Below are positions 1 through 64,000 of a DNA stretch of 64,000 nt, piece by piece. The notes below the pieces were generated by a model. That model did no database searches, was not told the DNA's origin, and was given only the letters and a program-made list of their open reading frames with translations. The translations under genes and the position numbers were made by a program. This DNA comes from Emcibacteraceae bacterium (GTDB taxonomy: Bacteria; Pseudomonadota; Alphaproteobacteria; Sphingomonadales; Emcibacteraceae): NCBI GenBank assembly GCA_021774795.1, contig JAJFIR010000006.1:62001-126000 (forward strand), given 5' to 3'. The first letter of the stretch is position 1. Every line of letters begins with the position of its first letter.

Positions 1-677
1 TTTCGACCAATTTGATTTTCGGGTAGGGATATCCATTTAATATCCGCAGCACTTATAATTTCACCGCTTCTGATGGTTCTAACTAGGGAAGGGACCGTGC
101 TGACCCTCAAAGTCCGTCCATTTATCGTATGTTGTACTGAGTTTCCTTGGCCGGTTGGTGCGCTGACCAAAGCAGAGAATTTATCACTTTTTCGGTCCAG
201 CATGATATTTGAAATTGTTAAATCATCCACATCGTACCCGGTGGGCAGATGAATTTTACCGTTCTTATTATAAAACCGTAATTCAATATTCTGTTCTGAT
301 TGATAAAGATTTTTTAATTCATCAACCATCTTAGGCTTTAGGTCCGAATATGATATAAGCGTACTCATCCGGCTAACGGATACATTTTTAATGCCTGCAC
401 TATTGCGCCAGCGGACATTGTTATTTCTGGTTAGCTTTAGAATATAACGTGCAGAAATAATTAGTTTTTTACCGGGTTCCGGTGCATTTCCAACGACAAG
501 GTCTTCCCTTTCTGTTAGGTTAGTAAAAATATCACCAAGTGTAATAACGCTGTCTTCAACCACAGCAGTCGCTTTAATTTCCGGTAGATTATCTTGGGAA
601 AATGCTACTGATATTTTAAAAATAATTCCTGATGATAACAATAAAAACAGTGCGAATTTGTATATTTTTTTGGTCAT
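1..677 (-). CDS. flgA: FlgA, flagellar basal body P-ring formation chaperone (3' end cut by window edge)
   Basis: Periplasmic chaperone for assembly of the flagellar P-ring. The reading frame opens with ATG at 677 and stays open to position 1, about 225 codons, so the C-terminus lies outside the window. An N-terminal hydrophobic stretch (KFALFLLLSSGIIF) followed by SVAFSQ looks like a Sec signal peptide. The last visible part, IRSGEIISAADIKW, is the start of the SAF domain typical of FlgA. It lies 5 bases after flgG, whose last bases supply the AGGTAA ribosome site, so flgF-flgG-flgA reads as one operon. The next gene in this order is usually flgH (L-ring), which cannot be seen. Confidence 0.9.
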   Translation of the reverse strand, partial: MTKKIYKFALFLLLSSGIIFKISVAFSQDNLPEIKATAVVEDSVITLGDIFTNLTEREDLVVGNAPEPGKKLIISARYILKLTRNNNVRWRNSAGIKNVSVSRMSTLISYSDLKPKMVDELKNLYQSEQNIELRFYNKNGKIHLPTGYDVDDLTISNIMLDRKSDKFSALVSAPTGQGNSVQHTINGRTLRVSTVPSLVRTIRSGEIISAADIKWISLPENQIGR

Positions 678-682
678 TTTCT

Positions 683-1468
683 TTACCTTAGGTTTGATGT
701 GACGCTGAGCATTTCATCAGCTGTGCTAATAACCTTAGAATTCATTTCATATGCTCTCTGAGCTGCTATAAGCTGCGTTATTTCTGCGACAGAGTTTACG
801 TTTGACCGTTCAAGATATCCTTGAACAATTGCGCCATAGCCGGGTGTGTTTGGCGCACCAACACTGGCCGCACCAGAAGCAGGTGTTTCAAGCAATAAGT
901 TATCTCCAATTGCTTCCATTCCAGGTCCGTTGGGGAAAATAGCGAGCTCAAACTGTCCCACATTTTGTGGTTCCAGCTGGCCACTGATTTTTACAATCAC
1001 CTCGCCATTTGCGTTAATGGAGATGTCAACAGATTCTTGCGGTATCGTGATGCCGGGACTTACTGTGTAACCTTCAGAAGTTACAAGCTCGCCGGTAGGG
1101 CTTAATTGAAAGGACCCTGATCTGGTATATGCATCTTCCCCGTTCGGCAGCTGAATTCTAAAATAACCCCTACCGTTGACCGCCATATCGAGTGGAGTAT
1201 CTGAATTAATCAACTCTCCCTGCGATGTGATCCTGTAAACACCGGCGGTTCTTACACCGACACCAATTTGAATACCAGTGGGAACTATGGTTCCTGCATC
1301 TGATGACGCGGCACCGGCTCTTTCGATATTTTGGTAGAGCAGGTCCTGAAATTCAGCGCGCTGACGTTTATAGGCGGTGGTATTCATATTCGCGATATTA
1401 TTGGATATGACCTCAACATTTAACTGCTGGGCTAACATTCCTGTGGCTGCGATACTAAGTGCTTTCAT
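683..1468 (-). CDS. flgG: FlgG, distal rod protein of the flagellar basal body
   Basis: Structural subunit of the distal rod, exported through the flagellar type III apparatus. At 261 residues it has the normal FlgG length. The N-terminal rod motif reads ATGMLAQQLNVEVISNNIAN, followed by MNTTAYKRQRAEFQDLLYQ. The C-terminal export and assembly helix ends in EITQLIAAQRAYEMNSKVI and the usual ISTADEMLS. AAAGGA lies eight bases before the ATG. It is second in the minus-strand flgF-flgG-flgA cluster, 45 bases behind flgF. Assignment to FlgG rather than FlgF rests on the C-terminal QRAYE sequence and on gene order. Confidence 0.97.
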   Translation of the reverse strand: MKALSIAATGMLAQQLNVEVISNNIANMNTTAYKRQRAEFQDLLYQNIERAGAASSDAGTIVPTGIQIGVGVRTAGVYRITSQGELINSDTPLDMAVNGRGYFRIQLPNGEDAYTRSGSFQLSPTGELVTSEGYTVSPGITIPQESVDISINANGEVIVKISGQLEPQNVGQFELAIFPNGPGMEAIGDNLLLETPASGAASVGAPNTPGYGAIVQGYLERSNVNSVAEITQLIAAQRAYEMNSKVISTADEMLSVTSNLR

Positions 1469-1513
1469 AAACTTTTCCTTTATCTTCTATTCATCAAAAA
1501 CCTGGATGAGAAT

Positions 1514-2254
1514 CTAAGCAAACTTTGCAATACGGTTGATGGCGGATGACGTTGATTGCTGTACTTTGTCAATTAAATTGGCTGTTTGAGCGTAGGCTCG
1601 GCTGAGGTGTATCATGTTGGTGATCTCCAGCACGGGCGATACATTTGATGTTTCCAACATACCTTGTGCGAGACGGTAACCCGTTCCCGGTACGCCCACT
1701 TCCTCAGCAGAATATAAATTGTCGCCAATTTTCTTCATTGCACCATAATTTTCAAACTGAAGCACGCCAATTTTGCCAATTTGACCTGTTTCTTTCGTTG
1801 ACACGGTTCCATCCTCCGCTATCTTAAAAGTTGGCGAATTAGGGGGAAACTGTATCGTCTGATCCTCTTCATCCAGGATCAGATGTCCCGCTGCTGTAAT
1901 GAGCTCATTATCCTGAGAGAGGGCAAAATGGCCATTTCGTGTATAGGCAGTGTCGCCATTGGCCTTTCGAACCTTAAACATGCCACCGCCTTCCAAGGCA
2001 ACGTCTAATGGATTGCTTGTTGTTAACAGCTCTCCATTAGTCATTTCTCTCGCGACGCCCATTTCCTGTACAAACGAAACTTTTTTGAATGAGTCAGGTA
2101 AAGAGCCACCAATATCACTAAGATATTCATTAAACATCACAGATTCACGCTTATATGACGTGGTGTTCATGTTTGCGATATTGTTGGCAATAATATCCAT
2201 CTGGCGCTCCATAGCTACCTGATGGGATAAACTTACTAATATTTTTGTGTCCAT
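1514..2254 (-). CDS. flgF: FlgF, proximal rod protein of the flagellar basal body
   Basis: Rod subunit between MS ring and distal rod. Its 246 residues carry the rod/hook N-terminal motif (ERQMDIIANNIANMNTTSYK) and a C-terminal helix with EITNMIHLSRAYAQTANLI. The central region (VALEGGGMFKV, TRNGHFALSQDNELITAAG) matches the FlgF/FlgG fold. It is the first gene of the minus-strand rod operon; a close match to the RpoN consensus lies 44-59 bases upstream of its ATG, so transcription probably starts here. FlgF and FlgG are paralogues; order and the LSRAY variant of the C-terminal motif favour FlgF. Confidence 0.95.
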   Translation of the reverse strand: MDTKILVSLSHQVAMERQMDIIANNIANMNTTSYKRESVMFNEYLSDIGGSLPDSFKKVSFVQEMGVAREMTNGELLTTSNPLDVALEGGGMFKVRKANGDTAYTRNGHFALSQDNELITAAGHLILDEEDQTIQFPPNSPTFKIAEDGTVSTKETGQIGKIGVLQFENYGAMKKIGDNLYSAEEVGVPGTGYRLAQGMLETSNVSPVLEITNMIHLSRAYAQTANLIDKVQQSTSSAINRIAKFA

Positions 2255-2297
2255 CTAACGGTCCTTCTGTCCAGTCGATTGTTCCTAGCCACTACGA

Positions 2298-2313
2298 AGC
2301 ATGAAGCGTGCCA
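2298..2313 (-). promoter_or_regulatory. Predicted sigma-54 (RpoN) promoter for flgF-flgG-flgA
   Basis: On the minus strand the bases read TGGCACGCTTCATGCT. This fits the RpoN consensus TGGCACG-N4-TTGCW with one mismatch, and the GG and GC doublets have the required spacing. The -12 element is about 45 bases before the flgF ATG, leaving a leader of roughly 30 nt. Sigma-54 control of late rod genes is established in Caulobacter and fits this gene set. The motif match is seen directly; promoter activity is inferred. Confidence 0.7.
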
Positions 2314-2472
2314 TTTACAAAAATTTATTTAATAACAGCAAGTTAAGATCTTTTAATGTTTTGGAATTTATGCGAAAAGGAAGAGTTTGCCGTGCAAAAT
2401 ATGCCTTAAAATCTAGTTTTTAAGAATATTGAAGTGATTTATTTTATTCACTTCTTATTGCTTATCTGTTGT

Positions 2473-2526
2473 GTTAATTATAAAAATTAACCATAATGAA
2501 CACCGTAATTCCTAACGAATTCTTAA
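2473..2526. promoter_or_regulatory. Possible CtrA-binding sites before fliL in the flgF/fliL divergent region
   Basis: The 336-base space between flgF and fliL (2255-2590) holds the sigma-54 site at 2298-2313 and, nearer fliL, two CtrA-like elements. An inverted repeat GTTAATT-ATAAA-AATTAAC at 2473-2491 runs into TTAACCAT (2487-2494), the known CtrA half-site. At 2512-2526 CTAA-CGAATTC-TTAA is a one-mismatch TTAA-N7-TTAA box. They lie 65-118 bases upstream of the fliL ATG. In AT-rich DNA single matches can arise by chance, so binding is inferred from the clustering and from two perfect boxes at other motility operons here. Confidence 0.45.
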
Positions 2527-2590
2527 CTTTCAAACTATACCATCAGGGCAAGAAAGTAGAATTAGGAAAAACACTGTTAGGTTTTGATAA

Positions 2591-3133
2591 ATGAGTGATG
2601 AAGAAAAACAGGAAGAAAATGATGCCGCTGAACTTGAAGACGGTTTAGAAAAGAAGAAATTCAGCGGTAAGAAATTAATCATGATCATTGTCCCTATTGT
2701 GCTACTCCTTCTAGGGGGTGGGGCAGCTTACATGTTTATGGGCGGAGAAGAACATAAGGAAGAAGTCGTGCTTGACGCGGATGGAAATCCTGTTGAAGCG
2801 GGTGAGGGTGATCTTGAAAGTGTAGAGTTATTATTTTATGACATTGAGCCGCTTTTAGTTAACTTAACTTCCGCCGGTGGTAAAAGTGCTTATCTTAAAC
2901 TTGCGATAACCCTGGAAGTTGATAAGCAAAGTTCCGTCGATGAACTACAGGTAAAATTACCTAGAATTGTTGATAATTTTCAAGTTTATTTGAGGGAACT
3001 TAGGTTAGAAGACGTAAACGGTTCAGCTGGCATGTTTCGATTAAAAGAAGAGTTACTCATTCGTGTAAACGAAACTATTTACCCAACACGGGTGAATGAT
3101 GTATTATTTAAAGAAATGTTGATAAACGGATAA
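2591..3133 (+). CDS. fliL: FliL, flagellar basal body-associated protein
   Basis: Single-pass inner-membrane protein that surrounds and supports the stator units. The protein has 180 residues: an acidic cytoplasmic N-terminus, one membrane segment at about residues 28-52 (KKLIMIIVPIVLLLLGGGAA), an acidic linker, and the periplasmic FliL domain (YDIEPLLVNLTSAGGKSAYL, then LKLAITLEV). It ends with a YPTRVNDVLFKEMLI segment typical of the family. It leads the set fliL-fliM-DUF6468-motE; fliM follows after 32 bases. Upstream lie CtrA-like sites, so it probably belongs to the early flagellar class. Confidence 0.93.
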   Translation: MSDEEKQEENDAAELEDGLEKKKFSGKKLIMIIVPIVLLLLGGGAAYMFMGGEEHKEEVVLDADGNPVEAGEGDLESVELLFYDIEPLLVNLTSAGGKSAYLKLAITLEVDKQSSVDELQVKLPRIVDNFQVYLRELRLEDVNGSAGMFRLKEELLIRVNETIYPTRVNDVLFKEMLING

Positions 3134-3165
3134 CCTCATTACCATATAAGGTATTTTTATAACAA

Positions 3166-4275
3166 ATGTCAGACGAAGAAGAAATTGATGATGATGCAGT
3201 TGCTGCCGAATGGGAAGCAATGGCAGGTGCAGACGCGGATGGTGATGGCGAAAGCGATGGCGAAAGCGATGATGAAGGCGCCGATGATATGGCATCGGCC
3301 ATGGGTACTGACCGGGTCCTTGATCAAACGGAAATTGATAGCCTGCTTGGTTTTGATGGGGATGAAGATGAAGGCGGTACAAAAACAGGCGTTCAAGCAC
3401 TCATAAATAGCGGATTGGTTGCGTATGAACGTCTTCCAATGCTTGATATTATTTTTGATCGATATGTGCGGATGATGTCAACGTCACTGCGCAACTTTAC
3501 TTCCGATAACTTTGAAGTGTCCATTGATAGTATGACATCTATTCGGTTCGGCGATTATCTGAATAGTATCCCGCTTCCCGCAATGTTAGCGGTATTTGAA
3601 GCGAAAGAATGGGAAAATCACGGGCTTATCACGATCGACAGTAACATGATCTATTCCGTGGTGGATGCGTTGCTAGGCGGACGTCGGGGCAATGCACCAA
3701 TGCGCATCGAAGGTCGACCTTATACGACTATTGAACATACATTAGTGGGGGAAATGCTTAACGTTATGCTCAAGGATCTTTGCGGTGCGTTTGAACCTTT
3801 AAGTCCGGTAAAATTTGAATTAGACCGAATGGAAACTAACCCGAGATTTGCGACAATCGCGCAATCAAGTAATGCGGCTTTGTTGATTAAAATGCGCGCT
3901 GACATGGCGGACCGCGGTGGAAAAATGGAACTGGTACTGCCGTACGCAACAATTGAGCCTATCCGCGAGTTATTGTTGCAGCGTTATATGGGTGAAAAAT
4001 TCGGTCGCGATAGCATCTGGGAATCCCATCTGGCTAATGAAATTTTAATGACTGATGTCGATTTGGACGCCGTTTTAGATGAACAGAAAATGACGCTTGG
4101 CGAAGTCATGAATTTTGAAATAGGTCAGACTTTAATGCTCAATGTCGGGCAAGATGCCGATGTAGATATAAGATGTTCTGGTGTTTCGATGTTAAAAGGA
4201 AAAACAGGGACGATTGGCCGCCACAAAGCAATAAGAGTTGAACGTGTTGTGAACATGGATGAAAGAGCTCAATGA
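3166..4275 (+). CDS. fliM: FliM, flagellar motor switch protein with a long acidic N-terminus
   Basis: C-ring subunit that receives phospho-CheY and sets rotation direction. The first 50 residues are almost only Asp, Glu, Ala and Gly. The CheY-binding peptide follows (VLDQTEIDSLLGF, residues 51-63), whereas in E. coli it lies at the extreme N-terminus. The middle domain begins near residue 78 (GVQALINSGLVAYERLPML) and a C-terminal SpoA/FliN-like domain covers about 280-369 (LGEVMNFEIGQTLMLN). The 369-residue length is about 35 above E. coli FliM, explained by the acidic extension. The stop overlaps the next ATG (ATGA), indicating coupled translation. Confidence 0.97.
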   Translation: MSDEEEIDDDAVAAEWEAMAGADADGDGESDGESDDEGADDMASAMGTDRVLDQTEIDSLLGFDGDEDEGGTKTGVQALINSGLVAYERLPMLDIIFDRYVRMMSTSLRNFTSDNFEVSIDSMTSIRFGDYLNSIPLPAMLAVFEAKEWENHGLITIDSNMIYSVVDALLGGRRGNAPMRIEGRPYTTIEHTLVGEMLNVMLKDLCGAFEPLSPVKFELDRMETNPRFATIAQSSNAALLIKMRADMADRGGKMELVLPYATIEPIRELLLQRYMGEKFGRDSIWESHLANEILMTDVDLDAVLDEQKMTLGEVMNFEIGQTLMLNVGQDADVDIRCSGVSMLKGKTGTIGRHKAIRVERVVNMDERAQ

Positions 4276-4736
4276 CATTTTCTATGGAAGAGATAATCAA
4301 TATTTTTATTCTGGTCATGTTATTTGTCATGATAATTTACTGTATTGTACTAAATAGGCGGCTCAAGGCGTTTCGCAACATAAAAGACGAAATGGCTGAG
4401 CTGATTGGACAGCTAAATGCTTCGACGACTCATGCGCAAAAAGCGATAGTTGAACTAAAAAATACGGTTTTTCAGGAAGAAAAAAAACTGTCGGAAAAAC
4501 TATCTAAAGCCGCTGAGATGGCCGATGAGCTTGATATGATAAATCAAACCGGGTCAAATTTGGCAGACCGAATTGAAAAAGGTCTCGTAACCAATAGAAA
4601 AGCAACTGGCGAAGAAATATTCGGTGGGCAGCAATCGACGGATTTAAGCAAGAAATCACTTTCTGATATGGAATTGACGGAAGGTAATCTGAAGGATTCA
4701 GACATATTACGAGAGAATTTAAGGAATGTAAGATGA
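4272..4736 (+). CDS. Membrane-anchored coiled-coil protein, resembles DUF6468 (function unknown)
   Basis: A 154-residue protein of unknown function. One N-terminal membrane segment (residues 8-27, IINIFILVMLFVMIIYCIVL) is followed by a long charged helix likely to form a coiled coil (about 30-105, KDEMAELIGQLNASTTHAQK) and a polar tail. Overlap by ATGA with fliM and with motE downstream ties its expression to the switch and stator genes. From memory, small proteins of this shape in alphaproteobacterial flagellar operons belong to DUF6468; this was not checked by search. A role at the motor is an inference from position only. Confidence 0.7.
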   Translation: MTFSMEEIINIFILVMLFVMIIYCIVLNRRLKAFRNIKDEMAELIGQLNASTTHAQKAIVELKNTVFQEEKKLSEKLSKAAEMADELDMINQTGSNLADRIEKGLVTNRKATGEEIFGGQQSTDLSKKSLSDMELTEGNLKDSDILRENLRNVR

Positions 4737-5386
4737 AATTAAAATTACAGATATTTCCAGTTATGATTCTGGTTGTTGCTATCGTTTTTGGACTTAAGTC
4801 TTATGATTTTGCAATGGGCTTAGATGCGGAGAATAATGATTTGAATGCTGCGGTAATGTTGAACAATATAGAAACAGCCGCTGGTCAGGAAACTGAAACC
4901 GATGCTGAAACATCTACAATCGAAAGTGCACAATCCGCTGAAACTGAATATAATCAAGGTGGTTTCCCTTATAGCGGCCAAGAAATAGAGCTTTTACAAA
5001 AACTTACTGAAAGACGGGAAGAATTGGATCAACGCGCGCGCGATATGGATGTGCGTGAAAAACTTCTCATCGCAACGGAAAACGGAATTGATAAAAAAAT
5101 TGAATCTCTAAAAAGTATAGAGGCGCAAATAAGGGCTTTAATAGAAATCCATGATGAACAGGAACGTGCACAAATTGAAAGTCTCGTCAAAACATATTCT
5201 GCTATGAAACCAAAGGATGCTGCGAACATTTTCAACAGTCTCGATATGGATATATTAATCTCCATCATCGAAAAGATGAATCCCAAAAAGGTAGCTGACG
5301 TGCTGTCAAAAATGACTACAAGTTCAGCAAATGATATTACCGTGGAACTCGCGACACGCAAAAAGCTTCCAAATATTGAAGGTTAG
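4733..5386 (+). CDS. motE: MotE-like flagellar protein (MgtE N-terminal/FliG-like domain)
   Basis: A 217-residue protein with an N-terminal membrane anchor (FPVMILVVAIVFGLKSYDF, about 6-26), an acidic low-complexity segment, a coiled coil (about 90-145, LTERREELDQRARDMDVREK) and a C-terminal helical domain (SAMKPKDAANIFNSLDMDIL, then IIEKMNPKKVADVLSKM). That domain is shared by MgtE and FliG. This is the architecture of MotE, described in Sinorhizobium as a periplasmic chaperone for MotC. It is the last gene of the fliL-fliM-DUF6468-motE set; its ATG overlaps the preceding stop. No motC gene is seen in the window. Confidence 0.8.
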   Translation: MKLKLQIFPVMILVVAIVFGLKSYDFAMGLDAENNDLNAAVMLNNIETAAGQETETDAETSTIESAQSAETEYNQGGFPYSGQEIELLQKLTERREELDQRARDMDVREKLLIATENGIDKKIESLKSIEAQIRALIEIHDEQERAQIESLVKTYSAMKPKDAANIFNSLDMDILISIIEKMNPKKVADVLSKMTTSSANDITVELATRKKLPNIEG

Positions 5387-5439
5387 AGTTCTACTGTCAT
5401 AATATTACGTAGCTTAATGTAATAGCCTTTTAGCGTTAT

Positions 5440-5454
5440 TTAACCGCTTTTTAA
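5440..5454. promoter_or_regulatory. Perfect CtrA-type box upstream of cheZ
   Basis: The bases TTAACCGCTTTTTAA fit TTAA-N7-TTAA exactly. The site lies 66-80 bases before the cheZ ATG, in a 134-base gap after motE. CtrA boxes of this form drive flagellar and chemotaxis operons in Alphaproteobacteria. The motif is seen; binding is inferred. Confidence 0.6.
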
Positions 5455-5520
5455 CACTAATTCCGTATCTTTTTAGCTTATTACACCCTTCGCGGTGTCA
5501 TAAAGCTATGGAGAATAAGA

Positions 5521-6171
5521 ATGTTAGGGAAAAGGGCAGTTGTAGAAGGTCAATGCGAAAGTTACGATCTGAAAAATAATAATCAGATTTCTGCGGATGA
5601 AGTAACGAAAATTGCTTCAATAGTCAAAGAAACTATTGATGGCAGCTCACCTACAGAAGACATTCAAATAAAAGAAGAAATTAGATATCTTTTATCCTTC
5701 GTTGATCAGGCTAAAGAAGAAATTTCATCATTACGACCAAAGGAATACAGCACTAATAAATTACCGGCGGCTTGCGGTGAGTTGGATGCAATTGTTTCTG
5801 GAACGGAAGAGGCCGCTGGCAAAGTTATGGACTGTGCAGACGAATTAAGTGAAGTTTCTGAAAAATGCAATGACGAAGTTAAGCAGCAACTTGGGGATAT
5901 TTCAGTCAAGTTATTCGAAGCTTCAAGCTTTCAGGATATTACGGGACAGCGGGTTACCAAAGTCGTGACGACATTGGTCCATTTGGAAGAAAGGTTGTCA
6001 GCCTTAGCGGATGCTATGGGTGACAATGATGTTGATGAGGTCGTCAGTGATGATGACAATGTCGATAAAGATTACGATGCTATGGCAAATGAAGAGTTTA
6101 CACATGGTCCGCAACTTGACGGCGAGGCGAAGGACCAGGCGGCAATTGATGCGTTGCTTGATGATTTTTAA
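5521..6171 (+). CDS. cheZ: CheZ-type CheY-phosphate phosphatase
   Basis: Dephosphorylates phospho-CheY. The diagnostic catalytic motif is FQDITGQRV, with Asp139 and Gln143 matching the catalytic Asp and Gln of E. coli CheZ (DLTGQ). Long amphipathic helices (about 50-170) would form the CheZ four-helix bundle. An acidic linker (170-200) leads to a C-terminal CheY-binding peptide, DQAAIDALLDDF, the counterpart of the E. coli CheZ tail. At 216 residues it has the normal length. It follows a CtrA-type box and starts a run with two MotB-like genes and a TPR gene. The ATG is preceded by a GGAG at 5511-5514. Confidence 0.88.
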   Translation: MLGKRAVVEGQCESYDLKNNNQISADEVTKIASIVKETIDGSSPTEDIQIKEEIRYLLSFVDQAKEEISSLRPKEYSTNKLPAACGELDAIVSGTEEAAGKVMDCADELSEVSEKCNDEVKQQLGDISVKLFEASSFQDITGQRVTKVVTTLVHLEERLSALADAMGDNDVDEVVSDDDNVDKDYDAMANEEFTHGPQLDGEAKDQAAIDALLDDF

Positions 6172-6248
6172 ACAACGACAAGTGATTGATAAATATATGA
6201 ATGTTGTATAAGTTCATATTGGATCAGATTTATGGTTAATAATTAAAG

Positions 6249-6998
6249 ATGCAGCAGGAAAATCACCATAGTTTATTGGAAAACCGGCCCAATCAGAAGC
6301 GTGGTGCAGGTGACACAACAAGCTTGTTTGTTTCGCTTTATCTTATTGTTCTGGCATTCTTTATGGTATTGAATTCCATATCAAACCAAAGTCAGACTAA
6401 AATCAAATCAGCAACTGAAAGTGTAAGTCGTGCTTTCGACAATCCATTTGAGCCGAATGCGGACTTTATTGACGTCACTGAATCCGAAAATTCTAATTTG
6501 CCGAATGATGAATTTTACGAGCAACTTCAGGGCGTGTTCGCATCCTTAGTAGGATTTGATGAGAAATTTCCCACTCAAGGCGGCAATGTTATTAAAGTGG
6601 AATTCAAGCAAAGCGACATTTACCAGGAAGAAAGTGCTGAATTTAGAGAAGATCAACAAGCATTTTTATTTCAATTGAGCCGATTTTTAAAAAGTGAAGG
6701 TTATGGTACTTTACGTGAAGTAGATTATATCATCTACACAAGAGACAGGTTTCCTGCCGGGCCGTCTTATTGGGAAGATATTTCAATATTGAGGGCAGGG
6801 GCGATTGTTCAAAAATTGGTGGATCTGGGTGTGCGCGATGATCAATTATCAATGGGTGTAGCTCCCGGTAAAGAAGATGGACTTAAAATTTCGTTCTCAA
6901 TCAGGGACGATGTGAATGCCAGACAGAATATGAAAGACGCGGACCGAGAAGGCCTGGGTGAGCAAAGCATAGCTTTTCCGCAAGCAGGTGGTTTTTAA
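6249..6998 (+). CDS. MotB-like OmpA-family protein lacking the ion-binding Asp
   Basis: The 249 residues have one membrane segment near the N-terminus (FVSLYLIVLAFFMVLNSIS, residues 27-45) and a periplasmic OmpA/MotB-like domain (about 120-225). Aligned with the next protein (FADLLALLLTFFVLMFSMS), Ser29 stands where that protein has Asp23, the residue that binds the coupling ion in MotB. The peptidoglycan-binding motif is also altered (YWEDISILRAGAI against NWELSLVRAISI). It is therefore unlikely to conduct ions as a classical MotB. Its stop overlaps the next ATG by one base, suggesting that the two products work together. An accessory stator or scaffold role is inference. Confidence 0.7.
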   Translation: MQQENHHSLLENRPNQKRGAGDTTSLFVSLYLIVLAFFMVLNSISNQSQTKIKSATESVSRAFDNPFEPNADFIDVTESENSNLPNDEFYEQLQGVFASLVGFDEKFPTQGGNVIKVEFKQSDIYQEESAEFREDQQAFLFQLSRFLKSEGYGTLREVDYIIYTRDRFPAGPSYWEDISILRAGAIVQKLVDLGVRDDQLSMGVAPGKEDGLKISFSIRDDVNARQNMKDADREGLGEQSIAFPQAGGF

Positions 6999-7705
6999 TG
7001 GATAGTCATGATCTCATTGAAGAAAAGAAAAGTAATGCCGGTGGTTGGATGGTTATCTTCGCCGATCTGCTTGCTTTGCTTCTTACTTTTTTCGTGCTTA
7101 TGTTCTCGATGAGTTCGGTTCAGGTGTCCAAATGGCAGGCGATGGTTACATCACTTAGCGAAAACCTGAACCCCGAACGCGCAAATATTCAAGATGAAGA
7201 TTGGAACAAGATTGACGAAGCACTTGTTTTTGAAGAAACTGCGTTAAGTCTTGTTTATCTTAAAAATATATTCGAGGAAAAATTATCTCGCGATCCTATT
7301 TTAACCAGAAGCACGGTTACGGTTCTTGATGACAGGCTATCTATATCGCTTCCGGCTGATTTAATATTCGAATTGGGCCAAGCGCAGTTGGAGCCGGACG
7401 CGCGGGCGGCCATGCTTGAATTAGGCGCAGCATTAAGTTCGATTGACAACGAGATTATTGTCGTTGGTCATTCAGACCTTGAACCGATAAGCGGAAGATT
7501 TTATCCAACCAATTGGGAATTGTCGTTGGTAAGGGCCATATCAATTGCACAATTGATTAAATCTGGCGGGTATATGGGCGATGTTGAGGCATATGGGAAC
7601 GGATCTTCTCGTTTTAAGTTCCTAGATGAAACCATTCCACTTGATGAACGCTATCATCTGGCGAGGCGTGTTGACGTGATTGTTTTACAAAAGAAAAAAG
7701 ATTAA
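6998..7705 (+). CDS. motB: MotB-like flagellar motor/OmpA-family protein
   Basis: A 235-residue protein with the MotB layout: short cytoplasmic N-terminus, one membrane helix beginning GGWMVIFADLLALLLTFFVL with the conserved Asp23, then an OmpA-type peptidoglycan-binding domain (about 120-235) with VVGHSDLEP and NWELSLVRAISIAQLI. The family anchors stator units to the cell wall and carries the ion-binding Asp. No MotA is encoded next to it or anywhere in this window, so its channel partner is unknown. It is coupled to the preceding Ser-variant paralogue and to the TPR gene, which starts within 30 bases. The symbol is by family, not proven function. Confidence 0.75.
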   Translation: MDSHDLIEEKKSNAGGWMVIFADLLALLLTFFVLMFSMSSVQVSKWQAMVTSLSENLNPERANIQDEDWNKIDEALVFEETALSLVYLKNIFEEKLSRDPILTRSTVTVLDDRLSISLPADLIFELGQAQLEPDARAAMLELGAALSSIDNEIIVVGHSDLEPISGRFYPTNWELSLVRAISIAQLIKSGGYMGDVEAYGNGSSRFKFLDETIPLDERYHLARRVDVIVLQKKKD

Positions 7706-7732
7706 TATTTGAGCGAAAGAGCAGAGCTAAAA

Positions 7733-10684
7733 ATGTTTAAAGTAAATAACATACACAGCTATATTAAGAAAATAACAATGATGGTGTACCTGTCTTTGCT
7801 TGTTTTGTGTTGTTCAAATGTTGCTTTCGCGCAAGAAAACTTATCTGTTCGCTCCGGTGATCACCCGACTTACAGCCGGATCGTATTTGATTGGACGAGG
7901 AACGTCGGCTACTCTGCCCGGCTTATCGGAAGCATCCTGCAAATTGACTTTGAAGCTAACGCCATACCGGATTTTTCATCTGTGATTGCCGATGAACCGT
8001 CCTATTTAGGTGAGCCGAGATATGAAGTTATAGATGGAAATTTAAGAATAAGCTTTCAAACGAGAACCGAAGGTAACCTGCGTCATTTTAGATCTGGTCC
8101 GAAAGTTGTAGTTGATTTAATGGCGCATGCGGAGCCTATGACGATAGTGACTAACAGCGAACCGGAAAATCGTGTTACGGACATGCCTGAGGCGGATATT
8201 TCTACAAATTCTAAAAATGCTTCAGTGGATACACCGGCAACCGAGCAAAATAAAATTACGCCAGTGGCACTAGATTTACCTAGTGGTGATGGAGAAATGA
8301 CTATAACGGCTAATTCATCGAATGATGCTTTTGTACTTAATTATATCTGGAATGAAGATGTAAAAGCGGCGGTGTTCATTCGTTCAAATAAGCTTTGGGT
8401 TGTATTCGATAAATATATGTTAGTCGATCATGGCGGAATTTCGACTGAATTAGGACAAGAAGTGCTTTCAGTAGAACAAATAGAAGACCCTGGCTCAACC
8501 ATATTAATTTATTCGGTCGCGTCTGGTCAAAATGCGCGAATGGTGAAAACATCCCGGGGATGGGAACTGTCCTTAAGAACGAATATTTCGTTGCCTCAAT
8601 CGCCAATTGAAATTGGACATCAAAGTGTTAGCAGCGTTGGCGAAAATATTTTTCTATCCGCGAATGATCTTGGCAACGTGATAAATATTGAAGATCCTTA
8701 TATTGGTGATAACATTTCGATTGTGCCAGCAAGCACGTCTTCGCAAGGCATCCCGGAGCAAAGTAATTTTAGTGAGTTTAGTATTTTAAAATCGGCCCAA
8801 GGTATTGCGTTGCAGCTAGTGGCAGATGATATTTTTGTTACGCGACATGATACAGGTGTAAGCGTCTCTGGGCAAAATGGTTTGGCTGTTTCTAAAAGCA
8901 AGTTTCCTATTTTGCGCGCGGCGTTACCTGTGGCAATGGATGGTGTAGTGGACGGAGACGATATTGGTCCACAAATGTTAATAGATTTTGCCGCATGGGA
9001 AGGGGGCCCGCTGCCGGAAGACGATTACACAACCAACCGTCACGAACTTCTTTATAGATTATCTTCGGTTTCGGACGGTGATCGCAACGAGCCGCGATGG
9101 AACCTCGCTGTTTATGATATTGCTAATGGCAATGCGGCCGAAGCATTTGGAATTCTGCAGCTGATGGGGGAAAGTGAGCCCGGCTATATTGAAAATCCTT
9201 CTTATCGCGCGGCTCTTGCGGTCGCAAATATTAAATTGCGACGCTATAATGAAGCAATCAATTTGCTCAGCCACAAATCATTGAGCTTGGAACTAGATGC
9301 TTTGTTATGGCGGTCTTTAGCCTATGAAGCGATCGGTGAATATCAGAAGGCTGAAGATGATTTTGCTTTGGGTGTTGGGGTCATTTCCTTGCAAGATAAT
9401 GATAATAAAGCAGAGTTCTTATTTTCTTCAATCCGTACATCTTTGGCTTTAGGCGATGTGGAAAAGATGAATAACCAGATTAATGAAATGGACAGCGCGC
9501 GATTAAATGCGAAACAATTAACAGAACTTGATTATTGGCGCGGCCAAATGGCTGAACAATATGGTGATGAAGTTCTCGCCGCGGAAGAATATGATAAAGT
9601 GATTGCAGCCGGGGTTCGCCAACCTGCGGCACACGCAACATTAAACAGAGTTAATCAACAACTACGTTTGAACGAAATAGATGCACTTGACGCCGTTGAT
9701 GCGTTGGAAAAGTTGCGGTTTGCTTGGCGTGGAGATGATTTTGAGCTTGAATTATTAAAACAACTTGGTGATCTGTATGTGGTTCAAAAGGAATTTCGCG
9801 AAGGCTTATCTGTTTTACGTCAAGCGGCAACTTATTTTCCGAAGTCCACAAGGACGGCTGGCCTCACAAAAAAAATGACGGATATTTATAATGATCTGTT
9901 TTTGGAGGGTGGTGCAGACAACATGCAACCGCTTAAAGCGATGGCGTTGTTTTTGGAGTTTAGGGAACTCACACCGCTAGGTGCCGACGGCGATGTAATG
10001 TTAAGAAATTTGGCTAACCGCATGGTTGCGGTTGACCTGTTGAACGATGCGGCCAGCTTACTTGAGTACCAGGTTGAAAATAGACTTCAAGGTGTCGCAC
10101 GCGCGGATATAGCCAGCAATCTCGCTATGATTTATGTGATGAATAAAGAACCAGAAAAAGCTTTAAATATATTGCGTTCCACCAGACAATCGCAGACACC
10201 GGAAGATATAGAGCTTAATCGCACGATGATCGAAATTAGAACGCTTGTTGAACTTGGTCGCTATGATGAAGCAGAGGTGATGCTTGAAGGTAGGACAGGG
10301 GAAGTAGCGCAAAAGCTAAGGTCTGATATCTATTGGAAAACAGAAAATTGGGCGAGTGTTGTTGATCATGGTCAGCAAGCATTAGGTAATAGGTGGTCTG
10401 ACAGCGCGGAACTAGATGTACCTGAACGCCAAACCGTACTGCGAATTGCCGTCGCTTTAGCGCTTGATGAAAACTTACGTGGTCTTGAAAATTTGCGATC
10501 ACAATATATGGATCATATGGCAGGTGGGATGTTTGCTGACGCTTTCGAAGTGATTACGGCAAAGGAGCAAAAAACAGGTGAAGATATTCGCCAACTTACA
10601 CAGACCATAGCAAGTGTCGATAGGTTAGAAACTTTTATGGACAGCTACCGCGATGAATTCGCCGTTTCATCAAACTTAAATTAA
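7733..10684 (+). CDS. Large exported TPR-repeat protein in motility operon (function unknown)
   Basis: About 983 residues. A signal peptide is clear (ITMMVYLSLLVLCCSNVAFA then QENLSV), so it is exported. Residues about 25-135 form a beta-rich domain (YSRIVFDWTRNVGYSARLIG, then HFRSGPKVVVDLMA) resembling AMIN-like wall-targeting domains; the middle is low-complexity and beta-rich. From about 430 to the end, helical repeats of TPR type dominate (AALAVANIKLRRYNEAINLL, WRSLAYEAIGEYQKAEDDF). The ATG at 7733 was chosen because the signal peptide follows it; a TTG at 7709 in the same frame would add eight residues. It directly follows the two MotB-like genes. I infer a periplasmic scaffold linked to motor or wall; no enzyme motif is visible. 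Confidence 0.7.
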   Translation: MFKVNNIHSYIKKITMMVYLSLLVLCCSNVAFAQENLSVRSGDHPTYSRIVFDWTRNVGYSARLIGSILQIDFEANAIPDFSSVIADEPSYLGEPRYEVIDGNLRISFQTRTEGNLRHFRSGPKVVVDLMAHAEPMTIVTNSEPENRVTDMPEADISTNSKNASVDTPATEQNKITPVALDLPSGDGEMTITANSSNDAFVLNYIWNEDVKAAVFIRSNKLWVVFDKYMLVDHGGISTELGQEVLSVEQIEDPGSTILIYSVASGQNARMVKTSRGWELSLRTNISLPQSPIEIGHQSVSSVGENIFLSANDLGNVINIEDPYIGDNISIVPASTSSQGIPEQSNFSEFSILKSAQGIALQLVADDIFVTRHDTGVSVSGQNGLAVSKSKFPILRAALPVAMDGVVDGDDIGPQMLIDFAAWEGGPLPEDDYTTNRHELLYRLSSVSDGDRNEPRWNLAVYDIANGNAAEAFGILQLMGESEPGYIENPSYRAALAVANIKLRRYNEAINLLSHKSLSLELDALLWRSLAYEAIGEYQKAEDDFALGVGVISLQDNDNKAEFLFSSIRTSLALGDVEKMNNQINEMDSARLNAKQLTELDYWRGQMAEQYGDEVLAAEEYDKVIAAGVRQPAAHATLNRVNQQLRLNEIDALDAVDALEKLRFAWRGDDFELELLKQLGDLYVVQKEFREGLSVLRQAATYFPKSTRTAGLTKKMTDIYNDLFLEGGADNMQPLKAMALFLEFRELTPLGADGDVMLRNLANRMVAVDLLNDAASLLEYQVENRLQGVARADIASNLAMIYVMNKEPEKALNILRSTRQSQTPEDIELNRTMIEIRTLVELGRYDEAEVMLEGRTGEVAQKLRSDIYWKTENWASVVDHGQQALGNRWSDSAELDVPERQTVLRIAVALALDENLRGLENLRSQYMDHMAGGMFADAFEVITAKEQKTGEDIRQLTQTIASVDRLETFMDSYRDEFAVSSNLN

Positions 10685-10690
10685 TCCGAA

Positions 10691-11464
10691 TTAAATACCC
10701 GGCGGTGCCCCGCCCGAACCAAAGCTTTGGATAAGGCTGCCGACCAGCAGGTGCCACCCATCAACCATCACAAAAAATATTAACTTGAATGGTAATGAGA
10801 TAAGTACGGGCGGTAGCATCATCATTCCCATGGACATCAAAATTGACGCGACAATCATATCAATTATAACGAATGGAATAAAAATCAGAAAACCAATTTC
10901 AAATGCCCTCCTGAGTTCACTTATTATGAAGGCAGGTATAAGAACCTGAATCGGCGTATCGGCCAGTTCCGCAGGAATCTCGCTACGCGATAAATCTATA
11001 AATAGCTGTAAGTCTTCTTCTCTTACTTGGCTCATCATGAAAGTATGAAAAGGCGTGGTGATTTCGTCGTATGCCTCTTCCTCGTCAATTTGTTCATCAA
11101 TAAGTGGCGTAACACCCTGTTCATAGGCTTCTTTAATAGTGGGTGACATAATGAAAGCTGTCATAAATAATGCCAAGCTAATCAATACCACGTTGGGAGG
11201 AGTTTGCTGTGTCCCCATCGCGCTTCGTAACAATGAAAAAACGATTATTATACGGGTAAATGATGTCACAACCACAAGAATGGCGGGGGCTAGTGAAAGC
11301 ACCGTCATTAAAAGAAGTAGTTGAACGATTTGTCCTGAAAGTGCGAATTCACCACCCATATCGAGTGAGAGCTCCTGCGCGTGAGCCGGAATAAGGAAAC
11401 CGGCCAAAAATAAGCCTAGAAAAATTACGATGCAATTTTGCATTCTCAAAATATATTTTGTCAT
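10691..11464 (-). CDS. fliP: FliP, flagellar type III export gate protein
   Basis: Core membrane subunit of the flagellar export gate, forming the FliPQR pore. It has 257 residues, a cleavable signal peptide (IVIFLGLFLAGFLIPAHAQ), and the family signature VVTSFTRIIIVFSLLRSAMG followed by TPPNVVLISLALFMTAFIMS. C-terminal membrane helices include IVASILMSMGMMMLPP and the ending DGWHLLVGSLIQSF. It follows fliO by 16 bases on the minus strand. Its stop faces the end of the TPR gene with only 6 bases between them and no visible terminator. An in-frame ATG at 11443 is an alternative start. Confidence 0.97.
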   Translation of the reverse strand: MTKYILRMQNCIVIFLGLFLAGFLIPAHAQELSLDMGGEFALSGQIVQLLLLMTVLSLAPAILVVVTSFTRIIIVFSLLRSAMGTQQTPPNVVLISLALFMTAFIMSPTIKEAYEQGVTPLIDEQIDEEEAYDEITTPFHTFMMSQVREEDLQLFIDLSRSEIPAELADTPIQVLIPAFIISELRRAFEIGFLIFIPFVIIDMIVASILMSMGMMMLPPVLISLPFKLIFFVMVDGWHLLVGSLIQSFGSGGAPPGI

Positions 11465-11480
11465 CTAATTAATTATTTCA

Positions 11481-11804
11481 TTATCCATCTGACACATTAA
11501 TTTTCTTTAACGGATCAGGTTTATGGTCAATATTTTGTTCAATGAGCAAGTCGCGTTCTGCGCCAAGCATAATGAGATGTTCTTTGTTGTCTCTACGAAT
11601 TAGAACAAGACGTCTTTTAGCATCGACAGGCATAATTTCCACTATGTTTAAGCGTTTTTGCTGCTTGCCATTAGTACCGACTGTGACGCGAGCAATAAAA
11701 CCAAGTCTTTTGGCGCCGTATGCAAACAACGCAAGCAGAGCAATAACAAATCCGAGCGCGAAAATAAATTGTATAATGGTCGTGCTAAGCGACAACTCTT
11801 CCAT
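11481..11804 (-). CDS. fliO: FliO, flagellar biosynthesis protein
   Basis: Small membrane protein that stabilises assembly of the FliP ring. The 107 residues contain one membrane helix (about 10-30, IIQFIFALGFVIALLALFAY) followed by a short basic cytoplasmic domain with LNIVEIMPVDAKRRLVLIRR and EHLIMLGAERDLLIE, which fits the FliO family. FliO is usually poorly conserved, but location directly before fliP supports the call. It lies 10 bases after the FlhB-like gene, so the three form one minus-strand transcript. Confidence 0.88.
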   Translation of the reverse strand: MEELSLSTTIIQFIFALGFVIALLALFAYGAKRLGFIARVTVGTNGKQQKRLNIVEIMPVDAKRRLVLIRRDNKEHLIMLGAERDLLIEQNIDHKPDPLKKINVSDG

Positions 11805-11814
11805 ATAGAAGTCC

Positions 11815-12150
11815 TTATTTATTGCCTAAATCATTTTCAGAAGAGCTCATTTCACTGTGCTTGGCTTCTGTTAATTTGACGTTTTCCAGATAAACATGGC
11901 TTAGTATTTCTGAGACCACATTTAACGCTTCCAAGGGTATAAGACTGTCTACATCAAATTGAGATAAAATTTCCACTAATTCTTCATCTTTTCTTACTTT
12001 AACATCATTATCGAACGCAAGCCTAAGTATTTTTTCTGCGTTAGTGCCGTATCCACTGGCCGCTATTTTTGGAATATCGTGATGATCCCCTTGCTGTTTT
12101 AAAGCAACGGCCATTTGACGTTTTTGATTTTCTTTATTGTCTTCATTCAT
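11815..12150 (-). CDS. Orphan FlhB C-terminal-domain protein (FhlB/FlhX type)
   Basis: About 111 residues resembling only the cytoplasmic export-switch domain of FlhB, without its membrane part. The segments AVALKQQGDHHDIPKIAASG, NDVKVRKDEELVEILSQFDV and IPLEALNVVSEILSHVY line up with the part of FlhB after its NPTH self-cleavage site; NPTH itself is absent. Such FlhB paralogues occur in many flagellated bacteria, and some can partly replace the FlhB C-terminal fragment. It opens the operon with fliO and fliP. The ATG at 12150 is preferred since AAAGGA lies 11 bases before it; the ATG at 12162 overlaps that site. A full FlhB is encoded at 14723. Confidence 0.8.
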   Translation of the reverse strand: MNEDNKENQKRQMAVALKQQGDHHDIPKIAASGYGTNAEKILRLAFDNDVKVRKDEELVEILSQFDVDSLIPLEALNVVSEILSHVYLENVKLTEAKHSEMSSSENDLGNK

Positions 12151-12270
12151 GCGGCAAATCATCCTTTAGTGATTTAATTTACTTATATTTCTTCCAATTC
12201 CAAATTATTTTTCTATTTTTGAGTAACTTAGATTGAATTTGTATAAAAATTTAAGTATGTAGGTGAGATA

Positions 12271-12285
12271 TTAACAGATTGTTAA
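12271..12285. promoter_or_regulatory. Perfect CtrA-type box between fhlB-like/fliO/fliP and flgB operon
   Basis: TTAACAGATTGTTAA fits TTAA-N7-TTAA exactly. It lies 119-133 bases before the flgB ATG and 121 bases before the divergent FlhB-like start, so it could serve either operon. It is the second perfect box in the motility block. The motif is seen; binding is inferred. Confidence 0.6.
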
Positions 12286-12403
12286 TTTAATGGCTCCACA
12301 ATGAATGCGAAATGTACAAATTTACATTTGTATTTTTTTATAGTAGTCTAAAGTCGGTTTTCAAACAGCAAGTCGTTTGGACGTTCTGACTTAAGGAATT
12401 GAA

Positions 12404-12832
12404 ATGGATTTAAAGAACATTTCATTGTTCAAGACTCTCAACCAGAAAATGACCTGGCTAAATGAGAGACAAAAAGTCCTGGCACAGAATCTTGCCAATG
12501 CGAATACTCCGGGATACGTCTCGAAGGACCTGAAGAAAGTCAGTTTTCAATCACATTTGAACAATGCGAGCTCAAATTCGGATAGCCAATCGGCGACCGT
12601 GATGCAAGTCGAAGAACCTGGACATATCGGCGGCGGTATGGGCGGCGTTTCTGCGCGTTTTGAAATAAAGCAGATTAATACTGATTATCTGGAAACGACG
12701 CCTGATGGCAACACGGTTGACTTGGAAGGCGAGCTTTCCAAAATGGCTGATGTACAAATGGAATATACGATGGCAACTAACTTGTACCGTAAACATGTTG
12801 GAATGTTAAAAACAGCATTAGGCAGAAGATAA
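12404..12832 (+). CDS. flgB: FlgB, proximal rod protein
   Basis: Rod subunit next to the MS ring. Its 142 residues include the rod N-terminal motif (WLNERQKVLAQNLANANTPG, then YVSKDLKKVSF) and the C-terminal FlgB motif (KMADVQMEYTMATNLYRKHV followed by GMLKTALG). Length is normal for the family. AAGGAA lies seven bases before the ATG. It is the first gene of flgB-flgC-fliE-fliQ-fliR-flhB-cckA, with a perfect CtrA-type box upstream, as expected for an early flagellar operon in Alphaproteobacteria. Confidence 0.96.
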   Translation: MDLKNISLFKTLNQKMTWLNERQKVLAQNLANANTPGYVSKDLKKVSFQSHLNNASSNSDSQSATVMQVEEPGHIGGGMGGVSARFEIKQINTDYLETTPDGNTVDLEGELSKMADVQMEYTMATNLYRKHVGMLKTALGRR

Positions 12833-12857
12833 TTAACGAAGCCAGGAGTGAATGAAT

Positions 12858-13265
12858 ATGGACCTATCAAAAGCGATGATGATTTCTGCTGCAGGAATGA
12901 AAGTGCAGAATGTCAGAATGAGAATAATAGCGGAGAACCTCGCCAATCAGGATTCTGTAGCCTTGGCCGCTGGGGAAGATCCGTACCGCCGGAAATCATT
13001 AACTTTTACCAATACACTTGACCGTGAAATGGGTGTTGAAAAAGTTGAAGTGAAAAGTATTTTATATGATCAGTCGGAATTTGGGATGCGTTATGATCCG
13101 GGTCATCCGGCGGCAGATGATATTGGCTATGTAAAAACCACTAATGTAAATGGTCTGGTTGAATTAATGGATATGAAACAGGCACAACGTAGTTATGAAT
13201 CTAATTTGAATGCTATGGATGTTTCAAAAAACATTATGATGCGCACTGTAGATTTATTGCGCTAG
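12858..13265 (+). CDS. flgC: FlgC, proximal rod protein
   Basis: Rod subunit of about 135 residues. The N-terminal helix carries MISAAGMKVQNVRMRIIAEN and LANQDSV; the C-terminal helix carries LMDMKQAQRSYESNLNAMDV, the family signature, ending in MMRTVDLLR. The central RRKSLTFTNTL and DPGHPAADDIGYVKTTNVN segments are also typical. The start at 12858 is preferred over 12852 because the AGGAG at 12844-12848 then has a 9-base spacing instead of 3. It sits 25 bases behind flgB and 17 bases ahead of fliE. Confidence 0.96.
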   Translation: MDLSKAMMISAAGMKVQNVRMRIIAENLANQDSVALAAGEDPYRRKSLTFTNTLDREMGVEKVEVKSILYDQSEFGMRYDPGHPAADDIGYVKTTNVNGLVELMDMKQAQRSYESNLNAMDVSKNIMMRTVDLLR

Positions 13266-13282
13266 AGCTAAAGGAATAGAAA

Positions 13283-13633
13283 ATGGTAGATATCAAGTCA
13301 ATCGACGCGGCGAATGCCTATGCCAGCACTATAAAAAATCAAAGCGGTGCGTCATCGAGCGACGGCATCGGTTCAATCGGAAATATTGGATCAATTGACG
13401 GTGCGGACGAAGGGAAGGGTACCTTTTCCGATTTGCTGACCAGTGCTATAGAAGGCACTTCGGGTGCTGTTGGTCAAAGTGAAAATATTGGTATTCAGGC
13501 GATGAATAATAATGCTGACCTCGTTGATGTTGTAACGACTGTACAAAATGCTGAAATGGTTTTAGAAACAGTGGTCTCAGTTCGTGATAAAGTAATTTCT
13601 GCGTATAACGATATTATCAAAATGCCAATCTAG
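13283..13633 (+). CDS. fliE: FliE, flagellar hook-basal body adaptor
   Basis: Connects the MS ring and export gate to the rod. The 116 residues have a Gly/Ser-rich N-terminal region and the conserved C-terminal FliE helices (GTFSDLLTSAIEGTSGAV, then ADLVDVVTTVQNAEMVLETV and VSVRDKVISAYNDIIKMPI). An AAAGGAA site lies eight bases before the ATG. It follows flgC closely; 62 bases without a gene separate it from fliQ. Confidence 0.93.
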   Translation: MVDIKSIDAANAYASTIKNQSGASSSDGIGSIGNIGSIDGADEGKGTFSDLLTSAIEGTSGAVGQSENIGIQAMNNNADLVDVVTTVQNAEMVLETVVSVRDKVISAYNDIIKMPI

Positions 13634-13695
13634 GCTATTTAAACGTAATATTTAAAACATAATTTCTGCTATTAATTAGCAATAAGGTTTCGAAA

Positions 13696-13962
13696 ATGAA
13701 TGGGGCTGATGTCATTGATGTTGCACAAGATGCGATCTGGGTCATAATAAAAGTTGCCGGACCAATAATGTTAATCGCGCTCGTAGTTGGTTTGATTGTT
13801 TCATTATTTCAAGCACTTACCCAAATTCAGGAAATGACACTCACATTTGTTCCAAAAATTATTGCGATATTTTTCTCTTTATTGATTTTTCTGCCCTATA
13901 TGGCTGATACACTTGGTGCATTCATGCAGCGAATAGCCGAACGGATAGTTGGCCTTGTTTGA
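13696..13962 (+). CDS. fliQ: FliQ, flagellar type III export gate protein
   Basis: Small two-helix membrane subunit of the FliPQR export pore. At 88 residues it has the normal length. The first helix covers about 16-38 (VIIKVAGPIMLIALVVGLIV), the second about 50-72 (FVPKIIAIFFSLLIFLPYMA), and between them lies SLFQALTQIQEMTLTFVPK, the strongly conserved FliQ signature. Its last 14 bases overlap the proposed TTG start of fliR. Confidence 0.96.
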   Translation: MNGADVIDVAQDAIWVIIKVAGPIMLIALVVGLIVSLFQALTQIQEMTLTFVPKIIAIFFSLLIFLPYMADTLGAFMQRIAERIVGLV

Positions 13963-14710
13963 ATTGCTGCCGCAAGAAGTATTCGGATTTTTTCTAGTAT
14001 TTTCAAGGCTTGGTGCGATGATAATGATGCTTCCTGCGCTCGGCGAAACGAGTATCCCGGCGAGAGTTCGGCTTTTTCTATCATTAAGTATTTCTTTAAT
14101 TATATATGGTCTTTTGCGCGGCAGTTTGCCGGTTATGCCCGTCTCCCCCGTCGCGCTCGGGGTGCTCCTAATTTGTGAAATTTTAATTGGTGTGATGATC
14201 GGTTTATCTATTCGTTTGCTGGTTAGCGCGCTGCATATTGCGGGTACCGTGATAGCAATGCAGTCGGGACTTGCTATGGCGCAGGCCTTCGATCCCGCGC
14301 AAGGTGGCCAGAGTTCATTGGTTGCGACATTTATGACTTTAGTGGGTGTCACATTAGTGTTTGTCACGGACCTACATCATTTAATGATCTCCGCTATGTA
14401 TAACAGTTACAGTTTATTTCCCGTCGGTGGCGACATTCTTATCGGTGGATTTGCGGAACTCATTGCCGATACAGTGGCCAATAGCTTTAAGCTCGGCATA
14501 CAAATGGCTGCTCCGATTATCGTTTATGCACTTGTATTTAACGCGGGGTTGGGGATCATTGCCCGCCTCGTGCCACAATTGCAGGTTTTCTTTGTCGCTA
14601 TTCCCGTAAATATCACTTTGGGTTTTGTTATACTAGCCATCGTTATTGCTGCGGCAATGCAATGGTATCTTGAGCATGTTGAAACTAGTTTGGGGGCGTT
14701 TCTAAATTAG
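13949..14710 (+). CDS. fliR: FliR, flagellar type III export gate protein
   Basis: Third subunit of the FliPQR export pore. The 253 residues carry several membrane helices. Recognisable sections are FFLVFSRLGAMIMMLPALGE, VRLFLSLSISLIIYG, the LAMAQAFDPAQGGQSSLVAT loop, and the C-terminal LGIIARLVPQLQVFFVAIPV. The frame opens with TTG at 13949, inside the end of fliQ; another in-frame TTG at 13955 is possible and no ATG is near, so the exact start is uncertain. Translation is likely coupled to fliQ. flhB follows after 12 bases. Confidence 0.96.
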   Translation: MALFELLPQEVFGFFLVFSRLGAMIMMLPALGETSIPARVRLFLSLSISLIIYGLLRGSLPVMPVSPVALGVLLICEILIGVMIGLSIRLLVSALHIAGTVIAMQSGLAMAQAFDPAQGGQSSLVATFMTLVGVTLVFVTDLHHLMISAMYNSYSLFPVGGDILIGGFAELIADTVANSFKLGIQMAAPIIVYALVFNAGLGIIARLVPQLQVFFVAIPVNITLGFVILAIVIAAAMQWYLEHVETSLGAFLN

Positions 14711-14722
14711 AAATGAATATGA

Positions 14723-15817
14723 ATGGCAGGTGATCAAGACGACGCACAAAAAACTGAAGAACCCACCCAGAAAAAAATTACTGATGCGATGGAAAAAGGC
14801 GATGTCGCAAAAAGTCAGGAAATTAAGAATTGGTTCGTCCTTTTTGGAGCGTGCATTGTAGGTCTGGTCGCTATTCAAGGGCTAGCGGGCAATTTACGTC
14901 GTGCCATGGCAAACGTGATAGAGTTTTCTTACCGTATCCCTATGGATTCATCAGGGTTAAGCGCATTTATCAACGGGCTTGTAACACAAATCGCTTCATT
15001 TTTGGTGCTGCCTACCATCATACTGGTTTTTGCGGCTCTTGCGGGTGCGATGGTTCAACATAAGCCGATGATTACATTTGAAAAAATTCAACCAAAACTT
15101 AACAAAATTTCGCCGCTGTCAGGTTTTAAAAATAAATTCTCAATGCAGAATTTAGTAGAGTTCCTGAAATCAATTTTTAAATTGATACTTGTATCGGCCA
15201 TCGTTGTGGTCGTTGTTTGGCCAGAAAAAGAAGTGTTAGAAACTATTATGACGATGGAAGCCACAGGCGTTAATGACGTTATATATACATTGGTGATCAG
15301 AGTATTAATTAGTGTCGTCGCGATTATGGGGGTAATTGCCGGATTAGATTTCTTGTTTCAGAAATTTAATTTTATAAAAAAATTAAAAATGACAAAGCAG
15401 GAAATAAAGGATGAACATAAACAATCGGACGGCGATCCGCATGTGAAAGCACGTTTACGCCAAATAAGAATGGAAAGGGCGAGGACAAGGATGATGGCTG
15501 CTGTTCCGCAAGCGGATGTTGTCGTTACCAACCCGACTCACTATTCTGTTGCTTTGAAATATGAACATGGCAAAATGGATATCCCGAAAGTTGTTGCTAA
15601 AGGCGTTGACAGTTTGGCCCTAAAAATAAGAGAAGTCGCCAAAGAAAATGATGTTCCTATTTTAGAAAATCCGCCACTTGCAAGAACGCTTTATGCCGCA
15701 GTGGAGATTGACGAAGAAATTCACGGTGATCATTATCAAGCTGTTGCAGAATTAATTGGTTTTGTGATGAGAATTAAAAAAGGGGAAAGGGTTGTTTATA
15801 AGGCACCAAAAGACTAA
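14723..15817 (+). CDS. flhB: FlhB, flagellar export specificity switch protein
   Basis: Export-apparatus membrane protein that switches substrate class from rod/hook to filament. The 364 residues begin with the family opening (DDAQKTEEPTQKKITDAMEK) and have four membrane segments to about residue 215. The cytoplasmic domain follows, with the self-cleavage motif NPTH at 270-273 and then YSVALKYEHGKMDIPKVVAK. The conserved ENPPLARTLYAAVEIDEEI completes the signature. It is the last flagellar gene of the operon; cckA starts 46 bases later. Confidence 0.98.
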   Translation: MAGDQDDAQKTEEPTQKKITDAMEKGDVAKSQEIKNWFVLFGACIVGLVAIQGLAGNLRRAMANVIEFSYRIPMDSSGLSAFINGLVTQIASFLVLPTIILVFAALAGAMVQHKPMITFEKIQPKLNKISPLSGFKNKFSMQNLVEFLKSIFKLILVSAIVVVVVWPEKEVLETIMTMEATGVNDVIYTLVIRVLISVVAIMGVIAGLDFLFQKFNFIKKLKMTKQEIKDEHKQSDGDPHVKARLRQIRMERARTRMMAAVPQADVVVTNPTHYSVALKYEHGKMDIPKVVAKGVDSLALKIREVAKENDVPILENPPLARTLYAAVEIDEEIHGDHYQAVAELIGFVMRIKKGERVVYKAPKD

Positions 15818-15863
15818 AAATGGCAAAAGAAATAGTTTCTTAGAATAACAAGGGTATAATTTT

Positions 15864-18287
15864 ATGAATGAAGTAGAGAGTTCTTATAAATTTGATTATT
15901 CTTATTTTCTCTATATTGCAGGCATTGGAGTTTTATTTTCATGTGCGGTGCTTTTAGTAAGTATCGGATATGGCATGCCCTCTTACGGCTATTTTTCCGG
16001 CAGCGGTGTTTTATTTTTAACGGCAAGTGTACTATTTTTTAAATTTCGGCATACGCAACCAAGTTTACGTTCAATATCAATAGATGACGGCATTACACAA
16101 AATGAAGGTGGTGGTGTTGCAATGATTATGACCTCTCCGCAGGGCGATGTTGTTTACGCAAACAAATTAGTTAAGTCATTATATGAAAAACATGACCTCG
16201 GCGCACCTCAATCTCCTTTGAAAATAGATATTTCTAACAAGCATACCTTAGAAAACATACTGGATAATCTTGATGTGGGTAATGTGAAGTTTGTAATTAC
16301 TGAGATTGGGAGAACAGGAAATTTCCTGAAGTTGGAAGTAGAAAAAGTTTATAATAACGGCGTTTTTTATTTATGGAGAATATTTGAAGATATTGGTACC
16401 GATGGCGTGATGAATAGCGAACAGGCCGGTCCAGATTATTATTTGGGCTTTGGGCGAACATTGGATGATTCTGATATTGGTTTTTTTGCCATTAACGAAA
16501 ATGATGAAGTAACATATGCCAATCAAACGTTTTTAGGGTTTTTGTTTGCCGATAAGAAGCAGAAGTTGCCTATCGATTTATCTGCCATTAGCCACCACTC
16601 GCGGAGCAATTTAAAAAATAAGGTTCAATTTATAGCGGGAAAAAATAAAGTAAGTGAGGTATATGTAAAAAAATGGCAGGGGGTAAATGATGATGATTTG
16701 AGTTTTTATCTGGTCATCGGCAATGGGGAAGCTGACGCAAAAAATGTGAGTAAAATTAGCGTCAATAATATTACTGAAAATAGTTTTTTTGGAAATTCAC
16801 CAATAGGAATTGCGGTTATAAGTAAGATGGGCGACATTCTGGAAAAAAATATTGTGTTCAGTAATTTTATAGCCGGCCTTGAGCTTGATGAAATCAGTAA
16901 TCTGTCAAACATTCTATCGAAGGATAATGTCGTCGATGTCCTGAAGGAAATAGAAAAGTCTATAAAAACAGGTAAACCAAGTAATATTATTGAACTTAGC
17001 TTTATAGGTGATAGTGGGAAGCAAGGGCAGTTTTATATCACGAACGATGGCAATGCTTCAAAGGACGATAAAGAAGTTATTATATATTTGATCGATATTA
17101 CGGAACGGAAAAATCTGGAACTGCAATTTTCCCAATCGCAAAAAATGCAGGCTGTTGGTCAGTTAGCAGGGGGTATTGCCCATGACTTCAATAATTTACT
17201 GACTGCGATAACAGGGTTTAGCGATTTGCTGCTTGTAAAGCACGGGCCCGGTGACCAATCTTTTTCAGACATTATTCAAATAAAACAAAATGCGAACCGG
17301 GCGGCGAATTTGGTACGTCAGCTACTGGCCTTTTCGCGTCAACAAACGCTTAGACCAAAAATTTTGATAATCACCGATGTTGTGGCAGAATTATCCAATT
17401 TATTACGTCGCCTCATCGGCAGTAATATCGAACTAGATATGAACCACGGTCGAAATATTGACCCGGTTAAAGTTGATCAGGGGCAACTTGAACAAGTCAT
17501 TATTAATTTATGTGTAAACGCGCGGGATGCTATGCCCGAAGGTGGAAAATTGGAAATCAAGACCCGAAACTTAAGCGAAGAAGATTCCGTAAGAGTTAGT
17601 AACCGATATAAAATTTTCCCCAAAGGCGAATATGTTCTGCTCGAAGTAAAAGACAATGGAACCGGGATAGCGCATGAACATTTAGAAAAAGTCTTTGAAC
17701 CGTTTTTTAGCACCAAAGAGGTGGGTAAGGGGACTGGCCTAGGGCTTTCGACAGTATACGGTATCATTAAGCAGACGGATGGTTTTGTGTTTCCCGAAAG
17801 TGAAATTGGAGTTGGCACTACTTTCAAAATTTACTTGCCCAAATATTCAGAGGGTGAAGCAGAAGCAGTTGAAGGCATTTCGGATATTATTAATCCCGAA
17901 GAACAAGTGCGTGATTTAACAGGAAGCAGTACTATTTTGCTTGTTGAGGATGAAGATGCTGTTCGTATGTTCGCCTCAAGAGCTTTAAAAAACAAAGGGT
18001 ATACTGTATATGAAGCAGATTGCGGCGTATCTGCTTTAAAAGTTATCGATGAGACCGAAGCCGAAATTGACCTTATAATTAGCGATGTGATGATGCCGCA
18101 AATGGACGGGCCTACACTGGTTAAAAAGGTTAGGGAAACAGATAACGATGTGAAGGTTATATTCATATCTGGCTACGCGGAAGATGCGCTGGACGACAAT
18201 ATTGCCGACAAAGATTTCAATTTTCTTTCAAAACCATTTAGCCTTAAGCAGCTTGCTGAGCAAGTGAAGGAAGTTCTGGAAAACTAA
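15864..18287 (+). CDS. cckA: CckA-type hybrid sensor histidine kinase
   Basis: Membrane-bound kinase/phosphatase that in Alphaproteobacteria passes phosphate through ChpT to CtrA. The 807 residues comprise two membrane helices (about 14-37 and 43-61), PAS-like sensor regions (about 80-410), a DHp helix with the CckA-type H-box GGIAHDFNNLLTAITGFSDL (phosphoacceptor His440), an ATPase domain with NLCVNARDAMPEGG and GTGLGLSTVYGIIKQTDG, and a C-terminal receiver domain with phosphoacceptor Asp741 (LIISDVMMPQMDGP). The H-box and layout fit CckA rather than a generic hybrid kinase. It lies directly behind flhB, and CtrA-type boxes precede several operons here, which links sensor and targets. Confidence 0.88.
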   Translation: MNEVESSYKFDYSYFLYIAGIGVLFSCAVLLVSIGYGMPSYGYFSGSGVLFLTASVLFFKFRHTQPSLRSISIDDGITQNEGGGVAMIMTSPQGDVVYANKLVKSLYEKHDLGAPQSPLKIDISNKHTLENILDNLDVGNVKFVITEIGRTGNFLKLEVEKVYNNGVFYLWRIFEDIGTDGVMNSEQAGPDYYLGFGRTLDDSDIGFFAINENDEVTYANQTFLGFLFADKKQKLPIDLSAISHHSRSNLKNKVQFIAGKNKVSEVYVKKWQGVNDDDLSFYLVIGNGEADAKNVSKISVNNITENSFFGNSPIGIAVISKMGDILEKNIVFSNFIAGLELDEISNLSNILSKDNVVDVLKEIEKSIKTGKPSNIIELSFIGDSGKQGQFYITNDGNASKDDKEVIIYLIDITERKNLELQFSQSQKMQAVGQLAGGIAHDFNNLLTAITGFSDLLLVKHGPGDQSFSDIIQIKQNANRAANLVRQLLAFSRQQTLRPKILIITDVVAELSNLLRRLIGSNIELDMNHGRNIDPVKVDQGQLEQVIINLCVNARDAMPEGGKLEIKTRNLSEEDSVRVSNRYKIFPKGEYVLLEVKDNGTGIAHEHLEKVFEPFFSTKEVGKGTGLGLSTVYGIIKQTDGFVFPESEIGVGTTFKIYLPKYSEGEAEAVEGISDIINPEEQVRDLTGSSTILLVEDEDAVRMFASRALKNKGYTVYEADCGVSALKVIDETEAEIDLIISDVMMPQMDGPTLVKKVRETDNDVKVIFISGYAEDALDDNIADKDFNFLSKPFSLKQLAEQVKEVLEN

Positions 18288-18360
18288 TTTTTTTGCCGCC
18301 TTTAACTTTCCCACAGCTGATTCTCTTTTTTTACCGTGGCTTACTTTAATAAATTAGTAT

Positions 18361-18384
18361 TTTGTTCTATTTATGAAGAACAAA
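18361..18384. repeat. Inverted repeat in the recA upstream region
   Basis: TTTGTTCT and AGAACAAA form perfect 8-base arms around an 8-base spacer. The element lies about 135-155 bases before the recA ATG and about 75 bases after the cckA stop. It is AT-rich with no T-run right after it, so it looks more like an operator than a terminator. The arms contain GTTC and GAAC, the building blocks of alphaproteobacterial LexA sites, but with non-standard spacing (10). Function is unknown. Confidence 0.4.
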
Positions 18385-18445
18385 TAATAAATATTAACGT
18401 AATTATAGTTTATAAACAAATATTTATAAATGTCTTTACAAATGA

Positions 18446-18460
18446 GAACAAATTATGTAC
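18446..18460. promoter_or_regulatory. Near-consensus alphaproteobacterial SOS (LexA) box before recA
   Basis: GAACAAATTATGTAC matches GAAC-N7-GAAC (the complement of GTTC-N7-GTTC) with one mismatch. It overlaps the spacer of a possible promoter, TTTACA at 18435-18440 and TACAAA at 18458-18463 with 17 bases between, a placement that would let LexA block RNA polymerase. recA is a standard SOS gene, which supports the call; binding was not tested. Confidence 0.55.
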
Positions 18461-18516
18461 AAATAGTGTGTTTACAAGCCATAACAGGTTATGAGATATA
18501 AAAAGGAGACATTAAA

Positions 18517-19608
18517 ATGGCATCAGCAGAATTAAAGTTAGTTGGACGGGATAACATGGATAAGCAAAAAGCGTTAGACGCTGCTCTGGGACAAATAGAA
18601 CGCGCCTTTGGTAAAGGATCGATCATGAAACTGGGGCAAAACTCATCTGTTGATGTTGATGCGGTCTCAACAGGTTCACTCGGTCTCGATATTGCTTTGG
18701 GGATAGGGGGATTACCAAAAGGAAGAATTGTTGAAATTTATGGGCCAGAGAGCTCCGGTAAAACCACATTGGCCCTTCATGTCGCTGCGGAAGTTCAAAA
18801 GAATGGTGGAACAGCTGCATTTGTCGACGCGGAGCATGCGCTCGATCCCGTTTATGCGGGTAAGCTTGGTATTAATCTTGATGAATTGTTGATCTCTCAA
18901 CCGGATACCGGCGAACAGGCGCTTGAAATTACCGATACGTTGGTCCGTTCGGGGGCAATTGATGTTTTGGTTATAGATAGTGTAGCGGCATTAACGCCTC
19001 GTGCTGAACTTGAGGGTGAAATGGGTGACACTCATGTTGGTTTGCAAGCGCGTCTTATGAGCCAGGCTTTGCGGAAGCTTACCAGTTCGATTTCAAAATC
19101 GAATTGTATGGTTATTTTTATCAACCAGATTAGAATGAAAATTGGTGTAATGTACGGCAGTCCTGAAGTGACAACTGGTGGTAATGCGCTAAAATTCTAT
19201 TCTTCTGTCCGTATTGATATTCGCCGCATTGGTGCAATTAAGGAAAAAGAAGAAATCGTTGGTAATCAAACACGTGTGAAAGTGGTTAAAAATAAAGTAG
19301 CTCCACCTTTCAAAGTGGTTGAATTTGATATTATGTATGGCCGTGGCATCTCGAAGATGGGCGAACTTGTTGACCTTGGTGTTAAAGCCAACATTGTTGA
19401 AAAGTCAGGGTCTTGGTATTCTTATGATAGTCAGCGCATTGGTCAGGGACGAGAGAATGCGAAGCGATTTTTAGCCGAAAACCCGGATATGGCAAACGAA
19501 ATAGAAGGCTCAATTCGGGTAAATGCCGGTATTCTTGATGATGTAATGTTGAAGGAAGGTGCCGTAAGGGAAACCGAAGATACAGCCATTGAGCCAGCAG
19601 AAGAATAA
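18517..19608 (+). CDS. recA: RecA recombinase
   Basis: DNA-strand exchange protein and co-protease of LexA. At 363 residues it shows the Walker A motif GPESSGKT (76-83), the signature [19 protein letters not shown], the loop [14 protein letters not shown] and the INQIRMKIG stretch. A strong AAGGAG lies seven bases before the ATG. The coding stretch is bounded by a possible LexA box upstream and a hairpin terminator 41 bases downstream, so it is a single-gene transcript. Confidence 0.99.
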
Positions 19609-19649
19609 AAGTTATCTAATTAGAATTACTATCCCAGCAAACTTTGTTA

Positions 19650-19679
19650 AGGCACCGGTATTTCCCGGTGCCTCTTTTT
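19650..19679 (+). terminator. Rho-independent terminator of recA
   Basis: AGGCACCGG (19650-19658) pairs fully with CCGGTGCCT (19665-19673) across a six-base loop, followed by CTTTTT. A nine-pair GC-rich stem with a T-tract right after recA is a clear intrinsic terminator. Confidence 0.92.
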
Positions 19680-19693
19680 GCTTATGTGGTTAT

Positions 19694-19960
19694 TTATTTG
19701 TCAGTAAAAGCTAACTTTGCTCCAAGCATAGCGAAAGTAGGTGCAAAAGATCGCCGAACTCTTTTCAAAATACGCGGAGAATGAAGAACATAGGTTCTCG
19801 TGCTATTGGCAAATAATCCATACAGAACAGAGATGCCAAATGCCATTATCATGAATGTGACGTTAAGGAGGAGCGTGTTTATTATAGGTACTTCTGCTTG
19901 AGAAGGTACAAATTGCGGCAGGACCGCTAAGAAAATTTACTGCTCTTTTCTAGGCTTCTA
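19694..19960 (-). pseudogene. Decayed LysE/RhtB-family amino-acid exporter, C-terminal remnant
   Basis: The 449 bases between recA and alaS hold no intact gene, but the minus strand from 19960 to the stop at 19694 encodes the tail of a LysE-type translocator. After an internal stop at 19937-19939 the frame reads IFLAVLPQFVPSQAE, then a hydrophobic helix, then SPRILKRVRRSFAPTFAMLG and AKLAFTDK, matching the family's last two membrane helices. Before the stop only KPRKEQ survives, where intact members usually have NPK followed by a hydrophobic run. The N-terminal half is missing. About 80 of some 200 codons remain, with no start codon. A gene lost by truncation and point decay is the simplest reading. 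Confidence 0.75.
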
Positions 19961-20057
19961 TATCATAGATGGGTAAAAGGCTTTGAATATTATTTCGCAA
20001 TATGTGATAAAACATAAATAGTTGGTATAGTTACTACAATATATTTTTGGATAAGAA

Positions 20058-22703
20058 ATGAAGAGTACAAATGAGATCAGGAGTGCGTTCTTAAATTATT
20101 TTAAAAGTGCTGATCATGCAGTTGTGGCAAGCAGCCCTTTAGTGCCGGATAATGATCCGACCTTGATGTTCGTTAATGCGGGCATGGTGCCTTTCAAAAA
20201 TATATTTACCGGTATGGAAACACGCCCCTATATAAGGGCGGTATCTAGCCAGAAATGTGTTAGGGCCGGGGGTAAGCACAATGATCTTGATAATGTGGGC
20301 TATACGGCGCGTCATCACACTTTTTTTGAAATGCTTGGAAATTTCTCCTTCGGCGATTATTTCAAAGAAAAAGCAATATTTTACGCATGGGATTTGCTCA
20401 CCAATGTCTATGGCATTGAAAAAGGTAGGCTACTTGTAACCGTTTATCACGATGATGATGTTGCGTTTGATTTATGGAAAAAGATAAGCGGCCTTCCTGA
20501 CGAACGTATCATCAGAATTGCTACATCAGATAATTTTTGGTCAATGGGAAATACGGGTCCGTGTGGGCCTTGCTCGGAAATATTTTATGATCACGGTGAA
20601 GATATATGGGGCGGTCCGCCCGGGTCACCTGATGAAGACGGTGACCGGTTTGTTGAAATATGGAATCTGGTTTTTATGCAGTTCGATCAACAAACAGATG
20701 AAGATCGGGTAGACCTGCCAAAACCTGCGATTGACACTGGAATGGGACTGGAGCGTATTGCCGCTGTTATGCAGGGTGTCCATGATAATTACGAAACGGA
20801 TTTATTTAAAAAACTTATTCTCGCATCCGCTGGAAATAGCGGGGTGGAACCATTTGGCGAGCATAATACCTCACATCGCGTGATAGCCGATCACTTGCGT
20901 TCTGCTTCATTTTTAATCGCTGATGGCGTCTTGCCGTCAAACGAAGGCAGAGGTTATGTCCTGCGTAGAATAATGCGTCGCGCGATGCGTCACGCGCAAA
21001 TGATCGGATGCGCCGAACCATTAATGCATCGGTTGGTTCCTTCCTTGGTTGGCGAAATGGGGCAGGCGTTTCCTGAACTGGCGCGTGCAGAGGCACTGGT
21101 TGCCGAAACTTTACTTCTAGAGGAAAATCGCTTCAGGAAAACGCTTGAGCGCGGTATGGGGCTTCTGGATACGGAAATCGCTAATCTTACTGATGGTGGG
21201 ATCTTGAATGGTGAGGTGGCATTCAAGCTTTATGATACTTACGGCTTTCCTCTTGATTTAACTCAGGATGCTTTAAGAGCCAAAGGAATGTCCGTTGACG
21301 AAGCGGGTTTTCAAGCTGCTATGGATAAGCAAAAAGCAGAAGCGAGGGCGGCGTGGAAAGGTTCGGGCTCTTCGGCCACTGAAACTATCTGGTTTGAAGC
21401 ACAGGAAAAACTGGGTGCGACTGAGTTTGTTGGATACAACACAACTCACGCTGAAGGCAAGATAGAGCAAATTGTAATTGATGGTGCGTCATCCGGTGCG
21501 GCCGAAAAAGGCGATAATGTTTCTATTCTGGTGAATCAAACACCATTTTACGGTGAAAGTGGCGGACAAGTGGGGGATAAAGGAATTTTTATTTCTGAAA
21601 ATGGTGCTACAATTGAAATAAATGATACCCAGAAAAAGTTGGCTTCTCTTCATCTTCATATTGGTAAAGTTGTTTCCGGTAAAATTTCCGTTGGTGACGT
21701 TGTTGAGATGACTGTTGATAATATTAACAGAGATAAAATAAGAGCTAACCATTCTGTAACCCATATTTTACATGCTGTTTTGCGTGATGAATTAGGCGAT
21801 CACCTGAGCCAGAAAGGCTCGCTGGTTGATACAGATAGAATGCGCTTCGATATAAGCCATTCAAAGCCTGTTACATCTGATGAAATAAAAAACATTGAAG
21901 CGGCGGTTAATCATATTATTCGACAAAATACCGAAGTGACTACTCGTTTAATGACGCCCGAAGAAGCAATAGAGGCTGGTGCAATGGCTTTATTTGGTGA
22001 AAAATACGGTGACGAAGTTCGGGTGGTCGCAATGGGAAAAAGGGATGACGGTGATGATTTCTCGGTGGAACTATGCGGCGGTACTCATGTCAAACGTACC
22101 GGCGATATCGGCTATTTTAAGATCGTATCCGAAGGGGCGGTCGCTTCAGGTATTCGTAGATTAGAGGTTTTAACAGGTCAGGCCGCCTGCGATTATTCAA
22201 ATACCCAGGAAGCATTGCTACATGATGCGGCAACTGCTCTTAAAACTACTGGAGCGGAACTGTCAAATCGCTTAAATTCGTTGATGTCCGAGAGAAAATC
22301 AATGGAGAGGGAAATATCGGAACTTCAGAAAAAGGTCGCGCTCGGTGGGGGCGTTTCATCTGCATCTGATGAAATAAAGGAAATTGGCGGCGTAAAATTC
22401 ATCGGTCAGGTATTGGACGGAATACCGGCGAAGGAGTTGCGCGGTTTAGCGGATAATGCGAAGACACGTATGGTAAGCGGTGTTGTTGCGTTCATTGCGG
22501 TAAACGACGGCAAGGCTTCTGTATTAACCGGTGTTACCGATGACTTGAAAGATAAAATAAGTGCAGTAGATTTAGTGCGGGTTGGGGCTGAAGCTGTCGG
22601 GGGGAAAGGTGGCGGCGGTCGCCCGGACATGGCGCAGGCAGGCGGTCCAAACGGTAAGGATGCTTCAAAAGCACTTAAAGCCATAGAAGACGCCATATCA
22701 TAA
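20058..22703 (+). CDS. alaS: Alanyl-tRNA synthetase
   Basis: Charges tRNA-Ala with alanine and edits mischarged Ser and Gly. The 881 residues start with the class II catalytic domain ([35 protein letters not shown] and the [20 protein letters not shown] motif). The editing domain carries the zinc-binding [11 protein letters not shown] and [13 protein letters not shown] motifs. The C-terminal coiled coil and a Gly-rich C-Ala domain ([17 protein letters not shown]) are present. Length is normal. The channel gene begins 12 bases after its stop and may be cotranscribed. Confidence 0.99.
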
Positions 22704-22715
22704 TGGAATAAGCAA

Positions 22716-23906
22716 ATGTCAGAAAAGAACAAAAGCTTAAGACGGCACATCTTTGAAATTATCGAGATAGGGGGCAGTGGGCATCTGATTGGTAGGTTTT
22801 TTGATGTTTTTATGATAATTCTGATTATGCTCAATGTGGCGGCCGTCGCTATTGAAACAGTTCAGGAAATTGGTAATAGATTTGAGCAACAATTTCTTTA
22901 TTTTGAAATTTTCTCCCTCGTAATTTTCATAACTGAATATTTACTTCGTATCTGGACTTGTATTGAGTACCGCCCGCAGTCTGTAGATACAGGTATTGGC
23001 AGCTTTCGTTTAAAATTCATGCTGTCACCACTAATGGTGATAGATTTTATCGCTGTTGCGCCGACCTTATTATTCTCTTTCGCTGGGTTCGACCTTCGTT
23101 TCCTCCGCGTATTTAGATTTTTACGCCTATTTAAATTAATGCGCTATTCACCGGCATTAAGTTCCCTTGGTAGTGTAATTTATGCGGAACGCAGAGCGTT
23201 AATCGCTACTTTGATCATTATGTTGGGATTGGCTCTATTTTCTTCAAGTATCATGTATTATCTGGAACGTGTAGTACAACCTGAAGCGTTTGGAAATATA
23301 CCCAGTGCCATGTGGTGGGCTTTTGCAACTCTCACGACCATTGGTTACGGCGATGTTGTACCCATTTCTACGTTGGGAAAATTGTTTGGTGTCGTGATTA
23401 TGATCCTTGGGGTTGGCGTATATGCGTTGCCGATTGGTATAATTGCATCTGGATTTGCAAGTGAAATACACCGTCGTGATTTCGTAATCCGCTGGGGTTT
23501 AGTAGCTAACGTACCTTTATTTAGTGGGCTTGATGCTAATTTGATCAACGGGATAGCTAAAAGATTGCGTTCACAGGTTGTTGAGGCAGGAAAACTGATA
23601 GCATACGAAGGCGAAAATGCCGAGAAATTATTTTTAATTGTGTCGGGTTCTATAAAAAGACGCGATGAAGAAGGTGAGATATTTTTAAAAAAAGGTGCTT
23701 TTTTTGGTGCTAAATCTTTAATGGAAAGAACAACGTTCCACGCCAACTATATAGCGACGAACAAAGCACAATTGTTAGTTTTGGATGCAGTTGATTTTCA
23801 TCATTTGTTGGATCACTATCCAAGTCTTAAAAAGAGAATTGAAGAAACTTATGATAAAAACTCATCGGATGATTTTGGTCAAACGGAAGTCGAAGAGCTA
23901 GAATAA
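22716..23906 (+). CDS. Voltage-gated-type K+ channel with degenerate cyclic-nucleotide-binding domain
   Basis: Predicted six-helix potassium channel of 396 residues. Helices S1-S4 fill about 28-145; S4 carries regular arginines (R128, R131, R134, R137 in FDLRFLRVFRFLRLFKLMRY). The pore has the K+ filter TTIGYGD at 207-213. A C-terminal cNMP-binding fold covers about 263-375. In its phosphate-binding cassette the sequence is FGAKSLMERTTFHANYIA: the Glu and Arg that hold the cyclic nucleotide in relatives such as MloK1 are replaced by Ala332 and Phe341. Nucleotide binding is therefore doubtful. It probably shares a transcript with alaS and ends at a shared hairpin. Confidence 0.9.
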   Translation: MSEKNKSLRRHIFEIIEIGGSGHLIGRFFDVFMIILIMLNVAAVAIETVQEIGNRFEQQFLYFEIFSLVIFITEYLLRIWTCIEYRPQSVDTGIGSFRLKFMLSPLMVIDFIAVAPTLLFSFAGFDLRFLRVFRFLRLFKLMRYSPALSSLGSVIYAERRALIATLIIMLGLALFSSSIMYYLERVVQPEAFGNIPSAMWWAFATLTTIGYGDVVPISTLGKLFGVVIMILGVGVYALPIGIIASGFASEIHRRDFVIRWGLVANVPLFSGLDANLINGIAKRLRSQVVEAGKLIAYEGENAEKLFLIVSGSIKRRDEEGEIFLKKGAFFGAKSLMERTTFHANYIATNKAQLLVLDAVDFHHLLDHYPSLKKRIEETYDKNSSDDFGQTEVEELE

Positions 23907-23907
23907 A

Positions 23908-23933
23908 AAAAGCAGGCTTGAAAGCCTGCTTTT
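23908..23933. terminator. Bidirectional terminator between channel gene and icd
   Basis: AAAAGCAGGC pairs with GCCTGCTTTT across TTGAAA. A-runs on one side and T-runs on the other let the hairpin stop transcription of the convergent channel gene (plus) and icd (minus). Confidence 0.88.
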
Positions 23934-23955
23934 AAGAATGAATATGTTGCTAATG

Positions 23956-25170
23956 TTAGCCCATTTCTTTTTGCAGGTTCTCATCAATTTTATCAAAGAA
24001 CTGTTTTGAAGTAAGCCAATGTTGTTCCGGACCAACCAGCAGGGCAAGATCTTTTGTCATGTCACCTGACTCGACGGTTTGAACACAGACTTTGTCCAGC
24101 GCATTCGCAAAATTAACCAGCTTCTCATTACCATCAAGTTCGCCGCGGTGACGCAAACCGCCGGTCCATGCATAAATGGAGGCAATGGGGTTTGTTGATG
24201 TTTCTTCACCTTTTTGATGCAACCGGTAATGGCGTGTTACCGTACCATGTGCCGCTTCAGATTCCATTACCTTGCCGCTGGGAGTAAGAAGTTGTGAAGA
24301 CATAAGACCAAGTGAGCCAAACCCTTGGGCAACAGTATCCGATTGAACGTCACCATCGTAGTTTTTACACGCCCAAACAAATTTGCCATTCCACTTCATG
24401 GCACAAGCTACCATGTCATCGATAAGGCGGTGTTCGTAACTAATACCAGCTGCTTTAAATTTATCCGCAAACTCTGCTTGATAAATTTCTTCGAATAAAT
24501 CTTTGAAACGGCCGTCATATGCTTTCAAAATGGTGTTCTTGGTTGAAAGATATACAGGCCAGCCTACATTTAGTCCGTAATTCATGCTGGCGCGCGCAAA
24601 GTCGCGTATGCTATCGTCCAGATTATACATCGCCATAGCAACACCGCTTGACTGGAATTGGAACACCTCGTGTTCAATGGTCTCCCCGCCGTCTTCAGGT
24701 TCAAATTTAACGGTTAACTTACCTGCACCGGGCACTTTAAAGTCCGTTGCGCGGTATTGGTCACCGAATGCGTGACGACCTATTACAATTGGGTCAGTCC
24801 AGCCAGGAACAAGACGCGGTACATTTGAGCATATGATAGGGCTACGAAATACGGTCCCGCCTAAAATGTTACGGATGGTGCCGTTAGGGGAACGCCACAT
24901 TTTTTTAAGACCAAATTCTTCAACGCGGTCTTCGTCTGGCGTTATGGTTGCGCATTTTACACCAACACCATGCTCCAGAATCGCATTTGCACTATCGATA
25001 GTGATTTGGTCATCAGTTTCATCACGTTTTTGAATACTGAGGTCATAATAGTGTAGATCAACATCAAGGTATGGGTGAATGAGGCGTTCTTTAATCCAGG
25101 CCCAAATGATGCGGGTCATCTCATCGCCGTCTAACTCAATAATGGGATTATCTACTTTAATCTTAGCCAT
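23956..25170 (-). CDS. icd: NADP-dependent isocitrate dehydrogenase (eukaryote-like homodimeric type)
   Basis: Oxidative decarboxylation of isocitrate to 2-oxoglutarate with NADP+ in the TCA cycle. The 404-residue protein starts [20 protein letters not shown]. It contains the substrate-binding [20 protein letters not shown], the [20 protein letters not shown] segment, and [20 protein letters not shown] with metal-binding acidic residues, then [20 protein letters not shown]. This is the type common to Alphaproteobacteria and mitochondria, not the E. coli type. It is 131 bases behind the LOG-like gene on the same strand and has its own upstream space. Confidence 0.97.
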
Positions 25171-25301
25171 GTTAGTCCTTTACTTAAGTTTTTATTAGGT
25201 GCTGATATTTCCAGCGAGAAATAGATTGATAAAATCCAAGTATTCTGGCGCAACGTAACATTAGAAACTTGAACATGGAAGACCTGTTTGCCGATAAATC
25301 T

Positions 25302-25886
25302 TTAAAAAAGAGTATTTTTCGGGTCAATTTCCGGTTCTGGAAGTTTTTTTAGTAAAGGAATGACATCTTCCGGGTTTTTTACCACATGAAAAAGCGAGAG
25401 CGTTTCCGGCACTGTAAACTCATTTTTCACGATATTATCTAAAAGTTCAAGAAAAGGGTCCCAATAATTATCGGCGTTTATCAGAATTATCGGTTTGTCG
25501 TGCAGGTTTAGTTGCCGCCAGGTTATTATTTCGATGGTTTCATCCAATGTGCCAATGCTTCCGGGCAATATAATAAAGGCATCAGAATGGTCAAACATCA
25601 TCCGTTTTCGTTGATGCATATTATCGACAACAATAAGTTCAGTAATTTTCTCATGAGATTTTTCAATTTTATGAAGATGAGAGGGGATAATGCCCAACAC
25701 TTTCCCGCCATTTTCGATTGTGCTTGTCGCGATGGTGCCCATTAATCCAACATTTCCACCACCATATACTAGTTTTATATTTTCGGCGGCAAGAATTTTA
25801 CCAAAGGTTCCTGCTAATAATCGGAAATTTTCGTTGCTCCCAAATCTGGAGCCACAATATACACATAAGGAATTTATTTCAGTCAT
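25302..25886 (-). CDS. LOG-family protein (cytokinin riboside 5'-monophosphate phosphoribohydrolase-like)
   Basis: Rossmann-fold hydrolase that in characterised members removes ribose 5-phosphate from nucleoside 5'-monophosphates; older annotations call it lysine decarboxylase. The 194 residues show the start LCVYCGSRFGSNENFR, the nucleotide loop YGGGNVGLMG (41-50), KRMMFDHSDAFI and the catalytic motif region PGSIGTLDE (108-116). The usual motif is PGGxGTxxE; here Ser110 replaces the second Gly, while the catalytic Glu116 remains. It is divergent from the LysM gene and upstream of icd. Substrate is unknown. Confidence 0.88.
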   Translation of the reverse strand: MTEINSLCVYCGSRFGSNENFRLLAGTFGKILAAENIKLVYGGGNVGLMGTIATSTIENGGKVLGIIPSHLHKIEKSHEKITELIVVDNMHQRKRMMFDHSDAFIILPGSIGTLDETIEIITWRQLNLHDKPIILINADNYWDPFLELLDNIVKNEFTVPETLSLFHVVKNPEDVIPLLKKLPEPEIDPKNTLF

Positions 25887-26032
25887 TTGTTAATCATATT
25901 ATTTAGCCACATATTTGACAAATTTTATTTTTAGAAAGGGTTTGTGAGGGTTATTATTAGCAGAATAAGGTTACTGGCGAAAAACACACTAGCAATTATA
26001 TGGTCAAAGATTATATAAGTGGTAATGATTAA

Positions 26033-26050
26033 CAATGAAATATTTCATTG
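26033..26050. repeat. Perfect 18-bp palindrome upstream of the LysM gene
   Basis: CAATGAAATATTTCATTG equals its own reverse complement. It ends 16 bases before the TTG start at 26067, in the 180-base divergent space with the LOG-like gene. The position fits an operator for the LysM gene; AT-rich palindromes may also arise by chance. Confidence 0.4.
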
Positions 26051-26066
26051 AATCTAGGTAGATGAA

Positions 26067-27119
26067 TTGAGCGATTATTTAAATCACTATAAAAAAAGTC
26101 AGGGTTCAGGTTTGAAATTCAGCCTTTCGCTTTTAGCAATTGTTGCTATTAGTGCTGTAGCGTGGGTTATTTTTCTGGCGGATGATGGTGCAGAAGATGA
26201 GTTCTCTTCCGATGAAGTTGCTGGTGCTGAAACAGCAGATGCCGCTGCAGTGGAAAGTCCCACAAACGATACGCTAACCACGGTACCTAGTTTTGATGTG
26301 GTGAGGATCAGCCGAAACGGTACTGGTGTTATAGCGGGACGGGCTGAGCCGAATAGTGATGTCATTATTTATGCTCGTGATAAACAGATCGGCTCAGCGA
26401 TTACCGATCGAAATGGTGAATGGGTTTTACTTTTTGATGAACCACTACCCAGCGGTCCAACAGAGCTTAGCATTGTTTCAAGGACACAGGACCAATTTGA
26501 AATTGCCTCAAGCGATATCGTTATTGTCGCAGTACCGGAGCGTAACGAAGGACGTTTTAACACTGATGATACGGATGGTGTAGTTGCAATTCTGAGTCCG
26601 CGTTCCGGAAATGGCCCGAGCAGGGTTTTACAAAAACCAAAAAATGTCAATATGGTTTCTGCAACAAAAGGACTATCCCTCGACGCGCTCGACTATACCG
26701 ACAATGGCATAACGGTCGTAAACGGAAGTGCGACAACCGGCGCAAACATAAGAATATACCTTGATAACGAATTTGTTGGCGAAGTAACGTCTGGGGAATT
26801 GGGCACCTGGAAATTTGAAATTACACAAGCTCTTTCACCCAGTGAACACGAAATTCGACTTGATCAGCTGCTGCTTGACGGAAATGTCGAGGTCAGAATA
26901 TCACAACCCTTTAATCCATTCGTAGAAATTGACAAAGAAAAAGCGACTGGCGACGTGATCGTAAAACCGGGCAACAGCCTTTGGCACATTGCGCGAAAAT
27001 TATACGGTTCAGGATACCATTATACGGTCATTTTTGGCGCGAATTTGGACATAATAGGAGATCCGGACCTTATCTATCCAGGTCAACAATTAAATCTTCC
27101 ATTAGGGCAACTTCAGTAA
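26067..27119 (+). CDS. Membrane-anchored LysM-domain protein
   Basis: A 350-residue protein with a short cytoplasmic N-terminus, one membrane segment (about 15-33, LKFSLSLLAIVAISAVAWVI), an acidic Ala-rich linker, two Ig-like beta domains (NGTGVIAGRAEPNSDVIIYA and TVVNGSATTGANIRIYLDNE share the same pattern) and a C-terminal LysM domain (about 300-348, VKPGNSLWHIARKLYGSGYH to LIYPGQQLNLP) that binds peptidoglycan. The start is TTG at 26067: the nearby ATG at 26062 runs into a stop at once, and AGGTAG lies upstream. It probably sits in the periplasm at the cell wall. The exact role is unknown. Confidence 0.88.
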   Translation: MSDYLNHYKKSQGSGLKFSLSLLAIVAISAVAWVIFLADDGAEDEFSSDEVAGAETADAAAVESPTNDTLTTVPSFDVVRISRNGTGVIAGRAEPNSDVIIYARDKQIGSAITDRNGEWVLLFDEPLPSGPTELSIVSRTQDQFEIASSDIVIVAVPERNEGRFNTDDTDGVVAILSPRSGNGPSRVLQKPKNVNMVSATKGLSLDALDYTDNGITVVNGSATTGANIRIYLDNEFVGEVTSGELGTWKFEITQALSPSEHEIRLDQLLLDGNVEVRISQPFNPFVEIDKEKATGDVIVKPGNSLWHIARKLYGSGYHYTVIFGANLDIIGDPDLIYPGQQLNLPLGQLQ

Positions 27120-27308
27120 GCTGCGCCAGGTAATTATACTCTCTATATCTCTTTGTAATATATCTCTAATTAGGTCTTTTTAGATTTAATTCAGTGTTCT
27201 CATATTGATTATTCGATAATAGTACCCATGTTATTCTTAATTCTGATAACATTGCGTTCCTTTTAACGATGTTGAATTTCTGTCCCTCTTTTTAAAAGGC
27301 CTATATGT

Positions 27309-29201
27309 ATGGTTTCTTCAAACGCCACTGATGAGAATGCTTCACTGGAAGACAATGAAAATGCTGAAAATCATATAGCGACGGTAAGGGAACTTTGGCG
27401 TTATCTTTGGCCAAATGGAAGAATTGATCTTAAAATAAGGGTGATCCTCGCAATGGCTTTTCTCGTCATGGCGAAAGTAATTGGCGTTTACGTTCCATTT
27501 TTGTTTAAGGATGCTGTAAACACGCTTACAGGTGATGCGGAAGTTAATGGAACAATGATCGCCGCAGCTGTACCTGTTGGACTAATTATTGGTTACGGCA
27601 CAGCACGAGTTTTAACGCAGGCATTCGGTGAAATTCGCGATGCGATATTTGTAAAGGTCGGTCAGCACGCACTACGAAATATCGCACTTAATACATTTAG
27701 GCATTTGCATCTTTTATCACTAAGGTTCCATTTAGAACGACGTACAGGCGGTTTAAGTCGTGTTATTGAAAGAGCAACCCGAGGCATCGATTTTTTACTT
27801 CGTTTTATGCTTTTTAATATAATTCCCACTATTCTTGAAATCGGTATGATTTCCAGTATTTTCTGGATAAATTTTGGATTTTTATACGCTCTGATCACTT
27901 TTCTTTGTTTAAGTAGTTATATTTATTTCACGATAGCGGTGACCGAGTGGCGGCTTAAATATCGCCGCGAAATGAATAAACAGGATACCCGGGCTAACGG
28001 TCGCGCTATAGATAGTTTAATCAATTTTGAAACGGTAAAATATTTCACCAGTGAACATCACGAAGCGGATCGCTACGATAAATCGTTGAAACAGTATGCC
28101 GACGCTTCAATTCGCAGTCAACTTTCTCTCACGTTGTTGAATATTGGTCAGGGTTTCATCATATCAGGCGGTCTTATCGCGGTGCTCCTGATGGGAGCAA
28201 ACGGTGTTTATGACGGACGATTTACTATCGGTGACTTTGTGCTGATAAATGCGCTTCTTATTCAAATATATATACCGCTGAATTTTCTGGGCTTTGTGTA
28301 TCGTGAGATAAAACAGGCGTTGGTGGATATGGAAAAAATGTTCATGTTGATCGCTAAGAATCCCGAAATTGAGGACGCAGAAAATGCGACGGACATCAAA
28401 GTGGCAAGCGGTGAGATAGAGTTTAAAAATGTCTGCTTTCATTATTCAGAAGACAGACCAATATTAAAAGATGTGTCCTTTAAAGTAGACGGTGGAACAA
28501 CAACGGCGATTGTTGGCTCCAGCGGTGCAGGTAAATCAACCATTTCACGGATATTATTTCGCTTTTATGATATATCGTCCGGCTCGGTTACTATTGACGG
28601 TCAGGATATTCGGGAAATAAAACAGATTAGTTTAAGACGGCAAATCGGTGTTGTCCCCCAGGACACGGTCCTTTTTAACGATAGTATAAAATATAATATT
28701 TCTTACGGTGATCATAATGCTACGGACGAAGAAATATTTGAGGCGGCAAAACTTGCAAAAATACACGACTTTATCCTAACGTTGCCGGAAGGTTACGATA
28801 CAGAGGTTGGAGAACGCGGCCTTAAGCTGTCAGGAGGAGAGAAACAACGTGTTGCTATAGCCCGTACTATCCTAAAAAATCCGGCGATTTTACTTCTGGA
28901 CGAGGCGACATCTGCTCTGGACAGTCACACAGAAAGAGATATTCAGCAATCACTTGAGAAAATATCAGAACAACGTACGGCTATCGTTATTGCTCACCGA
29001 CTGTCGACAATCATTAATGTGAATGAAATATTGGTGATAGATGACGGTGAAATCGTAGAACGTGGTAATCACAGGGTATTGCTCGCTATGGAAGGCGTTT
29101 ATTACCAAATGTGGCAGAAGCAACAAGAACTAGATGAAGTGCAGCAAAAGTTGAAAGAATTGGAAAAAAACGACGAGAAAGCTTGCATAAAGGAAGCTTA
29201 A
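27309..29201 (+). CDS. Atm1/HMT1-type ABC exporter (fused membrane and ATPase domains)
   Basis: Half-size ABC exporter of 630 residues, similar to Atm1 proteins that export glutathione-linked compounds. The membrane domain covers about 35-345 with segments such as YVPFLFKDAVNTLTG and FLLRFMLFNIIPTILEIGMI, and RRTGGLSRVIERATRGIDFL, a stretch typical of Atm1-like proteins. The ATPase domain has Walker A GSSGAGKST, signature LSGGEKQRVAIARTILKNP, Walker B ILLLDEATSALD and the H-loop AHRLSTI. A 189-base space separates it from the LysM gene. The substrate cannot be read from sequence; Atm1-type is the best family guess. Confidence 0.92.
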   Translation: MVSSNATDENASLEDNENAENHIATVRELWRYLWPNGRIDLKIRVILAMAFLVMAKVIGVYVPFLFKDAVNTLTGDAEVNGTMIAAAVPVGLIIGYGTARVLTQAFGEIRDAIFVKVGQHALRNIALNTFRHLHLLSLRFHLERRTGGLSRVIERATRGIDFLLRFMLFNIIPTILEIGMISSIFWINFGFLYALITFLCLSSYIYFTIAVTEWRLKYRREMNKQDTRANGRAIDSLINFETVKYFTSEHHEADRYDKSLKQYADASIRSQLSLTLLNIGQGFIISGGLIAVLLMGANGVYDGRFTIGDFVLINALLIQIYIPLNFLGFVYREIKQALVDMEKMFMLIAKNPEIEDAENATDIKVASGEIEFKNVCFHYSEDRPILKDVSFKVDGGTTTAIVGSSGAGKSTISRILFRFYDISSGSVTIDGQDIREIKQISLRRQIGVVPQDTVLFNDSIKYNISYGDHNATDEEIFEAAKLAKIHDFILTLPEGYDTEVGERGLKLSGGEKQRVAIARTILKNPAILLLDEATSALDSHTERDIQQSLEKISEQRTAIVIAHRLSTIINVNEILVIDDGEIVERGNHRVLLAMEGVYYQMWQKQQELDEVQQKLKELEKNDEKACIKEA

Positions 29202-29253
29202 TGATTAACGATTATCGTTAAATATATAAATACAGCAGACAGGATATAATATT

Positions 29254-29949
29254 ATGGAAACCATACTTTCCGTTTTCGTACCAATTCATAAAGAAGGACA
29301 CAAATATGTAGGCGTTTTTGCCGTTGTCACCTTCTTATTTTTCCTTATGGATCTGGAATTTCTGGTGAATGTTGGTATTATCCTGACGCTATGGTGTGCT
29401 TACTTCTTTCGTGATCCCGACCGAATTACGCCAAAAAAAGAAGGTTTAATTATCGCCCCTGCGGATGGTGTTGTGCAGTCTGTAAAAGATTCGGTGCCGC
29501 CTGCCGAACTTGATATGGGTGAAGATGTGTGTACGCGCGTAAGCATTTTTATGAACGTATTTGATGTTCATGTGAACCGCGTACCTGTAGATGGAAAAGT
29601 TGTCCGACAAGCCTATACGCCGGGTAAATACCTGAATGCTTCGCTGGAAAAAGCCTGTGAAGATAATGAAAGACACGCCATATTAATGGAGACAACGTCC
29701 GGCAATAATATCGCTTTTGTGCAAATTGCCGGGTTGGTAGCGCGGCGAATTTTATGCTGGGCTGAGGACGGCAAGGAAATGAAGGCGGGCACGCGGTTTG
29801 GATTGATCCGCTTTGGTAGCCGTGTTGATGTTTATTTACCCAAGGGTGTTTATTCGATGGTTTCTGTCGGCCAAACCGCTATTGCGGGTGAAACAGTGAT
29901 CGCCAATGAAAAGGGCCGTGAAAAGAACCGCACAGGCGAGATAAGATAA
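29254..29949 (+). CDS. psd: Phosphatidylserine decarboxylase (short proteobacterial type)
   Basis: Makes phosphatidylethanolamine from phosphatidylserine at the inner membrane. The 231 residues are the short form. An N-terminal membrane region (GVFAVVTFLFFLMDLEFLVN) precedes FFRDPDRITPKKEGLIIAPA, then SIFMNVFDVHVNRVPVDGKV. The self-cleavage site that creates the pyruvoyl group is the Gly188-Ser189 bond in LIRFGSRVDVYLP. It lies 3 bases before pssA, the gene for the preceding step, a very common pair. Confidence 0.96.
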   Translation: METILSVFVPIHKEGHKYVGVFAVVTFLFFLMDLEFLVNVGIILTLWCAYFFRDPDRITPKKEGLIIAPADGVVQSVKDSVPPAELDMGEDVCTRVSIFMNVFDVHVNRVPVDGKVVRQAYTPGKYLNASLEKACEDNERHAILMETTSGNNIAFVQIAGLVARRILCWAEDGKEMKAGTRFGLIRFGSRVDVYLPKGVYSMVSVGQTAIAGETVIANEKGREKNRTGEIR

Positions 29950-29952
29950 ACC

Positions 29953-30690
29953 ATGCCAAAAAGAAAAGCTCGTTTCCATATTCCGGTAAGAAGTTTAGCA
30001 CCGAACGCCATTACGGTGCTCGCCCTCTGCGCCGGTATGTTTGGGGTGCGTTTTGCTTATCTTGGAAAGTGGGAGGAGGCGGTTACAGCTATACTTATCG
30101 CCGGCGTATTTGACGGGCTGGATGGAAGTGTGGCCAGGTTGCTGAAAGGAACCAGTAAATTTGGCGCCGAGCTAGATAGTTTATCTGATGTGATCAGTTT
30201 TGGTGTCGCGCCAGCTCTTATTATGTATATGTGGGTATTAAGCGATGTTAAAGGTATAGGGTGGCTTATGTCACTGGTTTTTACTATTTGTATGGCACTG
30301 CGTCTTGCGCGGTTTAATACGGTTATGAAAGACGAAGAACTCGGTGCCGAGGTTAAAGCGGGATATTATACGGGCGTGCCAGCCCCGGCTTCAGCGGCAC
30401 TCGCTTTATTGCCGATGATTTTATCATTTGAATTCAATTATTCAATTTTAAAAGATCCAATAATTTGCTCAGCATATATGGGTTTTGTGTGCCTGCTTAC
30501 TGTAAGCCGTATTCCAACATTCTCATTTAAAAGTTTGAAAATTCATAAAGAACATGTGATTTTTTTGCTATTGGGGATCGCGGTTTTAGCGTCATTAGTA
30601 ATAACCCATCTCTGGATTACCATGTCGGTTGTCGGAATGATTTATCTTATTTCCATTCCGACAATCGCTATTATTTCTCATAGAAAATAA
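29953..30690 (+). CDS. pssA: CDP-diacylglycerol-serine O-phosphatidyltransferase
   Basis: Integral membrane enzyme that makes phosphatidylserine, used at once by Psd. The 245 residues carry the CDP-alcohol phosphatidyltransferase signature DG-x2-AR-x8-G-x3-D-x3-D, seen as DGSVARLLKGTSKFGAELDS then LSDVISFG. About six hydrophobic helices follow. Its end faces the end of the RND pump gene with 7 bases between and no obvious terminator. Confidence 0.96.
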   Translation: MPKRKARFHIPVRSLAPNAITVLALCAGMFGVRFAYLGKWEEAVTAILIAGVFDGLDGSVARLLKGTSKFGAELDSLSDVISFGVAPALIMYMWVLSDVKGIGWLMSLVFTICMALRLARFNTVMKDEELGAEVKAGYYTGVPAPASAALALLPMILSFEFNYSILKDPIICSAYMGFVCLLTVSRIPTFSFKSLKIHKEHVIFLLLGIAVLASLVITHLWITMSVVGMIYLISIPTIAIISHRK

Positions 30691-30697
30691 ACTTGGT

Positions 30698-33600
30698 TTA
30701 TTCGGCTATTTGTGGTGCTGAACCCGCCAACGGTTTCAAATTTGATTCCCGGTATTTTTTCGACAGTTTCACACGTGCTGCAAGCATGCACGGCGTTAAC
30801 AACAATGTAAGAACTGTTGCAAACAATAGGCCAAACGATACCGCGATCGCCAGATCAACCCAAAACGAACCGGACGGATCGCCTATCTTAACGCTTCTGC
30901 TGGCAAAGTCGATATTGACCATGAATACCATGGGAAGCAATCCGACCACAGTAGTAATCGTTGTAAGCATCACCGGACGCAGCCTTTGTGCGACCGTTTG
31001 CACTATGGCTTCATAAGCGTCCATGCCAGACTCCTTTAGACGGGCATACGTATCAATTAGAACAATATTGTTGTTCACAACAATTCCTGCCAGTGAAATA
31101 ATGCCAACACCGGTCATTATGATTTGGAAATTACGTCCTGTAATCATTATGCCCAGCAACACACCGGCGGTGGAAAGAAGAACTGCCAGTAAGATAAGGC
31201 CCGAATGATAGAAACTGTTAAACTGTGTCACGAGAATAAGGGCCATCAAGAATAATGCCATAGCAAACGCTTTTACAAGAAATGCCTGTGATTGTTGTTG
31301 TTCTTCGTCGGTACCGGCGAATTTAACTTCTACACGGGGATCAAATCCTTGTTCACTAATCCATTCACCCAATGCCACTGAAATATTATTTCGCTGACTG
31401 ATGTCTACAACATTAGCTCTGATTTTGAATGCTGTTTTTGTGTCTATTCGTTCCACGGTGCTGATTTTTTGTTTTGCAACGCGTTTTACAAAATTACCAA
31501 TTGGCACGAGCCCATCGCGCGTTTGAACACGTACTTCATCAAGTTGAGTAATGTTTCTGTATTGCTCAGGAAATCTTACACGAATATCAACTTCATCGTC
31601 AGCATCATCCGGGCGGTATTCGCCCACTTTAATGCCGTTGGTTACAAGCTGAATAACACTTCCTACATTTGCGATATCAGTACCGAAGAAACCGGCGAGG
31701 GCGCGGTCTACTTCAAGTTCCCATTGAATACCGGGAAGTGGAAGTGTATTTTCAAGATCTGTTAAACCATCGATATCATTTTCCATATGTTCATAAATCG
31801 CTGAAATTACCGGAAGCATTATATCCGCACTTTCGGCTTTGAATTCCATTTGGATGTCTTTTCCTGAAACAGGCCCTTGAGCCGGTTGTACCATTTCAAC
31901 AATAATGCCGGGGATATTGGCGGTTGCGGATCTGAAATCGGTGAGAATACCGGCTACATTTTTATCACGCTTATCCCAATCTATGAAATTCACAAATAAA
32001 GTGCCAATCACATCTTCTGCTTTATCAGACGAACTATCGCTTAATGCGGTGGTTGTCGACTGGAAATTCTCAATATTCGAGTTATTTTTAATTGCGTCAG
32101 AGACCTGACGCACTAATAAATCCCGCTCATTAAGCGATAAGTTTCCGCGAGCATGTACGTTGATTTGTATATTTTCAGGATCCATTTCCGGGAAAAACTG
32201 TATAGGTGTCCCAGACATTCCGAAAGCAAAGAAAATCGCGAAAATGACTGCCATGATTGATCCGCAGAACCTGAACGGATGACGAATTAGTCGGTCGACA
32301 AGTCGGACGTAAGAGCCTGTAAAACCTTTCAACACGCTAGGGTCAAACTTGCCGCCAGCTGCTAAATGGGCGGTGTTTTCGCTTGAATCAGCAGCCTTTT
32401 TACCAATCATACTGCCGAGCGTTGGCATAAATATAAGTGCCATAAGAAATGACGAAGACAAAGTGAATATTAATGTGATGGGTAAATATCCCATGAATTC
32501 CCCTGGTATTCCAGGCCAGAATAGAAGCGGTAAAAATGCCGCAAGTGTGGTTGCGGTAGACGCAAGAATTGGCCAAGCCATGCGCTGCGCTGCAAGCCGG
32601 TATGCATCCCTTTTATGGAAACCTTCCTGCATTTTACGGTCTGCATATTCAGTCACTACAATCGCGCCATCTACAAGTAGGCCCACTGAAAGAATGAGAC
32701 CAAACATAACTACCTGATTTATGCTAATGCCCGTAAAATTCATCATGAAAATGGCAAGCAAAAAAGAACCAGGTATAGATATTGCCACGAGTAAAGCTGT
32801 TCGTTCGCCCAGTGCGACTATCATCGCGATAGAGACAAGCAAAATCGCAGAAATGATACTATTTTGCAAACTTGAAACAGAATCCACTACCTGTTCTGAG
32901 GCTTCACCGACATAGTCATAATTAACACCTTCCGGCCACTGCTCAGCGGACCTTCTGACAATTTCTTTAATAATAGCGTCCGTTAAAATAATATTTTCAC
33001 CGGTTCTTTTACTAACACCTATTGATACGGCTGCCTGGTCATTAAAGCGCGCATAGCTAATGGGGTCTTTAAATGACTTGCGGATCGTCGCAACATCGGA
33101 CAAGGTGACGATGCTATTGCCGGAAACTTTTAACGGTATATCGTAAACATCCTGAGCCGTTTCAAAAATGCCCGGTATTTTTACTGAAAAACGTCCATTA
33201 CCGTTATCAAGGGAACCTGCGGCAATAAGTCTATTATTTGTAGCGATTACCGTAGCGAGCTCAGAATATGAAAGTTGGTAACTTTCAAGTTTTGAAGGAT
33301 CAATCACGATTTCAAGCAGGTCATCGCGGTCACCGGTAATGGCTGCCTTCAAAATGCTGGGAACGGATTCCAGGTCATCCCTAAGCCGGCGGGCAATTTG
33401 ATATATAACGCGGTCAGGCGCCGTTCCGTAAAGGATAACATTTACTATGGGAAATTCGCTTATATTAATTTCAGTAATTGTCGGCTCTTTGGTTTCGTCA
33501 GGAAGTTCGGATCGCGCCTTGTCAACTTGTTCCCTAACATCAAGTATGGCTAGATCGGGGTCAATTCCTGCGTTAAATTCTACAATAACGCTTGCACCAC

Positions 33601-33862
33601 CTTCACGGCCAATACCGCGCAATATTTTGATGCCTTCGATTGTGCGCAGCGTTGTTTCAAGCGGTTTAACAAGCAACCTCGCTGAATCTTCCGGCGAAAT
33701 TCCATCGTGAACCAAACTTACATATATTGTCGGAATTGTAATATCCGGCGAGGCTTCTTTCGGCGTGGATATGTAGGCAAACGTCCCGCCGCCAAATATC
33801 AGTGCCAGACATAATAAAACAACACGATAATGATCAATTGCGGCACTAATTATAGCGTTCAT
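30698..33862 (-). CDS. RND-family efflux transporter, inner-membrane pump
   Basis: AcrB-type proton-driven pump of 1054 residues with twelve expected membrane helices and two large periplasmic loops (about 35-335 and 555-865). Typical segments are PKEASPDITIPTIYVSLVH, VKPLETTLRTIEGIKIL, and TTTLAAFLPLLFWPGIPG. In helix 4 the relay motif is GLLVDGAIVVTEY: Asp398 is kept but the second Asp of AcrB is Gly, as in several non-AcrB RND branches. It follows its adaptor gene by 12 bases. No outer-membrane channel gene or regulator is nearby. Substrate is not predictable. Confidence 0.93.
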   Translation of the reverse strand: MNAIISAAIDHYRVVLLCLALIFGGGTFAYISTPKEASPDITIPTIYVSLVHDGISPEDSARLLVKPLETTLRTIEGIKILRGIGREGGASVIVEFNAGIDPDLAILDVREQVDKARSELPDETKEPTITEINISEFPIVNVILYGTAPDRVIYQIARRLRDDLESVPSILKAAITGDRDDLLEIVIDPSKLESYQLSYSELATVIATNNRLIAAGSLDNGNGRFSVKIPGIFETAQDVYDIPLKVSGNSIVTLSDVATIRKSFKDPISYARFNDQAAVSIGVSKRTGENIILTDAIIKEIVRRSAEQWPEGVNYDYVGEASEQVVDSVSSLQNSIISAILLVSIAMIVALGERTALLVAISIPGSFLLAIFMMNFTGISINQVVMFGLILSVGLLVDGAIVVTEYADRKMQEGFHKRDAYRLAAQRMAWPILASTATTLAAFLPLLFWPGIPGEFMGYLPITLIFTLSSSFLMALIFMPTLGSMIGKKAADSSENTAHLAAGGKFDPSVLKGFTGSYVRLVDRLIRHPFRFCGSIMAVIFAIFFAFGMSGTPIQFFPEMDPENIQINVHARGNLSLNERDLLVRQVSDAIKNNSNIENFQSTTTALSDSSSDKAEDVIGTLFVNFIDWDKRDKNVAGILTDFRSATANIPGIIVEMVQPAQGPVSGKDIQMEFKAESADIMLPVISAIYEHMENDIDGLTDLENTLPLPGIQWELEVDRALAGFFGTDIANVGSVIQLVTNGIKVGEYRPDDADDEVDIRVRFPEQYRNITQLDEVRVQTRDGLVPIGNFVKRVAKQKISTVERIDTKTAFKIRANVVDISQRNNISVALGEWISEQGFDPRVEVKFAGTDEEQQQSQAFLVKAFAMALFLMALILVTQFNSFYHSGLILLAVLLSTAGVLLGIMITGRNFQIIMTGVGIISLAGIVVNNNIVLIDTYARLKESGMDAYEAIVQTVAQRLRPVMLTTITTVVGLLPMVFMVNIDFASRSVKIGDPSGSFWVDLAIAVSFGLLFATVLTLLLTPCMLAARVKLSKKYRESNLKPLAGSAPQIAE

Positions 33863-33874
33863 AGGCTGATCCTT

Positions 33875-34945
33875 TTAATTCGATGCCAATACTGTTTTTA
33901 CAGGTTCGCCAGATTTCACAAATTCATGGCCTTCGACAATAATTCTTGAATTATTATCTATGCCGGAAACCCAGACTCCATTTTCATGGTTACCAATGAT
34001 TTCAACTTCTTTAAAGAATACAGTGTTGTTGCTGTCGACCATTCTAACGCCAACCAGACCACTGTCATTTAAAACCAATGTGGCAGGGGACATCTTTTGC
34101 GCCATTACTTGGCCTGATTGGATGATAAGTTCGGCAGTTACACCGTCCAAAATATTTTTTTCCGGGTTATCAACTTCAAGTTCAACCCTAAAGGTACGTG
34201 TGCTGGTATCGGCAATCGAAGATATATAACGAATTTTACCGTCAAGTCTTTGACCACTTTGTAAGAGCGCATGGGCGGTATCGCCAACTTTAACCTGTGA
34301 AATATCGTTTTCCGAGATATCCGCGACAACGAGGAAAGGATCCTCTTCCATGATTAATGCGCAGGATTCGCCTTCTTTCATATAATCACCGACTTCAATA
34401 AGCCGATCATTGATTACGCCGTCAAACGGCGCGCGAATTACTGTGTTATCTAAATTAACTTTCATTCTGATCGAACGCGCGATAGCTGCTTCTAATGCAG
34501 ATTTTGCCCCTGAGTGCTGCGTTTCAGAGCGATGGCCCTGTGCAAATAACTTCTCGGAAGCTTTATATTCAAGTTCACGTTGTGTAACGAGTGCGATCGA
34601 TTCAACATAATTTGCGTTGCGGTCTTCCACATCCAGCCGGCAAATCGCATCGCCTTTATTAACACGCGTGCCTTTCTCGACGGGAAGATTGATAATTCGT
34701 CCTTTAATTTGGCTTTTCAAGTTAACGGTCCTTAACGCTTCAGTATTTCCCCTTAAAATAATATCTTTTTGATAAGGCTCTGCGTTTGAAGTGATAACTT
34801 TGACAGACATTAACGTTTGTTCAATTCCCTCAGGTGCTGTGGCTGTTTGCGCCTCATTATCTTCTGACGGAAAGATATATCCGGAAAATAATACTAATAC
34901 GACGATAACTACGATTATCAGTGCTGATCTATATGATTTATTCAT
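33875..34945 (-). CDS. RND efflux periplasmic adaptor subunit (HlyD/MFP family)
   Basis: Adaptor joining the pump to an outer-membrane channel. The 356 residues start with one membrane anchor (ALIIVVIVVLVLFSGYIFP, about 8-26). The biotinyl-lipoyl-like halves are VNLKSQIKGRIINLPVEKGT and NTVIRAPFDGVINDRLIEVG. A short helical hairpin lies between them, then a beta-barrel domain (VVADISENDISQVKVGDTAH). It is the first gene of the two-gene efflux operon, with 330 gene-free bases upstream for control sites. Confidence 0.93.
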   Translation of the reverse strand: MNKSYRSALIIVVIVVLVLFSGYIFPSEDNEAQTATAPEGIEQTLMSVKVITSNAEPYQKDIILRGNTEALRTVNLKSQIKGRIINLPVEKGTRVNKGDAICRLDVEDRNANYVESIALVTQRELEYKASEKLFAQGHRSETQHSGAKSALEAAIARSIRMKVNLDNTVIRAPFDGVINDRLIEVGDYMKEGESCALIMEEDPFLVVADISENDISQVKVGDTAHALLQSGQRLDGKIRYISSIADTSTRTFRVELEVDNPEKNILDGVTAELIIQSGQVMAQKMSPATLVLNDSGLVGVRMVDSNNTVFFKEVEIIGNHENGVWVSGIDNNSRIIVEGHEFVKSGEPVKTVLASN

Positions 34946-35275
34946 AACGTTTGTTTTCTTCTGATATTTTTCAATTAATGTTCATAATCACTATACGTGT
35001 TTGGCTTATGAGCGGATCTAAAGAATTACTCGCGCATTCATTAAATCTTCGAAGGCTAACCATAAATGAATATTCCTGTCTAAATGCCCGATACATACTC
35101 AAAAATGTACTATCTGTAAACATAATATTATTTCAACGTATAAAAATTAACTAATATATTGAAATATAATATAATTATGGCGCAACACATTTGCGATAAC
35201 ATGTATTTTTTTTGCGACAGTATGAGTTATATCTGATTGTCGGGCCAACCAATATAGACTTGATGCGGTAGCTAC
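34946..35275. other. Gene-free region upstream of the efflux operon with repeat elements
   Basis: No gene or decayed gene could be recognised here. The part nearest the 182-residue gene has an inverted repeat CGCAA-CACAT-TTGCG (35181-35195) and a direct repeat of TTTGCGA at 35190-35196 and 35211-35217, 21 bases apart, or two helical turns. Such spacing fits an operator, most likely for the efflux operon reading leftwards from 34945, but the distance (about 240 bases) is long. A 67-codon open frame at 34951-35154 has no recognisable features. Confidence 0.35.
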
Positions 35276-35824
35276 TCAATCGAAAAGAGCATCGATGGCG
35301 TTTTGGGCATTTTCGCCCGAATGATCATTTTCCGCCTCATCGGCGAAATAATCGTCAATTACGGCTTGCTCGGATGTTATTTCTTTGCTGTTTATTATGG
35401 ACGAGCATTCTTCAATTAAACTTTCCATTTTTGGCGAATAGTCACCAACAAGAAGGTTTAATTGATCAATATTTTGATTTTTTAACGCACTTTCAACTTC
35501 CACTATCGTTTTAGATAGTAATTCACCCATTTCAAAGACACACTTTTCGAAGGGCAGTTTGTATCTTTGCGGTGAATGTTCGTATGCTGCTATGGCTAAG
35601 TCTTTATCTTGAAACACACTATGCTTAAAATGTTTCTGGTATGATATGGCCTTCCATTCGACAATATCTTCGATACAATCCGGCATTTCAGAAACCATGC
35701 CGAGCAACATGTGAATTTCATTAAAATGATTAAGATAATCAGTCGCTAGTAGCGTTTGTGGATTAATATTCTTCCCGTCCACCAGCTTTTGATATTTTTT
35801 ATAATCCGCGCCTTGGTTGTCCAT
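35276..35824 (-). CDS. Conserved-looking alpha-helical protein ending in a CheY-binding-like peptide (unknown)
   Basis: I do not recognise a named family. The 182 residues have no signal or membrane segment, so it is cytoplasmic. The body is mainly helical (LLATDYLNHFNEIHMLLGMV, WKAISYQKHFKHSVFQDKD, FEMGELLSKTIVEVESALKN). A flexible acidic stretch leads to the C-terminus AQNAIDALFD. That resembles the FliM and CheZ peptides of this same window (DQTEIDSLLGF and DQAAIDALLDDF), which bind CheY. I infer that it may bind CheY or a similar receiver domain. It lies between the efflux operon and glnA, separated from glnA by a terminator. Confidence 0.65.
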   Translation of the reverse strand: MDNQGADYKKYQKLVDGKNINPQTLLATDYLNHFNEIHMLLGMVSEMPDCIEDIVEWKAISYQKHFKHSVFQDKDLAIAAYEHSPQRYKLPFEKCVFEMGELLSKTIVEVESALKNQNIDQLNLLVGDYSPKMESLIEECSSIINSKEITSEQAVIDDYFADEAENDHSGENAQNAIDALFD

Positions 35825-35888
35825 AATATTTATATTATTTCAACATTTTCTTGAATATTAGTTAATAGGATTAATAATGTTTATAAAC

Positions 35889-35919
35889 GAAAAGCCCATG
35901 CGTTAAACAAGGGCTTTTC
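35889..35919 (-). terminator. Rho-independent terminator of glnB-glnA
   Basis: GAAAAGCCC and GGGCTTTTC form a nine-pair stem with a 13-base loop, 25 bases after the glnA stop. On the minus strand the stem ends in CTTTTC and then GTTTA, so the T-run is partly inside the stem. Confidence 0.75.
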
Positions 35920-35943
35920 ATAACTATAGATTTTCAAAATTCT

Positions 35944-37353
35944 CTAAGAAGAATAATACATTTCAAATTCGACGGGGTGAGGCGTCATATCAAGTTTCTC
36001 AATATCTTCTTCTTTGAGCTTAATATAAGCGTCAATTTGGTCATCAGAAAACACATCGCCCTTTTTGAGGAATTCACGGTCTTGATCAAGAGCGTCGAGG
36101 GCTTCGCGAAGCGATGATGCAACTGTTGGCACTTCTTTAAGCTCTTCAGGTGGAAGAGCATAAAGGTCTTTATCCATTGCATCTCCAGGATGGATTTTAT
36201 TTTCGATCCCGTCGAGGCCAGCCATTAGCAGAGCCGAAAACGCGAGATAAGGATTAGCAGTAGGATCGGGGAACCGTACTTCAATGCGCTTACCGTTCGG
36301 GCTCGCGGAATAGGGAATACGGCAAGATGCGGAACGGTTACGTGCTGAATATGCGAGAAGGACCGGTGCTTCGAAACCGGGGACCAGGCGCTTATAGCTA
36401 TTTGTAGAAGGATTGGTAAATGCGTTTATAGCTTTGGCATGTTTAATGATACCACCAATATAATAAAGGCATGTTTCCGAAAGGTCAGCATAACCGTTTC
36501 CGGCGAAAAGCGGCTTATTGTCTTTCCAGATTGACATATGAACATGCATTCCGGAACCGTTATCTTGCGCAATTGGTTTCGGCATAAATGTGGCAGTTTT
36601 ACCGTAAGCGCGAGCAACCTGATGCGTAACATATTTGTAAATTTGAACACGTTCTGCTGTTTGCAATAAAGTGCCGAAAGTGAGCCCAAGTTCGTGTTGT
36701 GATGGCGCAACTTCCTGGTGATGCTTGTCCATCGGAAGGCCGCATTCTTTCATCAGACTTACCATTTCACTGCGAATATCTTGGCATTTGTCATATGGCT
36801 CTAGTGCGAAATAGTTGTTGGTAATAGCGGCACGATGTGCTTTGTTGCCACCTTCAATCGTTTTACCAGAATTAACGGGCGTTTGTTCGTCTTCAAGTGA
36901 ATATCCGGCACTGGCATAGTCAACATTATATTTAACATCATCGAACATGAAAAATTCCGGCTCCGGTCCGAAATATGCGGTGTCACCAATGCCCGTATAT
37001 TTTAAGTAAGCCTCTGCACGGGCTGATGTTGAGCGGGGATCACGACCGTAACCTTCGCCTGTTGCCGGTTCAACGATAGAACAGAATATAGCGAGTGTCG
37101 GTTGGTCATAAAAAGGATCAAGAATGACCGTTGCAGGATCAAGCTGCAATATCATATCTGAATCGTTGATTGATTTCCAACCGGGAACCGAAGACCCATC
37201 AAACATAACGCCTTCTTCAAACATGTCTTCGTTTACAACATCCGCACACATACTCATATGAAAGCATTTTCCTTTTGGGTCTGTGAAACGAAGGTCTACA
37301 TATTCAATTGCTTCTTCCTTGATTAGCTCAAGAACTTTCTTAACGTCTGACAT
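35944..37353 (-). CDS. glnA: Glutamine synthetase type I
   Basis: ATP-dependent formation of glutamine from glutamate and ammonia, the main entry of nitrogen. The 469 residues are the normal GSI length. Visible signatures are [20 protein letters not shown], the [18 protein letters not shown] segment, the ATP-binding [20 protein letters not shown] and the [19 protein letters not shown] region. The adenylylation loop is present ([13 protein letters not shown], with the modifiable Tyr), so activity is probably tuned by GlnE and PII. It lies 40 bases behind glnB and is presumably read from the sigma-54-type promoter there. Confidence 0.98.
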
Positions 37354-37393
37354 TTTGTTTTCCTATTTCTATTAATGTTAGTGGCTTAATTAT

Positions 37394-37747
<354 letters not shown>

Positions 37748-37784
37748 TCAATTTCCGGTGCGCTATTATGTTTCTTTCTTACAA

Positions 37785-37800
37785 AGCATATTCCATGCCA
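37785..37800 (-). promoter_or_regulatory. Predicted sigma-54 promoter of glnB-glnA
   Basis: On the minus strand the bases read TGGCATGGAATATGCT, against consensus TGGCACG-N4-TTGCW: two mismatches, with GG and GC correctly spaced. It lies 53-68 bases before the glnB ATG. NtrC- and RpoN-dependent glnBA promoters are well known in Alphaproteobacteria. The motif is seen; activity is inferred. Confidence 0.65.
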
Positions 37801-37884
37801 ACTTTATCGGGCGGAGAAAATAGAGGATCTTATTTAAATCAATATAATTCAATTTTTATTTTTGATTAAATTGTGCGCGACCGA

Positions 37885-37901
37885 TGCCTATTAAATAGGC
37901 A
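37885..37901. promoter_or_regulatory. 17-bp palindrome, candidate NtrC enhancer site
   Basis: TGCCTATTAAATAGGCA is a perfect inverted repeat around a central A. It shares the TGC...GCA ends and 17-base length of NtrC sites and lies roughly 120 bases before the predicted glnB transcription start, a normal enhancer distance. The inner bases differ from the NtrC consensus, so another regulator is possible. It also lies 122 bases before tRNA-His on the other strand. Confidence 0.45.
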
Positions 37902-38022
37902 ACTGCATAATTATTAAAAAATATCGGTGCTATGCAAAAGAAACTCGATTTTACGATAATCACACTTGACGCTTCACCAAGGAAACCTTAAAAGGGCCTC
38001 ACTTTAACAAATGCATTCCTGT

Positions 38023-38100
38023 GGCGGGTGTAGCTCAGTTGGTTAGAGCGCCAGATTGTGATTCTGGAAGTCGCCGGTTCAATCCCGGTCACTCGCCCCA
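38023..38100 (+). tRNA. tRNA-His (anticodon GTG)
   Basis: A full cloverleaf can be drawn. The acceptor stem is GCGGGTG/CACTCGC with one G-T pair. The extra G at 38023 faces the discriminator C, the special mark of tRNA-His. The anticodon stem CCAGA/TCTGG encloses loop TTGTGAT with GTG. The T arm is CCGGTTCAATCCCGG, and CCA is encoded. It stands alone between glnB and a serine hydrolase gene. Confidence 0.97.
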
Positions 38101-38238
38101 TTTCCCTTTATATTTGCAATATGTTATATTTTATTAAATTTGTGTGTCCATTTTTGGGTCGCAAATAGGTCGTATTACATTTGAATTAAAAATTATTATT
38201 TCTTTGTAATTTGAACACTGATTTAGGGGAAATTTATT

Positions 38239-39615
38239 GTGAATAAAAAGAACGTAATTTCCGAGAAAAAACTCTCTAGAAGGCAATTGTTGATTAGAGC
38301 CCAAATGGGTGTTGCGGGAATGGGCCTTGCCTCGCTTCCTTTGAATGCATTCGCACAAAGCCAATCTCAAACCAATTCAGACGGGGTTTATTTTCCACCA
38401 CCTGAAGATCAGGGGGGCTGGCGTAGCTATGATGCAACTAGTTTATCAGACATTGACGCAAGCAAACTATCCAAGGCCATTGGTTTTCATGATCAATCGC
38501 CGGTCAGTACCAGCCGTGGTGCCGCGCTCGTAATAATTCACAAGGGAAAATTGATTGGAGAAAGTTACGTCACGGGTAGCCAAGGCGGCCCGGCAAACTG
38601 GACGGCGCAAACCTGCAACGATATGAAATCATCCACTAAATCGATATTTGGCACCGGTGTTGGTGTTTTCCTCGATGAGTATAGTGATCAGGTAAATCTG
38701 GATAGTTATCTGGTAGGAAATAACAACGAAAACTCCCTTATTCCACAGATATGGGATCAGCCGATCACGGATGAAGCCAAAAAGCGCATCAAAGTAAAAC
38801 ATGTGCTCTCAATGACGTCTGGACATGCAGGACCGGAACCTTGGTTAGGTACAGGCACCAGAAGGCATCATCCCGGTTATCAAGGTGCTTATCAAATGCA
38901 CGAATATTGTTTTGGATGGTGGAATTTTGAGGGAGTAGCTTCCCACGATACGTTATTGTTTGAGCCGGGGACAGATTTTATGTACAGCAATTTTGGCATG
39001 GAACAGATGGCACTCGTCATACGTAATATCGCTGATAAAGATCTTGGGCCTTATACCTATGATAAGGTACTAGGCCCCATTGGTATGCCTATAGGACTGC
39101 GCGATAATCGTTACCGCGACATGCCATACTCTGATAGTTTTGAGCTAAATTTTGCAGAAACTCCCGGCTGGGGCGTTGGCGGGGATATCGGCTGTGACGC
39201 TTATGGTGCAGATGGTAGTGGTAGTCCTTATGGGATAAACTCAATTGCTGGAAGTACTTTTCGCTGCACAGCCAGAGATTTCGCAAGGCTCTCGTACCTG
39301 TGGTTAAATCGCGGCCGATGGATGAACGAGCAATTGGTACCCGAAGCATGGCTAGAGTTAGCGACAAAGCGTTATAAGAGGGACGACGGTTCTGCCCCAA
39401 ATAATTACGGATATTCATTTTGGGTGATGGATGATTTGCCTGGCGTTCCAAAAGACCTTTATATGTCGCGGGGCCACAATCTAAATCACAGCTTTATTAT
39501 ACCGAGTCTGGATTTAGTAGTTGTCAGGCAAGGCAATGATAACCGACGAGAAGTGGATGGTGAGGATTTCGCGATGGCACTAATCCAAAAAGTGATAGCG
39601 TCGATAAAAAGTTAG
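38239..39615 (+). CDS. Tat-exported serine hydrolase of the beta-lactamase / penicillin-binding family
   Basis: The 458 residues begin with a twin-arginine signal (LSRRQLLIRAQMGVAGMGLA, cleavage near NAFAQS), so the enzyme is exported folded. The active-site motif SxxK is S131-S-T-K134, followed by Y249-S-N251, as in class C beta-lactamases, DD-peptidases and esterases. The start is GTG at 38239 with AGGGGA eight bases upstream. Substrate cannot be read: 6-aminohexanoate-dimer hydrolase-like or esterase activity are as likely as cell-wall or beta-lactam hydrolysis. It ends facing the GT87-like gene. Confidence 0.85.
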   Translation: MNKKNVISEKKLSRRQLLIRAQMGVAGMGLASLPLNAFAQSQSQTNSDGVYFPPPEDQGGWRSYDATSLSDIDASKLSKAIGFHDQSPVSTSRGAALVIIHKGKLIGESYVTGSQGGPANWTAQTCNDMKSSTKSIFGTGVGVFLDEYSDQVNLDSYLVGNNNENSLIPQIWDQPITDEAKKRIKVKHVLSMTSGHAGPEPWLGTGTRRHHPGYQGAYQMHEYCFGWWNFEGVASHDTLLFEPGTDFMYSNFGMEQMALVIRNIADKDLGPYTYDKVLGPIGMPIGLRDNRYRDMPYSDSFELNFAETPGWGVGGDIGCDAYGADGSGSPYGINSIAGSTFRCTARDFARLSYLWLNRGRWMNEQLVPEAWLELATKRYKRDDGSAPNNYGYSFWVMDDLPGVPKDLYMSRGHNLNHSFIIPSLDLVVVRQGNDNRREVDGEDFAMALIQKVIASIKS

Positions 39616-39666
39616 ATACAATCTTGCGAGATAAATTCATTCTTGCTCCCACTTGTCCTACTTTAC

Positions 39667-40941
39667 TTATTGGGTTGACGCGCTTTCTTCTTTTCTGGTT
39701 AAGATATTCTTTACCGCTACAATCAGCGTCAACAACATGCAAAAAACGACAATCGATGAAATGATGCTCGAATAATACCGTGTTTCATTATAACTGGTTG
39801 CACCCAATAATTTGGCAATGTTTTCTGCTCTGATCAGGAAAAGAAATATTATTGAAACTTGCCACTGCGTGCCAAGACCAAATACCGCGCATAATAGAAT
39901 GAGCGGTGCTACTATAATCAGGTCATAGTCATGAAGGGGGGATAGAAAGCTTAAAAAGCAAATGCCCATAGTCAAAAGGACGAATTGTTGTGTTCGGTCT
40001 GTCCTACCAGAAAGAATGCCTGTGCCTTCATTTTCCTTCAATAATTTCTTTATATAAACCATAACGCCGAACACACTTATTACGGTGAACAAAATTAAAT
40101 ACATTCCGGATACTTCCACATTTGAAAATGTATATAGAATGTTTTTTAAACCTGTCGAATTTTGTGCGCTATTTGATGCAAATTCGCTATGTTTTGAAAG
40201 GCCGGATAGAAATGCTGTGGTGGTGGCTATAGGGTTCGGCGTTATTAATGCTGGTAAGCAAAGCAACCCCGTCGTCGCGATCGTGTAAAGCACCGGTCTT
40301 CTATAAATTTCAAAGGGTAAAAAAGCAGCCATTAACGGCACACCGATTTGAGGCTTGAGCAATAGTATGCAAAACCCAAGTGTTAAAATAAAATGTTTTT
40401 GAGACAAAGTTCCATATATCACCAGACATAAGCCAAAATATATAAAAATGACAGTTTGCCCGGTGGCAAGACTGATTGCTGTTGCCTGCATAAATGAAAC
40501 AAGTCCGGTATAAAAAAACAGGTATGCCCAAGAAAGCTTTATGCCTGCACTGCGCATCGCCATATTTAATATTAATGTCGACGTAATGATAAGGCTGACA
40601 TTGAATAATTGCCATATCTCAACCGCAAGGGGATGATCAAATTGCGAAAGAAAAGTTGAGAAAAGCCACCAATTGGGCGGATAATAAAAGGGTTGACCGT
40701 TAAAGCCGGTAAATAAATCTTGTCCTATTTCCTGAAATTGAATTGAATAGGGGCTTATGCCGTCTGACCATAAGTTTCCCGCTAACCATATATATTTAAA
40801 TGATAAGTCATACCCGGTGAGAGTATAACCTTTCCACATCAAATATAGGACGCCGAAAATACCTATAAACATGCCAGATGTTCTTGACCAACGCGCCTGA
40901 GATAAACTGGTACAATAATCCGATATTTTATCTAAATTCAT
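39667..40941 (-). CDS. GT87-like (DUF2029) polytopic membrane protein, possible lipid-linked sugar transferase
   Basis: About ten hydrophobic helices in 424 residues. The N-terminal region (SFKYIWLAGNLWSDGISPYS, then GQPFYYPPNWWLFSTFLSQF) matches the DUF2029/GT87 family, whose characterised mycobacterial members are polyprenol-phosphate mannose-dependent transferases. An Asp/Glu in the first periplasmic loop would be the expected catalytic base. No other polysaccharide gene is adjacent, so the acceptor is unknown. It is divergent from the metallo-beta-lactamase-fold lipoprotein gene. Confidence 0.75.
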   Translation of the reverse strand: MNLDKISDYCTSLSQARWSRTSGMFIGIFGVLYLMWKGYTLTGYDLSFKYIWLAGNLWSDGISPYSIQFQEIGQDLFTGFNGQPFYYPPNWWLFSTFLSQFDHPLAVEIWQLFNVSLIITSTLILNMAMRSAGIKLSWAYLFFYTGLVSFMQATAISLATGQTVIFIYFGLCLVIYGTLSQKHFILTLGFCILLLKPQIGVPLMAAFLPFEIYRRPVLYTIATTGLLCLPALITPNPIATTTAFLSGLSKHSEFASNSAQNSTGLKNILYTFSNVEVSGMYLILFTVISVFGVMVYIKKLLKENEGTGILSGRTDRTQQFVLLTMGICFLSFLSPLHDYDLIIVAPLILLCAVFGLGTQWQVSIIFLFLIRAENIAKLLGATSYNETRYYSSIISSIVVFCMLLTLIVAVKNILTRKEESASTQ

Positions 40942-41049
40942 ATTTTTAATCGCATAGTTTTTTTTATGTGCGTTTTGTTTCTTTTTGATATTGTTTATAT
41001 TAATAATGTTATCACATTAAATTAAAAATCAAAAAAAAGGGGAATTAAG

Positions 41050-42072
41050 ATGAGATATGCATTTAAGGGAAAGGAAGTGACCAAGTTTATACTAATAATT
41101 TCTTTTAGTATTTTTATCACGTCTTGTGGTGAAAAAGCCCCTGATAAAATAGCGGACGATAATATAGAAGTTGTCAATAATCAACAGGTACAGGGAAGGG
41201 GCGAGGGCAAAGACAACTGGTGGGATAATTTACCGCGTGCTCATTGGGATAATTTTGAAAAGGTTGAACAAGATCAGGATTGGTTCGAAGTTTATAAAAT
41301 TACCGAAGATATTTACGCAATTTATGAGATGGGTCAATTCGAAGAAGCTATTTGCTATTTGATATTGGGTTCTGAAAGAGCGCTATTGTTTGATACGGGG
41401 ATAGGCGTGGGTGCTATAAAGAAACTGGTATCAAATTTGACAGATCTACCCGTCTCTGTATTGAATTCCCATACACATTACGATCATGTTGGTGGTAATC
41501 ATTATTTTGATACAATTTATGGCACGTCTACAGAATATACCGCCAATCATACGATGGGCCGCCCCAACAACGAAGTAAGAGAATTTGTTGGCCCCGGATG
41601 GGTATGGAAGCCCATGCCAAATGGCGTTACGGTTAATAATTATTATAGTAAACCTTTTACCATCACTAATTTCATTAATGACGGCGATAAAATTGATCTT
41701 GGTGATCGTGTGCTTGAGGTGTTTTTGGTCCCGGGGCACACCCCGGATGCGCTGGTAGTCATGGACAGAGCGGGGCGTTTGATGTTCACGGGCGATACTT
41801 TTTATCCCGCATCACTTTATGCCCATATGGGGGATGCGAATTTTGATGATTACGTGAAATCGGCAGAAAGGCTTGCGACAATGTCCAAAGACGTTGATAT
41901 TCTTTTACCTGCACACAATGAACCATGGGTGAGCAGTGATTATCTACAAGCGATGTATGACGGATTTTTGGCCATTCAGAAACCGGGAACTCAGTATAAT
42001 ATAGCCGACGGTGACAGGGAATACCGATTTGATGGATTTACAATTATGGTCAGTGACCCGCCGCCGTGGTAA
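41050..42072 (+). CDS. Metallo-beta-lactamase-fold lipoprotein
   Basis: The 340 residues start with a lipoprotein signal (KFILIISFSIFITSCGEKAP, lipid-carrying Cys26), so it is membrane-anchored outside the cytoplasm. The metal site HTHYDH lies at 141-146, followed by VPGHTPD, GDTFYPAS and LPAHNEPW, the usual ligands of a dinuclear zinc hydrolase. The start ATG follows AAGGGGAATTAAG. The substrate is unknown; the fold also covers lactonases, thioesterases and phosphodiesterases, so beta-lactam activity must not be assumed. Confidence 0.88.
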   Translation: MRYAFKGKEVTKFILIISFSIFITSCGEKAPDKIADDNIEVVNNQQVQGRGEGKDNWWDNLPRAHWDNFEKVEQDQDWFEVYKITEDIYAIYEMGQFEEAICYLILGSERALLFDTGIGVGAIKKLVSNLTDLPVSVLNSHTHYDHVGGNHYFDTIYGTSTEYTANHTMGRPNNEVREFVGPGWVWKPMPNGVTVNNYYSKPFTITNFINDGDKIDLGDRVLEVFLVPGHTPDALVVMDRAGRLMFTGDTFYPASLYAHMGDANFDDYVKSAERLATMSKDVDILLPAHNEPWVSSDYLQAMYDGFLAIQKPGTQYNIADGDREYRFDGFTIMVSDPPPW

Positions 42073-42105
42073 ATTGCTGCAGAATTGAACCGATGGGCCA
42101 CGATT

Positions 42106-43602
42106 ATGATGAATAAGATTAAGCATTGTATATTATCCACCATACAAATGGATGAAGCAGACCGTCTTACAATCTCTGATCTCAAGAAGCATGGGGGTTC
42201 CGGGTTAAACTTGATGGAGGCTGCCGGACTTTCCGTCGTGCGCGAGATAACCAAAAATTGCACCGGTTCAAAAGCTTTGATTCTTTGCGGTCCCGGAAAT
42301 AACGGCGGTGACGGTTTTGTCATTGCCAGACATTTAGAAGAAGCGGCTTGGAAGGTTGATATTGCATTACTTGGGTCAATTGAAAATCTGGTTGGTGATG
42401 CGAAACAGATGGCTCTTTTGTGGGATGGCTCAGTAATTCCGTTGGATAAAGATGCAATAGGCAATCACGATGTAATTGTTGATGCAATATTTGGCACCGG
42501 ACTATCAAAAGATATTGAGGGAGACCTTGGCGTAGCGATAAATATGGCCAACCAGTCAGGCGCACATAAAATTGCCGTAGACATTCCAAGCGGTGTAAAA
42601 GGGGACACCGGAGAAGTGTTAGGAACAGCTTTTAATGCAGATCTAACAGTCACATTTTGCCGTTCGAAGCCGGGACATTTCCTATTTCCGGGGAAGGCAT
42701 TCTGCGGGCAGGTTATTGTCGCCGATATTGGAACATCTGAAAGAACCATAAAAGATATTCACCCTCATATATTTCATAATCATCCTGATTTATGGATTGA
42801 TAAGTTTCCAGGGCCTGCGTCTAATTGCCATAAATATAACCGTGGCCATGCGGTGGTCGTCAGCGGCGATATGATACATACTGGGGCAAGTCGATTGGCG
42901 GCAAAGGCAGCACTGCGTGTGGGCGCAGGACTAGTAAGTGTAAGTAGCCCTGCGGACGCACTATCCACACACGCCGCTCATTTGACGTCTGTTATGATCA
43001 GAAGGCGTGGTGAAATTATAAGTGATCTTGAAGATGACAGGTTAAATGCCTGGTGCATTGGTCCGGCGGCGGGTGTTGATGTCAGCACCCGGAAAAACGT
43101 TCTTGAAATAATTAAGGCGGATAAAAAAGTTGTCCTGGATGCGGATGCGATAACCGTTTTCAGTGAAGGACCACTCGAACTATTTGAAGCCATAAATGCC
43201 AATATAAAATCACAATGTGTATTAACGCCACACGCAGGTGAATTTGCGAAACTATTTCCTTATTTGTATAAGCTTGATAAAATTACGGCAACGCAAAATG
43301 CTGCAAAACTGGCTGGTGCTGTAATGATTTATAAAGGCCCGGATACAGTCATAGCGTCGCCCAACGGGAAAATCGTAATTTCAACAAATGGCCCGCCAAC
43401 TCTGGCGACGGCTGGGTCAGGCGATGTATTATCGGGCTTGGTCACGGGACTTCTGGCGCAGGATATGCCAATTTTTGAAGCCGCTTGTGCGGCCACTTGG
43501 GTCCACGGCGAATGTGCCAACCAACTCGGACGGGGTCTGATTTCTGAAGATTTGATTGAAAAAATTCCACGAATTTTATTGCAATTACCTGGTGATAAAT
43601 AA
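42106..43602 (+). CDS. nnr: Bifunctional NAD(P)H-hydrate epimerase / ADP-dependent dehydratase
   Basis: Repairs hydrated NADH and NADPH. The N-terminal epimerase half (about 1-210) shows GGSGLNLMEAAGLSVVREIT and the nucleotide loop GPGNNGGDGFVIARHLEEA. The C-terminal dehydratase half (about 225-498) shows KYNRGHAVVVSGD, DADAITVF, LTPHAGEFAKLFP and the phosphate loop TAGSGDVLSGLVTGLLAQ. Fused length is normal. No Shine-Dalgarno is clear; ATG at 42106 is chosen, with ATG at 42109 or TTG at 42085 as alternatives. It follows the lipoprotein gene by 33 bases. Confidence 0.95.
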   Translation: MMNKIKHCILSTIQMDEADRLTISDLKKHGGSGLNLMEAAGLSVVREITKNCTGSKALILCGPGNNGGDGFVIARHLEEAAWKVDIALLGSIENLVGDAKQMALLWDGSVIPLDKDAIGNHDVIVDAIFGTGLSKDIEGDLGVAINMANQSGAHKIAVDIPSGVKGDTGEVLGTAFNADLTVTFCRSKPGHFLFPGKAFCGQVIVADIGTSERTIKDIHPHIFHNHPDLWIDKFPGPASNCHKYNRGHAVVVSGDMIHTGASRLAAKAALRVGAGLVSVSSPADALSTHAAHLTSVMIRRRGEIISDLEDDRLNAWCIGPAAGVDVSTRKNVLEIIKADKKVVLDADAITVFSEGPLELFEAINANIKSQCVLTPHAGEFAKLFPYLYKLDKITATQNAAKLAGAVMIYKGPDTVIASPNGKIVISTNGPPTLATAGSGDVLSGLVTGLLAQDMPIFEAACAATWVHGECANQLGRGLISEDLIEKIPRILLQLPGDK

Positions 43603-43744
43603 ACATTTCTAGCCGGACTGATAACGCCAATGGTTCTGCTTGTTAAAATAATTGTAAAAATATGAATTTTTCTGTGGCGTTTTGTTTGTAAATGGCTATA
43701 AATGCCTCTCATCACGCAATTGTGACGTTTTTGGTAGCGTTTAA

Positions 43745-43829
43745 GCGGGTGTGGCGAAATTGGTAGACGCGCTAGATTTAGGTTCTAGTTTCTAACGAAG
43801 TGAAGGTTCAAGTCCTTTCACCCGCACCA
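43745..43829 (+). tRNA. tRNA-Leu (anticodon TAG)
   Basis: An 85-base class II tRNA. The acceptor GCGGGTG pairs fully with CACCCGC. The anticodon stem CTAGA/TCTAG encloses TTTAGGT with TAG. A variable arm (TTCTAACGAAG) is present, the discriminator is A and CCA is encoded. It lies 78 bases before tig. Confidence 0.97.
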
Positions 43830-43907
43830 AAAATTCACAAAATGAAGTAATTAACAAGGACTTTGTAAGGAATTGCTAGGTCTCTTTATTATTAGAATGA
43901 TCGACCC

Positions 43908-45410
43908 ATGAAGATTACAGAAAAAGAGAAAAGTGGACTTAAGCGTATATATGAAGTTGTCATAGCCGCTGCGGACATTGATGCAAAAGTTGATGCAGAA
44001 ATTCTTGAAGCACAAAAGACCGTAAAAATGCCGGGGTTTAGACCGGGTAAGGCACCGGTATCATTGCTTAAGAAACTCCATGGCAAAAACCTTCTTGGCA
44101 AGATTCTAGAAGAAACAGTAACCGAATCTTCTGCAAAAGTCCTGGAGGACAGAGGTGATCGTCCGGCGGTCCAGCCAAAGATTGAAGTGGTTTCATTTGA
44201 TGATGGCGAAGACCTTGTTTATTCCATGGAACTTGAAGTCGTTCCAGAATTTGACGTTCCTGATCTGGCAAAAATAAAATTAGAGCGCCTTGTCGTAAAA
44301 GTCGACAAAAAACAGATTGATGATGCCGTTAAAAATATAGCGTCCGGTCAAAAGGATTATAAAAAAGCGGCCAAAACCTATAAAGCCGCAGATGGCGATG
44401 CCGTATTGATTGATTATGTAGGCTCAATTGATGGCGCGGAATTTGAAGGTGGTAAAGCTGAAGGCGCACAACTGGTTCTGGGCTCAAACACATTTATACC
44501 AGGATATGAAGAACAGCTTGTCGGCGTTAAGGCAGGTGATAAGAAAGACGTTATTGTTTCTTTCCCTGAGGGTTACCAAAGCGAAGATCTTGCCGGTAAA
44601 GAAGCGGTTTTTAAAGTTAATGTGATTGAAGTTCAAAAACCTGCTGATGTAAAAGTTGACGATGAGCTTGCGAAAAGACTTGGTCTTGAAAACCTTGAAG
44701 GACTGAATGACGCCGTTAAAGGTCAGATCGAAAATGAGCATGCCGGTGTAAGCAGAACACATTTAAAACGCGGTCTATTGGACACCCTTGCAGGTAGTAT
44801 CGATTTCGAAGTGCCGGAAAATATGCTGGATATGGAGAATGAGCAAATCCTTCAACAGATTAAGACGGATATGCATCGTCAGGCGATGGAAACCAATCCT
44901 GACATCAAACCGGAAGAAGTTGAAGAACCGTCAAATGAAGTCAAGGAAGAATATAAAGATATTGCCTTACGTCGTGTTCGGTTGGGACTTCTTTTGTCTG
45001 AAATTGGCAGTAAAAATGATATTCAAGTAGGCCAAGACGAAGTAACTCGTGCCATTTCTGCGGAAGCGCGTAAATATCCCGGTCAAGAACAACAGGTATT
45101 TGAATATTTCCAAAAAGATCAAAATGCGATGGCGCAAATTAAAGCACCACTTTATGAGGAAAAAGTAGTCGACTTTATTCTTGAGCTGGCAAAAGTGACG
45201 GAGAAAAAAGTGACATCTGAAGAGATGATGGCAATTATTGACGCGGAAGACGACGACGCTCCAGAGAAAATATCTAAAAACAAAAAAGCAGCTCCAAAGA
45301 AAACTGCTACCAAGAAAACTGAAGTTAAAAAAACCGCTCCTAAAAAACCGGCAGCAAAAAAGACGGCTGCAAAAAAGCCAGCAGCAAAAAAAGCTGACAA
45401 AAAGAAATAA
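43908..45410 (+). CDS. tig: Trigger factor with a Lys/Ala/Pro-rich C-terminal tail
   Basis: Ribosome-bound chaperone and peptidyl-prolyl isomerase. The ribosome-binding loop is MPGFRPGKAPVSLLKK (36-51). The FKBP domain lies at about 160-245 (GDAVLIDYVGSIDGAEFEGG), then the long helical C-domain to about 445. At 500 residues it is about 65 longer than E. coli trigger factor. The excess is a basic tail from about 454 made of KKTA, KKPA and AAKK units, like histone H1 or AlgP. Tails of this kind are found on some alphaproteobacterial trigger factors. tig-clpP-clpX-lon is a classical proteostasis order. Confidence 0.97.
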   Translation: MKITEKEKSGLKRIYEVVIAAADIDAKVDAEILEAQKTVKMPGFRPGKAPVSLLKKLHGKNLLGKILEETVTESSAKVLEDRGDRPAVQPKIEVVSFDDGEDLVYSMELEVVPEFDVPDLAKIKLERLVVKVDKKQIDDAVKNIASGQKDYKKAAKTYKAADGDAVLIDYVGSIDGAEFEGGKAEGAQLVLGSNTFIPGYEEQLVGVKAGDKKDVIVSFPEGYQSEDLAGKEAVFKVNVIEVQKPADVKVDDELAKRLGLENLEGLNDAVKGQIENEHAGVSRTHLKRGLLDTLAGSIDFEVPENMLDMENEQILQQIKTDMHRQAMETNPDIKPEEVEEPSNEVKEEYKDIALRRVRLGLLLSEIGSKNDIQVGQDEVTRAISAEARKYPGQEQQVFEYFQKDQNAMAQIKAPLYEEKVVDFILELAKVTEKKVTSEEMMAIIDAEDDDAPEKISKNKKAAPKKTATKKTEVKKTAPKKPAAKKTAAKKPAAKKADKKK

Positions 45411-45484
45411 AATTAATAATTTGATGAGAGTTACAGAGTATTGTACTTCTCAAACTATATTAATTGAATGTAAGGATAGCTTAA

Positions 45485-46114
45485 ATGAACGATATCATCG
45501 ATACACACATGAATAATTTGGTTCCAATGGTTGTCGAGCAAACCAGCAGAGGTGAGCGTTCGTTCGATATTTTTTCCAGACTATTAAAAGAGCGTATTAT
45601 TTTTTTAACGGGTCAGGTAAATGACAGTGTGTCCGCCCTTATCACGGCTCAACTTTTGTTTCTTGAAGCAGAAAATCCAAAAAAAGATATTGCATTTTAT
45701 ATTAATTCCCCGGGCGGAATTGTTACTTCGGGTTTAGGCATTTATGATACAATGCAATATATTCGTCCCAAGGTAACAACAATCTGCATTGGACAGGCTT
45801 GTTCCATGGGCTCTCTTCTATTAACGGCAGGTGAACCTGGTCAACGGTTTTCTCTGCCAAATAGCAGAATAATGATTCATCAACCATCAGGCGGTGCGCA
45901 AGGCCAAGCTACGGATATTGAAATTCAGGCAAAAGAAATACTTTCCTTAAGAAAACGGTTGAATGAAGTTTATGTAAAGCACACTGGCCAAAAACTTGGT
46001 GAAATTGAAAAAGCTATGGACCGTGATAATTTTATGTCACCCATAGACGCAAAAAAATTCGGTTTAATTGATAAAATATACGAAAAGCGCGCTGAAATCA
46101 GTGAAGATGAATAA
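45485..46114 (+). CDS. clpP: ATP-dependent Clp protease proteolytic subunit
   Basis: Serine peptidase forming the chamber of ClpXP. The 209 residues contain the catalytic Ser107 ([13 protein letters not shown]) and His132 ([20 protein letters not shown]) and the [14 protein letters not shown] strand that binds substrate. AAGGA lies 10 bases before the ATG. In Alphaproteobacteria ClpXP degrades CtrA and other cell-cycle regulators, a link to the motility control in this window. clpX follows after 257 gene-free bases, so it may have its own promoter. Confidence 0.98.
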
Positions 46115-46371
46115 AAAATCGAATTTTGATTAAAAAATATTACATTTTTTCATGGTTGTTAATCAATTGTTTCCACATTTTAGAGTATAAACATTTTTAA
46201 TATTGATATTTCTACGGAATATTTTAAGTTTAAATATCTGTAAGAATGTTTGACCATGCTCTATGTTATATTTAACTTGTAATAAGTGTTAGTATGATTA
46301 TGTAGTAAGGGACCGGAATTTAATTACTATTCGCGTATTATATTAAAAATAATATTAGGAAATTTGACCAT

Positions 46372-47640
46372 ATGTCTAAATCAAAATCTGGCGACACTAA
46401 AAGTACTCTTTTTTGCTCCTTCTGTGGTAAAAGCCAGCATGAAGTGAAAAAACTTATTGCGGGACCTACAGTTTTTATTTGCGATGAATGCGTAGAGCTA
46501 TGTATGGACATTATTCGTGAAGAAAGCCAAACATCGCTTTCGAAAGCCGAAGATGGCGTACCGGCTCCAGCAGAAATATTAAAAGTACTTGAAGATTATG
46601 TGATCGGCCAGGAACTTGCGAAAAAAGTGTTGTCTGTAGCAGTCCATAATCATTATAAACGGTTGCATCATGCGACGCAAAATGATGAAATTGAATTATC
46701 AAAATCTAATATCCTGCTTGTAGGCCCTACCGGATGTGGCAAGACTTTACTTGCGCAAACTTTGGCCAGAATTCTTGATGTTCCTTTCACAATGGCAGAT
46801 GCTACCGCACTTACGGAAGCGGGTTATGTTGGTGAAGATGTCGAGAATATCATTTTAAAATTACTGCAAGCATCTGATTATAATGTTGAACGCGCTCAAC
46901 GTGGTATTGTTTACATCGATGAAGTTGATAAAATCAGCAGAAAATCTGATAATCCATCGATAACTCGTGACGTATCGGGTGAGGGCGTACAGCAAGCTCT
47001 GCTCAAGATAATGGAAGGCACTGTTGCAAGTGTTCCACCACAAGGAGGACGCAAACATCCTCAGCAAGAATTTTTACAGGTTGATACAACAAATATACTT
47101 TTCATCTGTGGCGGGGCGTTTGCCGGCCTTGATAAGGTAATCGCTAACCGTAACGAAGGAAAATCAATTGGATTTGGTGCTAACGTTACAAGTGAGGAAG
47201 AACGTCAAGTTGGTAAAATTTTATTACAGGCTGAACCGGAAGATCTCGTTAAATTTGGTCTGATCCCGGAATTTATAGGGCGTCTTCCTGTTCTTGCAAG
47301 TCTGACGGATCTTGATGAAGATGCATTAGTGCAAATTCTTAGTCTTCCCAAAAATGCTTTGGTAAAACAATATCAACGTTTATTTTCAATGGAAGACGTG
47401 GAACTTCGTTTCACCGATGATGCGTTAATTGCCATTGCACATCGCGCCATCAAGCGGAAAACAGGGGCTCGTGGGTTGCGTTCGATAATGGAAGATATTC
47501 TACTTGAGACAATGTTTGAACTTCCCAGTCTTGATGGTGTTCAAGAAGTTGTTATTAATGGCGAAGTCGTTGTGGGAAATGCTCAACCTCTTTATATCTA
47601 TGCAGATAAAAAGAAAGATGGAGCAGGGGCAGGCGCATAA
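46372..47640 (+). CDS. clpX: ClpX, ATP-dependent unfoldase of ClpXP
   Basis: AAA+ ring that unfolds substrates for ClpP. The 422 residues have an N-terminal zinc-binding domain (Cys15, Cys18, Cys37, Cys40 in [13 protein letters not shown] and [10 protein letters not shown]), Walker A GPTGCGKT (118-125), and the pore loop [20 protein letters not shown]. Walker B reads [13 protein letters not shown]-terminal domain ends in [20 protein letters not shown]. It lies between clpP and lon in the same direction. Confidence 0.99.
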
Positions 47641-47761
47641 AGTTTAATCAATAAAGTTTATTTGGTATTTATTTGAAGTGCTAGCCTTGAATTAGCCATA
47701 CCGCCTTCTTAAGTTTCATATAGTGACTTAAACTGTAATATTATTAATTTTTGGACGCCTT

Positions 47762-50155
47762 ATGAGTAAAATCTATCCAGTACTGCCGTTAAGAGATATC
47801 GTCGTATTTCCTTATATGATTGTTCCCCTATTTGTAGGTCGCGAGAAATCGGTCAAAGCACTTGAACAGGTTATGAATTCTGAAAAAAAGATCTTACTTG
47901 TTGCGCAAAAAGATGCCAATCTGGATGAGCCTACCGAAGATGATATATATCGTATAGGCACGCTCGCAACTGTTCTTCAATTGCTAAAACTTCCCGATGG
48001 TACGGTTAAAGTACTTGTTGAAGGTGTCGATCGCATAAAAATAACGGATTTTACCGAGAAAGAAGAATTTTTCGAGGCCGAAACACAGCGGGTTGAGGGT
48101 GAGAAAGTCCCTTCTGATGAGATTGAAGCGTTAAGTCGGTCCGTAATTGGTAAATTTGGTCAGTATGTAAAGCTCAATAAGAAAATTCCTGCCGAAGTTA
48201 TGGAAACCACTGAGCAGATCGAGGATGAAAATAAACTTTCAGACGTTGTTGCCTCCCACTTATCTCTAAAAATAGCCGATAAGCAACTACTTCTTGAAAA
48301 TAGCAATGTCGCAAGTCGTCTTGAAAAAATTTATTCGGTTATGGAAAGTGAAATTGGCGTTATGCAGGTGGAAAAGAAAATCCGACGCCGTGTAAAAAGC
48401 CAAATGGAAAAAACCCAAAAAGAATATTATCTGAATGAGCAATTAAAGGCTATTCAAAAAGAACTAGGTGATGGCGAAGACGGTAAGGATGAAGTTTCAG
48501 AATTAGAAGCCAAGATTAAGAAAACCAAATTTACCAAAGAAGCCAAAGAAAAAGCCAATACTGAGCTCAAGAAACTTAAATCGATGAGCCCAATGTCAGC
48601 GGAGTCAGCCGTAGTAAGAAATTATCTTGAGTGGCTACTGTCAATTCCGTGGAATAAGAAGCGGGCCATAAAAAATGATATTAATGCCGCTGAAAAAATC
48701 CTGAATGAAGATCACTACGGTCTTGAAAAAGTTAAAGAGCGAATTCTGGAATATCTGGCTGTTCAGACACGCACGCAAAAAATTAAAGGGCCTATCCTTT
48801 GTCTTGTTGGTCCGCCCGGTGTTGGTAAAACATCGTTGGGTAAGTCCATAGCGAAAGCAACAGGACGCGAATATGTTCGGTTTTCTGTTGGTGGCATTCG
48901 TGATGAAGCTGAAATCCGCGGTCATAGACGTACTTATATTGGGTCAATGCCCGGTAAAGTCATTCAAAGTATGAAAAAAGCAGGTTCAAGTAATCCAATG
49001 TTCTTGCTTGATGAAATTGATAAAATGGGTGCTGATTTTCGTGGTGATCCATCTTCTGCACTGCTTGAAGTGCTCGATCCGGAACAAAACAGCAAATTTA
49101 ACGACCATTATCTTGAAGTTGATTATGACCTGTCGGACGTGATGTTCATTACGACTGCGAACACTCTTGATATGCCGGGGCCTTTATTAGACCGGATGGA
49201 GATAATCCGCCTTTCAGGATACACAGAAGACGAAAAAGTCGAAATTGCCAAACGCCATTTGATGAATAAATTAATTGACGACCATGGCTTGAAAGAAGAA
49301 GAATGGTCAATTTCGGATGCGGCTCTTCGCGATTTGATTAGATATTATACACGCGAGGCAGGTGTTCGTAATTTGGAACGTGAAATTGCTAATTTAATCC
49401 GAAAAGCGACGAAGCAAATTGTTACCGGTAAAGTAAAGAAAGTTACTGTGACCGTGAAAAATCTTGAAAAATTTGCAGGTGTTAAAAGACATCGTTTTGG
49501 CGAAATGGATGATCAAGATTTAGTTGGCATTACAACGGGGCTTGCCTGGACCCAAGTAGGTGGTGTTATTCTTTCTATAGAAGCAATTGTTTCAAGGGGA
49601 AAGGGTAAGGTTACGATAACTGGAAAGCTCGGTGATGTGATGCAAGAATCTATTCGGGCTGCCCTCAGTTATGTTCGCTCCAAAGCACCGGAATTTGGCA
49701 TCCAGCCAAACGCGTTTGAAACCAACGATATTCATATCCACGTACCTGAAGGTGCTACTCCAAAAGATGGTCCTTCAGCAGGGGTTGCCATGATTACGTC
49801 ATTGGTGTCTGTGCTAACTGGAATTCCTGTGCGTCATGATGTGGCAATGACCGGTGAAATAAGCCTTCGCGGTAAAGTAATGCCAATCGGCGGGTTAAAG
49901 GAAAAACTGCTGGCGGCGCACCGAAGCGGTATTAAGAAAGTGCTTATACCAATTGAAAATGAAAAAGACTTGGTCGAAATACCTGATAATGTCAAAAAGG
50001 GTCTTGAAATTCTTCCAATGACCAAGGTTGATCAGGTATTGGAAAATGCTCTTGCTTCGCCACTCATTCCATTGAATGATGACGAAATAGAGGGAATCGC
50101 TGCTTTAAGTAAAAGTGAAAGTGATTCCAATTTTAAAGACCATTTGCACCATTGA
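47762..50155 (+). CDS. lon: Lon ATP-dependent protease
   Basis: AAA+ protease for misfolded and regulatory proteins. The 797 residues comprise the N-terminal substrate domain (about 1-200, [20 protein letters not shown]), Walker A GPPGVGKT (350-357), and the P-domain with catalytic Ser672 ([20 protein letters not shown]) and the Lys of [20 protein letters not shown]. Length is normal. A strong terminator lies 50 bases downstream, before hup. Confidence 0.99.
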
Positions 50156-50204
50156 GGACTGATGCAGACAATTTTATATTTCTTTAAGTTGAAAAAATAG
50201 ACTG

Positions 50205-50240
50205 AAAAAGCACTCTTTGGTATTGTTAGAGTGCTTTTTT
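50205..50240 (+). terminator. Rho-independent terminator of lon
   Basis: AAAAAGCACTCT (50205-50216) pairs with AGAGTGCTTTTT (50228-50239), 12 pairs with an 11-base loop, ending in a run of Ts. The rest of the 261-base lon-hup gap should hold the hup promoter. Confidence 0.9.
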
Positions 50241-50416
50241 GTGCTAAAAAAGTTTTTTGTTTCAATGTCAAGTAAACTTTATATAAAAAAACCGCAGTTT
50301 TGTGAGGTTTTCCCTTTGACGTAATTTAAATGTCCGTCTAATATGCATCAACTTTCGATCAAGCCCGATCATTAAGTTAATCTTGAATATTATGATTTTA
50401 TATAAAGGGGAAGATA

Positions 50417-50692
50417 ATGAACAAAAATGAACTAATTAACAGCGTAGCAGAAGCTGCCGGTCTTTCAAAAGCAGATGCAGCACAAGCTGTTGACGGCGTA
50501 TTTAACACAATTATGAATACACTTGCTGGTGGTGACGAAGTTCGCTTCGTCGGTTTTGGTACTTTCAGTGTAGCACAACGTGCTGCGTCTATTGGCCGTA
50601 ATCCACGTACAGGTGAAAAAATTAATATTGCTGCTTCTAAACAACCTAAATTTAAAGCTGGTAAAGCTTTAAAAGATGCAGTGAATAAGTAA
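50417..50692 (+). CDS. hup: DNA-binding protein HU
   Basis: Small basic nucleoid protein that bends DNA as a dimer. The 91 residues match the family in length and sequence: [20 protein letters not shown], the signature [20 protein letters not shown] with the Pro that inserts into DNA, and the end [20 protein letters not shown] precedes the ATG. It is a single-gene unit bounded by the lon terminator and its own terminator; the lon-hup order is common. Confidence 0.98.
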
Positions 50693-50707
50693 TTATTACT
50701 TCATATT

Positions 50708-50746
50708 AAAGCGGTTGGTAATTTTTTTTACCAACCGCTTTTTTAA
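50708..50746 (+). terminator. Rho-independent terminator of hup
   Basis: AAAGCGGTTGGTAA pairs with TTACCAACCGCTTT (14 pairs) around a six-T loop, followed by TTTT. It begins 15 bases after the hup stop. Confidence 0.95.
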
Positions 50747-50821
50747 TGCTTTACTTATCAGCAGTGAAACTGTAGATATGCATCCACGCTTCGTTAACGA
50801 GGTCTGAATTTATAAATTTGA

Positions 50822-50897
50822 GGGCGATTAGCTCAGTTGGTAGAGCGCTTCGTTTACACCGAAGATGCCGGGAGTTCGAGTCTCTCATCGCCCACCA
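50822..50897 (+). tRNA. tRNA-Val (anticodon TAC)
   Basis: A 76-base tRNA. The acceptor GGGCGAT pairs fully with ATCGCCC. The anticodon stem CTTCG/CGAAG encloses TTTACAC with TAC. The T loop reads GTTCGAGTC, the discriminator is A and CCA is encoded. tRNA-Asp follows 121 bases later. Confidence 0.97.
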
Positions 50898-51018
50898 TTT
50901 TTGTATAAATTCTAAATCGGAATAATGGCTTAAGAATCCGAATCGTTTTATCGATAAAACACTTAAATAGCCACTTGACTTGATAGCGGGATTATCCTAA
51001 ATCAGGTGCAATTACGGA

Positions 51019-51095
51019 GGGGGTGTAGCTCAGTTGGTTAGAGCGCTGGCCTGTCACGCCAGAGGTCGCGAGTTCAAGTCTCGTCACTCTCGCCA
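51019..51095 (+). tRNA. tRNA-Asp (anticodon GTC)
   Basis: A 77-base tRNA. The anticodon stem CTGGC/GCCAG encloses CTGTCAC with GTC. The discriminator is G, the identity base of tRNA-Asp, and CCA is encoded. The acceptor GGGGGTG pairs with CACTCTC through five Watson-Crick and two G-T pairs, a rather weak stem. It is the last RNA gene before the nuo operon. Confidence 0.95.
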
Positions 51096-51415
51096 TTTTT
51101 TAAAAAAATGGCTCCCCCTCATGTCTTTTCTCTCTCTTCGTCAATCGCTGTGAATTAATTAAAAAGGTTTAATTCGTTAAACTGTTATATTTGTTTTGAT
51201 TTTTTTCGTAAAAAGCACTTTATAAAAAAAAACTTGTGGAATTTTTGTTCACTTAAGGCTATTAACGAAACAAGGGAATTGCCTTTTGAGATAGAAAATT
51301 ACGATTGTGATTTCAATAGGTGAAAGCAAATGTAAGTCTTGGATTTTAATTGACAGTATTCCAGGTCTTTTGGTGAGGACTGTCATATGTTTACTGCTCG
51401 AAGGGTGGGGTGCTA
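51096..51415. other. Gene-free leader between tRNA-Asp and nuoA
   Basis: No gene is seen. A near-perfect inverted repeat GCCATTTTTT-AAAAAATGGC (51092-51112, one extra central A) starts in the last four bases of the tRNA and may form a weak terminator or processing hairpin. A 16-base palindrome GTTTAA-TTCG-TTAAAC lies at 51167-51182. TTGATT (51196-51201) and TTATAA (51220-51225), 18 bases apart, are a plausible sigma-70 promoter for nuo, which would give a leader of about 180 nt. Confidence 0.4.
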
Positions 51416-51781
51416 ATGAACGAATTGCTGCTCGAATATCTTCCAATATTGGTTTTCTTTATTATTGCTATCATTATGGCGGCAATTTTTGTTTTATTGC
51501 CTATTTTGGTCGTAAAACAGAAGCCAGACGCCGCTAAGCTCTCCGCATATGAATGTGGCTTTGAAGCCTTTACGGATATGCGTCGGCAATTTGATGTACG
51601 GTTCTATCTGGTTGCCATTTTATTTATTATTTTCGACCTCGAAGTAGCATTTCTTTTTCCCTGGGCGGTTGCGCTCGGCAATATAGGAATGCTTGGTTTT
51701 GTTTCTATGATGATTTTTCTGGGCGTGTTGACCGTCGGCTTTATATATGAATGGCGAAAAGGAGCATTGGAATGGGAGTAA
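51416..51781 (+). CDS. nuoA: NADH-quinone oxidoreductase subunit A
   Basis: Small membrane subunit of respiratory complex I near the quinone site. About 121 residues with three helices. The conserved loop [20 protein letters not shown] holds the Cys of the ND3 loop, then [20 protein letters not shown]. The ATG at 51416 is preferred over an in-frame GTG at 51410. It is the first gene of nuoABCDEFGHIJKLM; its end overlaps nuoB. Confidence 0.97.
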
Positions 51782-52347
51782 ACAACTCACCAGATCAAGG
51801 AACTTCAAACATGTCATCTCCTGCAATGCAGTCTGAAATGACGGTGATGGAACAAGAAGCTTACTTTAAAACAATTTCTGATGACCTTGCTGATAAGGGG
51901 TTTATTGTAACTTCTGTTGAAGATATTATTGCATGGGCGCGTACGGGCTCTCTTTGGTGGATGACGTTTGGGTTAGCTTGTTGTGCCGTTGAAATGATGC
52001 ATACTTCGATGTCACGTTATGATGTCGAAAGATATGGATTCGCACCGCGCGGCAGCCCCCGCCACTCCGATGTAATGATTGTGGCGGGAACTCTCACTAA
52101 TAAGATGGCACCGGCCATGCGTAAAGTATATGACCAGATGCCGGAGCCGCGTTATGTTATTTCAATGGGTTCATGCGCGAATGGCGGTGGTTATTATCAT
52201 TATTCTTATTCAGTGGTTCGTGGTTGTGATCGCATCGTGCCGGTTGATATATATGTGCCTGGTTGTCCGCCTACTGCGGAAGCGCTGCTTTACGGAATAC
52301 TTCAATTGCAAAAGAAGATCCGCCGTACAATTACGTTTGAGCGCTAG
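51772..52347 (+). CDS. nuoB: NADH-quinone oxidoreductase subunit B
   Basis: Carries Fe-S cluster N2, the last electron carrier before quinone. About 191 residues. Cluster ligands are seen in [20 protein letters not shown] (tandem Cys), [19 protein letters not shown] and [20 protein letters not shown]. The start at 51772 is chosen since AGGAG lies seven bases upstream; an ATG at 51751 in frame would lie deep inside nuoA. Overlap with nuoA is 10 bases. Confidence 0.98.
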
Positions 52348-52359
52348 GAGAGAAAATAG

Positions 52360-52992
52360 ATGAGTTCTGATGATGCCTTAAAGGACCTTGGTGAACATAT
52401 TGTCAGTAAAAACGGTAAGAATGTAATTGATTTTAAAGTAACCTTTAATGAACTCACTTTAAACGTCATGCGCGATCAAATTACTGAAGTACTTAGCTTT
52501 TTAAGAGACGATGCCGCGTGTAAATTTGTTCAACTTATTGATGTTTGTGGGGTCGATTACCCAGAACGTGTTGAGCGGTTCGAAGTTGTATATCACCTTC
52601 TTAGTATGCATCACAACAATCGGATACGCGTTAAAGTAAGCACGGATGAAGAAACAACGGTGCCTTCGGTCGTGGGTATCTATCCTTCTGCAAATTGGTA
52701 TGAACGCGAGACATGGGACATGTACGGCATCATGTTTGATGGTCACCCTGACCTTCGTCGATTGCTGAGCGACTATGGTTTCCAAGGGCATCCGCTACGC
52801 AAAGATTTTCCACTAACCGGATATGTTGAAGTTCGCTATAGCGAAGAAGAAAAGCGTGTTGTTTATGAACCTGTTAAGTTGGCACAGGAATTTCGTACAT
52901 TTGATTTCATGAGCCCCTGGGAAGGTGCAAAATATATCCTGCCCGGCGACGAAAAAGCCGACGATCAGGCTGACGAAGGTAAAAAGGGTTAA
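52360..52992 (+). CDS. nuoC: NADH-quinone oxidoreductase subunit C (30 kDa)
   Basis: Peripheral-arm subunit bound to NuoD. The 210 residues show the family signature [20 protein letters not shown] and [20 protein letters not shown]. It is separate from nuoD (3 bases apart), as in Alphaproteobacteria and mitochondria, not fused as in E. coli. The C-terminus is acidic. Confidence 0.98.
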
Positions 52993-52995
52993 CGG

Positions 52996-54174
52996 ATGGC
53001 TGAAGTAGATATTAAAAACTTTAATGTGAACTTCGGACCGCAGCATCCGGCGGCGCACGGTGTGCTGCGTCTAATTCTTGAGCTAGACGGTGAAGTTGTT
53101 GAAAGGGCCGACCCACATGTGGGGCTTTTGCACCGTGGCACAGAAAAACTTATTGAACATAAAACTTACTTGCAAGCCATACCATATTTTGATCGACTTG
53201 ATTATGTGGCACCAATGAATCAGGAACATGCATTTTGTCTTGCTATTGAAAAGCTGATGGACATTGATGTGCCAAAACGTGGTCAGTATATCCGTGTTTT
53301 ATTTAGCGAGATCGGAAGAATACTCAACCACCTTATGAATATATGTTCGCATGCAACCGATGTGGGCGCATTGACACCTATGCTCTGGGGGTTTGAGCAA
53401 CGAGAAATTCTTATGGAGTTTTATGAAGCCGTATGCGGTGCGCGCCTCCACGCAAACTATTTTCGCCCGGGCGGTGTTCATCAGGACATGCCTGCCGGCC
53501 TCGATAAAAGAATACTCGATTTCTGCGATAGCTTTCCAAAAGTGCTTAATGACATGGAAACGCTTGTGGTGGAAAATAGGATTTTCAAACAGCGCAACGT
53601 TGATATTGGTAAAGTAAGCGCGGACGAAGCCTTCGCACTTGGGTTTACGGGGGCAATGGTTCGAGGGTGTGACATACCCTGGGATATACGTCGCGCCGAG
53701 CCGTATGAAGTATATAATGAACTTGAATTTGATGTCATGGTCGGTAAAAACGGTGATTGTTACGACCGCTATATACTTCGTCTTGAAGAAATGTACCAGT
53801 CTGTGAAAATTATGCGTCAATGTATCGAACAAATGCCGGACGGGCCGGTTTCTTCCATTGATCGTAAAGTAACGCCACCACCAAGGGCTGAGATTAAATC
53901 GTCAATGGAAGCCCTGATCCATCATTTTAAATTATACACCGAGGGGTTCAAAGTACCAGAAGGTGAAGTTTACGCCGCTGTTGAGGCACCAAAAGGTGAA
54001 TTTGGTGTCTACCTTGTTTCAGATGGCACAAATAAACCATATCGTTGTCATATTCGCGCACCCGGTTATGCCCATTTGGCCGCCATGGGACATGTCGCCA
54101 AAGGTTACATGCTCGCGGATATTCCGGCAATGATTGGGTCGTTCGATATTGTATTCGGAGAAATTGACCGATGA
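52996..54174 (+). CDS. nuoD: NADH-quinone oxidoreductase subunit D (49 kDa)
   Basis: Forms the quinone-binding cavity together with NuoB. The 392 residues contain the family motif [20 protein letters not shown], then [20 protein letters not shown] with the quinone-ligand His and the later Tyr region [19 protein letters not shown]. The end reads [18 protein letters not shown], the normal C-terminus. Its stop overlaps nuoE by 4 bases. Confidence 0.99.
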
Positions 54175-54806
54175 GTGTGAATGTTAAAGAAGCTGAAAAG
54201 TTCGAATTTAGCCCTGAAAATCTGGAGTGGACTAAGTCGCAACTGGCAAAATACCCTGAGAACCGCAGTGAAAGTTGTGTCATGCCGTTTTTGCATCGGG
54301 CGCAAGAGCAAAATCACGGCTGGGTAAGCGTTCCGGTAATGGAATATGTCGCTGATTTATTAGATATGCCTTATATCCGCGTCCATGAAGTCGCAAGCTT
54401 TTATAGCATGTATAATTTAAAACCGGTGGGTAAGCATGTTATCGAAGTATGCACGACGACTCCATGCTGGCTAAAAGGCTCGGATGATGTTGTTAAGGCT
54501 TGTAAAGAAGAGCTGGGAATAGATTTTGGCGAAACAACAAAAGACGGTGAATATACTTTACTTGAAGTGGAATGCGCAGGTGCCTGTGTTAATGCGCCGG
54601 TAATTGCTTACGGCGAAGAATATTACGAAGACTTGGATGATGAAAGCACGCGCAAATTTATCAAGGATCTTAAAAGTGGTGCGAAATTGACGCCCGGACC
54701 ACAAAACGGTCGGTTTAAGTCCTGTCCGATTGGTGGGCCAACCACCTTAAAGGATATGGCGCCGCAAGATGCAGCCTTTGGTCAAGTTGATGGGAGTGAT
54801 GTTTAA
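54171..54806 (+). CDS. nuoE: NADH-quinone oxidoreductase subunit E (24 kDa)
   Basis: Holds the 2Fe-2S cluster N1a of the NADH module. The cluster Cys are in [15 protein letters not shown] and [11 protein letters not shown]. The 211 residues are longer than E. coli NuoE because of a C-terminal extension of about 50 residues ([20 protein letters not shown] and on), common in Alphaproteobacteria. The start overlaps nuoD (ATGA) and its last base is the first of nuoF. Confidence 0.97.
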
Positions 54807-56089
54807 TGTTGGCGGATAAAGATCGTATCTTCACTAATTTATATGGCTTTGAGAGCCCATTCCTTGACGCTGCAAAGAAACGTGGTGATTGGGACGGTAC
54901 CAAAGATATCCTCGCTCGCGGTGTTGATAGCATCGTTAGTGAAATGAAAGAATCAGGTCTTCGTGGCCGTGGGGGTGCGGGTTTTCCGACGGGTCTTAAA
55001 TGGTCGTTTATGCCCAAAGAATCGGACGGACGACCAAGCTATCTTGTGGTAAATGCTGATGAAGGCGAACCTGGTACTTGTAAGGACCGTGAAATTATGC
55101 GTCATGATCCGCATAAATTAATCGAAGGCTGCCTAATCGCCGGGTTTGGTATGCGGGCGATAGCGGCATATATTTACATTCGCGGTGAATTTGTTCATGA
55201 AGCAAATGTGCTTGAGCAAGCGATTGAAGAAGCCAACGCTGCGGGACTGTTGGGAAAAAATGCCTGCGGCAGTGGATATGATTTTAATGTATATGTACAC
55301 CGTGGTGCTGGTGCGTATATTTGTGGTGAAGAAACGGCCCTGATTGAAAGCTTGGAAGGCAAGAAAGGCCAACCAAGATTAAAACCGCCGTTTCCCGCTA
55401 ATGTCGGTGTGTTCGGTTGTCCGACAACCGTAAATAATGTCGAATCCATCGCAGTAGTGCCTACTATTCTTAGGCGCGGTGGTGCCTGGTTTGCGGGTCT
55501 TGGCCGTGAAAATAATACGGGAACCAAATTATTCTGTATTTCTGGTCATGTGAATAGGCCCTGTAACGTTGAAGAGGAAATGGGTATTCCCCTTAAAGAG
55601 TTAATTGAAACTCATGCTGGCGGTGTTCGCGGTGGTTGGGACAATTTGCTGGCGATTATACCGGGCGGCTCATCGGTTCATATGATTCCTAAGTCGGTGT
55701 GCGATACGGTGCTAATGGATTTTGATAGCCTTCGCGCTGAAGGTACGGGACTTGGTACCGCGGCCGTTATCGTTATGGATAAATCAACAGATTTGGTTCG
55801 CGCTATTACCAGGCTTTCTGCGTTTTATAAACATGAAAGTTGTGGTCAATGTACCCCGTGCCGCGAAGGAACCGGATGGATGTGGCGGGTAATGGAACGC
55901 CTTACCAAAGGTGAAGCCGAAATAGAAGAAATAGATATGTTGCTTGATGTAACCAAACAAATTGAAGGGCACACAATTTGTGCACTTGGTGACGCTGCTG
56001 CATGGCCCGTTCAAGGATTATTCAGACACTTTAGACCCGAAGTGGAACGCCGCATCCTTGAATATAAAAAACAACATAATGCAGCGTAG
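54806..56089 (+). CDS. nuoF: NADH-quinone oxidoreductase subunit F (51 kDa)
   Basis: Binds NADH and FMN and the 4Fe-4S cluster N3. The 427 residues contain the NADH site [20 protein letters not shown], the FMN-binding [40 protein letters not shown], and the cluster motif [20 protein letters not shown] with a distal Cys in [17 protein letters not shown]. Length is normal. nuoG follows 12 bases later with AGGAG in the gap. Confidence 0.99.
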
Positions 56090-56101
56090 GAGATATAAAA
56101 C

Positions 56102-58162
56102 ATGCCAACGCTAACGATTGACGGAATAGAAGTTGAAGTGGAAAACGGTACAACCGTTTTGCAAGCTTGCGAACAAGCAGGCATAGAAATTCCACGCTTT
56201 TGTTACCATGAACGACTTTCAATTGCCGGAAACTGCCGGATGTGCCTTGTTGAAGTATCACCGGGACCGCCAAAACCGGCTGCGTCATGCGCGTTGCCTG
56301 CTAGTGACGGTATGGAAGTTAAAACCAATACGGAAAAAGTGAAGAAATTCCGTGAAGGGGTTATGGAATTCCTGCTAATCAATCACCCGCTCGATTGCCC
56401 GATTTGTGATCAAGGGGGTGAATGTGACCTTCAGGATCAATCAATGGCGTACGGTATTGGTAATAATCGTTACGAAGAGAAACGCCGGATTGTAAAAGAA
56501 AAATATATGGGTCCTTTGATCCGCACTATAATGACCCGCTGTATCCACTGTACCCGCTGTGTTCGGTTCGCTGATGAAATTGCCGGTGTGCCGTCATTAG
56601 GGGCAATTGGCCGCGGTGAGAATACGCAAATTACAACTTATAACGAGCAAGCATTTGCATCAGAACTATCCGGTAATGTTGTTGATCTATGCCCGGTTGG
56701 CGCGCTGACTTCAAAGCCGTACACTTTTAAGGCCCGCCCCTGGGAACTTAAAAACACGGAAACAATTGATGTGCATGATGCTCTTGGGTCAAATATCCGC
56801 GTCGATGCACGCGGTCGCGCGGTCATGCGGGCACTGCCGCGAATTCACGAAGATGTAAATGAAGAATGGATTTCAGATAAAACCCGTCATGCGGTTGACG
56901 GTCTTTCAAAAAATAGACTTGATCGACCTTATGTTAAGAAAAAAGGCAAATTGGTTGAAGCAACATGGAACGAGGCATTCGCACTCATTGCCAAGAAAAT
57001 CGAAGGTTTAAATGGGGATCAAATCGCTGGCCTCGTGGGTGATCTTTGTGACACAGAAAGTATGTATGCTTTTAAGACTTTGATGAATTCTTTGGGCGGA
57101 AAAATTGATTGCCGCCAAGACGGTTCAAAAGTCGGCGCTAAACACCGTGCAGGCTATCTTTTTAACACAGGTGTTTCTGGAATTGATCAGGCAGATGCCT
57201 GTTTACTTATTGGATCAAACCCACGGCACGAATCGCCAGTGCTTAATGCACGGCTTCGCCAACGTTGGCTTACAAGAAAATGTAAAATTGCCAATGTGGG
57301 TCCAGATATAGACATTAGCTACAAAGTAGATCAACTGGGCGATAGCGCAAAGATTTTGCAGGATATTCTTGATGGAAAGAATGATTTCGCGGAAGTCCTA
57401 AATTCAGCGAAAAAACCGATGCTTATTTTGGGGCAGGGCGCACTAAACCGGGAAGACAGCCCACAAATTATTAAACTTGCACATGATATCGCCGAGAAAT
57501 ACGGATTAATTAAGGGTGTTTGGAATGGCTTTAATGTGCTCCATACTGCGGCTAGCAGGGTCGCTGCGCTCGATATGGGATTGGTTACGGACACTGGTGT
57601 TGAGGGAATATTGGCTGGCGTAGAGTCTAGCGATATAAAGGTCGTATATAATTTGGGTGCAGATGAATTGGACACAAGGCGATTAAAGAAAGCATTTGTG
57701 ATTTATCAAGGAAGTCACGGCGATGCCGGTGTAAAAAATGCTGATGTCATTTTGCCCGGGGTCGCATATACGGAAAAACCCGGGACATATTTAAATACAG
57801 AAGGCCGTGTTCAAATTGCCCAACGCGCCATCTTTGGTCCCGGTGAAGCCCGCGAAGATTGGACCATCTTTAGAGCGTTATCTGAACTGCTCGGAAAAAC
57901 ACTCAATTTCGATACGGTAGCTGAACTACGCAAAGCTATGACTACGCAATATCCCCAGTTTGCTATAATTGATCAGAAACCGGCGGCAAATTGGGCAGAT
58001 ATTGGGGTGGCTGGAAAAGTTTCGAAAGAAGGCTTTAGGCTGGCAATTTCGGATTTTTATGGAACAAACCCGATCGCAAGATCGTCCGAAACCATGGATG
58101 AGTGCCGAGCGGCAATGAACGGAGCGGACCAGGCACAGGGAGCAACGGGAACCAATGGGTAA
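56102..58162 (+). CDS. nuoG: NADH-quinone oxidoreductase subunit G (75 kDa)
   Basis: Fe-S protein carrying N1b, N4 and N5. The 686 residues open with a 2Fe-2S ferredoxin domain ([20 protein letters not shown]). The His-containing N5 motif is [20 protein letters not shown], then [20 protein letters not shown] for N4. A molybdopterin-oxidoreductase-like domain without metal fills the rest. No extra N7 cluster motif was seen. Its last 8 bases overlap nuoH. Confidence 0.98.
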
Positions 58163-59216
58163 GTATTTAGACATCGTCGCTGGTTGGTTTGGTTATCGTT
58201 ATGATGACTGGGCACTTTTAACATTTGGCACTATTGCTAATGTTTTGGTGGTTGCGCTTCCTGTTCTGCTTGCCGTCGCCATGATCGTTTGGGTTGACCG
58301 GAAAGTATGGGCGGCTATTCAAATTCGCAAGGGACCAAATATCGTTGGGCCATTTGGATTGATGCAGTCATTCGCCGATGGTCTAAAGGTATTTTTAAAA
58401 GAAACTATTATTCCAGCGGGGGCCAATAAATTTCTGTTCTTACTTGCACCAGCACTAAGTCTTATATTCGGTCTTGTCGGGTGGGCGGTATTTCCTTTTG
58501 GTGAGGGGGTTGTGATTTCCGACTTAAACGTTGGTATTCTTTACCTTTTCGCGGTTTCATCACTGGCGGTTTACGGTATTATTATTGCTGGTTGGGCGTC
58601 AAATTCCCGTTATGCGTTCCTTGGCGCGATGCGAAGTGCAGCGCAAATGGTATCTTATGAGGTATCCATTGGGTTTGTTCTCGTATGTGTATTAATGTGC
58701 GTCGGATCACTTAATTTAACTGATGTGGTTCTTGCCCAGAAAAACGTAATGTTTGGAGTTAACGGTTATTTCTTCTCTGGCTTATTCCCAATGTTTGTGA
58801 TTTTCTTCGTTTCTGCACTTGCTGAAACGAATAGGACACCATTTGACCTACCGGAAGCAGAAGAAGAAATCGTAGCAGGGTTTCAGATCGAATATTCTTC
58901 AATGTCGATGGCGCTTTTTTATCTTGGTGAATATGCAAACATCATCCTTATGTGCGGCATGATGAGCCTCCTGTTTTTTGGTGGCTGGTTGCCGCCATTT
59001 GATTGGGAACCACTTTACATGGTGCCCGGTATTATCTGGTTATTCGGTAAAATATTTTTCTTTTTCTTTTGTTTTGCATGGGTAAAAGCCTCCGTGCCAC
59101 GTTACCGTTACGACCAATTGATGCGCCTTGGCTGGAAAGTATTTTTGCCGGTCTCACTTTTATGGGTTGTTCTGACATCAGGCTACCTCGTTCTTTTTGA
59201 TAAGTTACCGGGGTAG
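58155..59216 (+). CDS. nuoH: NADH-quinone oxidoreductase subunit H (ND1)
   Basis: Membrane subunit at the junction of quinone channel and proton path. The 353 residues have about eight helices, with [20 protein letters not shown] and the conserved [20 protein letters not shown] loop. The C-terminus has [20 protein letters not shown]. Overlaps nuoG; nuoI follows after 11 bases with AGGAG. Confidence 0.99.
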
Positions 59217-59227
59217 GAGATTAAATT

Positions 59228-59716
59228 ATGGCTTTTTTAGATCATGCAGCACGGACTATTTTCCTTACGGAATTTGTTAAGGGAATGGGACTTACACTTA
59301 AATATTTCTTTAAGAAAAAGGTAACCATAAACTACCCACATGAAAAAGGACCCTTAAGCCCGCGATTCAGAGGCGAGCATGCGTTGCGCCGTTATGAAAA
59401 TGGTGAGGAAAGATGCATTGCCTGTAAACTATGCGAAGCAATTTGCCCCGCGCAGGCGATTACCATTGAAGCGGACATCCGAGATGATGGGACCCGCCGT
59501 ACGACCCGTTACGATATTGATATGACGAAATGTATATACTGTGGTTACTGTCAGGAAGCGTGCCCGGTAGAAGCAATTGTTGAAGGTCCGAATTTTGAAT
59601 ATGCAACTGAAACACGTGAAGAACTTTTATATGACAAAGATAAGCTTCTCGATAATGGGGATCGCTGGGAACGTCAGCTCGCTCTTAATATTGAGCTTGA
59701 CGCACCATATAGATAG
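59228..59716 (+). CDS. nuoI: NADH-quinone oxidoreductase subunit I (TYKY, 2x 4Fe-4S)
   Basis: Ferredoxin-like subunit with clusters N6a and N6b. The 162 residues hold two motifs: [20 protein letters not shown] and [20 protein letters not shown]. The N-terminal amphipathic helix ([20 protein letters not shown]) binds the membrane arm. Length and motifs are those of alphaproteobacterial and mitochondrial homologues. Confidence 0.99.
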
Positions 59717-59739
59717 AAGGCCGGTAGAGGAAATTTGAG

Positions 59740-60360
59740 ATGATAGCAGCCATTTGTTTTTATATATTTGCCACTATATTAGTAGGCTCAGCGGTGATGG
59801 TGGTTTTTAGTAAAAACCCGGTTCATTCTGTTCTCTTTTTAATATTAGCTTTTTTTAACGCTGCCGGACTATTTGTGCTGCTTGGTGCGGAATTTGTCGC
59901 GATGATCCTTGTCATTGTATATGTGGGTGCTGTTGCGGTGATGTTCCTGTTTGTGGTGATGATGCTCGATATTAATTTCACGGAACTGCGAAAAGGCGTG
60001 CAGGACTATTTACCAATCGGGCTATTGATTGGGTTTATATTACTGGTTGAAATGGTTGTTATTGTTGGTGGGTGGAGTATGTCTGACGGTATTGCGATAA
60101 CCATTACGGCGGCGACACCACCAGCAAATGAAATAACAAACACTGACGCCATCGGACGAATTTTATATACGGACTATATTTATCTATTCCAAATTGCCGG
60201 ATTGGTGCTGCTTGTCGCAATGATTGGTGCGATTGTGCTTACGCACAGAAAACGACCGGGTGTTAAGAAACAAAATATTGGTGATCAAGTACGTCGTCGC
60301 CGTGGTGACGCTTTTGAAGCCATTGATGTTAAACCAGGTCAAGGAATTGGGAAAATATGA
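59740..60360 (+). CDS. nuoJ: NADH-quinone oxidoreductase subunit J (ND6)
   Basis: Membrane subunit of 206 residues and five helices. The pi-bulge helix 3 region is [21 protein letters not shown] conserved hydrophilic C-terminus follows [20 protein letters not shown]. Its stop overlaps the start of nuoK by 4 bases. Confidence 0.97.
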
Positions 60361-60671
60361 TGTTAGAAATTGGAATTGAGCATTACCTTACCGTCGCAGC
60401 TATGCTTTTCACATTGGGTGTATTCGGTATTTTTCTAAACCGTAAAAATGTGATCATCATATTGCTTTCTGTTGAGCTTATCTTGTTATCAGTAAATATT
60501 AATCTTGTCGCGTTTTCTTCCTATATGGGTGATCTGGTTGGACAGGTCTTTACCATGCTTATTTTAACCGTTGCAGCCGCTGAGGCCTCAATCGGATTAG
60601 CCATTCTTGTGGTTTATTTCCGAAATAGAGGCTCGATCGCGGTTGAAGACATTCATCTGATGAAGGGATAA
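60357..60671 (+). CDS. nuoK: NADH-quinone oxidoreductase subunit K (ND4L)
   Basis: Three-helix subunit of 104 residues with the buried Glu pair of the proton path ([20 protein letters not shown] and [20 protein letters not shown]). Two adjacent ATGs (60357, 60360) are possible starts; the first gives an ATGA overlap with nuoJ. nuoL follows 7 bases later. Confidence 0.98.
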
Positions 60672-60678
60672 TAATAAA

Positions 60679-62610
60679 ATGTATCAGACCATTGTCTTCC
60701 TACCGCTTATTGCGTCACTGATCGCCGGACTATTTGGCAAGCAAATTGGTGACCGCGGTGCGCAACTCGTAACGTGTGGTGCACTTTTGGTGTCTGCGGT
60801 TTTATCATGGGTGGCCTTTTTCCAAATAGGTTTAGCCGCCGGTGATCATTCGCAACATGTTCAGGTTTTAAGCTGGATCGTTTCCGGTGATTTTAACGTA
60901 AACTGGGCCTTTCAGATTGATACGTTGACAGCAGTAATGCTTGTTGTGGTGAACACGGTTTCATGCTTGGTTCATATTTATAGTATTGGTTATATGAGCC
61001 ACGACGAACATATTCCGCGCTTTATGTCTTATTTGTCGCTGTTCACATTTGCCATGTTGATGCTCATCACATCCGATAATTTTGTTCAAATGTTTTTTGG
61101 TTGGGAAGGCGTCGGTCTTGCTTCCTACCTGCTCATTGGGTTTTGGTATAAAAAACCAACTGCCTGCGCTGCCGCAATTAAAGCATTCGTTGTAAACAGG
61201 GTAGGTGACTTCGGTTTTGCACTCGGCATTTTTGCAATATTTATGACCTTTGGCAGTGCTGATTTTTCCGTGGTGTTTGCTGATGTTGGTTCTTATACGG
61301 ATAAATCCATTCATTTTCTTGGAATGGAACTCGATCTTTTAACAACCATCTGTATACTTTTGTTTATCGGTGCGATGGGCAAATCCGCCCAACTTGGGCT
61401 TCATACCTGGCTACCGGACGCCATGGAAGGACCGACACCTGTGTCAGCACTTATCCATGCAGCAACAATGGTAACCGCCGGTGTGTTTATGGTGGCGCGC
61501 TGTTCTCCCCTGTTTGAATATGCACCCGCTGCACTTGAAGTGGTTTGCATTATTGGTGCTTCGACCGCGTTTTTCGCAGCGACCGTCGGTATGTCACAAT
61601 TTGATATCAAACGTGTTATCGCTTATTCAACTTGTTCGCAGCTTGGCTATATGTTCTTTGCATTGGGTGTTGGTGCATATGGGGCTGCGATATTCCATTT
61701 ATTTACCCATGCCTTCTTTAAAGCACTCTTGTTCCTAGGTTCAGGCTCCGTAATCCATGCGAGCAGCGACGAACAAGATATGCGAAACATGGGCGGACTT
61801 CGCACTAAAATTCCCGCAACATTTTGGATGATGACTATTGGAACACTTGCGCTTACCGGTTTTCCGTTCTTGGCCGGGTATTATTCAAAAGATATGATAA
61901 TTGAAAGCGCGTTTGCAGCACATAGCAGTGTTGGTGGTTACGCATTTGCGATGGGTGTTATCGCGGCACTTATGACTTCGTTTTATTCATGGCGGCTCAT
62001 ATTTATGACATTCTTTGGCGAAAGCCGCGCCAGCAAGGAAGTTCAAGGCCATGTACATGAAAGCCCGCAAGTTATGCTTATCCCGTTATATGGATTGGCG
62101 GCCGGTGCTATCGCCTCCGGATTTATATTTAAAGAATATTTTGTTGGTGCCAATTACGAAGATTTCTGGGCAGGGGCGTTATTCCTTGCAGGTGAAAATG
62201 TTATGGAAGCGGCGCATCATGTACCTACATGGGTTATCGTTTCCCCGTTCGTTGCCATGGTGGTCGGATTTGCGTCCGCATACTATTTCTATATAAGGCG
62301 TCCTGAAATGCCCGGCAAATTCACCGAAACCTTCCGTTTTCTGTACGCCTTATCATTTAACAAATGGTACTTCGATGAAATCTACGACTTTTTGTTTGTC
62401 CGCCCGGCAATGAAAATCGGGCAAATATGCTGGAAATCTGGTGATGAAAATTTTATTGACCGATATGGACCAGATGGCGTTTCGGCGTTAGTCGTTAGAC
62501 TGTCTGAAAAATGTAAAAAAGTACAAACGGGCTATTTATATCATTACGCTTTTGCCATGTTGATCGGGCTATCCGCGTTTGTTTCCTGGTTCGTATTGGG
62601 AGGGCAGTAA
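60679..62610 (+). CDS. nuoL: NADH-quinone oxidoreductase subunit L (ND5)
   Basis: Distal antiporter-like proton-pumping subunit of 643 residues, about 16 helices. Typical stretches are [20 protein letters not shown], then [40 protein letters not shown] and [13 protein letters not shown]. The C-terminal region contains the lateral helix expected in ND5. nuoM follows 1 base after its stop. Confidence 0.99.
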
Positions 62611-62611
62611 A

Positions 62612-64000
62612 ATGGAACATTTCCCAATTCTTTCGGCTATCACCTTTTTACCGCTGCTCGGTGTGCTTATTATATTAAGTATTACAGGTGAAAAAGAAAT
62701 TGTTGACCGTAATTCAAGAAATGCAGCGCTTCTGACAACTGTTGCGACATTCCTTTTTTCATTGGTGCTCTGGTTTGGTTTTGATAAAACAACCGCAAAT
62801 TTCCAATTCGAAGAAAATGCCCAGTGGCTTGGCGGCGGTATAAGCTATCATATGGGTATTGATGGAATTTCGATCCTCTTTGTTTTGCTTACAACATTTA
62901 TTATGCCGATTTGTATTCTATGTGGCTGGGACACGATCAAAGACCGCGTCAAGGAATATATGATTGCCTTCCTGCTTCTTGAATGTTTTATGATTGGCGT
63001 TTTCTGTACATTGGATCTGGTATTATTTTACGTATTTTTTGAAGCGGGTCTTATCCCAATGTTCCTGATCATTGGTGTATGGGGCGGTGCAAACTGCATA
63101 TATGCTGCTTATAAACTGTTTCTTTATACATTGCTTGGTTCCGTGCTTATGCTTGTTGCGATGCTCTATATGTACGGGCAGGCGGGCACCACCGATATTC
63201 CTACATTGATGCAGTTTGATTTTGATCCCCATGCTCAAACATGGCTGTGGCTCGCGTTTTTTGCTTCATTTGCCGTTAAGATGCCGATGTGGCCGGTACA
63301 TACCTGGCTTCCTGATGCTCACGTGCAGGCGCCGACGGCTGGCTCGGTGATACTGGCGGGTATCTTGCTTAAAATGGGTGGTTATGGTTTTCTTCGTTTC
63401 TCGCTTCCCATGTTCCCGGTTGCTTCATATGAATTTACTTGGCTCATTTTTAGTCTGTCATGTATCGCGATTATATATACGTCACTGGTTGCACTGGTTC
63501 AGACAGACATGAAAAAGCTGATTGCCTATTCATCTGTCGCACATATGGGCTTTGTGACAATTGGAATTTTCACATTCAATATTCAAGGCCTTGAAGGTGC
63601 CATAATGGTTATGTTGGCGCATGGATTTGTCGCTGCCGCGCTTTTCCTCTGTGTTGGTGTGGTTTATGATAGACTGCACACTCGTGATATAAACCGTTAC
63701 GGCGGTCTGGTGAATATCATGCCACGCTATGCGCTTGTATTCATGTTCTTCACAATGGCTTCCGTTGGATTGCCCGGAACCGCAAACTTTGTAGGTGAAG
63801 TCCTGGTGCTTGTTGGAATATTTAAAGTCAGTAGCTGGGTAACATTCTTTGCTTTATTTGGTGTGATTCTCGGGGCAGCTTATATGCTTTATCTATACAG
63901 ACGGGTTGTATTTGGCGAACTAACGAAAGACGATTTAAAAAATATGCTTGATCTGGAGAAACGCGAAATAATTATTTTCGCGCCGCTGGTGATATTTACG
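62612..64000 (+). CDS. nuoM: NADH-quinone oxidoreductase subunit M (ND4), cut by window edge
   Basis: Antiporter-like proton-pumping subunit; the frame opens with ATG at 62612 and stays open to the last base, 463 codons. Typical sequence includes [60 protein letters not shown] and [20 protein letters not shown]. The usual length is about 500 residues, so perhaps 35-40 are outside the window. nuoN should follow. Confidence 0.97.

Follow-up and report, generated by a model that had tools for sequence, protein, structure and literature searches.

The 64,000-nucleotide stretch of DNA analysed here (the window) encodes an unnamed protein of 182 amino acids, P0001 (ORF and translation at 35276..35824, minus strand), and the question that it raises is what this protein binds. 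CheY, the textbook example of a diffusible signal, has few known targets, and the first-pass annotation had noticed that the C-terminus of P0001 (the last 11 residues, NAQNAIDALFD, encoded at 35279-35311) looks like a CheY-binding peptide. The resemblance is real. The gene also lies far from the motility block, as stated then, at a distance of about 20 kb from the flagellar genes of the window. Named by eye, the flanking ORFs are an RND efflux pair on one side and glnA-glnB on the other, and glnA and glnB adjoin the gene in two other genomes (G012 and G015) as well.

Searches of Pfam, NCBIfam and PADLOC with P0001 gave no family, and PHROGs returned two weak matches only (E = 0.13 and 0.23). 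The 37 members of a family alignment, A1, gave weak matches only (best E about 0.007). No FliM or FliMN_C domain was found in P0001 or listed for the A1 members. AlphaFold predicts a confident, all-helical core for residues 11-140 (block means 94-98). The most conserved part of the core is residues 19-85 (35570..35770, minus strand; pLDDT 94-97), comprising the TDYLNHFNE helix together with W57, Y62, H65 and F66. Residues 86-144 (35393..35569, minus strand) form two long helices, predicted at 86-115 and 119-144, with weakly conserved sequence; the mean frequency of the top residue is 0.71 over residues 19-85 versus 0.38 over residues 86-144 in 171 sequences. In the 171-member alignment the near-invariant residues are 26-36 (LATDYLNHFNE), W57, Y62, H65, F66 and A80, and their clustering suggests that the core may have a working site there. 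Sequence-profile and fold comparisons with the PDB returned nothing beyond weak matches to helical bundles, and we therefore propose no fold name. Foldseek found no PDB match at E < 0.001, and VIA-align gave Z values of 8.7 or less, within the range of that tool for common helical arrangements.

The tail that follows the core is acidic. AlphaFold models it with low confidence and places short helices at residues 153-163 and 173-180, which are two copies of the motif. The copy at the C-terminus is QNAIDALF (residues 174-181; 35282..35305, minus strand). The other is QAVIDDYF (residues 153-160; 35345..35368, minus strand), identified by MAFFT alignment with the motif of other members; it sits just after the last core helix and had been overlooked in the first-pass annotation. 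In most members the motif directly follows the last core helix and aligns to residues 153-160 of P0001, so it is the C-terminal QNAIDALF that is the second copy. Such an ending is not readily produced by chance. If 10-residue tails are sampled at the residue frequencies of 40 ORFs of the window, about 0.02 proteins out of an assumed 3700 would be expected to carry QxxI/VDxLF two residues or fewer from their end. A pattern search of the whole-genome DNA gave 17 matches versus 2 for a reversed-pattern control, and among ORFs of at least 60 codons around the 17 matches only P0001 and one CheZ end in QxxIDxLF.

Two proteins of the flagellar cluster in the window carry the related peptides that had been reported for them, and Pfam confirms both families. 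FliM (ORF 3166-4275; PF02154, E = 1e-59) has DQTEIDSLLGF at residues 53-63 (3322..3354, plus strand, positions counted by hand). CheZ (ORF 5521-6171; PF04344, E = 4e-11) has the C-terminal motif DQAAIDALLDDF (6133..6168, plus strand). Both are of the LL type. The first-pass annotation gives SQAEIDALLN for E. coli FliM. Passages of PMC5677366 give the FliM consensus as LSQxEIDxLL and report that changing the I-D pair of Caulobacter FliM abolishes receiver binding; in those of PMC6946799 CheY binds the EIDAL motif of FliM. The I-D pair needed in Caulobacter FliM is the one kept by the P0001 family.

We compared a profile of the P0001 family with one built from 115 alphaproteobacterial CheZ sequences of the genomes searched. 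They matched with a probability of 95% (E = 2.3e-8, score 59.1 over 23 columns), the match being confined to the tail, where ...IINS...QxxIDxLF of the family aligns with ...LLNGP...DQxEIDALL of CheZ. One hundred column-shuffled CheZ alignments scored 18.8 or less and the reversed alignment scored 18.5, and the P0001 core compared with the CheZ core gave a probability of 0.8%. The tails are therefore alike far beyond chance, and the bodies show no relation. P0001 thus has, by sequence match, a CheZ-type C-terminal peptide after a flexible linker. That P0001 is itself a CheZ was rejected since its core does not match the CheZ core. P0001 did not match the CheZ domain (PF04344), nor did the 37 A1 members at E = 0.1, and the catalytic D-x-x-x-Q of the CheZ FQDxTGQ stretch is absent among the conserved positions of the family.

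How well is the tail kept? P0001 is carried by 66 of the 99 genomes of a set of relatives (own genome included), where absences rest on a single-sequence search and may be misses, and by 64 of 290 genomes in a class sample examined by profile search. A pattern scan of GTDB genomes gave at least 574 confirmed stretches of the family, of which 80 were kept. The 216 loci assembled yielded 190 unique ORFs, and 187 of these have a complete 3' end. QxxID is kept in 178 of these 187, and 156 have QxxI/VDx[LFIM] inside the last 30 residues; shuffled tails averaged 1.8 and never exceeded 5 in 200 rounds. The full pattern is lacking in 31 ORFs. In 22 of these QxxID is intact and the last position holds another residue (e.g. 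Thalassospira SQDEIDAALAL); another four carry a single change at Q, I or D, and L163 carries two. L042 and L238 are truncated or frameshifted, and in L227 and L228 the motif is gone. These last two keep the core but end in a basic tail where the motif would be, and no FliM or CheZ match was found in either genome (G148 and G217). It had been anticipated that the motif might prove absent or variable in orthologues, in which event the original reading would fall. Instead, across 171 non-redundant members Q, I and D are conserved at 96%, 91% and 98%, a level that matches much of the core, and the linker is variable in both sequence and length.

Fifteen ORFs have two or three full motif matches in the last 100 residues (that of L263 is a possible chance match in the core). 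One of them, L054 (2913-3575, minus strand), has three tandem QxxIDALFD copies on its tail, which is a putative natural multivalent peptide. Duplication of copies with a variable linker would be the behavior expected from a docking peptide. In a single-contig genome (L261; G318:C1:2024200-2026300) an ORF of 125 codons joins the first half of the core directly to DQESVDALLDL; the two long helices are missing and the motif is kept. We have considered that the tail could be a generic acidic amphipathic end, such as a degradation tag or a solubility tail, its likeness to FliM and CheZ being convergent. The P0001 tail is indeed acidic, of low AlphaFold confidence and located at the extreme C-terminus. 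Yet conservation centers on Q, I and D rather than on the last residues, copies of the motif are also internal and tandem as in L054, and the CheZ profile match is far above the shuffled controls, so we regard this explanation as improbable.

The final residues of the motif differ with lineage. Members in Rhodospirillales have tails such as DQxEIDxLL and SQDEIDAALAL, ending in LL, LM or similar. Azospirillum brasilense Sp7 has, at 982047-982502 of record NZ_CP012915.1, a relative of P0001 ending ...EQAEIDLYLSAE, and in one annotated Azospirillum record the relative is a hypothetical protein. In all three Azospirillum records looked at, phyR adjoins the relative on the opposite strand (L402 4540-5334, L403 3251-4054 and L404 about 3182-3961); Pfam PhyR_sigma2 was matched in L402. 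PhyR is the general stress response regulator. A PhyR search of 88 loci plus the window found none at 85 of the 86 other loci, nor in the window, and one weak match (L105). A link of the family to the general stress response was dropped because phyR is near only the Azospirillum records and, weakly, L105. More generally, when the neighboring ORFs of 80 loci were clustered, no cluster was common to more than 21 of the 80, a count that remains compatible with a che gene at single loci as the ORFs were clustered and not annotated. The one cluster that reached 22 corresponds to an ORF running antisense to the P0001 gene.

In the set of relatives CheZ was matched in 66/66 carriers versus 6/33 non-carriers and FliM in 60/66 versus 17/33, counts that ignore shared ancestry. 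In the class sample, with counts that again take no account of ancestry, CheZ was found in 59/64 carriers versus 56/226 others and FliM in 56/64 versus 108/226. Restricting this sample to FliM-bearing genomes leaves CheZ in 54/56 carriers versus 52/108 others, also uncorrected for shared ancestry. In one family of the order (f6) the sole carrier found, G075, is also the sole genome with a CheZ match. The presence of P0001 tracks CheZ better than FliM, and the co-occurrence with CheZ fits a receiver partner.

Carriers without a FliM match exist, and strict coupling to the flagellum was accordingly rejected. There are eight of these among the 64 carriers of the class sample, two of which have FlhA (G129 and G361), and six among the 66 in the set of relatives, three of them less than 80% complete. 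No FliM, FlhA or CheW match was found in G001, G003 and G005, which are draft genomes from the same genus (92-96% complete). All three keep P0001 with an intact motif, the receiver that we call CheY2 below (93-96% identity) and a CheZ behind CheY2, although in the G001 assembly the end of that CheZ is aberrant. These genomes also bear upon the idea that the partner is some other protein that recognizes the EIDAL motif of FliM. FlhG, a flagellar ATPase, binds the same FliM motif, and since the core of the P0001 motif is that of FliM, a docking peptide, FlhG or another non-receiver protein could be the partner. But CheZ, which acts on CheY, has this motif too, and at the three same-genus loci (L004, L009 and L010) P0001 and its motif are kept without a FliM or FlhA match. 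A partner of this kind seems to us very improbable.

If the partner is a receiver, which one might it be? On another contig the genome has a cheY2-cheZ2 pair (G000:C25:382660-384143), cheY2 lying directly before cheZ2. Of the single-domain receivers compared, CheY2 stands nearest to E. coli CheY, with 57% identity over 122 residues; the CheY encoded in the cheA operon has 39% and the others about 30% or less. In the PDB, CheY2 is matched best by CheY entries from enterobacteria (E = 4e-44). CheZ2, the second CheZ of this genome and the one picked out by the pattern search above, ends in SQEDIDSLFA, which is of the LF type. It has two copies of the motif (L084 7047-8144), an inner DQGEVDSLM and the C-terminal SQEDIDSLF, in parallel with P0001; other CheZ ORFs with two copies were also seen. 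An EAL-domain gene (PF00563; L084 8150-9340, minus strand) lies tail to tail with the pair.

The LF tail narrows the partner beyond what the first-pass annotation proposed, for it is common to CheZ2 and the members in the order, unlike FliM and the flagellar CheZ of this genome, which are LL. Across the order 58 of the 63 family ORFs counted have an LF tail (allowing Q/T and I/V/A). CheZ with a receiver gene just upstream has LF in 30/33 cases, the others being two aberrant ends and one LL, and CheZ where no upstream receiver was detected has LL in 10/12 (9/11 without a double-counted gene); these 45 ORFs are a selection of CheZ matches with one gene entered twice. At the level of the class the LF/LL split blurs, with LF tails in 28/43 CheZ without a receiver and 16/32 with one. 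In G361 the family tail is EQDEIDELLNH, versus SQDDIDALFD for the CheZ behind a receiver.

There are further exceptions. Five carriers (G129, G181, G217, G253 and G380) gave no close match to CheY2, the best identity there being 33-40%, and G129, G181 and G380 nonetheless keep the motif. CheZ was not matched in five of the 64 class carriers (G115, G148, G159, G181 and G217); the motif persists in G159 and G181. Conversely, CheY2 and CheZ are present with no P0001-family match in G007, G033, G049 and G051. Strict coupling to CheY2 or to CheZ is unsupported, given G129, G181, G380 and G159. The two genomes where the motif is lost, G148 and G217, have no FliM or CheZ match (G148 has CheW and a 65% relative of CheY2), and loss of the motif accompanying loss of the partner is only suggestive because G181 keeps it with no match for CheZ, FliM, FlhA or CheW and no close CheY2. 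As the motif is kept without CheZ or without a close CheY2, the receiver partner of the family may differ between lineages. The original proposal of CheY or another receiver as partner gains from retention of the motif, the match to CheZ tails and the co-occurrence with CheZ; it is qualified by the genomes that keep the motif where a CheZ match or a close CheY2 is lacking.

Taken from the sequence evidence, P0001 is probably an unrecognized CheY partner, common to many Alphaproteobacteria. Our best reading, to which we give moderate confidence, is of a helical protein whose tail peptides of the FliM/CheZ type, one or two in number, bind a CheY-type receiver, the likeliest being CheY2. The α4-β5-α5 face of CheY takes the FliM and CheZ peptides. 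We infer that the same face of phosphorylated CheY2, or of another single-domain receiver in some lineages, would dock on one or both of the tail peptides of P0001. P0001 would then either serve as a further output target of CheY2-P or compete for it. CheZ2, with the same LF-type tail, would compete for this face of CheY2 and reset the receiver.

Might P0001 rather act upon the receiver, as an auxiliary phosphatase, a partner of the phosphatase or a polar anchor? The site would be D29-x-x-N32-x-x-N35-E36 in the first long helix of the core, where D29, N32 and N35 are 99% and E36 is 98% conserved in 171 family sequences. The near-constant company of CheZ counts in its favor, as does the layout of CheZ, a four-helix bundle, linker and C-terminal helix (PMC7750401, in part), which P0001 resembles. 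The same passages have the protein anchoring polar CheZ in Azorhizobium as not known. On the other side the profiles of the family and of CheZ show no relation beyond the tail, there is no CheZ-type FQDxTGQ among the conserved positions, and a second phosphatase is not obviously needed where CheZ is present in nearly all carriers. We think this rather unlikely, and favor an output or competitor role over a CheZ-like one. On a further reading, since the three same-genus genomes without FliM, FlhA and CheW matches keep CheY2, CheZ and P0001, a CheY-peptide switch could have been redeployed from the flagellar motor. CheY2, CheZ2 and P0001 might in that event form a three-part signaling branch with a non-flagellar target and a kinase other than a CheA array, a possibility that we hold only tentatively.

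In the family, with its 574 or more stretches, a putative CheY docking peptide is carried on an unrelated body. If that is correct it would either supply a missing chemotaxis partner in Alphaproteobacteria or demonstrate that a CheY-CheZ pair can operate without a flagellum. Six tail strings gave no match in the literature, but the family is nameless and a text search is therefore a weak guide to novelty. The family is absent from the passages considered of PMC5677366, PMC6946799, PMC3774744, PMC7750401, PMC8563088, PMC8429497 and PMC8100600. Those of PMC8100600 describe published cheY mutants of Azospirillum brasilense Sp7, the strain that has a P0001 relative.

Several known systems can be compared with P0001. 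In passages of PMC8429497, Azorhizobium caulinodans has a cheY-cheZ cluster that lies 37 kb away from its main one, a separate pair away from the main che genes as in this genome. Those passages name no third partner like P0001, and the likeness is one of gene layout alone. ChePep of the Epsilonproteobacteria is a lineage-specific CheZ accessory according to passages of PMC7750401, and we cite it purely as a functional parallel to P0001. The N-terminal peptide of FliM (LSQxEIDxLL or EIDAL) is Q-x-x-I-D-x-L on a flexible acidic end with I-D central, as in P0001. The peptide of the P0001 family differs in being C-terminal, often LF rather than LL and sometimes present in two or three copies, and there is no FliM domain. 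Compared with CheZ, the P0001 core is without a match and the catalytic stretch is missing. Yet the C-terminal peptide of CheZ resembles that of P0001 in position, linker and sequence, and within the order the P0001 family has the LF subtype seen in the CheZ of the orphan pair.
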